From the IMG/VR virus record IMGVR_UViG_3300046703_000017, positions 1 through 31,539 of that record: a DNA stretch of 31,539 bases; one strand, 5' to 3'. The DNA is from a virus. The notes under the pieces were generated by a model. The model saw only the letters and a list, made by a program, of their open reading frames with translations, was not told the DNA's origin and did not search any database. The position numbers were made by a program, and so were the translations under genes. Shown in pieces: positions 1 to 31,539 of the stretch (its first letter is position 1; each line of letters opens with the position of its first letter).

Positions 1-92
1 AACAGGCAACATCCCAAGATGCTATATTAGCAGCAAATTACGGTGCTAATTATGGCTTCACAAGTTTTGGAAACGGACAACCTTCTTTATGA
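1..92 (+). CDS. C-terminal end of an unknown gene (partial)
   Basis: An open frame runs in from the left edge (codons in phase with base 3) and ends with TGA at 90-92. Only about 30 residues are visible, reading ...NYGANYGFTSFGNGQPSL, with small and polar residues typical of phage structural or fibre proteins. The stop overlaps the ATG of the next gene (ATGA at 89-92), so the two are probably co-translated. Nothing more can be said about its function because the body of the gene lies outside the window. Confidence 0.6.
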   Translation, partial: QATSQDAILAANYGANYGFTSFGNGQPSL

Positions 93-442
93 CAACTCCA
101 GTAGCCGCAATGAGCGGAGTTCCTGTTGATCTTATAACTGCATTAACTACAGGTAGTGGAATCATAGCAGTTCCTCCATCATTTAGAAACCATACTATTA
201 TTATTAAGACTGCTGCCGCTGTAACATCTGGAGCTGTTCAACTCGAAACAGCTAATGAATATGATTATTCTGGAACATGGGCACAAGTTGGTGGTGGTCC
301 TGTTACAGTGGTAGCGGCTACTGATTTAGTTATTAATGAAGCTGGTGTATTTAATTTCCTCCGCGCTCGTATATCAACTACAATAGCTGGTGGCGGTGCT
401 CCTTCTGTGACAGTAACATATGAAGGTGCGAAGAGTTACTAA
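89..442 (+). CDS. Small beta-rich phage protein, probable virion or fibre-associated
   Basis: This 117-aa protein is rich in Thr, Val, Ala and Gly, with alternating hydrophobic residues that suggest a beta-sandwich. It has no charged catalytic motif and no signal peptide or membrane segment. Several other small proteins in the window share this make-up (at 10574, 14129 and 20763). Its start overlaps the stop of the preceding gene by 4 nt. It ends with Lys-Ser-Tyr, and the DNA of this end is part of a 12-bp sequence found again just before 1724. I do not recognise a family. A structural role is inferred from composition and from its place in the late block. Confidence 0.6.
   Translation: MTTPVAAMSGVPVDLITALTTGSGIIAVPPSFRNHTIIIKTAAAVTSGAVQLETANEYDYSGTWAQVGGGPVTVVAATDLVINEAGVFNFLRARISTTIAGGGAPSVTVTYEGAKSY
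430..441 (+). repeat. 12-bp direct repeat, copy 1 (copy 2 at 1710-1721)
   Basis: The sequence gaagagttacta occurs at 430-441 and again at 1710-1721. In each case it contains a stop codon in a ...KSY-stop context and lies 2 nt before an ATG (444 and 1724). The two copies exactly bracket the signal-peptide gene. This could be a footprint of insertion of that gene by recombination, or chance similarity; 12 bp is short. Confidence 0.45.
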
Positions 443-443
443 G

Positions 444-1658
444 ATGAAGAAGATATTAATTGCTTTAATAATATTCTCATTTGGTCTTGTGGGCAAAGCC
501 CAGCAACAGAGTGGAACTGTTGATCAGATTAGGATTCTAACTGATGCTAATAATTCTTTATTAGTAAAAGCATATGCTCAGGTTAGTCCAGTTAGCCAAC
601 CGGGATTATTTGCTAACGCTAGATTAGTAACAGATGCAAGTGGTAATTTACAGATTGTATTTGTTGGTGGAACTATTACTGGAGCAACAATTCTTTCATT
701 ACCAAATCTTATTACTACACCTACTGCTGGTTTTAGTCTTACTAATCCTACTCTTGCTACTGCCGGTGTTCCAGTTCAAATATCTCCTAGTTTATATTTC
801 AATGATAACGTATGGAATACAACTGCAACGGCAGCAAATAATACAGACCAGTGGTTTATATATAGTGCTCCTGTTAGTGGAACGACTCCATCAGGACTGC
901 TGAAGTTTGGAAACTCGTTGAATGGGGGAGGGACGACGTATCCAGCGACGCTGACGAGCGGAGGAACTTTTACTATATTAGGAAATATATCATTTGTAGC
1001 CGCAACAGCTAGTGCAGCAATAACAACAGCAGCTAATGGACCATCAGTTGCTCCAATAATTCTTAGGCATGGAATTCTATTATCAGCAGCTACAGTAGAT
1101 GCGGTAGAGAATGATGCGGTATCATTTTATAATACTGTTGATACAATTAATGGACGTAGAGCTGAAGATGATTGGAATTATTTCAGGCTAATTGGTTCAG
1201 GCTCAGGAATAACGGCAACAGCTGATTTTTTTGGGACTACTGGTTCTGGAATACCATTAGTAGCTAATGGAGTATATGAAATTGAATGGTATTGTCAATT
1301 CTCTCAAGCTACGGCGGGAACAGCTACTTGGACTATTGTTACAGCAGCAACACCGTTAGCTAGTATTACTGGAGAGTATGTTGGCTCTCCTATTGCTGGT
1401 ATTGGAGCAGTGGGAACTCCTCAATATGCTGGTATTAATACTGTGTCCTCGACCTCTACAGCATTTCCGGTGACAGGTTCAGAAGCAAACGTAGCTACAC
1501 ATATATTTAATATCCATGTAGTGTTAACGGCTGGTAATGGAGCATCAAATACAAGACTTCGTTTAACAATGAGTGCCGGAACTGCTACTCCATTAATTAA
1601 TAGCTATTTTAAAGTCCGCCGTTTGCCGGCTGGAAACACAGGAGCATTTGTCAGTTGA
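444..1658 (+). CDS. Secreted or fibre-like protein with N-terminal signal peptide
   Basis: The frame is open from 420, but the ATG at 444 is the better start. It lies one base after the upstream stop and begins a textbook signal peptide: MKK, a hydrophobic core (ILIALIIFSFGLVG), and a possible cleavage site after KA at about residue 18, before QQQSG. The 404-aa protein is otherwise rich in Thr, Ser, Ala, Gly and Asn. Its middle contains short TPSGLLKFG and TSGGTFTILG units like those of phage fibres, with a beta-rich C-terminal half. Tailed-phage virion proteins normally do not carry signal peptides, so it may be exported to the host envelope (for example an adhesin or superinfection-exclusion factor) or be a fibre with an N-terminal anchor. 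Bases about 890-960 are markedly G+C-richer than the rest of the gene. Confidence 0.65.
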   Translation: MKKILIALIIFSFGLVGKAQQQSGTVDQIRILTDANNSLLVKAYAQVSPVSQPGLFANARLVTDASGNLQIVFVGGTITGATILSLPNLITTPTAGFSLTNPTLATAGVPVQISPSLYFNDNVWNTTATAANNTDQWFIYSAPVSGTTPSGLLKFGNSLNGGGTTYPATLTSGGTFTILGNISFVAATASAAITTAANGPSVAPIILRHGILLSAATVDAVENDAVSFYNTVDTINGRRAEDDWNYFRLIGSGSGITATADFFGTTGSGIPLVANGVYEIEWYCQFSQATAGTATWTIVTAATPLASITGEYVGSPIAGIGAVGTPQYAGINTVSSTSTAFPVTGSEANVATHIFNIHVVLTAGNGASNTRLRLTMSAGTATPLINSYFKVRRLPAGNTGAFVS

Positions 1659-1709
1659 TGACAATTTTTTCGGGGGGAATGGGATGCTCTCACAAATATT
1701 AGAAGACAT

Positions 1710-1721
1710 GAAGAGTTACTA
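1710..1721 (+). repeat. 12-bp direct repeat, copy 2 (copy 1 at 430-441)
   Basis: Same 12 bases as 430-441, here followed by gaATG of the holin-like gene. The gap 1659-1723 between the genes holds a second in-frame TGA right after the first (1659-1661), a T-run followed by a G-run, and this repeat. I see no convincing gene in it. Confidence 0.45.
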
Positions 1722-1723
1722 GA

Positions 1724-1990
1724 ATGCCTGTATTCGATTGGACAATTACACTAGGGAATGCTTTAACCATCATCACTATGCTTGTGGGAGGATGGTTAGG
1801 TATAGTACGTATGTATTATCTATTTAATAACCGTATATCTTCTTTTGAGGCTACTATTAAAATTCATGCAGATGCTTTGTTGATTCATACTGCTCGTATG
1901 GAAAAGCAAGATGATTTACTTCTAAGATTAGTTGGAGATGTTCAAAGATTAATTGGACATCTCGAAGCTAGGATATCTGACGGGAGATAA
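1724..1990 (+). CDS. Small membrane protein, holin-like candidate
   Basis: This 88-aa protein has one N-terminal hydrophobic segment (about residues 7-28, ending with VGGWLGIVRMYYLF). After it comes a polar, heptad-like helix to the C-terminus (about residues 36-85), ending in basic and acidic residues. One membrane span plus a charged or coiled tail is common in small phage holins and in other phage membrane proteins. Its position immediately before the terminase (stop TAA and next ATG share base 1990) fits late expression. The lysis peptidase lies far away at 21452, so the holin assignment rests on size and topology only. A spanin-like or other envelope role is possible. Confidence 0.5.
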   Translation: MPVFDWTITLGNALTIITMLVGGWLGIVRMYYLFNNRISSFEATIKIHADALLIHTARMEKQDDLLLRLVGDVQRLIGHLEARISDGR

Positions 1991-3684
1991 TGCCAATCTC
2001 TCTAGCTAATGGAATAACATCTTCCGACCCAGGCAATGGATTATATGAAGACTTTATTCGAGATAAGAATATCAAACCACATCCTGTTCAGGAACAGCTT
2101 TTAACTCTTCCTGATGAAATCTTTGAAGCTTTGTATGGCGGAGCAGCATATGGTGGGAAGAGCTGGATTCTCACACTCTTACCCTTATTTAGAGGATTTT
2201 ACAAGTTTAGAGGATATAAAGGAATTATCCTCAGGAATAAATTCCCCGATCTTGAACGAGAGATTATACGACTATCCAAAGAATACTACCCTAAAACAGG
2301 AGCTAAATACAATGAACAAAAACACTCCTGGGAATGGCAAGAGTTTAATTCCTATCAAGACTTTGGCCATGTACAGCACGCGGGTGATATTGTTCAGTAT
2401 GATAGTTCTCAGTATAATTATTGTGCCTTCGATGAGCTCACCCATTTTTCATCCTATCCTTATCACTATATGGTTGGTTCTCGTGTCCGCCCTAGTAGCA
2501 GCTTTAATATTGCTATTGTAAGGAATGGTTCTAACCCTGGTGGGATAGGACAGACATTTGTTTATAACAGATTTGTTAGACCTTATGAAGAAGGTTTAAA
2601 GATTATTAAGGATGTTAATACAGGATTAACTAGGATATTCATTCCAGCTAAAGCAGAGGATAACCCTTATGGAATGGAATATGATCCGCTATATGTTAAG
2701 AAGCTCGAAATCCTCAAAGTAACATCTGAGGCAGAGTATAGAGCAAAAAGATATGGCGATTGGCATGCCTATAAGGGATCAGTATTCACAACCTTTAGGC
2801 CAATGCGCTTTTCTGGTGAGCCAGATAACGCACTGCACGTTATTAAATCATTTCAAATACCTGAATGGTGGCCGAGAATATTGTCTATTGACTGGGGAAA
2901 ACGTGCAATGTGCTATGCGATGTGGGGAGCAATTGCACCGAACCATAAAGTTTACATTTACAGAGAGAGGGCTTGGTATGGAAGAGATATTCCATACTGG
3001 GCATCAGAGATAAGAATAATTCATAATGAACACAATGAACAGCCAGTGCATACCGTATTGTGCGGTAGCGCTTGGCAAAATCGTGGTGGTGAGCTTATCG
3101 CAGATGAATTCCAAAAATACTCTGATCTTGTTCCTAGTTCCAGTGAGAATAATGCAGGAAGTCGAGTAGCAGGATTACAGCTCATTCATGACTTTCTTCG
3201 TTGGGAAAAGAAAGAAAGCCTAAGAGCTAAGAATGAATTCTATGATATGAGCGTAGCTCAAGAGATTTATAGGAATTACGGTCCAGCAGCATTAGAGAAC
3301 TATAAGAAACAATTTTATGATGAACCTGAAGAAGAGAACCTACCAATATTACAAATCTTTGAGGAATGTAAGGTTTTGATTGATACTATTCCAATGGCAA
3401 TCTATGATGATAAGAAGATTGAAGATATTGCTGAATTTGAAGGCGATGATCCTATCGATGATCTTCGCTATTTCTGTAAAGCAGCTAAGAGATTTATTTC
3501 AGGCGAAATTGGCAATCTGAGTTTTGCTGAAAAGAGACAGAGTATTATTGACTCTCTGCACATTAATGGTGATATGACTTCTTATTATCGACGCCTAGAG
3601 CATATTGAGAAACAGAATATGATGACAATTAGTGATTGTATCCCTGTTTCTCGACGGAGTAGATTCGCTAGGAGAGTTCATTGA
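1990..3684 (+). CDS. terL: Terminase large subunit (DNA-packaging ATPase/nuclease)
   Basis: This 564-aa protein powers DNA translocation into the prohead and cuts the concatemer. The ATPase half shows a Walker A at residues 50-58 (GGAAYGGKS), a Walker B ending in Asp148-Glu149 (YCAFDE) and a coupling-type motif NGSNPGG (179-185). The RNase H-like nuclease half starts with the acidic ILSIDWG (Asp301) and ends with the acidic DDPIDDLRYF region (Asp490/491). At the usual place for the middle acidic residue I see LCGSAW (Ser360), so one metal ligand may be replaced or lie elsewhere. The length is normal for a large terminase. A GGGAG sequence precedes the start, which overlaps the upstream stop by one base. 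No small terminase subunit was recognised; it may be one of the nearby small genes or lie outside the window. Confidence 0.95.
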   Translation: MPISLANGITSSDPGNGLYEDFIRDKNIKPHPVQEQLLTLPDEIFEALYGGAAYGGKSWILTLLPLFRGFYKFRGYKGIILRNKFPDLEREIIRLSKEYYPKTGAKYNEQKHSWEWQEFNSYQDFGHVQHAGDIVQYDSSQYNYCAFDELTHFSSYPYHYMVGSRVRPSSSFNIAIVRNGSNPGGIGQTFVYNRFVRPYEEGLKIIKDVNTGLTRIFIPAKAEDNPYGMEYDPLYVKKLEILKVTSEAEYRAKRYGDWHAYKGSVFTTFRPMRFSGEPDNALHVIKSFQIPEWWPRILSIDWGKRAMCYAMWGAIAPNHKVYIYRERAWYGRDIPYWASEIRIIHNEHNEQPVHTVLCGSAWQNRGGELIADEFQKYSDLVPSSSENNAGSRVAGLQLIHDFLRWEKKESLRAKNEFYDMSVAQEIYRNYGPAALENYKKQFYDEPEEENLPILQIFEECKVLIDTIPMAIYDDKKIEDIAEFEGDDPIDDLRYFCKAAKRFISGEIGNLSFAEKRQSIIDSLHINGDMTSYYRRLEHIEKQNMMTISDCIPVSRRSRFARRVH

Positions 3685-3779
3685 TTCGGCTCCGCCAAGG
3701 TTTAGATGGAACTATTTGGATATTAACTAAGAAGTGGACTATTGATATCTCGTGCTGGAGATTCTTTCGCAATGATTAG
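3681..3779 (+). CDS. Possible 32-aa small protein (TTG start)
   Basis: A short open frame begins with TTG at 3681, preceded by an AGGAG-like site at 3670-3675, and overlaps the terminase stop (TTGA). It reads MIRLRQGLDGTIWILTKKW... and ends at TAG 3777-3779, overlapping the ATG of the next gene at 3772. It would fill the only noticeable gap between the terminase and the next gene, with the same tight overlaps seen elsewhere in the block. It is basic and Trp-rich. There is no recognised family, and it may be non-coding. Confidence 0.3.
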   Translation: MIRLRQGLDGTIWILTKKWTIDISCWRFFRND

Positions 3780-4140
3780 ACTCCTTCTTCATCTACTTGG
3801 AATTAAAAATTTTGATACATGCAAATCCTGCCAGACTCTTAAAGAGCAATTAGAGTTTGAGAGATCTGAGAAAAAGCAACTAACTGAGACTCTCTTGTCT
3901 ATTGTTAGACCGAAGGTCTATGAAGCTCCTCCTATAGAATTACAGCCAATAGCAACAACTAGCGGGAGTTTTGCTCGTCGCAGAGCGGCATTAGAAGAGA
4001 AAGATAGACAAGAAGCTCAAATTCTCAGGGAGAAGAAACATATAGGAATGCCTGATAATCCTAGAACTATTGGTGTTATAGAGAATATTACGGTAGAAGG
4101 TTTAGAACATGAACTTGGCATCGAAGAGAAAGAGGCTTAA
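3772..4140 (+). CDS. Unknown protein with CxxC and coiled-coil N-terminus
   Basis: The frame can be extended to a TTG at 3742, but ATG 3772, with GGAG upstream at 3756-3759, gives a natural N-terminus, MIRLLLHLLGIK. The 122-aa product has a short hydrophobic N-terminus, a CKSC pair (residues 17-20), then a Glu/Lys-rich helix likely to form a coiled coil (about residues 21-45). A Pro-rich linker is followed by another charged helical stretch. It could be a small scaffold, a terminase accessory or a membrane-associated factor, but I cannot assign a function. It lies between the terminase and small structural genes and is separated from the next start by 3 nt. Confidence 0.65.
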   Translation: MIRLLLHLLGIKNFDTCKSCQTLKEQLEFERSEKKQLTETLLSIVRPKVYEAPPIELQPIATTSGSFARRRAALEEKDRQEAQILREKKHIGMPDNPRTIGVIENITVEGLEHELGIEEKEA

Positions 4141-4143
4141 GGA

Positions 4144-4377
4144 ATGGCAAACACAGCTCCAGCTAAGGTAACGATTACAGGTTCCACTGGTCCAGGAACT
4201 GCTGTAACGTCGTTAATATTTACTGATGTTACTAATATTGAAGTTGATTTTTTTAGGAATTGGATTAAGATTACACGCCAAGGTTCTGGTGGTATTACTT
4301 ATTATGATTATTCAGCGAATGCTACTCTTACTTGGACTATTACTGCTGGTGCAACTGTTATCGTCATTTCAACGTAG
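4144..4377 (+). CDS. Small beta-structured protein (paralogue of 4578-4814)
   Basis: This 77-aa protein starts MANTAPAKVTITG and is built of alternating hydrophobic and polar residues suggesting a small beta-barrel. It resembles the protein encoded at 4578-4814. Both start MAN, both have lysine-valine-threonine strands near the N-terminus, a Thr-Asn/Tyr-Val-(D/N)-F strand in the middle, and an LT(W/Y)TI strand followed by a short Val-rich end. The pair probably arose by tandem duplication around the 63-aa gene between them. Function is unknown; a minor virion component is plausible from context. Confidence 0.6.
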   Translation: MANTAPAKVTITGSTGPGTAVTSLIFTDVTNIEVDFFRNWIKITRQGSGGITYYDYSANATLTWTITAGATVIVIST

Positions 4378-4386
4378 GATTGAATA

Positions 4387-4578
4387 ATGCACGACAAGAA
4401 TGGCAAGCTGCTCAAAGTTGATGATAAAGTGACTATCACTTGTGTTATTAAGAGTATTCGGGCTACTTCTGATTATTGTAATTGCAATGTAGAAACAGTT
4501 GAGAAGATGCCTCCAGAGAATAAATATACTAGTTCTTATACTCTCAATACTAAGATGGTAGAGAAGGTGGAAGACTAA
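4387..4578 (+). CDS. Small SH3-like/KOW-type beta-barrel protein
   Basis: This 63-aa protein begins MHDKNGKLLKVDDKVTITCVIKSI, a pattern (xDxxGxxLxVGDxVxI) typical of small SH3-like barrels that bind nucleic acid or act as structural modules. It contains a CNC pair (residues 32-34) and ends with Val-Glu-Asp. Its stop overlaps the next ATG (TAATG at 4576-4580). Similar short proteins are common in phages and usually remain unassigned. The barrel fold is inferred from sequence pattern only. Confidence 0.55.
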   Translation: MHDKNGKLLKVDDKVTITCVIKSIRATSDYCNCNVETVEKMPPENKYTSSYTLNTKMVEKVED

Positions 4579-4814
4579 TGGCAAACTCTCCTCTTCTTAA
4601 AGCTACTGTTAAAGTTACTGCAAAAGATATTAATGGAAATAATGTGGCTAAACAATTCAACGATGTTAAATATGTAAATTTTGATTATACTGATGGTTCA
4701 GTTAATATTGTTGATGTAACTGGATCTTTCTATTTCCCACTTACTCCAATGACTACGTTAACTTATACTATCGTTGCTAATCCTGGCGGATCACATGCTG
4801 TAGTAATGAGCTAA
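4578..4814 (+). CDS. Small beta-structured protein (paralogue of 4144-4377)
   Basis: This 78-aa protein starts MANSPLLKATVKVT and resembles the product of 4144-4377 in length, start and strand pattern. Its middle differs by loop insertions (KDINGNNVAKQ). It has no catalytic motif, signal or membrane segment. It overlaps the upstream stop by one base and is followed 3 nt later by the next gene. Probably a minor structural protein; function unknown. Confidence 0.6.
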   Translation: MANSPLLKATVKVTAKDINGNNVAKQFNDVKYVNFDYTDGSVNIVDVTGSFYFPLTPMTTLTYTIVANPGGSHAVVMS

Positions 4815-4817
4815 AAT

Positions 4818-5150
4818 ATGGCAGCATTCAATAGTTCATCTCTAGCTTTTAGCGACCATAATAATCTTAGGAATGGACATGGTCTGTTAAAGAATCTTCC
4901 TACTCGTATATCGAAGCAGCATCTTGTAGAACATAAGATGTTTGGTTCTAAGAGAGGAAAGACAGGTAAGGATCTTAGGATTGGTAAGAAATTTAAGAAG
5001 GGCATGAGCCAGAAGTTAACAGGAGATATGAAGTCCTCAGGTATTTCTCCATCTATTGAAGAGTTTGATAAGATGATGTCTAAAGTTGTAGGTAAGAAAT
5101 CTAATGGTTTTAGTAAGAAATCTATGTTTTCTCGAAAGCAGTTCGGATAA
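4818..5150 (+). CDS. Lysine-rich basic protein of unknown function
   Basis: This 110-aa protein is strongly basic, with many Lys and Gly residues (GSKRGKTGKDLRIGKKFKKG in the middle, KKSNGFSKKSMFSRKQFG at the end). The composition suggests nucleic-acid binding or an internal, DNA-contacting virion protein. It ends one base into the portal start (TAATG at 5148-5152), so it is probably made together with the portal. No family is recognised. A small terminase subunit is possible but not supported by any visible helix-turn-helix. Confidence 0.6.
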   Translation: MAAFNSSSLAFSDHNNLRNGHGLLKNLPTRISKQHLVEHKMFGSKRGKTGKDLRIGKKFKKGMSQKLTGDMKSSGISPSIEEFDKMMSKVVGKKSNGFSKKSMFSRKQFG

Positions 5151-7576
5151 TGGCAGGAGAAAAAACTAAAAGGCTGGATGATGAAATTTCTGGCCTTTTA
5201 AAAACTGTTGCAGATCACTTCGACAAAGAGGACCGTTTAACACGGGAAAGACAAATACGTCATTATCGTAGATTAAAGCTTTACTGGAATAACTTCTCTC
5301 AAATCTATTGGTCTGAATCTGCTCAGGATTATAAAATATATAATCAAGATATTAATGCTACAGATACTGACCAGGGTTATTATGATAAGCCTGTTAATAT
5401 CTTCAAAGCATTTTTAGAAACTATTATAGCCGCTCTCAGCATACAGATTCCTGCCATTAACTGTGTTCCAGATGATGCAGAGAATCCTCTTGATATCAGC
5501 ACAGCTAAAGCTGGTGATAAGATCGCAGAGTTAGTTTATAAGCATAATGATGTAATGTTCTTGTGGCTCCATTCTCTTTATATTTTCTGCACAGAAAGTC
5601 CAATTGCCTGTTATAGTTATCCTAAAGCCGATAAGGAATATGGAACATATGATAAACCTAAGTTTAAGGATGAAGAAGTTCAGGCTTACGTTTGTTCTAA
5701 TTGCGGCGCGAGAGCGCCAGACGAAGCATTTTCTAATGAAGAGCTGAATGAGTTTGGTCCAGATGATGACGATGTAGATATTAAGAATGCTTTAGAGGAA
5801 GGTCCAATCTGTTTAGAGTGCGGAGTACAATTAGACAAGGATTTACAGAAAACAAAGCTAATTGTTCCTCGTTTAGTTGGTATGACGAAAGAACCTAAAA
5901 CTAGAATTTGTCTAGAAGTCTATGGTGGATTGTATATTAAGATTGCCAATTACGCTAAGAAACAAAAAGATACTCCATATTTGTTCTTTAGTTACGAAAC
6001 TCATTGGGCTAATGCTTTGGAATGTCATCCGGGGCTGAGAGAGAAGATTCCTCACGGTGGATGGAGTAATACTGGAGTTAATGATCCATATGAACAGTAT
6101 GGTCGTCTTAATACACAATATCGCGGAGAGTTCCCAGATGAACAAGTAACTGTTAAGAATTGCTGGCTCCGACCGGCATCGTTTAATATCTTACCGGAAG
6201 AAGATTATAAGAGATTAAAGAAACTATTTCCTGATGGTGCTAAGTTTGTAATGGTTAATGATATTCCTGCTGATTATGAGAATGAAAGCCTAGATGATCA
6301 TTGGACATTAACTGAAAATCCAATGTCTGATTTTTTAAATCATGATCCTTTAGGGGAGCTATTAACCAATGTACAAGATATTGTTAATGATCTTATCTCA
6401 CTTACACTACAGACTATTGAACATGGGATTGCTCAGACATGGGCTGACCCAGCTATTGTCAATTTTAATGCCCAACGTCAAATAGAGGCAATGCCTGGGA
6501 CAATAACTCCTACTAAACCTACTAGTGGAACTAAGAATATTGGAGAATCTTTTTATACATCTCCGCACGCAAGTCTCTCACCGGAGGTGTTTAACTTCTA
6601 TAGAATTATACAAGAATTAGGACAATTTGTTTCTGGTGCTTTGCCATCTATATTTGGAGGCAATCAAGCCGCTGGCAGCTCTAGAACAGCATCTGAATAT
6701 GCAATGTCTAAAGGAATGGCATTGCAACGTCTCCAGACTCCCTGGAGAATGATGACTATTTGGTGGAAGAGTATATTTGGTAAAGTTATTCCAATGTATA
6801 TGAAGAATATGGTTGAGGATGAGCGAGTTGTTGAGAAGAATGATGCCGGTAAGTTCATAAATGTTTTTATCAGAAAAGCTGAAATGGACGGAAAAATAGG
6901 AAGCATAGAGCTTGAGCCAGATGAAAAGCTTCCAGTAAGTGACGAACAGCAAGCTGATATTATAATGCAGCTATTCCAGTTAAATAACCAAGAGATTAAT
7001 TCAGCTTTGGTAGATCCTGAAAATCTTCCTTATATTAGTAAGATTATCAAAATTCCAGGATTCCATTTACCTGGTGAAGAGGATAGAGAGAAGCAGTATG
7101 AAGAGATTGATGAATTAATTAATGCAGCTCCTATTCCTCCAGATCCTCAATCTATGCAATTATATCAGCAGGCTGTTGATGCTCAGAAACAAACTCCTAA
7201 TCATAATACTCCTCCGCCACAACAGCCTCAAGAACAACCAAGTGTTGAAATTGATGTTGATGTAGATAATCATCAAGTTGAAGCTGCTATCTGCAAAACA
7301 TGGCTCATTTCTTCAGCCGGTAGGCTGGCAAAGAAAGAGAATCCTAATGGATATAAGAATGTGTTATTACATATGAAAGCACATATGGTTGAAGTTGGTA
7401 AACAATTACAAGCACAACAGCTACATGCAGATCAATTAGCTTTAGCCGGAGTTAAAGATAAACACAAAACTTCAGATGTGTCTTCGGATGTTAAAACTGG
7501 ACAAGCTCCAGCAGAAAAGCCGAAACAATCTGAAAAAGTGAGCGGAGAACATAATGCTAAGAAACCAGTTTCCTAA
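5150..7576 (+). CDS. Portal protein with inserted zinc ribbon
   Basis: The 808-aa protein fits the large portals of podoviruses, which form the dodecameric vertex ring through which DNA enters and leaves. Support comes from its position between terminase and scaffold, its length, and typical segments. These are an N-terminal helical YRRLKLYWNNF stretch, an EHGIAQTWADPAIVNF region (424-439), and a GALPSIFGG...SRTASEYAMSKG block (496-521) like that of portal stem and crown regions. Residues 182-224 contain C182xxC185 and C221xxC224 separated by an acidic linker, a zinc-ribbon pattern not standard in portals. The C-terminal tail (about 665-808) is Gln/Pro-rich and then Lys-rich. The scaffold gene starts inside the last 23 bases. 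Confidence 0.85.
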   Translation: MAGEKTKRLDDEISGLLKTVADHFDKEDRLTRERQIRHYRRLKLYWNNFSQIYWSESAQDYKIYNQDINATDTDQGYYDKPVNIFKAFLETIIAALSIQIPAINCVPDDAENPLDISTAKAGDKIAELVYKHNDVMFLWLHSLYIFCTESPIACYSYPKADKEYGTYDKPKFKDEEVQAYVCSNCGARAPDEAFSNEELNEFGPDDDDVDIKNALEEGPICLECGVQLDKDLQKTKLIVPRLVGMTKEPKTRICLEVYGGLYIKIANYAKKQKDTPYLFFSYETHWANALECHPGLREKIPHGGWSNTGVNDPYEQYGRLNTQYRGEFPDEQVTVKNCWLRPASFNILPEEDYKRLKKLFPDGAKFVMVNDIPADYENESLDDHWTLTENPMSDFLNHDPLGELLTNVQDIVNDLISLTLQTIEHGIAQTWADPAIVNFNAQRQIEAMPGTITPTKPTSGTKNIGESFYTSPHASLSPEVFNFYRIIQELGQFVSGALPSIFGGNQAAGSSRTASEYAMSKGMALQRLQTPWRMMTIWWKSIFGKVIPMYMKNMVEDERVVEKNDAGKFINVFIRKAEMDGKIGSIELEPDEKLPVSDEQQADIIMQLFQLNNQEINSALVDPENLPYISKIIKIPGFHLPGEEDREKQYEEIDELINAAPIPPDPQSMQLYQQAVDAQKQTPNHNTPPPQQPQEQPSVEIDVDVDNHQVEAAICKTWLISSAGRLAKKENPNGYKNVLLHMKAHMVEVGKQLQAQQLHADQLALAGVKDKHKTSDVSSDVKTGQAPAEKPKQSEKVSGEHNAKKPVS

Positions 7577-8825
7577 TCTGTTTTTTCCTTCGGATGTTTT
7601 AGCTCCTGAAGGTAAGCCGATAACGCCGAAAACGGCTGACGATATTAATGATCTATTTAAAGAGGTTGATAAGGAAGTTCCTCAGGCAAAGACTGAAAAG
7701 AAAGAAATTAAAGAACCTAAATCTGATAAGGAAGAGATTGAAGAAGTAGACGATGATGATATTAAATTAGCAGATCCTGATGAAGAAGTAGAGAAGTTAG
7801 ACTTAGCTAAGCCAGATGATGAGTTAAATGTTGAAGCTCCTCCTCGAAAGAAGGAGATTCTAAAGGAATACCCAGAATTATTTAAGAAGTTTCCATTCTT
7901 AGAAAAGATGATGTATCGGGATAGAGAATATACAGAATTATTTGGCTCATTCGATGATGCTAAAGAATTAGCTGATAAGTCTGAAAGTTTTAATAACTTT
8001 GAAAATCAACTTCTCGCTGGAAATACTGAAGAGATTCTGCGGGAAGTGAAAACAACTGACGAGAAAGCCTTCAATATTATTGTTGATGATTATCTTCCGA
8101 CATTAGCAAAAGTTGATAAGGAAGCATATTTTCACGTTGTTGGCAATCTGAATCGAAGACTAATTATAGAAATGGTACAAGAAGCTAATGATACAAATAA
8201 TGATGATTTAAAACAGGCTGCTCTGCTTGTTAACCAATTCATATTTGGCAGCTCTAAATTCACAGCTCCTACTAATAGAGTAGATAAGAAGCCCGATGCT
8301 GCTAAAGATGAAGTCGAGCAAGAACGGCTTTCTCTTGTAAAAGAAAGATTTGAAACTGCTCGTAATGATCTTCAGACAAGAGTTGACAATACTCTACGAG
8401 CAACGATATCTGATTATATTGATCCTAAAGGAGTTATGAGCGGTTATGTCAAGAAGAATGCTGTTAATGATGCAATGAAGATTCTGAACGAATCAATAGG
8501 TTCTGATAGTTCTGTTGTAAAAAATCTTGATAGGCTTTGGAGAGCTTCATTAGAAGATAAGTTCTCTAAAGATTCTCAAAGTAGAATACAATCTTATTAT
8601 CTTTCTAAGGCTAAAGGTAATCTCAAAAATGCTATCCTAAAAGCTAGAGCTGAAGCTCTAAAGGATCTCGCGCCTCGGATAAAATCCGAAACAGACGATA
8701 GAGAAGAAGAAGATAACTCTCGCAGACCAGCGAGAACAATTACACCTGGCAGACCGTCTTCTCCTAAAAGTAAGAGCGGACCAGCCAAAGGCGAGAGCGT
8801 TACAGATTTCTTTATGCGAGATTAG
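7554..8825 (+). CDS. Probable capsid scaffolding protein
   Basis: This 423-aa protein sits between portal and capsid genes, where scaffolds usually lie. Its composition is scaffold-like. The N-terminal 100 residues are highly acidic and repetitive (EEIEEVDDDDIK, DPDEEVEKL), the middle is mostly helical with coiled-coil stretches, and the C-terminus is basic and disordered (RRPARTITPGRPSSPKSKSG) before a final DFFMRD. A basic C-terminal segment commonly binds the capsid shell. The ATG at 7554, inside the portal gene, is preceded by GCGGAG at a good distance. No protease signature was seen. The call rests on position and composition, not on a recognised domain. Confidence 0.65.
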   Translation: MLRNQFPNLFFPSDVLAPEGKPITPKTADDINDLFKEVDKEVPQAKTEKKEIKEPKSDKEEIEEVDDDDIKLADPDEEVEKLDLAKPDDELNVEAPPRKKEILKEYPELFKKFPFLEKMMYRDREYTELFGSFDDAKELADKSESFNNFENQLLAGNTEEILREVKTTDEKAFNIIVDDYLPTLAKVDKEAYFHVVGNLNRRLIIEMVQEANDTNNDDLKQAALLVNQFIFGSSKFTAPTNRVDKKPDAAKDEVEQERLSLVKERFETARNDLQTRVDNTLRATISDYIDPKGVMSGYVKKNAVNDAMKILNESIGSDSSVVKNLDRLWRASLEDKFSKDSQSRIQSYYLSKAKGNLKNAILKARAEALKDLAPRIKSETDDREEEDNSRRPARTITPGRPSSPKSKSGPAKGESVTDFFMRD

Positions 8826-8830
8826 AAAAA

Positions 8831-9283
8831 ATGGATATTAAAGATATTTATTACGTTGCTGGCATTCTTGAAGGAGAAGGATGCTTTAGTTATTACAATG
8901 CTCCTAGAATCTTTCTTAAGATGACAGATAGAGATGTGATTGAAAAAGTTAAATTTATTATGAATGTAAATGTTAGTATTGGTGAACAGAATAGAAATGG
9001 TTGGAAAACAGCTTGCGTTTTAGCAATTAATAGTCATCAAGCTATTGGATGGATGATGACTCTATATCCTTTAATGTCTGCTCGAAGAAAAGAGCAAATC
9101 AAGCAAGTACTCTCCACTTGGAGAAACTCAAAAGGCTACAACGGTTTTACCATAGCAACGGGTAAAGCCTTAATTCGAGCTATCGCAAGAAAACATGCTA
9201 TCCCACAGCATAAAGCCAAAAACTGGCTTAATAGTGGAAAATATGTCACAGATTCAGTTACGGGGCGAACTTACATCGGATAG
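8831..9283 (+). CDS. Free-standing LAGLIDADG homing endonuclease
   Basis: This 150-aa protein has a clear LAGLIDADG-type motif near its start (VAGILEGEGCF, residues 9-19). Glu16 is at the position of the metal-binding acidic residue, and a typical MTDRDVIEKVKFIM follows. With one motif it would act as a homodimer that cuts a long DNA site. The C-terminal part (about 105-150) has a helical ALIRAIARKH segment and may help DNA binding. The gene stands alone between scaffold and capsid genes, with a weak ribosome site, and is not inside an intron or intein that I can see; the scaffold and capsid frames are intact. Such free-standing endonucleases in phages usually cut genomes lacking the gene and spread by repair. 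Confidence 0.85.
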   Translation: MDIKDIYYVAGILEGEGCFSYYNAPRIFLKMTDRDVIEKVKFIMNVNVSIGEQNRNGWKTACVLAINSHQAIGWMMTLYPLMSARRKEQIKQVLSTWRNSKGYNGFTIATGKALIRAIARKHAIPQHKAKNWLNSGKYVTDSVTGRTYIG

Positions 9284-9304
9284 GAGATATGAAATGAGGA
9301 AAAC

Positions 9305-10558
9305 ATGCCTGGCGCGGTAGTCGAAAGCGTGGTGGCAGGTACGGAATTAGAGCGCGTACTGCCAAAAGTTACCACTGTGTTCGAGTCTGATGATACCTTT
9401 TTTGGTAATATTAAGAAGCGTGATGTTGAAGTAGTTTCATATCGTGAAATGAGAGCACCTATGGAGTTACGTCCAGGTGGTAGATTTGCGTATTTTAATC
9501 CTGATGGTTCAGATATGGGTCGTGGTGGTGGTCCAACTTGGGATAAGGCAGTACTCAGGCCAGTATTTCTATTAGAAGCTCTTGAATATACTAAGCTAAC
9601 TCAGTGGAGTACTGATGACCGACGTAAGAGTGTTATTAATGCTGTTAGACGTATGACTGCTGGTGCTACTGTTGAAATTAAAAGACAATTAGATGCTCAG
9701 CTACAAGGTACTGGAACTGGTCAAGTAGGTACTATTACTGTTGTTGCTACTAGCGGTGGTGTTGATACTTATACTCTTGACTCCGAGTTTGGAGCTAGAT
9801 TAGTTCGATATGACCAGGTCGTTCAGGTTTATGATACTACATTAGCTACATATCGTGGTAAGGGTGTTATTACTAAGTGGGATACTGAGAATAAGTCAAT
9901 TGATGTGACTCCTGCTATTGCCGGTGCTATTGCTACAGACGTTCTAGTTGTTGATGGACTAACTAATCCTACTGCTTTACCTGGTTTATATGGTGTTCCA
10001 TATCATCACAGTAATGCATCTACTGGAACTTGGTTAGGTTATGATCGTGCTTCTACTCCTGAGATAAGAAGTAATAGAGTTAACGGTGGAAACTCTGCTT
10101 TAACCCTTCCATTACCGCGATTAGCTATTAATAAGATTGGCAATAGAGTTGGTATTGATAATAATTTTGATCCTACTGCTTGGACACATCCTTGTCAAGC
10201 ACAGGCTTATGAAGAGATTGGTCAATTAATTTCTATTATTCATAAGGCACCTAAGGATGAAGCGTTAAATCTATATTTTGGTGATAATATGCAGCTTGCC
10301 GGTGCTCCCATTAAGCAGCATTTTAATTGGTCTAAGAAACGTATTGACTTTGTTGTTAGCTCTGTTTGGGGTCGTGCAGAGATCCTTCCTATTGGATTTT
10401 ATACATCTGATGGGCGTAGAATCTTTGAACTCCGTGGAGCATCTGGTGGCGTAGCTACTGCTGATATCTTCTATATGGTTGTTGGTTTTCAGACATTCGT
10501 ATTAAATCCGGCAGCTACGGCTTATATTGATGCACTTGCTATCCCTTCGGGATACTAA
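9305..10558 (+). CDS. Major capsid protein
   Basis: This 417-aa protein follows the scaffold (with the endonuclease inserted between) and has the features of an HK97-fold capsid subunit. It has an N-terminal segment, a long helix-rich spine region (ALEYTKLTQWSTDDRRKSVI and an RRMTAGATVEIKRQLDAQL helix), a beta-rich insertion (about residues 138-215), and a C-terminal strand set ending GFQTFVLNPAATAYIDA. It resembles N4-gp56-type capsid proteins in general organisation. The codons favour the GCT, GGT and ACT forms, as in a highly expressed gene. A GAGG site lies just upstream, and a strong small hairpin is centred on the end of the gene. The family name is my inference; the capsid role is well supported by context. 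Confidence 0.8.
   Translation: MPGAVVESVVAGTELERVLPKVTTVFESDDTFFGNIKKRDVEVVSYREMRAPMELRPGGRFAYFNPDGSDMGRGGGPTWDKAVLRPVFLLEALEYTKLTQWSTDDRRKSVINAVRRMTAGATVEIKRQLDAQLQGTGTGQVGTITVVATSGGVDTYTLDSEFGARLVRYDQVVQVYDTTLATYRGKGVITKWDTENKSIDVTPAIAGAIATDVLVVDGLTNPTALPGLYGVPYHHSNASTGTWLGYDRASTPEIRSNRVNGGNSALTLPLPRLAINKIGNRVGIDNNFDPTAWTHPCQAQAYEEIGQLISIIHKAPKDEALNLYFGDNMQLAGAPIKQHFNWSKKRIDFVVSSVWGRAEILPIGFYTSDGRRIFELRGASGGVATADIFYMVVGFQTFVLNPAATAYIDALAIPSGY
10540..10554 (+). other. RNA hairpin at the end of the capsid gene
   Basis: TATCCC-ttc-GGGATA forms a perfect 6-bp stem with a 3-nt loop, ending one base before the capsid stop codon (10556-10558). No T-run follows, so it is not a terminator. It could stabilise the capsid mRNA end or separate it from the downstream AAGGAG ribosome site. 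It also encodes the last residues (AIPSGY), so chance cannot be excluded. Confidence 0.5.
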
Positions 10559-10573
10559 AGGAGAATAGATAAA

Positions 10574-10912
10574 ATGAATGACCTTTTCTTCCAGCAGCTC
10601 TCTACAGTACAGGATGCTAATCAGCCTACTCCACCTACTGTTACCGCAGCAGCGACTATTGCTCCTACTACATTCGTTACTGTTCTTACTGGTAATACAG
10701 CAGTAGCAACTATTACTCCTCCTGTGCAAGGACAGCATATGCTAGTCATTGTTCCTGGTACTACTACTGGTTTCACAACTGGTGGTAATATCATTGGAGG
10801 AACTACTACTGTATCTGGTAGAGCATATTTGATGGTTTTCAATCCTATTCCAGACTTTGCTTGGGCAACTACAGGCGGACACTATTTCATAGTTTCTGCA
10901 ACGACTAGCTAG
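10574..10912 (+). CDS. Small head-decoration-like protein
   Basis: This 112-aa protein directly follows the capsid gene, preceded by a strong AAGGAG at a good distance, so high expression is expected. It is rich in Thr, Val, Gly and Pro with alternating hydrophobics, consistent with a small beta-barrel such as a capsid cement or decoration protein. The N-terminus (MNDLFFQQL) is followed by a Pro/Thr-rich linker. A terminator-like hairpin lies immediately downstream at 10919-10966. The decoration role is inferred from position, size and expression signals; no family motif was identified. Confidence 0.6.
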   Translation: MNDLFFQQLSTVQDANQPTPPTVTAAATIAPTTFVTVLTGNTAVATITPPVQGQHMLVIVPGTTTGFTTGGNIIGGTTTVSGRAYLMVFNPIPDFAWATTGGHYFIVSATTS

Positions 10913-10918
10913 TAACGT

Positions 10919-10966
10919 GGATGGTCCTCTTACAATTTCGAGTTGGATTAGGACCATCCTTTCTTT
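10919..10966 (+). terminator. Rho-independent terminator-like hairpin after capsid/decoration genes
   Basis: GGATGGTCCT (10919-10928) and AGGACCATCC (10950-10959) form a perfect 10-bp stem with a 21-nt loop. A T-rich tract (tttcttt, 10960-10966) follows. It lies in the gap between the decoration gene and the glycosyltransferase. The loop is longer than in classic terminators, so it may act as a partial terminator that lowers expression of downstream genes relative to capsid genes. Confidence 0.6.
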
Positions 10967-10979
10967 AGGAAAACTCTCA

Positions 10980-11684
10980 ATGGACAAGAAAGTTTTAATC
11001 GGTTTATCAACCGGAGAACATATTAGGAAAGCTGAGTTTTTGCCATATTTTATGGCATTTGATAGACCAGCTAATAGCCTTGTTGTATCTGTTCATGGAC
11101 AATCTCCAGCTAAATCTAGAAATCTCATCGCAGAAGCTGCTATTGAGAATAACTGTACTCATGTTTTATTTTTAGATGATGATATGATTCTCCCTAAAGA
11201 TGTTCTTACTAGATTATTAGCTCATGATAAGGATGTTGTTACTGCTTTATATTTGTTAAGAACATTTCCTCATTATCCTGCAATGTTTGATAAGAAATAT
11301 GAAAATGGTAAATGTCGTTTCGCATTTTTAACTCCAGAGAAAAAAGGACTTATTCCAATAGTTAATGGAGGTCTTGGGTGTGTCTTAATATCAACCGAGG
11401 TCTTCCGAAGGTTGGAAAAGCCTTGGGTTCGGCTTGCTGAAATTGCTAAAGATGAATGGTGTGATGATATTGGATTTTTTAATCGCGTTAGTGAAGCAGG
11501 CTTTGAAATTTTCTGTGATTTAGATTGTCAAGTAGGACATATATTATCTGTGCATATGTGGCCTGAACAAACTGATAACGGTTGGATGACAAACTATAGA
11601 CATCTTACAGGTAATGTTCGTATTGCACAGAATATTCCTGGTGTTAAAGAAATAGCAGATGAAGAAAAATTACAATTAGTTTAA
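10980..11684 (+). CDS. GT-A fold glycosyltransferase
   Basis: The frame is open from a GTG at 10917, but that region is the terminator stem. The ATG at 10980, after AGGA, gives a sensible 234-aa protein starting MDKKVLIGLSTGEH. Hallmarks of a family 2-like GT-A enzyme are an SRNLIAEAAI segment (46-55), a DxD-type metal/nucleotide-sugar site FLDDDM (64-69), GLGCVLIS (131-138), an acidic DDIGFFNRV (162-170) for the catalytic-base region, and His187 in QVGHI as a possible metal ligand. Length is typical of short phage glycosyltransferases. Its place among capsid genes suggests it decorates virion proteins, DNA or host surface sugars. Donor and acceptor are unknown. Confidence 0.8.
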   Translation: MDKKVLIGLSTGEHIRKAEFLPYFMAFDRPANSLVVSVHGQSPAKSRNLIAEAAIENNCTHVLFLDDDMILPKDVLTRLLAHDKDVVTALYLLRTFPHYPAMFDKKYENGKCRFAFLTPEKKGLIPIVNGGLGCVLISTEVFRRLEKPWVRLAEIAKDEWCDDIGFFNRVSEAGFEIFCDLDCQVGHILSVHMWPEQTDNGWMTNYRHLTGNVRIAQNIPGVKEIADEEKLQLV

Positions 11685-11690
11685 AAGTCT

Positions 11691-11706
11691 GGCAGCGAAA
11701 GCTGTT
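11691..11706 (+). other. GNRA-type RNA hairpin upstream of the beta-helix gene
   Basis: GGCAGC-gaaa-GCTGTT can form a 6-bp stem (two outer G-U pairs) closed by a GAAA tetraloop. It lies in the gap after the glycosyltransferase and 8 nt before the AAGGAG ribosome site of the next gene. No T-run follows directly (ttgtttcc). It may be an mRNA stabiliser or processing site. Confidence 0.45.
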
Positions 11707-11727
11707 GTTTCCGCAAGGAGATGGATG

Positions 11728-12714
11728 ATGATTCCGAATGTTTGGGGGAAGCTCAGAAATTTAGATGATCAAGGTGTGTTAGATGCTCTAGTTTGGTTAG
11801 GTGGTCGTTTATTCTATGTATGTCCAGATGGAGATGATGTCTTGTCTGGAACTGATATGGATAATCCTCTAAAGACTCTAGAAGCTGCATATGCTCTATT
11901 GCGTTCTGGTAAAAATGATGCTGTTGTTATTATGCCTAATCGCACTACAGGTCTAGATGATACAGCTAGTTCATGTACGATTAGATTGGATGCAGCATTT
12001 TCATGGAGTAAGCCAGCTACACACCTAGTAGGTCTACAACCTTCATTTGCTGATTTATTTGTCTCACCTAGAGCACGTCTGGCACCAACTAGTACAACTA
12101 CTGCATTTGCTAATTTCTTTACTATTCCTGCTGGAGTTAGTGGCTGTCTATTTAGAGGTATTCAATGGTTTCATGATTTTGGTACTGATACCACATCTCA
12201 AGTTGCTGTTACAGTAGTTAGTTCTCGTAATGTATTTCAGAGATGTCATATCGCTGGTGGTGCTAATGATGATTCTAATAATGCTTCTCTTCTAATTACT
12301 ACTGGAACTGGTGATAAGGGTGAAAATCTATTTGAAGATTGCTGTATTGGTCAGGATTCAATTCTTGCTCGTATTCAAGCTAGCGGAGTTCTTAAATTCG
12401 CTGGTACTGGTTCAGCAAGAAATTGGTTTAGACGCTGTTTATTCCTATCATGGGCTGGTGGTGCTAACCCACGTATGATTTTAGCCGGAGTTAATGCTAT
12501 TGATAGATACACAATGTTTGAAAATTGTAAATTCGTAAATTTCGGAACTGCTTTGACTAGCTTGATGACTATCAATGCTACTCAGCAGGGTCCAGTGTTA
12601 TTAGAGAATCCAACTAGATATAATTGTGGAAACTTTGGAGATACTGCTAATACCTTAATTACTGGTCCTATCACTGTAAATACTACTGGTTTGGGTTCTG
12701 CCCCAGCCGCATAA
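11728..12714 (+). CDS. Right-handed beta-helix (pectate-lyase-like) virion protein
   Basis: Two adjacent ATGs (11725 and 11728) follow AAGGAG at 11715-11720; the second has the better spacing and gives 328 aa. The N-terminal region FYVCPDGDDVLSGTDMDNPLKTLEAAYALL has the form seen at the start of phage and bacterial parallel beta-helix proteins (x-PxGsDxxsGtxxxPxxTlxxAi). The rest shows repeated short strands with turn residues and stacked Asn/Cys/Phe positions (RCHIAGG, LFEDCCIG, RRCLFLSW, MFENCKFV), as in beta-helix rungs. It could be a capsid fibre, tailspike or polysaccharide-binding/degrading protein. I see no catalytic residues that can be named. Position next to capsid genes suggests a head-attached component. 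Confidence 0.65.
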   Translation: MIPNVWGKLRNLDDQGVLDALVWLGGRLFYVCPDGDDVLSGTDMDNPLKTLEAAYALLRSGKNDAVVIMPNRTTGLDDTASSCTIRLDAAFSWSKPATHLVGLQPSFADLFVSPRARLAPTSTTTAFANFFTIPAGVSGCLFRGIQWFHDFGTDTTSQVAVTVVSSRNVFQRCHIAGGANDDSNNASLLITTGTGDKGENLFEDCCIGQDSILARIQASGVLKFAGTGSARNWFRRCLFLSWAGGANPRMILAGVNAIDRYTMFENCKFVNFGTALTSLMTINATQQGPVLLENPTRYNCGNFGDTANTLITGPITVNTTGLGSAPAA

Positions 12715-12727
12715 GGAATATTGAGTT

Positions 12728-12805
12728 GAGCTGCTCTCATGCAGGGAAGGCATTCTGAAATTCTTACAATCCCGTGAGAATAGAATGTTAGTGTGAGAGC
12801 AGCTC
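12728..12805 (+). ncRNA. Structured intergenic RNA element (nested stem, unknown function)
   Basis: A perfect 12-bp outer stem pairs GAGCTGCTCTCA (12728-12739) with TGAGAGCAGCTC (12794-12805). Inside, CATTCT (12751-12756) pairs with AGAATG (12782-12787), and ATTCT (12760-12764) with AGAAT (12777-12781), closing a 12-nt apical loop. GGGA (12744-12747), in the internal loop, could also pair with TCCC (12770-12773) in the apical loop to make a pseudoknot. CTCTTTAAAGAG follows the stem, so a weak terminator function is possible. The element fills nearly all of the gap 12715-12820. It is not tRNA-like. Confidence 0.6.
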
Positions 12806-12820
12806 TTTAAAGAGATTAAA

Positions 12821-13381
12821 ATGGAACTTCGAGAAGAAATCTCAGATATAAATAATAAACTCTTAGAAGAGTTTGGTACTGAATTTGGTAATGCTCCACG
12901 TTTTCGAGTTGTCTTCTCAGAAGATCAGTATGAAAAGAGACTCACAAATTTTACAGATGAAGGATTTGCTCTTGTTTTTCCTGAGGTTCGGATATTACCT
13001 AAATATAAACAATATATTAGAGAGAAATATATCTTAGAGAGATTAGTTCCCGTAGTTGGAGAGACAGATTTATTAACAAAAGTTTCATACGAGCCGGCTT
13101 GGGTTTTCCAAGACAAGAATGGTAATTATCTTCCTCCATTCTTTGAAGGATGCAGACACGTAATTGAATCCATGTATTCTGCTATTGACAAAGCTGGGAC
13201 GTTTACTAGATATAAAGATAAGAATATATCAGTTGAAGAACGACAAGCTGAACTTAAACGTGTTGAAGATGAATTATTTGGTAATGAAACTGATTTAACC
13301 GACAATCTTCATTATGGTAGTGGAGTTTCTATGGCTCGAGATAGTGGTAGAGATATCTTTGACAGAAAACAGATAAACTGA
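12821..13381 (+). CDS. Unknown phage protein, 186 aa
   Basis: This charged, mixed alpha/beta protein contains two visible parts. The N-terminal part (about 1-120) includes FRVVFSEDQYEKR and an aromatic-rich PEVRILPKYKQYI. The C-terminal helical part includes ERQAELKRVEDELFGNE followed by a flexible tail. No catalytic motif, signal or membrane segment is visible. A weak AAAGAGA site precedes the start, just after the structured RNA at 12728-12805. Small, charged proteins of this kind are common between capsid and tail genes, but I cannot assign a role. Its TGA stop is part of the small hairpin at 13379-13394. Confidence 0.65.
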   Translation: MELREEISDINNKLLEEFGTEFGNAPRFRVVFSEDQYEKRLTNFTDEGFALVFPEVRILPKYKQYIREKYILERLVPVVGETDLLTKVSYEPAWVFQDKNGNYLPPFFEGCRHVIESMYSAIDKAGTFTRYKDKNISVEERQAELKRVEDELFGNETDLTDNLHYGSGVSMARDSGRDIFDRKQIN

Positions 13382-13394
13382 CGCAATAGCGTCA
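13379..13394 (+). other. Small RNA hairpin at a gene junction
   Basis: TGACGC-aata-GCGTCA is a perfect 6-bp stem with a 4-nt loop. It includes the TGA stop of the preceding gene and is followed by AAAAAAGGAAAAAG and the next ATG (13410). The trailing A-run rules out a + strand terminator. It may shape or protect the intergenic mRNA. Confidence 0.45.
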
Positions 13395-13409
13395 AAAAAG
13401 GAAAAAGAA

Positions 13410-14132
13410 ATGTCTGGAGAAGTTGGATTACCAATTCGAGCTGGTGCTGGTCAGATGGAGTTTACTAATACTATGCTTAATAGGAGAGTCATTAGGTCTG
13501 CTAAGAATCCAATGGATAAATGCACTATTGTTAGCATATTTCCAAAAGATATAGATGAAGTTAAACATACAATCGAACCTGGTAAGTTTCATATCCCAGC
13601 AGGAACATTAGAAAGCCCAGCAATTCTAGTTGTTGGTTCGAGTTCATGGTGGAAAGATATTGACGTAGACCAACCTATGTTAGAGATCCCAGTCTCATCA
13701 ATACAGATCGCTGATTCTGTTATTAAAGATTATTGTAATGGAATGCTTGGTTGTGACATGGGCCAGGCAATGCCAGGTTTATTCTTTGTTCTAGGTGAAC
13801 ATAATGTTATGGAAATTAAATTAAAGTATAAGAAGAAGCTAGAAGAGACTAATATTCGGCAGGATAATTGGTATAAGATTCTTGTTCGTTTAGCAGATAG
13901 TCTCTGGAGCCGCACTGGTCAGAATCCTTTAGCAGTCTGGGATGAAATGAGACTTGCAGCAAGATCATTGAATTTTGTTGATAAACCTTGGCTTAAGGAC
14001 TTTCAAGTCGCCGAGCTTGTTCGTTGCATAGCTTGTGGTGGAATGAAAAATCCTGAATATCCTATCTGCCCAACTTGTAAGAGTATTGATATAGCTCATC
14101 CAATGGCTAAGGAATTGAAGTTTGCAGTATGA
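13410..14132 (+). CDS. Unknown protein with C-terminal zinc ribbon
   Basis: This 240-aa protein ends in a clear zinc-ribbon pattern: C206xxC209 and C220xxC223 in the stretch CIACGGMKNPEYPICPTC. The N-terminal 130 residues appear beta-rich (for example EPGKFHIPAGTLESPAILVVG). A basic, helical middle follows (KLKYKKKLEETNIRQDNW). Zinc ribbons commonly mediate nucleic-acid or protein contacts. Here the setting between capsid and adaptor genes suggests a virion assembly or morphogenesis role. The stop overlaps the next start by 4 nt (ATGA). No specific family is recognised. Confidence 0.7.
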   Translation: MSGEVGLPIRAGAGQMEFTNTMLNRRVIRSAKNPMDKCTIVSIFPKDIDEVKHTIEPGKFHIPAGTLESPAILVVGSSSWWKDIDVDQPMLEIPVSSIQIADSVIKDYCNGMLGCDMGQAMPGLFFVLGEHNVMEIKLKYKKKLEETNIRQDNWYKILVRLADSLWSRTGQNPLAVWDEMRLAARSLNFVDKPWLKDFQVAELVRCIACGGMKNPEYPICPTCKSIDIAHPMAKELKFAV

Positions 14133-14485
14133 GCGTTACCTCCGGTAGAGTTATTCAAGTTTGGTTTTCTGGTGATATTGAATCGGGAATTGTTCAGTCT
14201 GCATTAGATAATAATGCATCTCCTGGTGAAATTGACATAGTAAAATTAAATCCTGGTGCTAATACGATAACAGCTCCCTCAGTTACTAATTTAATACCAA
14301 CAGCATTAACTATTATTCCCCCAGCCGCTAACACGTCGCTATTAACTCTTAAAGGAGTTAGTGGAGATACTGGTATTCCTCTTCATCTTACCGACCCCAC
14401 GAGTATAGCACTAGATGTAACATTTACTAGTTTAGTATTGTTAGCGGCTACTACAACTTCGGGAGTTCGACTCATTTGGAGTTGA
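14129..14485 (+). CDS. Small beta-rich structural-type protein
   Basis: This 118-aa protein is rich in Thr, Ile, Val and Pro (ANTITAPSVTNLIPTALTIIPP, and TFTSLVLLAATTTSG near the end), consistent with a beta-sandwich. It shares this style with other small late proteins here (at 89, 10574, 20763) without obvious alignable identity. Its start overlaps the upstream stop by 4 nt. A minor capsid or neck component is the most likely role by context. Confidence 0.55.
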   Translation: MSVTSGRVIQVWFSGDIESGIVQSALDNNASPGEIDIVKLNPGANTITAPSVTNLIPTALTIIPPAANTSLLTLKGVSGDTGIPLHLTDPTSIALDVTFTSLVLLAATTTSGVRLIWS

Positions 14486-14486
14486 T

Positions 14487-14684
14487 ATGTTAATTACAGA
14501 TTTGCTGGAAGACATTAATAAGTTTAAGGAGAATGAAATAGAATTTCGTCTCATCGATAAGAATGGGGATCTAAAAAAGTTAGATCTTTGTCTAAATATG
14601 GGCAAATATCTATATAAGATGAAAGATGAGGATGGTAATGATAAAGATATTATTATTCTAGGATTAGAGATCCCAAATGCCTAA
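14487..14684 (+). CDS. Small acidic/charged protein, unknown
   Basis: This 65-aa protein begins MLITDLLEDINKFKENEIEF and is dominated by Asp, Glu, Lys, Leu and Ile. It probably forms a short helix followed by two or three strands (KYLYKMKDEDGNDKDIIILGLEI). It begins one base after the upstream stop and overlaps the adaptor gene by 8 nt. Function is unknown; a small chaperone or inhibitor of the neighbouring tail proteins would fit but is only a guess. Confidence 0.5.
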   Translation: MLITDLLEDINKFKENEIEFRLIDKNGDLKKLDLCLNMGKYLYKMKDEDGNDKDIIILGLEIPNA

Positions 14685-15372
14685 ACCATCAGACATAATT
14701 ACAGTCGTATCAGGATTAATGAATGATTCCGCTCAAGCTGTTTATGATAATCCTACCTGTCTACCATTTTTAAGTTTAGCTTTAGATGAGCTACAGGAAA
14801 TATATGAGCTTAATGGAATTCCTGTAACAAATGAGACATCTGCGGCTATTAAGATTCCTAAAGGAATTAACAGATTAGGATTTGACACAACTCCTACTCT
14901 TCCGAGTGATTTTATAGAACTACAGCAGTTGTGGGAGTCTACTTCAGGATTGAATCAATGGACTTCTGTAATAAAGAAAGAAACTATTCCACATTATTTA
15001 GAAGATAATACTACCATCTCTATGTTTTTAATCTATGCGTGGGAACATGGAAGAATTGTTTTAATACCTGCTAATGCAGATAATGATCTAAAATTAGATT
15101 ATACTGCTAGCTTATTTAACACTCCAATAGCTCTCAAAGATGTTAATGTGAATCTTCCATTCACTAATGTTAAGACTTATCTAGAATATAAGACAGCCGC
15201 TCTCTGCGCGATGTTTATTGCAGAAAATCCTGATAGAGCAATGGCTCTAGATAGTCTTACGGGAACGGCTCTTTCTCGTGCATTAGGTATTCCAATTAAA
15301 GGAATGCAGTCTATTGTTACAAGACGTCGTCCTTTCCGTCATAGCTTTAAGCATCGCGGAACTAGCTACTAG
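14677..15372 (+). CDS. Head-tail adaptor-like protein
   Basis: This 231-aa protein has the profile of adaptor proteins that dock under the portal in short-tailed phages. It has an N-terminal helical bundle (PCLPFLSLALDELQEIYELNG), then a beta region describing a target surface (LPSDFIELQQLWE), and C-terminal helices with TYLEYKTAALCAMFIAENPDRAMAL. It ends in a very basic tail (RRRPFRHSFKHRG). Gene order (just before the 504-aa tail-hub protein) supports this. The assignment is by overall pattern and position; sequence identity to characterised adaptors cannot be tested here. Confidence 0.6.
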   Translation: MPKPSDIITVVSGLMNDSAQAVYDNPTCLPFLSLALDELQEIYELNGIPVTNETSAAIKIPKGINRLGFDTTPTLPSDFIELQQLWESTSGLNQWTSVIKKETIPHYLEDNTTISMFLIYAWEHGRIVLIPANADNDLKLDYTASLFNTPIALKDVNVNLPFTNVKTYLEYKTAALCAMFIAENPDRAMALDSLTGTALSRALGIPIKGMQSIVTRRRPFRHSFKHRGTSY

Positions 15373-15374
15373 CT

Positions 15375-16889
15375 ATGATCAGAAATCATCAGGGAATTGT
15401 TCTCGATAAGTTCAACGGTCTTTGGGACCGAGGAGATAAAGATACTACTCCGCGAGATCATTTCTCTGACTGTAATAATATAGACTATATAGCTCAATCA
15501 ACATTCCAGACTAGACGCGGAATAGCAATTAGCCAAGATGTTTTAGTTCCATTAACAAATATTCGTCGCATATATAACTATCCCACCCAGACTGCTAATA
15601 CATTAATAGTTCTCACATATGATTATGTTAGCGGATTTGGAAGCATACATCACATAGTTGATAAAAATACTGTTTACGGACCTTTATTGACTATCAAAGG
15701 AATGACAGATTTTGCATTTGTTCCATATGCCGGAAGAGCTTATATTTCACCCTTTAGTGATTATATTAATGGTGATTTAACTTTCCAGAAAGGTCTAGCT
15801 AATGAATTCTTATATGTATATGATGGTAAAGGCAATCCTGCTAGGGAAGCTGCAGGAAGTGGTCTTACTGGAGCAATGACAGTAGCTAACGGAGCTGCTG
15901 GACATACAGATCCCGGCCAACATATATTTGGTATTGTATCACAGACTGTATCTGGATACAATTCTCCTCCGACTATTTTAACAGCATTCATTACTGCTGC
16001 CGGAAATTCTGTTAGTTTTGGAACTATACCGACGAGTGGAGATCCTAATGTAGTTAAACGCTTACTTGTTTCTACAATAGTATTACCAACATATAATGGT
16101 AACTTAGATGGATATCAATTCTTTTTTGTCCCAAATGCAGTGATTAATGATAATACAACTACTGCGTTAAACAATATCTCATTCTATGATGCTGACTTAT
16201 TAGCAGACGCTTCTGGTTTGCTAAACAATTACACTTCAATCCCAGCCGGTGCCAGTCTTAGTTTATATCATAATAGATTGTGCTTAGCAGCAACGGCAAC
16301 AGACATTTCATTAATATTACTTTCACAGCCAGGCGAGCCTGAAGCTATTAATCAAATTAGTGGACTAATTGTCTTTCCTCTTGATGGTAATCCTATTACT
16401 AACGCCCAAGAAATGAGAGATGTCTTCTATGTATTCAAACGTGCTAAAACTATGGCATATGCTGATAATGGAGATGTTCCATCTTCATGGCCTATGATTC
16501 CTATTGATAATGCTTTGGGAACATCTGTACATGGAATTGCTACTGTTCTTGACTCTGGCTCATCCTCTGTTGATTTTCTTATCATTTGTACATATCAAGG
16601 AATAAGTCAATTTAATGGAAAATTTGTAACACCAGAGTTGAGCTGGAAGATTGAAAATCTTTGGAAATTATTAGATAGAAATGGATTTGGGAGTATTCAA
16701 ATCATAAATGCTCCAATTCAGAAGGAGCTCTATGCAGTTCTTCCAACTAGAACTATGTTAATGGGAAATTATTCTAATGGATTAGATTGGAAGAATATGA
16801 GATGGGCTCCCTGGTCATTTGCGACGGGCATAAATTCAGTTGCGATACATAATATTGATGAGATTATTTTAGGGGCGGATGTGTTGTAA
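15375..16889 (+). CDS. Tail hub/nozzle or DNA-stabilisation-type protein
   Basis: This 504-aa protein is almost entirely beta-structured and starts with a motif common in short-tailed phage tail-tube or packaged-DNA-stabilisation proteins: KFNGLWDRGDKDTTPRDHFSDCNN, with an RRGIAIS strand soon after. Repeated strand pairs through the protein (IRRIYNY, LIVLTYDY, LSLYHNRLCLA, KTMAYADNGD) suggest a beta-propeller or barrel stack. It starts 2 nt after the adaptor gene and its stop shares a base with the next start. It probably completes the short tail below the adaptor, by analogy with P22 gp10 or T7 gp12. The analogy is inferred from order and fold-like pattern. Confidence 0.6.
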   Translation: MIRNHQGIVLDKFNGLWDRGDKDTTPRDHFSDCNNIDYIAQSTFQTRRGIAISQDVLVPLTNIRRIYNYPTQTANTLIVLTYDYVSGFGSIHHIVDKNTVYGPLLTIKGMTDFAFVPYAGRAYISPFSDYINGDLTFQKGLANEFLYVYDGKGNPAREAAGSGLTGAMTVANGAAGHTDPGQHIFGIVSQTVSGYNSPPTILTAFITAAGNSVSFGTIPTSGDPNVVKRLLVSTIVLPTYNGNLDGYQFFFVPNAVINDNTTTALNNISFYDADLLADASGLLNNYTSIPAGASLSLYHNRLCLAATATDISLILLSQPGEPEAINQISGLIVFPLDGNPITNAQEMRDVFYVFKRAKTMAYADNGDVPSSWPMIPIDNALGTSVHGIATVLDSGSSSVDFLIICTYQGISQFNGKFVTPELSWKIENLWKLLDRNGFGSIQIINAPIQKELYAVLPTRTMLMGNYSNGLDWKNMRWAPWSFATGINSVAIHNIDEIILGADVL

Positions 16890-18391
16890 TGGCTGGAACT
16901 TTTAAAATACAGGGAGCGGGTTCTGTAACATCACAATATGGTACTAGAGCATGGTCTGGAGGATTAAGCGGTACCTGGTTATTATTCTCCGATGCTGACT
17001 TATTAACTGCTATTAATAGAGCTGACGCTGGAATTACAAATAGATATGTAGCTAATGGAGTATTATTAACTGGGGATCCCAGTGCTATAGGAATTGACTT
17101 AATCAGGTTTGGCTTTAACTCATCCGATAATATAATTTCATTAGATGGAAATTCTGCAGTCAGCCTTTTAAATTTACCATCAAATTTTATTATCACTAGT
17201 GCTACTCTTAAAGTAACAGGAGTTGGTATTCCTGGTGTGAGATCTCAATTATTTTTACAGTCAGATTCACTTACTGAACATGAAATTATACCATTTAATG
17301 CTGGACAAACCTATTCTTTTGCATATGATTTTACTATTCCCTCTAATCAACAAATATCTTCGCTTCTTAATCGTGGTTTTGGAATTCGGGTAATTTTTGC
17401 TATTGATAACTCAGTTTATGCGTTTTTTAACGCATATATTGAGGGAACTTATAAAATTGGAGCAACAGTAACTAGAGCATTCCCATCTTTCGGCGGAATC
17501 TTTGGAGGTTCCGGTAGATCAGCAGGAATTGAAGGTAAAGGATTCGTAGATGCTGGAACACTTACAGCAGTTTATTATGATGGTATTCCTGCTACTAATG
17601 TGTCTATTCTTAACGATACTCATATAGATTGTGATAATCCTCCTCATGCTGCTGGACCAGTTTATATCTCGATGTTATTTAATGGAACAGATCTCTATAC
17701 ATCAGCAACTCAGATATTCACATACGAACAATATTCATGGAATTTAGATAGCATATTAAATCCTTATCGAAGAGGAGATAAAGTTAGATTTTCTGGAACA
17801 CTATTAGATGGAGTTACACAGATACAACTTAGCTACGGTGATCCAACTCAAACTGTAGTTATATATGCAGGATCATATGATATTATAGTTCAGACACCAT
17901 ATAAGCTTTGGTTTTATATCCCTATTGACTTCATTCCTATTGACTTTATACCCACTAGTTTCATTCCGGTCATTCCTCCCACTAATTCTAATTATACTCC
18001 TCCTTCTGGTATAGTTCCAATAACAATTACACTTATTGGAACTCAATTCTCTGGCTCAGTAATAGCCGGAGTTATAAATGTTTTATTCGAGGACACTTCT
18101 GGGATATACACTCTAGTAAAGGGTCAAACTAACGATATATTGTACTCTAGAACTGGATATATTACGGATATAAAAATGTTGACTGTTCCTGATATATCTT
18201 ATCAAGAAAAAACATTTGAGGATGACTTCTTTAGTATGTTATTATATCCGCGTAAAATACTAGCACAGGATGATTCTGATGAAGATTACATGCTTGAGGA
18301 CTTCTCTATAACCTCAACTCTACGAGTAGTTGTTGTCACTCGTAGCGTGGAGATTCCTAGTCCTTTTGTTAGAACAGCATTTTTACCATGA
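16889..18391 (+). CDS. Tail protein with IPT/TIG-like domain
   Basis: The 500-aa protein has an N-terminal beta-rich region (1-200). An immunoglobulin-like IPT/TIG domain follows at about 204-279, recognisable from IEGKGF, VYYDGIPATNVSILND, a (C/N)-PP turn and a closing strand TQIFTYE. A short tandem repeat IPIDF/IPIDF/IPTSF is at 344-358. The C-terminal part is acidic and then beta-rich. IPT and other Ig-like domains in phage tails commonly bind host surface sugars or stiffen fibres. Start and stop are both coupled to the neighbours (TAATG and ATGA), which fits a tail complex made in one operon. It probably sits at the tail tip or side. Confidence 0.65.
   Translation: MAGTFKIQGAGSVTSQYGTRAWSGGLSGTWLLFSDADLLTAINRADAGITNRYVANGVLLTGDPSAIGIDLIRFGFNSSDNIISLDGNSAVSLLNLPSNFIITSATLKVTGVGIPGVRSQLFLQSDSLTEHEIIPFNAGQTYSFAYDFTIPSNQQISSLLNRGFGIRVIFAIDNSVYAFFNAYIEGTYKIGATVTRAFPSFGGIFGGSGRSAGIEGKGFVDAGTLTAVYYDGIPATNVSILNDTHIDCDNPPHAAGPVYISMLFNGTDLYTSATQIFTYEQYSWNLDSILNPYRRGDKVRFSGTLLDGVTQIQLSYGDPTQTVVIYAGSYDIIVQTPYKLWFYIPIDFIPIDFIPTSFIPVIPPTNSNYTPPSGIVPITITLIGTQFSGSVIAGVINVLFEDTSGIYTLVKGQTNDILYSRTGYITDIKMLTVPDISYQEKTFEDDFFSMLLYPRKILAQDDSDEDYMLEDFSITSTLRVVVVTRSVEIPSPFVRTAFLP
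17918..17977 (+). repeat. 15-bp tandem repeat coding IPxxF units
   Basis: Three 15-bp units (17918-17932, 17933-17947, 17948-17962) encode IPIDF, IPIDF and IPTSF, followed by a degenerate IPVIP. The first two units differ at only two bases. Their growth by slippage has probably produced the linker between the two halves of the IPT-domain protein. Confidence 0.7.
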
Positions 18392-19830
18392 GTTTTGATC
18401 CATCACGCCTATATACAGCATTACTAAATACAGGTCTGCAACAGAAAGATAATGCTCTATATCAAGTTATTCATGATTTAATTGGAACTGTTTCAGCTGT
18501 GAATAAACAGACTAATACAATTATTTCTGGTGGAGGATCTGTCGGTCCACAAGGATTACAAGGATTACATGTTATTGGCCCTCCTGGATTAGATGGGGAG
18601 AATGGTGAAGATAGTTTACTAAATCTCAATCCCTCTATCAATAATCTTATCTCTTCCTTTACGCAAGGCTCTGTTATCTTCGCTGGTCCGAGTGGGTTTT
18701 TGGCACAAGATAATGCAAATCTTTTTTGGGATAATACTAATAAGAGATTAGGAATTAAAACAACTACCCCAGCTACAGAACTCCAAGTTATAGGAGGAGC
18801 AGCAATCGGTGGTGATTGGTACAATAATGTTGTCCTCTCTGTTGGATTAAATGGTAATACTCTTTCACAGACACATCAGGTTGGTGTATATTCCGCTCTA
18901 CATGCCAATAGTTTCGCAGATGGTGCAGGCAGCTTTAATGGAGGATTTGAAACAGCTATTGGCACACAGGCAGGAGCGTTCACAATAGAGAAAGTAGCCA
19001 ATTTTGCTATCGGTTCAATCGGTAAAGGTGCTGGATCTACTATAACTAGAACGTGGGGATTGTCAACGCATGATGAAACAGCCGGCACTTATAATGCTAC
19101 TATTGCTATTTTTGATGCAGTATTTGTTGATGATTATTTTATCTATTATACTGGGACTCGCAAGTCGGTTCTAGCTGGCGGAGATTTGATTGCACCAATC
19201 GAAATATACCGTAGCAGTGCTAGCTCATATATACGATTTTCAGGCGGTAGTGTAAGTCAGGGCGGTAATTTCCTCTTATTCGGTGAAAGCCATGCGACAT
19301 TAGCAAATACAGCACAATTCAATGCCTCTGGGGGTTTATTCATAACTGCTCCGACTAAAGTTACTGGTACGTTAGTAACTACTGGCTATGTTGGTATTGG
19401 GACACTAGTACCATTTGCCAAATTAACTGTTGGAGTGGGTACTGCTTCTGATTATGGTGTGAATCAGCTAGACTTGGCCGTAAAATTGTCTTCCCCAGTG
19501 GGCGTTATATTTGAAGCAGCTGGAGACGATAGCGGGTTAATTATCAAGGATGCAGCGGGTGTATTTAATATTTCAACGACTTATGGATCTACTGGTAGTT
19601 ATAGAAAAATTCAAATCACTCCTGGCAACAATGCAGTAATAGTATTACAAGCAACAGGTACTGGTAATGTTGGAATTAGAGTAACTGTTCCTACCGCTAT
19701 TTTACATATAGCAGCAGGAACAGCAACAGCCTCAACAGCACCCTTTAAGTTAACTAGCGGTGTTAATCTTACAACTCCAGAATCCGGCGTGATCGAATAT
19801 AATGGTACAGACTTTTTCCTCACACCATAA
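18388..19830 (+). CDS. Collagen-like tail fibre protein
   Basis: This 480-aa protein begins with a helical region (RLYTALLNTGLQQKDNALY). A Gly-X-Y collagen-like segment lies at residues 53-75 (GPQGLQGL, then GPPGLDGENGED), with one interruption. Then come several copies of a fibre repeat: NLFWDNTNKRLGIKTTTPATELQV at 111-134, with weaker versions near GYVGIGTLVPFAKLTV and GNVGIRVTVPTAILHI. Such repeats form trimeric beta stalks in phage fibres. No intramolecular chaperone (Ser-Lys protease) end is visible; the protein simply ends DFFLTP. The next gene starts at the stop codon and may supply the fibre tip. Likely a trimeric adsorption fibre. Confidence 0.8.
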   Translation: MSFDPSRLYTALLNTGLQQKDNALYQVIHDLIGTVSAVNKQTNTIISGGGSVGPQGLQGLHVIGPPGLDGENGEDSLLNLNPSINNLISSFTQGSVIFAGPSGFLAQDNANLFWDNTNKRLGIKTTTPATELQVIGGAAIGGDWYNNVVLSVGLNGNTLSQTHQVGVYSALHANSFADGAGSFNGGFETAIGTQAGAFTIEKVANFAIGSIGKGAGSTITRTWGLSTHDETAGTYNATIAIFDAVFVDDYFIYYTGTRKSVLAGGDLIAPIEIYRSSASSYIRFSGGSVSQGGNFLLFGESHATLANTAQFNASGGLFITAPTKVTGTLVTTGYVGIGTLVPFAKLTVGVGTASDYGVNQLDLAVKLSSPVGVIFEAAGDDSGLIIKDAAGVFNISTTYGSTGSYRKIQITPGNNAVIVLQATGTGNVGIRVTVPTAILHIAAGTATASTAPFKLTSGVNLTTPESGVIEYNGTDFFLTP

Positions 19831-20288
19831 TGGCAACAAGAAAAAAGGTCATCACCTCGTCAACGGCTACACACCTCACGAGTGGTAAACTACCTATTGC
19901 TGATGCAAATGGGGATTTAATTGACTCTACGGTAGCTCTTATTATTGCCACAGCTATTCCCAGTATTGTCGCCTCAACATTCGAGAAGTCTGAGACGGGG
20001 TCAGATGCGAACGTTCTCACCTATACGACTGGAACTGATGAATTTCTTGTTGTTCAAATCGCCACTGATGTCAGTGCCATTACGGGCACCTCAATCGTGG
20101 TGACGATTACGTGGAAGGATAGCAACAACGCCACAGCGACATCGGTGCTGACATTAACAGCAGTTGGAGATGGAACACTGAATGTTCCGATGAATGTATT
20201 CACAGGAACTAACGTGGTAGTTTCTACAGTGTTCGTAGGTGTCTCAACTGCCTATAAGATTTCAGCAATTATCACACGGCTTAAATAA
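19830..20288 (+). CDS. Probable fibre tip or receptor-binding accessory protein
   Basis: This 152-aa protein starts in the stop codon of the fibre gene. Its N-terminal LPIADANGDLIDSTV is typical of phage fibre ends. A beta-sandwich-like part follows, rich in Thr/Val (SIVVTITWKD, ATSVLTLTAV). Its DNA is visibly G+C-richer than the flanking genes, with codons such as ACG, GCC and GTC that are uncommon nearby, suggesting recent exchange, as often happens for receptor-binding genes. A receptor-binding or fibre-capping role is inferred from position and composition. Confidence 0.6.
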   Translation: MATRKKVITSSTATHLTSGKLPIADANGDLIDSTVALIIATAIPSIVASTFEKSETGSDANVLTYTTGTDEFLVVQIATDVSAITGTSIVVTITWKDSNNATATSVLTLTAVGDGTLNVPMNVFTGTNVVVSTVFVGVSTAYKISAIITRLK

Positions 20289-20297
20289 GGAGACTTT

Positions 20298-20624
20298 ATG
20301 GCAGCAACAGCAGATCAGTGTTCAGCACTACAGAAGGATGCAAACTTTCAATCTCGTATTATGTCGCTCGCAATGCAATATGCAAGAAATGTTGTGTACG
20401 TGGAACTCACTACTGTTCCTAATCATATTATCCGATTGAACTATGCTCGCTCAGTCATGAATGGTGGTGGGGGAAATATTATTCCATCTTTGGCAAACAG
20501 CACGAATATTATTGCAGGTAATATTACCTATGACTTTGGTGACGGTCATATTAAAACAGATGCCTCTGATGCAGCTACTAGTTCGCAACTTGCTAGTGAT
20601 TGGAATATGTTGTCGGGAGTATAA
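20298..20624 (+). CDS. Unknown protein, 108 aa
   Basis: An AGGAG ribosome site lies just upstream (20288-20292). The protein begins with a helical part (DQCSALQKDANFQSRIMSLAMQYARNVVYVE). A Gly-rich loop (NGGGGNIIPSLANS) and a C-terminal stretch follow, with DASDAATSSQLASDWNML. It resembles small phage proteins that accompany tail or fibre genes, but no family is recognised and no catalytic motif seen. Its stop overlaps the next start by one base (TAATG). Confidence 0.55.
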   Translation: MAATADQCSALQKDANFQSRIMSLAMQYARNVVYVELTTVPNHIIRLNYARSVMNGGGGNIIPSLANSTNIIAGNITYDFGDGHIKTDASDAATSSQLASDWNMLSGV

Positions 20625-20785
20625 TGGCTAAAACGCCAGAGCAATTCTTACGAGAAATTGTATCCGAACAGATATTTCAAATAGCTCAATTAGCTTCACA
20701 AGTTGATAAACTTACTGAGGAAGTTCAGAGATTGACACCCAAAAAGAAGAAGGAGAAGTCAGATGGCAGCAAACAAGACGTTTAG
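20624..20785 (+). CDS. Short coiled-coil protein
   Basis: The frame can be read from 20600, but ATG 20624, sharing a base with the upstream stop, is the natural start and gives 53 aa. The protein is a single amphipathic helix with a heptad pattern (FLREIVSEQIFQIAQLASQVDKLTEEVQRL) and a Lys-rich tail (KKKKEK). It could be a trimerisation or assembly factor for the neighbouring fibre or virion protein. It overlaps the next gene by 23 nt, which places the GAAGGAGAAG ribosome site for that gene inside this one. Confidence 0.5.
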   Translation: MAKTPEQFLREIVSEQIFQIAQLASQVDKLTEEVQRLTPKKKKEKSDGSKQDV

Positions 20786-21134
20786 ATTTGGACCGATCGC
20801 ATTAACTACTGCGTTAACAACTAATTTATTAAATCCTCCCACCGCTACTGGTGGTGTTAATGGAGGTTCTAGCTCTATGTATATTATTTTAAAACATATG
20901 CGAGCAGTTAATAAAACAGCAGGCGCTGTTACTCTTTCACTTTGGTTAGGTGCTACAGGAGCTAATGCTGCTGGTACTGAAGTTGAAGCACAAGCATTAT
21001 CTGTTGCAGCTAATAGCTATATTGACATTTATGGTCTTCTCCGATTAGATGCTGCTGATTTTCTTGTCGGTGGCTCAAATACTGCAACTGCTCTTAGTCT
21101 CACAGGTGAAGGAGAAATTGGAGTAGCTGGGTAA
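20763..21134 (+). CDS. Small virion-type beta protein
   Basis: This 123-aa Ala/Thr/Leu-rich protein begins MAANKTFRFGPIALTTALTTN. A YIILKHMRAVNKT strand follows, then AGAVTLSLWLGATGANAAGTEV, and it closes with a Gly-rich strand region. The pattern of alternating hydrophobics suggests a jelly-roll or sandwich fold. Upstream GAAGGAGAAG gives a good ribosome site. It is the same style as the proteins at 89, 10574 and 14129, so the phage seems to carry several small beta-rich virion proteins. Role unknown; a decoration or fibre-associated function is possible. Confidence 0.55.
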   Translation: MAANKTFRFGPIALTTALTTNLLNPPTATGGVNGGSSSMYIILKHMRAVNKTAGAVTLSLWLGATGANAAGTEVEAQALSVAANSYIDIYGLLRLDAADFLVGGSNTATALSLTGEGEIGVAG

Positions 21135-21136
21135 TC

Positions 21137-21448
21137 ATGGCAGTAACTAGACAGTCTTTTGCTAAATCTGTTAATGAAGATGTTATTAATCATTATGGAG
21201 CTGTTCGTATGAATGCTAGTGGCTCTGGAAACTTACTGCTAAAACTATTCAGTCTTGATGAAGTTAAACAAAGTACTCTTCTTCCATTAGTATTGAAAGC
21301 AAAGAGTGATATAAAACCAAATAGGCTATCTAATTTTACACAACAGACAGCCAAGTTAGAGATTAGAACTACTGAAATGGATGAAACTTTTAATATTAAT
21401 AAAGTTATTATCTTTGTGAAACCTGTAGCAAAGTCGTACCCAGAGTAG
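21137..21448 (+). CDS. Unknown protein, 103 aa
   Basis: This basic, mixed alpha/beta protein (MAVTRQSFAKSVNEDVINHYG...) starts 2 nt after the preceding gene and ends 3 nt before the peptidase gene. It shows no signal peptide, membrane span or known motif. A role in assembly or lysis is possible from its place between a virion-type gene and the peptidase, but nothing in the sequence decides it. Confidence 0.5.
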   Translation: MAVTRQSFAKSVNEDVINHYGAVRMNASGSGNLLLKLFSLDEVKQSTLLPLVLKAKSDIKPNRLSNFTQQTAKLEIRTTEMDETFNINKVIIFVKPVAKSYPE

Positions 21449-21451
21449 AAA

Positions 21452-21814
21452 ATGAGAGACAGAAAACTAGCTGATCTCAATTCAGAATTTGCAATTAAAG
21501 TATATAAGCTACTTTCATTTTTAGTAGAAGCTGGAATTATGATAATGATAGTTGAAACTCTACGAACAGAAGCTCAGCATCAGATAGACTTAGCAAGTGG
21601 ACATTCTTGGATTACTCACTCTAAACATCAAGATGGGTTAGCTATAGATATAGCTCCTTATGATGTTTATCAAGAACATGGAGATGATAAATTACAGTGG
21701 GATTCTTCTGATCCAATATGGACTAGAATAGGTTTAATTGGTGAATCGCTAGGTTTAGTTTGGGGTGGAAGATGGGTGCATAAAGATATGGGACATTTCG
21801 AGCTAAGAGGATAA
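21452..21814 (+). CDS. M15-family peptidoglycan peptidase (endolysin-like)
   Basis: This 120-aa enzyme shows the M15 zinc peptidase signature: SKHQDGLAID, where Ser57-x-His59-xx-Gly62-x-Ala64-x-Asp66 fits SxHxxGxAxD, and a C-terminal GHFEL with His115. His59, Asp66 and His115 are the expected zinc ligands. The N-terminal ETLRTEAQHQ resembles the YRT/SxxxQ region of the family. Related phage enzymes (for example the T5 endolysin type) cut the L-Ala-D-Glu or D-Ala bond of peptidoglycan. There is no signal peptide or membrane anchor, so release would need a holin; the candidate is at 1724. It could also be a virion-associated peptidase for entry, given the ejection-type genes that follow. Confidence 0.85.
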   Translation: MRDRKLADLNSEFAIKVYKLLSFLVEAGIMIMIVETLRTEAQHQIDLASGHSWITHSKHQDGLAIDIAPYDVYQEHGDDKLQWDSSDPIWTRIGLIGESLGLVWGGRWVHKDMGHFELRG

Positions 21815-21818
21815 TGTA

Positions 21819-22820
21819 ATGGCAAGCGGTTTACAAATTGGCAGCCCAATAGGTCCTAGTAAACCATTTACATCATTTGGTGATCCATCTACTTTTACAT
21901 CTGCTGCTACTACACAGGCTAGTGATTATGATAAAATTATGCAGCAATATGCTGATTTGGCTAAAAGCTATTCCACTAGTCCAATAACTGCTGGCACTGT
22001 ATCTCCTTCTTCTGTATCAACTCCAGGAGGTGTATCTCCTAGTTCTGTAAGTTATAGTTCAGTTGCTCCACAAACAGCAAAATATGAACAATCTGGCGAT
22101 GTAACTAGTTCGTTAGGTAAATTATCAGATTTAGCTACTACAGGTGGATATTCTGAAGCTGATAAATCAGATATCAGAGCTAGAGATATTTCCCCTATCC
22201 GTTCTATTTATGCTAATGCTCAACAGAATGCTGAGCGATCAAAAGCATTAGGTGGTGGATATAGTCCTAATTTTGGTGCCGTAACGGCTCAAATGTCTCG
22301 TGATGAAGCTAATAAAATAGGTGATGTAACAACCTCTGCTAATGCTGGTATTGCTCAGAATGTAGCTAGTAATAGAATAGCAGCCGCTGCCCCATATGCT
22401 TCCGCTTCAGCTAGTGCGAATGCTGCAAAAACAGCTTCAGATCAACACAATGCTGATATTATTAATCAGATTAATGAGATGAATTCACAAGGTGCTCTAT
22501 CAGCTAGCTCTACTAACGCATCTAATTCATTAAATGCCGGTGAATTTAATACATCTACAGAAGCCGCAATCGCTGAAGCTAATGCTAATAGAGCAACTAC
22601 AACTGGTGAATTTAATGTACAAGCTGCATTAGATGCTGCTAAAACTAATCGCTCTGGAGCTTTAGGTGCTATAGAAGGTCAGAGAAGTCTATATGGAACT
22701 ACTCCGGCATTGACAAATACATTTGGTAATCAAGTGATGCAGGCAGGTCAATTAGGTCAAGGTCAACAGAATATTAATCTAAATAAACAGAGAAGCATAT
22801 TCGGAATGGCTGGAGGATAA
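21819..22820 (+). CDS. Low-complexity internal virion/ejection protein candidate
   Basis: This 333-aa protein is rich in Ala, Ser, Asn, Gln and Gly. The N-terminal third is disordered, with SPSSVS repeats (TVSPSSVSTPGGVSPSSVS). Most of the rest is a long Ala-rich helical region (ANAGIAQNVASNRIAAAAP, AASASANAAKTASDQHNADI), ending in a Gln-rich segment. Short-tailed phages carry internal proteins of this kind, which are ejected before the DNA to form a channel in the host envelope, and these genes lie just after the tail and lysis genes, as here. No specific family is recognised, so the call is inferred from composition and order. Confidence 0.5.
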   Translation: MASGLQIGSPIGPSKPFTSFGDPSTFTSAATTQASDYDKIMQQYADLAKSYSTSPITAGTVSPSSVSTPGGVSPSSVSYSSVAPQTAKYEQSGDVTSSLGKLSDLATTGGYSEADKSDIRARDISPIRSIYANAQQNAERSKALGGGYSPNFGAVTAQMSRDEANKIGDVTTSANAGIAQNVASNRIAAAAPYASASASANAAKTASDQHNADIINQINEMNSQGALSASSTNASNSLNAGEFNTSTEAAIAEANANRATTTGEFNVQAALDAAKTNRSGALGAIEGQRSLYGTTPALTNTFGNQVMQAGQLGQGQQNINLNKQRSIFGMAGG

Positions 22821-22822
22821 TA

Positions 22823-23683
22823 ATGACTTTCATGAGTTCTCTAGCCGCAAACCCTGGTGGTTCTGGTGTTTATGGACAACCAGGACAACAGGATGATACA
22901 CTTGGAATTGTTAATCAATTAAAAGATAGAGAGCTAAGAGATTTTAAAGATAAATCTAATTTTATGTCAGATTTATCATTTAGACAAGAAGCTAGAATGA
23001 GAGCCTTATTTGATCCTTCTGGGCATCAAGGAGTTCCACAAGGAGATCAACAAGGTCAATCAGGACAGCCGATGAATACGGTAATGGCTAAAGATCCTAA
23101 TGCTATGACTGGATATGAAAAAGGTGAATTAGGGATAAGACAGCAAGGATTAGGTTTAGAGCAGCAAAAAACGGCTCAGACAGGAAAGATGGGAGAAGAA
23201 AAGTTAGGAATACAATCTGCTCAAGAGAAGTTAAATCAACAGAAGAGTGACCAAGCTAATGCTGCTAAACAAGCTGATTTACAACGCAAAGTTGATGAGT
23301 CCAGTCAAAAATTCGCAGCAATACAAGCTGAATTAGAACGTAAAACTAAAGCTGGTGAAGATACGTTACAAGCTCATAAAGATTTAGCTGCTATTGTTGA
23401 GGAGAGACATGCAGCAGAAAGAGCTATGACGCAACATAAAATGGATACTCAAGATGAACAATTCAAGAAGTTAAGAACTGAACATGATGCATTATTAAAA
23501 CAGAGTCAGAATACTAAACAGGTAAAGAAAGATGCACAGGGAAATGTAATAACTACAGAGACTACTAAGGGTTCAGCGGCTGAGACTGTTGATGTAGTTG
23601 GTAAAGACGGTAAGAAATACACAATTCCAGCAGATAAAGTAGATGATTGGAATAAGAATCATCAACCTGAAGGAGAACAATAA
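22823..23683 (+). CDS. Coiled-coil, Gln-rich virion/ejection protein candidate
   Basis: This 286-aa protein has a Gly/Gln-rich N-terminus, then long charged helices (about residues 100-235, for example KLNQQKSDQANAAKQADLQ and KMDTQDEQFKKLRTEHDAL). A small C-terminal domain with YTIPADKVDDWNKNHQ follows. The arrangement suits an elongated coiled coil. A GGAGG site lies upstream, and its TAA shares a base with the ATG of the deoxyhypusine-synthase-like gene. With the genes on both sides it forms a set of three likely internal virion proteins, interrupted by that enzyme. Confidence 0.5.
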   Translation: MTFMSSLAANPGGSGVYGQPGQQDDTLGIVNQLKDRELRDFKDKSNFMSDLSFRQEARMRALFDPSGHQGVPQGDQQGQSGQPMNTVMAKDPNAMTGYEKGELGIRQQGLGLEQQKTAQTGKMGEEKLGIQSAQEKLNQQKSDQANAAKQADLQRKVDESSQKFAAIQAELERKTKAGEDTLQAHKDLAAIVEERHAAERAMTQHKMDTQDEQFKKLRTEHDALLKQSQNTKQVKKDAQGNVITTETTKGSAAETVDVVGKDGKKYTIPADKVDDWNKNHQPEGEQ

Positions 23684-24687
23684 TGTTACCACGCGAAATG
23701 AAGGTCCCAATAGAAGTTAAATTATCTGGCCCAACTGCTAAGTTTGTTAGGGAGAATTATCATCATTATAGTTCACAGAGTTTAAAGAATGCAACTTATG
23801 GATATAAACATTTATTAGATAATGGTGGTAAAATGTTCGTGTCTATGGCTGGTGCTATGTCAACAGGAAGATTAGGAATCTCTCTAGCTAAAATGATACG
23901 AAAAGGATTTGTTTCTGGTCTTAGCGTTACCGGAGCTAATTTAGAGGAGGATGTGTTTAACCTAGTTGCGCATGATACATATCTCCAAATCCCTGATTAT
24001 AAAGATTTAACTCCAGAAGATGATGCAAAATTAGCTGCAAAAAAGCTAAATAGAGTCACCGATGCCGCTATCCCGGCGACCGCGATGAAAGAAGTAGAAG
24101 ATCTTATTATTGAAAAGTGGAAGAATGCAGTCCTGGGATCGGAAAGGAAATTTCCCCACGAGTTTCTAACTGAATTATTACTAGATGGAAAACTTGAAAA
24201 ACACTATCAAATTGATTCTGCTGAAAGTTGGTTGTTAGCAGCTGCTGAGATGAATATTCCTATTGTTACTCCTGGATGGGAAGATTCTACATTAGGTAAT
24301 GTCTTTGCATCATTAGTAAGAGAGATGGAAGTAGAGTCTTCTGTAGTTAAGATGGGTATTGAAGCTATGAATTATCTCGCTGATTGGTATCTAAAGACTA
24401 AGGAGAAGAAGGGATTCTTCCAAATTGGCGGCGGTATAGCAGGTGATTTTGCTATCTGCGTAGTTCCCTTTCTCCGACAAGATTGTAAGATGGGTGATAA
24501 AGTTAAACATTGGGATTATTTCTGTCAGTGTACTAATGCTATTGTTGAAGAAGGTGGATATAGTGGTGCCGAACCTAATGAGAAGATCACTTGGGATAAA
24601 ATCTCAAAGAAGACTCCCACATTTGTTGTGAAGGGTGATGCTTCTATAAGCGTCCCCTTAATTTTCAACCAAATTTTAGGCGAATAA
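23683..24687 (+). CDS. Deoxyhypusine synthase-family enzyme
   Basis: The 334-aa protein aligns by eye along most of its length with deoxyhypusine synthases, NAD-dependent enzymes that transfer the aminobutyl group of spermidine to a lysine. Matching blocks are an NAD-site-like SVTGANLEEDVFNLVA (81-96), NIPIVTPGWEDSTLG (191-205), FFQIGGGIAGDF (245-256), YSGAEPNEKITWDK (293-306) and DASISVPLIFNQIL (319-332). Lys306 lines up with the active-site lysine of the human enzyme (Lys329), Glu300 with Glu323, Trp304 with Trp327 and Asp201 with Asp243. The human Lys287-His288 and Asp316 positions read Gly-Asp and Tyr293 here, so the substrate may differ. Family length is about 330-370. A GGAG site precedes it, and it overlaps both neighbouring virion-type genes by one base. 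eIF5A is absent from bacteria, so the acceptor is unknown (free diamine, host or phage protein). Confidence 0.85.
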   Translation: MLPREMKVPIEVKLSGPTAKFVRENYHHYSSQSLKNATYGYKHLLDNGGKMFVSMAGAMSTGRLGISLAKMIRKGFVSGLSVTGANLEEDVFNLVAHDTYLQIPDYKDLTPEDDAKLAAKKLNRVTDAAIPATAMKEVEDLIIEKWKNAVLGSERKFPHEFLTELLLDGKLEKHYQIDSAESWLLAAAEMNIPIVTPGWEDSTLGNVFASLVREMEVESSVVKMGIEAMNYLADWYLKTKEKKGFFQIGGGIAGDFAICVVPFLRQDCKMGDKVKHWDYFCQCTNAIVEEGGYSGAEPNEKITWDKISKKTPTFVVKGDASISVPLIFNQILGE

Positions 24688-27600
24688 TGCCTCTTCCATT
24701 TAGACAACAAAATACTGAAGATTCTCCAGAAGAAGAATGGACTCCTCCTAGCTATGCTAAACCTGTAGAGGAATCTTCTAGCGAAGAATGGAAACCTCCA
24801 TCTTATGCTAAAGCTATTGAAGAAGTAGCTAAGAAGCCTAGCGTATTTAGTAAGATTAAAGAGGCTATTGTTCATCCAAAGTCTTTTAATCCTTCTGGTA
24901 TTAAGATTCCAGAAAAAGAAGCTTTACCAAATCCATCTTCAGAAGAACGTATTAGAGCTGCTAATGAGTTAAAAGATCCGGGACAAGGTTCTTATTTTAA
25001 AGAACATCCGAGTGGGAAAGTCGAAGAGCCTAGTCTAAAACAGAAAGCTGATAAATTCTTGGGGGAAGTATTATCAACAGATAAACATCCTTATCTTAAA
25101 CGAATTTTAACTAGTAATAATCCTGGAGAAGAATCTGCATTACCAACTACTCAAGAGGTGGGAATAAAGCAACCAACTACATTTGCTGGTGGATTAGCTA
25201 AGGGAGTATATGATGAGTTTGCTAGACCTTTATCATCTGCTGCCGGTGTCGCTGGTACTATAGCATTTGGTAATGAATCTCCAGATTTAAATGAGCCAAC
25301 AATAGCTAGAGAGCTTCCTATTGGACAAGCTGATAGAAGAACTAATCCTCTTAGAGATACAACTCCTCAGCAAGATGCTGTAGCTATTGCTCAGACTCGT
25401 GAAGGAATTCCTCGTACTGCTAAGAATATTTCTACTGAAACAGGAATACCTCAGCCTTCAGTGAGACGAACGATTAGTGAGTTAAAAAAGAAAGCTGAAG
25501 CTCCTAAAGTTGAGACTCCTGTTGCTGAAGAAGCTCCTAAGCCTATTATCCCTGATAGACTTCCTCCTGTTGATGCATCAGATTCTGATATGCAGAAATT
25601 TGCGGATAGTATAAAAGCTTCTCAGACTGAGATTCCTCCTGCAACAGCAGATGAAAGACCTCTTCCAATAAGAAGACCTGATGAACCAATTAATAGAGCT
25701 GACGTTCCTAGAGAATATGCTCTTCCTGATGATGCTGCAGTTAATGCTCAAGAACCTCCTATAGTTCAGAGAGGAATTACAAATGATCGATTATATAATC
25801 TAGCGCGTGAAAGACAGAATATGGGAGCTGACATTCCTGAACCTACTCAGAAGGCTAATTTTAATCCATTTGAGAAACCTAAAGTCGAAATGCCTAAACT
25901 TGAGTGGAAACCTCCTAGTTATGCTAAGGCTGTTGAAGAGACTCAACCTACGGCTGAAGAAATTAAAACTCCTGAAACCTCTCCTGATGGTATAACAGAG
26001 ATGAGCGGAGGTATTGGAGGAATTAAACCTCCTAAAAAAGTTTATCCACCAAGTCAAGGTCCAGCAGGACCTGCAGTAGATAAGCTATTTAATGCAATGG
26101 GTGGAACTCTAGAAAAGAGAACTCAACAGGATGTAATTAATAAAGTTGAGAGAGCTAAGAGATTTGCCGCCTTTGCGGGAGTTAAAGAAGAAGGAGTTTC
26201 TGGAGCCGCTAAGAGCTTAGGAAAGCTAAGGGGAGAGTTTGAGAAGGTTAATCCAGGTGAAGGTTTAGATTTAAATGATAGAGAAGCTGATAGCCTATTT
26301 ACAGCCGTTAAAAGAGCTAAAATCTCTGAGGGTGAAAAGGCTCGTGGTTATACAGCTCTATTCACGATTCTAAATGGAGATAGACTGCCACAAAGAAATG
26401 AGCTTAGAATCTTAGATGATGTGTTTGGTAATAGTTTTGCTGATAGAATTACACAGATGCATGGAGGAATTGGAGCTGTTGGTCTGAAGCTATCTAAAGT
26501 AGCTAATACTATGAAATCTATGCAGAATGCTTTATCATTAGCGGCGCCATTAAGACACGGTGCCGGATTGATATATAAGAAAGAATTCTATCCAGCATTT
26601 GTTGATATGTTTAAGTTTTTTGGTAATAAGGAGTATTTTGATTCATCTATGCAGGCAATGCAAGAACATCCTAATTATCCTAAATTTAAAGAGGCTGGTG
26701 GGTTCTTTGCTAAGTCAGGAAGTTTGTTAAATTCAGAAGAAGAGTTTTTGAATAGTTATGTCGGTGATCTTCCTAGAGCTACTGGGATTCCTCAAGCAGT
26801 AGGAGCATCACAAAGAGGTTATGTTGGATTTCTTAATAAATTAAGATTTGATGTATTTAATAGCATGACTAAAAAGGCAGAAGGTTTAGGGACTAAACTA
26901 TTTACAGAAGTTGGAGATCAAGTTGTAGCGAGTAAAGAAGCTAAAGCCATAACTAATTTTATTAATAATGCTACCGGCAGAGGAGATTTAGGTTCTCTGA
27001 ATAAGGTAACTAATGAATTGAATTTACTTCTCTGGTCTCCAAGAATGATTGCTTCACGTGTTCAGATGTTTGCTAACCCTAAAATTTACATGGATTTACC
27101 TAAAGGAATGAGACTCGAAGGAATGAAGAGTCTCTTAGGTATTGCTTCTATGGGATTAATGGTTAATGGACTTGCATCTTTAGGCGGAGCTAAAGTAGGA
27201 ACTAATATCTTATCAACAGACTTTATGAAGTCTCGATTTGGTAATAAAGTAATAGATCCTAATGCTGGATTACAACAGTATGTAGTTGCCGCTGCTAGAT
27301 TTTTAAAAGGCAAGACAGATAGCTCTCAACCTACTAGTAGAATGGAAATAGCTGGTAGATTCTTAGCAAATAAAGAGTCCCCGGCAGCTAGTTTAGCACA
27401 TACTATGTTAACAGCTAAATTCACTGGTAAGAGCGATGACCCAGCAACGGCTGGAAATCTTACTACTGAATATGGAGAAAAAACAAATATCCAATCTCAA
27501 ATAGGAAAACAGTATATTCCTATATTCCTACAAGACTTAGCTGATTTAGCTCAGTCAGAACCAGATTGGTCTAAAGATATCGGTCTAGATGTAGCAATGG

Positions 27601-27701
27601 GAGCCGCTAGCCTAGCTGGAATGGCACAAGATTATCCAGAGAAGAAACATGGTCTTTCTTTAGGAAAGATGAGAGGACTTAAACTTAATAAACTTCAATA
27701 A
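24687..27701 (+). CDS. Large internal virion (ejection) protein candidate
   Basis: This 1004-aa protein is the last gene of the late block. The N-terminal half is disordered and Pro/Glu/Lys-rich, with three copies of W(K/T)PPSYAK (residues 18-25, 35-42 and 407-414). Between them is a helix-turn-helix-like stretch (about 228-270) centred on RTAKNISTETGIPQPSVRR and a following basic helix. From about 600 to the end it is helical and resembles the C-terminal regions of large phage polyvalent/internal proteins, including ALSLAAPLRHGAGLIY, NLLLWSPRMIASRVQMF, a hydrophobic stretch at about 813-838 and VIDPNAGLQQYVVAAARF. Size and position match the largest ejected protein of short-tailed phages. 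No lytic transglycosylase or polymerase motif was seen. Its end overlaps the convergent gene by 7 bp. Confidence 0.6.
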   Translation: MPLPFRQQNTEDSPEEEWTPPSYAKPVEESSSEEWKPPSYAKAIEEVAKKPSVFSKIKEAIVHPKSFNPSGIKIPEKEALPNPSSEERIRAANELKDPGQGSYFKEHPSGKVEEPSLKQKADKFLGEVLSTDKHPYLKRILTSNNPGEESALPTTQEVGIKQPTTFAGGLAKGVYDEFARPLSSAAGVAGTIAFGNESPDLNEPTIARELPIGQADRRTNPLRDTTPQQDAVAIAQTREGIPRTAKNISTETGIPQPSVRRTISELKKKAEAPKVETPVAEEAPKPIIPDRLPPVDASDSDMQKFADSIKASQTEIPPATADERPLPIRRPDEPINRADVPREYALPDDAAVNAQEPPIVQRGITNDRLYNLARERQNMGADIPEPTQKANFNPFEKPKVEMPKLEWKPPSYAKAVEETQPTAEEIKTPETSPDGITEMSGGIGGIKPPKKVYPPSQGPAGPAVDKLFNAMGGTLEKRTQQDVINKVERAKRFAAFAGVKEEGVSGAAKSLGKLRGEFEKVNPGEGLDLNDREADSLFTAVKRAKISEGEKARGYTALFTILNGDRLPQRNELRILDDVFGNSFADRITQMHGGIGAVGLKLSKVANTMKSMQNALSLAAPLRHGAGLIYKKEFYPAFVDMFKFFGNKEYFDSSMQAMQEHPNYPKFKEAGGFFAKSGSLLNSEEEFLNSYVGDLPRATGIPQAVGASQRGYVGFLNKLRFDVFNSMTKKAEGLGTKLFTEVGDQVVASKEAKAITNFINNATGRGDLGSLNKVTNELNLLLWSPRMIASRVQMFANPKIYMDLPKGMRLEGMKSLLGIASMGLMVNGLASLGGAKVGTNILSTDFMKSRFGNKVIDPNAGLQQYVVAAARFLKGKTDSSQPTSRMEIAGRFLANKESPAASLAHTMLTAKFTGKSDDPATAGNLTTEYGEKTNIQSQIGKQYIPIFLQDLADLAQSEPDWSKDIGLDVAMGAASLAGMAQDYPEKKHGLSLGKMRGLKLNKLQ

Positions 27702-27859
27702 TCGTATCCATCTCTCATATTGTCTCTCATAGCCTTCTTCTGTTGATCTCTAAGTGCTAAATCTCTATCAACATAAGTTACTGCTTCACAGACAAAAGCA
27801 TCTTGGTTCTTAATCTTTAACAAGATGTTCTTCACTTTCGTCAACTGTTCTTTGGTCAT
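27695..27859 (-). CDS. Small charged helical protein, 54 aa
   Basis: On the minus strand an ATG at 27859 opens 54 codons: MTKEQLTKVKNILLKIKNQDAF, one Cys, then a charged helix with a repeated MRDN/MRDG unit and the end YDY. The start overlaps the preceding stop (ATGA), matching the chain of coupled small genes upstream. Its stop lies 7 bp inside the end of the convergent 1004-aa gene. Function is unknown. Confidence 0.55.
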   Translation of the reverse strand: MTKEQLTKVKNILLKIKNQDAFVCEAVTYVDRDLALRDQQKKAMRDNMRDGYDY

Positions 27860-27996
27860 TTCAGCCTCATATTCTTCAACGCCCGATAACTGAATCCCTC
27901 AGACACCTCATCTACTATTACTCTCTGATAAGGTTGTTTACTCTGTGCCCATTCCATAATCATTCGTGATAGGTTTTCAATAAATTGGTAGATCAT
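27856..27996 (-). CDS. Very small protein, 46 aa
   Basis: The minus-strand ATG at 27996 gives MIYQFIENLSRMIMEWAQSK, then a short strand QRVIVDEVSEGFSYRALKN and a basic end. Both ends show 4-nt ATGA overlaps with the flanking small genes, and this is the main evidence that it is a gene. No family is recognised. Confidence 0.5.
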   Translation of the reverse strand: MIYQFIENLSRMIMEWAQSKQPYQRVIVDEVSEGFSYRALKNMRLK

Positions 27997-28190
27997 TTCT
28001 GAAAGACTCCCGTCTGCCTTTGATTTTCAACTAGATCAATCACAATTTTTATAGGATCTTGATTAAAACTAATTTCTCGCAGCTTACTTAGCATATTGAG
28101 ATAAAAATCATCATAAATATAAAGAAGTATAGTCTCTTCTGGGTTGTTGAAATATATCTTGATTGCCCACTTACTAATTATTCTAATCAT
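27993..28190 (-). CDS. Small protein, 65 aa, unknown
   Basis: The protein MIRIISKWAIKIYFNNPEET... is rich in Ile, Leu, Tyr and Asn, and seems to hold two or three strands (ETILLYIYDDFY) followed by a helix (DPIKIVIDLVENQ). It overlaps the genes on both sides by 4 nt. The cassette context suggests an early, host-directed or replication-accessory role, which the sequence does not reveal. Confidence 0.5.
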   Translation of the reverse strand: MIRIISKWAIKIYFNNPEETILLYIYDDFYLNMLSKLREISFNQDPIKIVIDLVENQRQTGVFQK

Positions 28191-28393
28191 ATTCCTACAA
28201 TAACCTCTCTGAGAGTTTCGAGATACACTACTTGGTCAACAGCTTCTGCGATAGTCATATCAATAAGTTTTAAAGCATCGCTATGCATTAAATCTCCGCC
28301 ATGTTCTTTCTGACCTGCTCGATACTTCGTATCAACTCTCTGCACGAAGTTAGCTTTGATTCTCTTCAAGTGAAGTTCTTGTTCTGGTGTCAT
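28187..28393 (-). CDS. Small helical protein, possibly MazG-like
   Basis: This 68-aa protein (MTPEQELHLKRIKANFVQRV...) continues with DTKYRAGQKEHGGDL and a helix LIDMTIAEAVDQVVYLETLR. The Glu-Ala-Val-Asp spacing and the two-helix layout recall one half of MazG-type nucleotide pyrophosphohydrolases, but the full metal-binding set is not visible, so this is only a suggestion. A GAGGAG ribosome site precedes the ATG, and this is the only gene of the minus cassette with its own clear site and a gap (11 nt) upstream. Confidence 0.55.
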   Translation of the reverse strand: MTPEQELHLKRIKANFVQRVDTKYRAGQKEHGGDLMHSDALKLIDMTIAEAVDQVVYLETLREVIVGI

Positions 28394-28404
28394 CTTTGTC
28401 TCCT

Positions 28405-28602
28405 CTATTCCGAATCTTCAAATTGTAAATCACATGCTATTACAGATGAAACTCTCTTCATCATATGAAATTTCATACCAGGATTTGCTTTTGCTAGAAT
28501 TAATATTTTTTTCTGACAATCTATAACTTTGCCATATGCATATTTAACAGAATGTATTTTAGCGTCGTCTGAAATAATCCAATAGAAAGTTTCAACCCTC
28601 AT
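28405..28602 (-). CDS. Small protein, 65 aa, unknown
   Basis: MRVETFYWIISDDAKIHSVKY begins a small, mostly beta protein with a basic middle (DCQKKILILAKANPGMKFH) and an acidic end. Its ATG overlaps the stop of the ATPase gene (ATGA), so it is likely made together with it. No motif is recognised. Confidence 0.5.
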   Translation of the reverse strand: MRVETFYWIISDDAKIHSVKYAYGKVIDCQKKILILAKANPGMKFHMMKRVSSVIACDLQFEDSE

Positions 28603-29852
28603 CTCAACCTCCCGTTATTTTGTGCTCTAAACCTCATTAGATTCTCCTTTGGCTCCCCAGACAGTAGAAAGAGCCAATCCGCGTTAGAGCCAATTCCAAC
28701 CTTTTGTCTCTTTATCCAACCCATCTCCATTAATGTATCTATTATTTTATCTAGCGTCATTGTATCATAATCGCCATATCCTCTAATTAGTAAGTCTTTT
28801 CGGAGTAGCTGATTCTCTTCAGATGCGATTAGATAGTCAACAACTCTTTTAGTCTGAGCTGCCATAGGATCTAATCCTCCACCAGATGCAGCTTTCTCGC
28901 TCGCATAAATCAATCCGCTAACCCTTTTTATTGCTTCAGAAATATCAGACTCTATAATCATAGTGTTGTGTTCATATCTAGCAAGAGCTAAACACATTGC
29001 TACTTTCAACACATGATCAGGAACTCTATTGACAAATCCAGTTCTATCATTATACTGTGATTGGGTAGAACGCCAATCACGTCTCCACGTATTGAAAACT
29101 CGTCTAGCGGCTTCATCTGGTATTAATCTAGCTTTATTTGCTGCAATCTTCTGCAAATGAGGGACATATTTAGGAACTATATAATTCGTAAAATGATCTT
29201 CATCGACACTCTCCTTTTCCGAGTCAAGGAGGTCAACATCTTTTGATCTTTTTTCTTCATAGATAACCAGGTTCCTTCCGATATATCCACCCTCAATATT
29301 AGGCTGTGGGATACTGTCATAAAAATGAGCTGGGGACGACCCAAATAAACAGGTAATGTATGGCTCTTTGAGTTTTTCGGCACCGTCACCCTTCAAAAGA
29401 TTTGTCCAGGATGGATTATAGCTTCTATCGTATAAATCTGTAAGGATTGTTAACGAGTCTGGGTCTTGTATAATAGCTGTTGATAGTTCACCGTTAACTA
29501 CTGCCATTCTGGAGTCTGTTATTAATGCTTTTCCTTGCTCTGTTCTCGTAGTCGTGCCTTCTTTAATAATTGCCTGTATTGAACTTCGTCCAGCAATGAC
29601 TCTAGTAATATGTGCTTCTTGAAGCAATCGTTTGGCGAGATTAACAGGATATCCTTTACCAAGACCAGACTCTCCCATAAGTATGATATAAAGATTGGGA
29701 TAATAGAGAAGATTACCTTTAAGCGTTCTGAGAGTGTAGGCATTAGCGGCAGCACTGGAAATGCAAAACATTAAACTCCAATAGATCCAACTTTCGGGAG
29801 TTTCTACTGTTTGATTTTCTTCTATAAGGTCTGCAATCCATGACGTGTTCAC
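28599..29852 (-). CDS. P-loop ATPase, DUF3987-type replication helicase/primase-associated
   Basis: The 417-aa protein starts with GTG at 29852, overlapping the upstream stop (GTGA). It has a Walker A at residues 60-67 (GESGLGKG). A Walker B-like strand RMAVVNGELS follows (Glu122 present, the usual Asp replaced by Asn-Gly), then a sensor-like CLFGSSPAHF and an arginine-finger-like GGYIGRNLVIYEE. The C-terminus (about 340-405) looks like a winged helix (YLIASEENQLLRKDLLIRG, then MTLDKIIDTLMEMGWIKR). This layout fits the DUF3987-type ATPases that phages place next to DNA polymerase, thought to work as replicative helicases or loaders. It is encoded in the same cassette as the polymerase. Helicase function is inferred. 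Confidence 0.7.
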   Translation of the reverse strand: MNTSWIADLIEENQTVETPESWIYWSLMFCISSAAANAYTLRTLKGNLLYYPNLYIILMGESGLGKGYPVNLAKRLLQEAHITRVIAGRSSIQAIIKEGTTTRTEQGKALITDSRMAVVNGELSTAIIQDPDSLTILTDLYDRSYNPSWTNLLKGDGAEKLKEPYITCLFGSSPAHFYDSIPQPNIEGGYIGRNLVIYEEKRSKDVDLLDSEKESVDEDHFTNYIVPKYVPHLQKIAANKARLIPDEAARRVFNTWRRDWRSTQSQYNDRTGFVNRVPDHVLKVAMCLALARYEHNTMIIESDISEAIKRVSGLIYASEKAASGGGLDPMAAQTKRVVDYLIASEENQLLRKDLLIRGYGDYDTMTLDKIIDTLMEMGWIKRQKVGIGSNADWLFLLSGEPKENLMRFRAQNNGRLR

Positions 29853-30022
29853 AATGACTCATTTTTACCAGTTGCCTCTTCTAACTTACGCGTAATTCTA
29901 GCATATAACATCATTGTGATCATTTCATTTTCCATTAATGGAATAGAACTAGCAACAGAATTCCTTAAGATTCTAGCTTCATTTATTGTCAGTTCAATAA
30001 CAATTTTATTAGATTCTACCAA
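29849..30022 (-). CDS. Small helical protein, 57 aa (TTG start)
   Basis: The open minus-strand frame begins with TTG at 30022, preceded by GAGGGG at a good distance, and reads MVESNKIVIELTINEARILRN, continuing as a helical protein (PLMENEMITMMLYARITRKL) to TGA at 29849. It overlaps the ATPase start by 4 nt (GTGA) and the preceding gene by 14 nt. The strand-then-two-helix pattern could be a small DNA-binding or dimerisation unit, but no family is recognised. Confidence 0.55.
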   Translation of the reverse strand: MVESNKIVIELTINEARILRNSVASSIPLMENEMITMMLYARITRKLEEATGKNESL

Positions 30023-30239
30023 TAGCCCCTCGTGTCAATGCAGTTTGATATATTCTCTCAAAGAATGATGATGGTGTGTTCATCGCAGCCGTTCCCACCA
30101 CTATAACATGAAAGTTAGAACGAAAGAGAAGATCATTTACATTATGTGGATAGAAATACTGATCTTTTTCTAAATTCTGATTTCTAGCAAATCTATAAGC
30201 TTCTTCTTCATTCCCTGCGATGAGACAAATCTTTGTCAT
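30009..30239 (-). CDS. Small Rossmann-like protein, 76 aa, unknown
   Basis: The protein MTKICLIAGNEEEAYRFARNQ continues with VNDLLFRSNFHVIVVGTAAMNT and a helix FFERIYQTALTRGAIG. The beta-alpha-beta order, with hydrophobic strands KICLIAG and FHVIVVGT, suggests half of a Rossmann-like fold. A nucleotide-binding loop is not clear. It overlaps the upstream zinc-finger gene by 4 nt. Role unknown. Confidence 0.55.
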   Translation of the reverse strand: MTKICLIAGNEEEAYRFARNQNLEKDQYFYPHNVNDLLFRSNFHVIVVGTAAMNTPSSFFERIYQTALTRGAIGRI

Positions 30240-30343
30240 TTTTTAATTTTCATCAAACATGAGAGGTGAATTAAATTACCGTTATTATCACGAGCAGATG
30301 ATTGATAATTAATGATCTCTTTCTTGCATATATAACAGGTCAT
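30236..30343 (-). CDS. Zinc-finger microprotein, 35 aa
   Basis: A minus-strand ATG at 30343 opens 35 codons with C3xxC6 near the start and H26xxC29 near the end (MTCYICKKEI ... GNLIHLSCLMKIKK). This is a CxxC-X19-HxxC arrangement expected to bind one zinc ion. ATGA overlaps at both ends (with the 62-aa gene before and the 76-aa gene after) argue that it is translated. It may bind nucleic acid or a replication partner. Confidence 0.6.
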   Translation of the reverse strand: MTCYICKKEIINYQSSARDNNGNLIHLSCLMKIKK

Positions 30344-30528
30344 TTCTTTAAAGCCTCCATTATCTCTTCTGGGGTATATCTAACTTCAGTCTTTCCATCT
30401 GTAATTACTAGCGGTATCTGAATTGAAATTCTATATTCTTTAGGCTGGGGATCAATAAATTTTAGGCTGCTCCCGGTAATCATGCTTTGAAATAAAGCTA
30501 ATAAAACTCCGCGTCTAGTTAAGCTCAT
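30340..30528 (-). CDS. Small protein, 62 aa, unknown
   Basis: The 62-aa product MSLTRRGVLLALFQSMITGS continues with beta strands (EYRISIQIPLVI, KTEVRYTPEEI) and ends MEALKK. It overlaps the polymerase stop and the next start by 4 nt. The N-terminus is mildly hydrophobic after two arginines, but too short to call a signal or membrane anchor. Function unknown. Confidence 0.5.
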   Translation of the reverse strand: MSLTRRGVLLALFQSMITGSSLKFIDPQPKEYRISIQIPLVITDGKTEVRYTPEEIMEALKK

Positions 30529-31539
30529 ATCTTCACCTTCTCAAAGCTTGCATAATTTGTTCGACTGATTTCAACTTCACAAGGGATGACTAGCTTTATA
30601 TCTCTCTTCAACGTGCAATAAATACTAAAGTCAATCGCAGTCTCCATATGTTTCTTCATAAGTTTTGCATATCTTTCCCAGTCATTTTCTGGAGCCTGTA
30701 AAGCAAATGCATCATGTTTCTCCTCAGCCCAGAGAAAGGTTTTATCTTCTCCTAATTCCTCATCAACCATTATCATAGCACCTTGTACTAAATGAGCTAC
30801 TGTTCTCTGGGGGATATTTGCATAAGCTTCCTGATAAAGAGAATCATCCATACGGCCATTAAAGATTCTAACACCCCCCATAGGATCAATAAGTACTCTA
30901 GAACTGTCAATAGCATCTTTAATGTCAGCATGAAACTTCCCTCTAATTCTTGGAGAAGCTGAATGAAATAAGTCGAGCATTTGTCCAGCTCTCCATTCAG
31001 ATATATCCATAGGGATTTCAAACTTTTGAGCATTTGTATTAAACTCAGTCATTAAACGATGTTTTTTCATATCATAATTACCTGCATGTCTAATCATCTT
31101 GCCTGTGAACCGTTCCGGTCCATCTTTAGGTAGAAGATCAACAATAGGATGTTTAAAATCTACTCCCAATTCTAATTTTGGAGTATATCCAAACATGAGA
31201 GCCGCAGTCCGTCTGTGAATATCTATCTTATCAAATGCTTCTAGTAATTCCCAATCTTCTGCTAATACCGCCACGACCCTAGCCTCAGCTTGCGAAGCAT
31301 CGACTGAGATAATAACCATTCCTTCATCTGCAATAAACATGCTCTTTATATCTTTGCCTAATCGTCCGTGTGCTGAGATAGTATGATCCGCCAATCCGAT
31401 TTTCTTTGGGCAAAGAGGTTTTTTAAGAATCCCTGTTGAAGATCTACAAGTCTCTGTAGCTGATATATTGTAAGCTGATTTGCAGCGTCCATCATAATCA
31501 GGGCAGAAAGAGATTTGGCGACTTTTCTGATCTCTGATT
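30525..31539 (-). CDS. polA: DNA polymerase, family A (partial, N-terminal part outside the window)
   Basis: The frame is open to the window edge, 48 codons beyond the TTG at 31394 that could be mistaken for a start, so about 337 C-terminal residues are visible. Numbering from that TTG, motif A is IISVDASQAEARVVA (Asp32, Glu37), preceded by GRLGKDIKSMFIADEG, as in Pol I enzymes. Motif B is ERFTGKMIRHAGNYDM (Arg95, Lys99, His103, Tyr107), and motif C is EKHDAFAL (His227-Asp228). His103 occupies the place of Phe762 in E. coli Pol I. The upstream residues include an ATETCRSSTG stretch equivalent to the TGRLSS region. Any exonuclease domain would lie beyond the edge. This is the phage replicative polymerase, leading the minus-strand cassette. 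Confidence 0.9.
   Translation of the reverse strand, partial: IRDQKSRQISFCPDYDGRCKSAYNISATETCRSSTGILKKPLCPKKIGLADHTISAHGRLGKDIKSMFIADEGMVIISVDASQAEARVVAVLAEDWELLEAFDKIDIHRRTAALMFGYTPKLELGVDFKHPIVDLLPKDGPERFTGKMIRHAGNYDMKKHRLMTEFNTNAQKFEIPMDISEWRAGQMLDLFHSASPRIRGKFHADIKDAIDSSRVLIDPMGGVRIFNGRMDDSLYQEAYANIPQRTVAHLVQGAMIMVDEELGEDKTFLWAEEKHDAFALQAPENDWERYAKLMKKHMETAIDFSIYCTLKRDIKLVIPCEVEISRTNYASFEKVKI

Follow-up and report, generated by a model that had tools for sequence, protein, structure and literature searches.

The enzyme gene within a phage late operon

The window, that is, the whole stretch of DNA that was analysed, is an IMG/VR record of 31,539 bases; judged from gene content, the surroundings of the gene discussed here are those of a phage, since the window also encodes a terminase large subunit, a major head protein and an endolysin, with a primase/helicase and a DNA polymerase on the opposite strand. 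The gene itself is an uninterrupted reading frame of 334 codons (23683-24687, + strand) and encodes a predicted SpeY-like enzyme of 334 aa with the deoxyhypusine synthase (DHS) fold, an assignment based on its match to the Pfam family PF01916, an AlphaFold model, Foldseek searches and a tree of the clade. Read from the sequence, a ribosome-binding-like AAGGAG lies at 23670-23675 (+), with the ATG 7 bases on. Sites of this kind accompany 15 of the 29 window genes, which is above chance (shuffled mean, 5.6) and suggests a host that relies on Shine-Dalgarno sites. A Bacteroidota-looking signal peptide had raised the possibility of a host from that phylum, which was rejected, as the Shine-Dalgarno-like sites of the window speak against it.

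Regarding its neighbours, the enzyme gene overlaps each of them by one base, in both cases within TAATG, exactly as the sequence-only reading had described. The upstream late gene (22823-23683, +; 286 aa) encodes a putative ejection or internal virion protein, and it precedes the enzyme gene in all ten related contigs (L002-L011); the downstream one (24687-27701, +; 1004 aa) encodes a putative ejection or polyvalent virion protein and is kept in nine of the ten, the remaining contig (L008) ending within the enzyme gene. Another late gene of the same block (21819-22820, +; 333 aa) is kept in L002-L003 and L005-L011, with weak conservation in a 48-kb relative (G013). It should be noted that the name of ejection genes, given earlier to the two flanking genes, is plausible, but no family match backs it; the upstream neighbour matched no family in Pfam or PHROGs.

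Across the ten related contigs, the identity of the enzyme is 62-85% and that of the upstream neighbour 38-50%. The more distant relative G013, the record behind contig L027, has 48,010 bases and looks complete because its ends overlap by 127 bases; its terminase and portal proteins are 38% and 47% identical to those of the window, and the same enzyme is found in its late region. As for selection, the dN/dS of the enzyme between the window and its relatives is about 0.07 (0.05-0.10) and that of the upstream neighbour is 0.47 (one comparison), both being rough values with dS near saturation. The fixed place across a divergent family, together with the low dN/dS, indicates a long-term resident under purifying selection, so that the earlier description of a resident late gene stands: by sequence comparison, the enzyme gene has a fixed place in the late operon across a podovirus family.

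Family, fold and active site

PF01916 (deoxyhypusine synthase) is the sole Pfam match of the enzyme above cut-off, with 144 bits against a cut-off of 27 (E = 7.8e-42, residues 29-330); no family of PHROGs matches it, and its NCBIfam matches are exclusively to DHS-type models. The best of these is NF001980 (homospermidine biosynthesis) with 112.6 bits, a score below the cut-off of 450, and the bacterial relatives of the enzyme reach 94-120 bits with the same model; TIGR00321 (eIF5A-type DHS) gives 88.9 bits against a cut-off of 304, and NF002699 (the agmatine enzyme, CdmS) 75 bits against 500. The AlphaFold model is confident (pLDDT 89.7, pTM 0.90), and its best 50 Foldseek matches are all DHS (E 1.5e-15 to 1e-12), with TM values to the archaeal and eukaryotic enzymes of about 0.7-0.76 (human about 0.75, Pyrococcus 0.7) and an identity in the structural alignments of about 16-22%; a Foldseek search of BFVD, a viral structure library, returned no viral protein with the DHS fold at E <= 0.001. 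The profile search and the structure prediction proposed in the sequence-only reading therefore both uphold its family assignment, and, on score, predicted fold and catalytic residues together, the enzyme is a member of the DHS superfamily.

In the alignment with human DHS, the residues assigned earlier from the sequence find their counterparts: the catalytic Lys306 (codon 24598-24600) corresponds to human Lys329, Trp304 (24592-24594) to Trp327, Glu300 (24580-24582) to Glu323, and Asp201 (24283-24285) to the polyamine-binding Asp243, all four codons being on the + strand. None of these residues varies among 21 phage and 74 bacterial relatives, nor among the 35 phage sequences of an enlarged set.

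Two other positions differ from the human enzyme. The first is that of human His288, described as proton acceptor/donor of the DHS reaction (PMC7226451), which is Asp255 (codon 24445-24447, +) in the window enzyme and Asp in every phage and bacterial clade member checked; compared with a handful of outgroup sequences, this position has His in human and haloarchaeal DHS and Asn in the NF001980 and NF002699 homologues, so that the histidine of the eIF5A-type enzymes is, by alignment, replaced throughout the clade sequences checked. The second is that of human Asp316, occupied by Tyr293 throughout the clade, except for two phages with Phe. Both changes had been read as a hint of a different substrate; both are real, but only that at His288 is informative, whereas that at Asp316 is not diagnostic because the haloarchaeal DHS compared have Leu there. 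Since the two changes are common to 74 of the 74 bacterial relatives checked, they were inherited and not evolved by the phage. Together with Trp199 and Trp277, Asp255 and Tyr293 make up the residues of the pocket region that are typical of the clade.

Relatives in bacteria and in other viruses

The phylogeny suggested on first reading groups the enzyme with a bacterial subfamily, far from haloarchaeal DHS and from the NF001980 and NF002699 types, which are all distant in the tree. The nearest bacterial sequences are 50-59% identical and come from Verrucomicrobiota, Acidobacteriota, Bdellovibrionota, Bacteroidota, Planctomycetota and others, and the window group forms with G013 and contig L175 an 11-phage clade (support 100/99). 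In the best tree the phages are not one clade (6 changes), and a single phage clade occurs in 0 of 200 bootstrap trees; the AU test does not reject such a clade (p 0.14), for which reason several independent acquisitions by phages, as drawn in the best tree, were dropped as a claim. Four sequences labelled bacterial that fall amid the phages (L059, L064, L088 and L102) may be viral contigs in MAGs.

Regarding other viral carriers, an alignment search found the enzyme gene in about 54 further IMG/VR contigs, the longest having 464 kb and others 206, 178 and 162 kb; for these the viral label of IMG/VR was accepted, and viral genes were checked in part. In L014 and L026 the gene is followed at a short distance by a major capsid gene of the SU10 type, in L016 it lies amid genes matching virion structural families, and in L194 it overlaps the gene of a 2011-aa protein with an Eco57I-type methylase domain, which takes the place of the downstream neighbour and resembles, in its sequence, a polyvalent ejected protein. 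Judged from gene content, the placement with virion genes recurs in phages without similar neighbours, although not in all. The survey of phage genomes advised earlier for this arrangement was thus rewarded in part: the gene stands beside virion-type genes in the relatives and in several other phages, but tblastn found no relative in 50,697 GenBank phage records, so that all the evidence comes from metagenomic contigs. Plasmids gave only haloarchaeal DHS with 22-24% identity, and haloarchaeal DHS used as query gave nothing in the viral contigs.

As for polyamine genes, SpeA (arginine decarboxylase), AguA (agmatine deiminase) or AguB (N-carbamoylputrescine amidase), with families confirmed by NCBIfam, adjoin the enzyme in 10 of the 80 bacterial loci, arrangements that would lead from arginine to putrescine and on to the enzyme; within the stretch fetched, the other 70 loci have no match to the three. 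An arginase/agmatinase-family gene is present at the enzyme gene in four viral contigs of three types (L013, with a one-base overlap; L202; and the near-identical L212 and L213), and a SpeD-like gene occurs in three enzyme-bearing viral contigs (G174, G175 and G180); homologues of SpeD in phages can have arginine or ornithine decarboxylase activity (PMC9992855, PMC10407285). SpeY, a homospermidine-producing homologue of DHS, clusters with speB and with speD-derived arginine decarboxylases (PMC9992855, PMC10407285); clustering of this type, with putrescine-making genes, is found in the ten bacterial loci and in the four viral contigs. In the window's own phage family no other polyamine gene was found, the eIF5A domain (PF01287) is absent from all 21 phage records searched, and no member of the subfamily with a measured activity was found.

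G180, the record of L202 with 79,958 bases, has the SpeD-like, the arginase/agmatinase-family and the enzyme genes in one viral contig, and it possibly encodes, on the evidence of these gene families, the whole route from arginine to homospermidine. A different gene adjoins the enzyme in marine contigs: that of a 198-aa protein with IDID and NFDHHHDVYYPGW motifs (1289-1882 in L017, and others), which overlaps the enzyme gene by one base, and all nine viral contigs where the scan found this protein also carry the enzyme gene. It was suspected to be an agmatinase analogue; the protein of the L017 group has no match in Pfam or the PDB, and its model has a pLDDT of 47.

Shared leader peptides were also observed next to the enzyme gene. 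In L017 (2835-4579; record G010), and similarly in L025, the four consecutive small genes directly after it share the leader MKLLLENWR in proteins that are otherwise different, which may be a common peptide for targeting to the capsid or for processing. In a large phage of an unrelated kind (L181, L185, L188 and L190), two consecutive genes just downstream share a leader of the MKHLKSIDEFKxVNEQLF type, which suggests a common targeting peptide adjoining the enzyme gene.

Proposed reaction, role and alternatives

It is known that phages need polyamines and that virions contain them. The gene neighbours in bacteria and phages, the lack of eIF5A in the phage records and the SpeY-like clusters indicate that the enzyme most likely uses NAD to build homospermidine from two aminobutyl units. 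The product of the window gene is thus probably a SpeY-like NAD-dependent homospermidine synthase of a bacterial subfamily, expressed with the late genes, and its likely purpose is DNA packaging; from genes and their context we infer which substrate is used, what is made and when, and how the phage gains by it. In the reaction, NAD would oxidise one putrescine, whose aminobutyl group would be held as an imine on Lys306 and then be passed to a second putrescine and reduced, yielding homospermidine. The phage would have gained the gene from a bacterium long ago, and translational coupling as a late gene would have the triamine made during virion assembly; the triamine would most likely serve as counter-ion to the DNA when the genome is condensed and packaged. 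A role in packaging is proposed because of the late position of the gene and of the long-known packing of polyamines by phages (PMC7226272).

Among the alternatives, a polyamine enzyme with another product, obtained by agmatine coupling as in caldomycin synthase, by spermidine-plus-putrescine exchange or from some other amine, is fairly unlikely. It is made possible by the scores, which are far under every curated equivalog cut-off, and it agrees with the pocket-region residues that the clade has of its own and with the existence of DHS homologues with different amine substrates (PMC10981699). However, the score with NF002699 is low, the AguA, AguB and agmatinase-family neighbours convert agmatine into putrescine and so point to putrescine as the substrate, and Asp201 is kept, whereas caldomycin synthase has Phe204 at this place (PMC10981699).

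The enzyme, with its gene placed between those of two ejection-type proteins, might also be itself a component of the virion, packed and injected with the DNA, making homospermidine or altering an injected protein in the new cell. We regard this as unlikely; if true, it would mean a virion-borne polyamine synthase and a convergence of unrelated phage types on placement in the head/ejection block.

As regards protein modification, some protein of the virion or the host, or one that binds DNA, would receive an aminobutyl group on a lysine in a deoxyhypusine-like manner, and the fold and catalytic lysine, as in DHS, and the tight coupling with virion genes would suit such an activity. It is nevertheless decidedly improbable: PF01287 is missing from the 21 phage records, the TIGR00321 score is far below its cut-off, the His288 of the protein-modifying enzymes is replaced, the bacterial kin sit in putrescine operons, and the flanking genes vary among phage types, so that no common acceptor gene is seen. 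The low scores with DHS models, the missing histidine and the absence of eIF5A from the phage records indicate, at the level of sequence, that the protein is not an eIF5A-modifying enzyme. The sequence-only reading had left polyamine synthesis and protein modification side by side; gene context in bacteria and phages, loss of His288 and absence of eIF5A clearly favour the former and disfavour the latter.

A role in counter-defence, in which the enzyme lowers free putrescine, is highly improbable. Uptake and accumulation of putrescine after the lysis of neighbours are reported to protect Pseudomonas against phages (PMC11898732, citing earlier work), and the enzyme is expected to consume putrescine; but a gene with this role would be expected early and not in the virion block, and the agmatinase-family neighbours in other phages would raise putrescine. 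DNA hypermodification of the putrescinyl-thymine type was discarded, as neither the window family nor G013 has a thymidylate-synthase-family gene. Finally, it is barely credible that the gene was acquired in passing or is inactive and serves the phage in no way: phages do pick up host genes, but nothing specific favours this here, and purifying selection, the fixed location across a divergent phage family and the invariant active site all oppose it.

The homospermidine synthase proposed here can be compared with four known systems. It shares with SpeY of cyanobacteria and Pelagibacter (NF001980-type) the PF01916 fold, the catalytic lysine and, in its bacterial relatives and some phages, the neighbourhood of putrescine genes; unlike SpeY, it is phage-carried and coupled to virion genes, it has Asp and not the Asn of the NF001980-type homologue compared at the position of human His288, Trp199, Trp277 and Tyr293 are typical of its clade, and its 112.6 bits against 450 place it outside the characterised SpeY group. 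With eukaryotic and archaeal DHS it shares the fold and the equivalents of Lys329, Trp327, Glu323 and Asp243, but it lacks His288, has only about 16-22% identity and a score far under the curated cut-off, and occurs in phages without eIF5A. CdmS of Thermus, the synthase of caldomycin (1,9-bis(guanidino)-5-aza-nonane), is likewise a DHS homologue with the conserved lysine that couples two amines; it differs by the reported loss of the Asp243 equivalent (PMC10981699), retained as Asp201 in the phage enzyme, which scores 75 bits against 500. Homospermidine synthesis by viruses is itself established for the HSS of chlorovirus PBCV-1, Ralstonia phage RSL1 and giant viruses (PMC9992855), but this HSS belongs to an unrelated family, related to carboxyspermidine dehydrogenase, to which the window enzyme has no match, its matches being only PF01916 and DHS-type NCBIfam models.

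A survey of viruses in 2023 sought both SpeY and DHS and found neither in any virus (PMC9992855), in agreement with the earlier remark that such a phage gene had no described function; no later report was found in the literature searched, bioRxiv and most subscription papers being outside its scope. In view of that survey, the enzyme appears to be a new type of viral polyamine enzyme, that is, by its sequence, a new viral form of a known kind of enzyme and not new chemistry as far as can be told. It places a DHS-fold polyamine enzyme in a podovirus late operon as well as in the further viral contigs, and among virion genes instead of early metabolic ones, which offers a direct way into the question of whether phages produce a DNA-packaging counter-ion of their own.

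Some other features of the window deserve mention. A homing-endonuclease-like gene (8831-9283; phrog_5046, HNH endonuclease) lies amid the head genes and is absent from that place in the relative G001, and a glycosyltransferase-like gene (10917-11684; matches to phrog_1574 and phrog_34859) is found within the head block. Surface proteins of the virion are probably encoded at 16889-18391 and 18388-19830; one has an IPT/TIG domain over the Pfam cut-off, and one a short collagen-like stretch.
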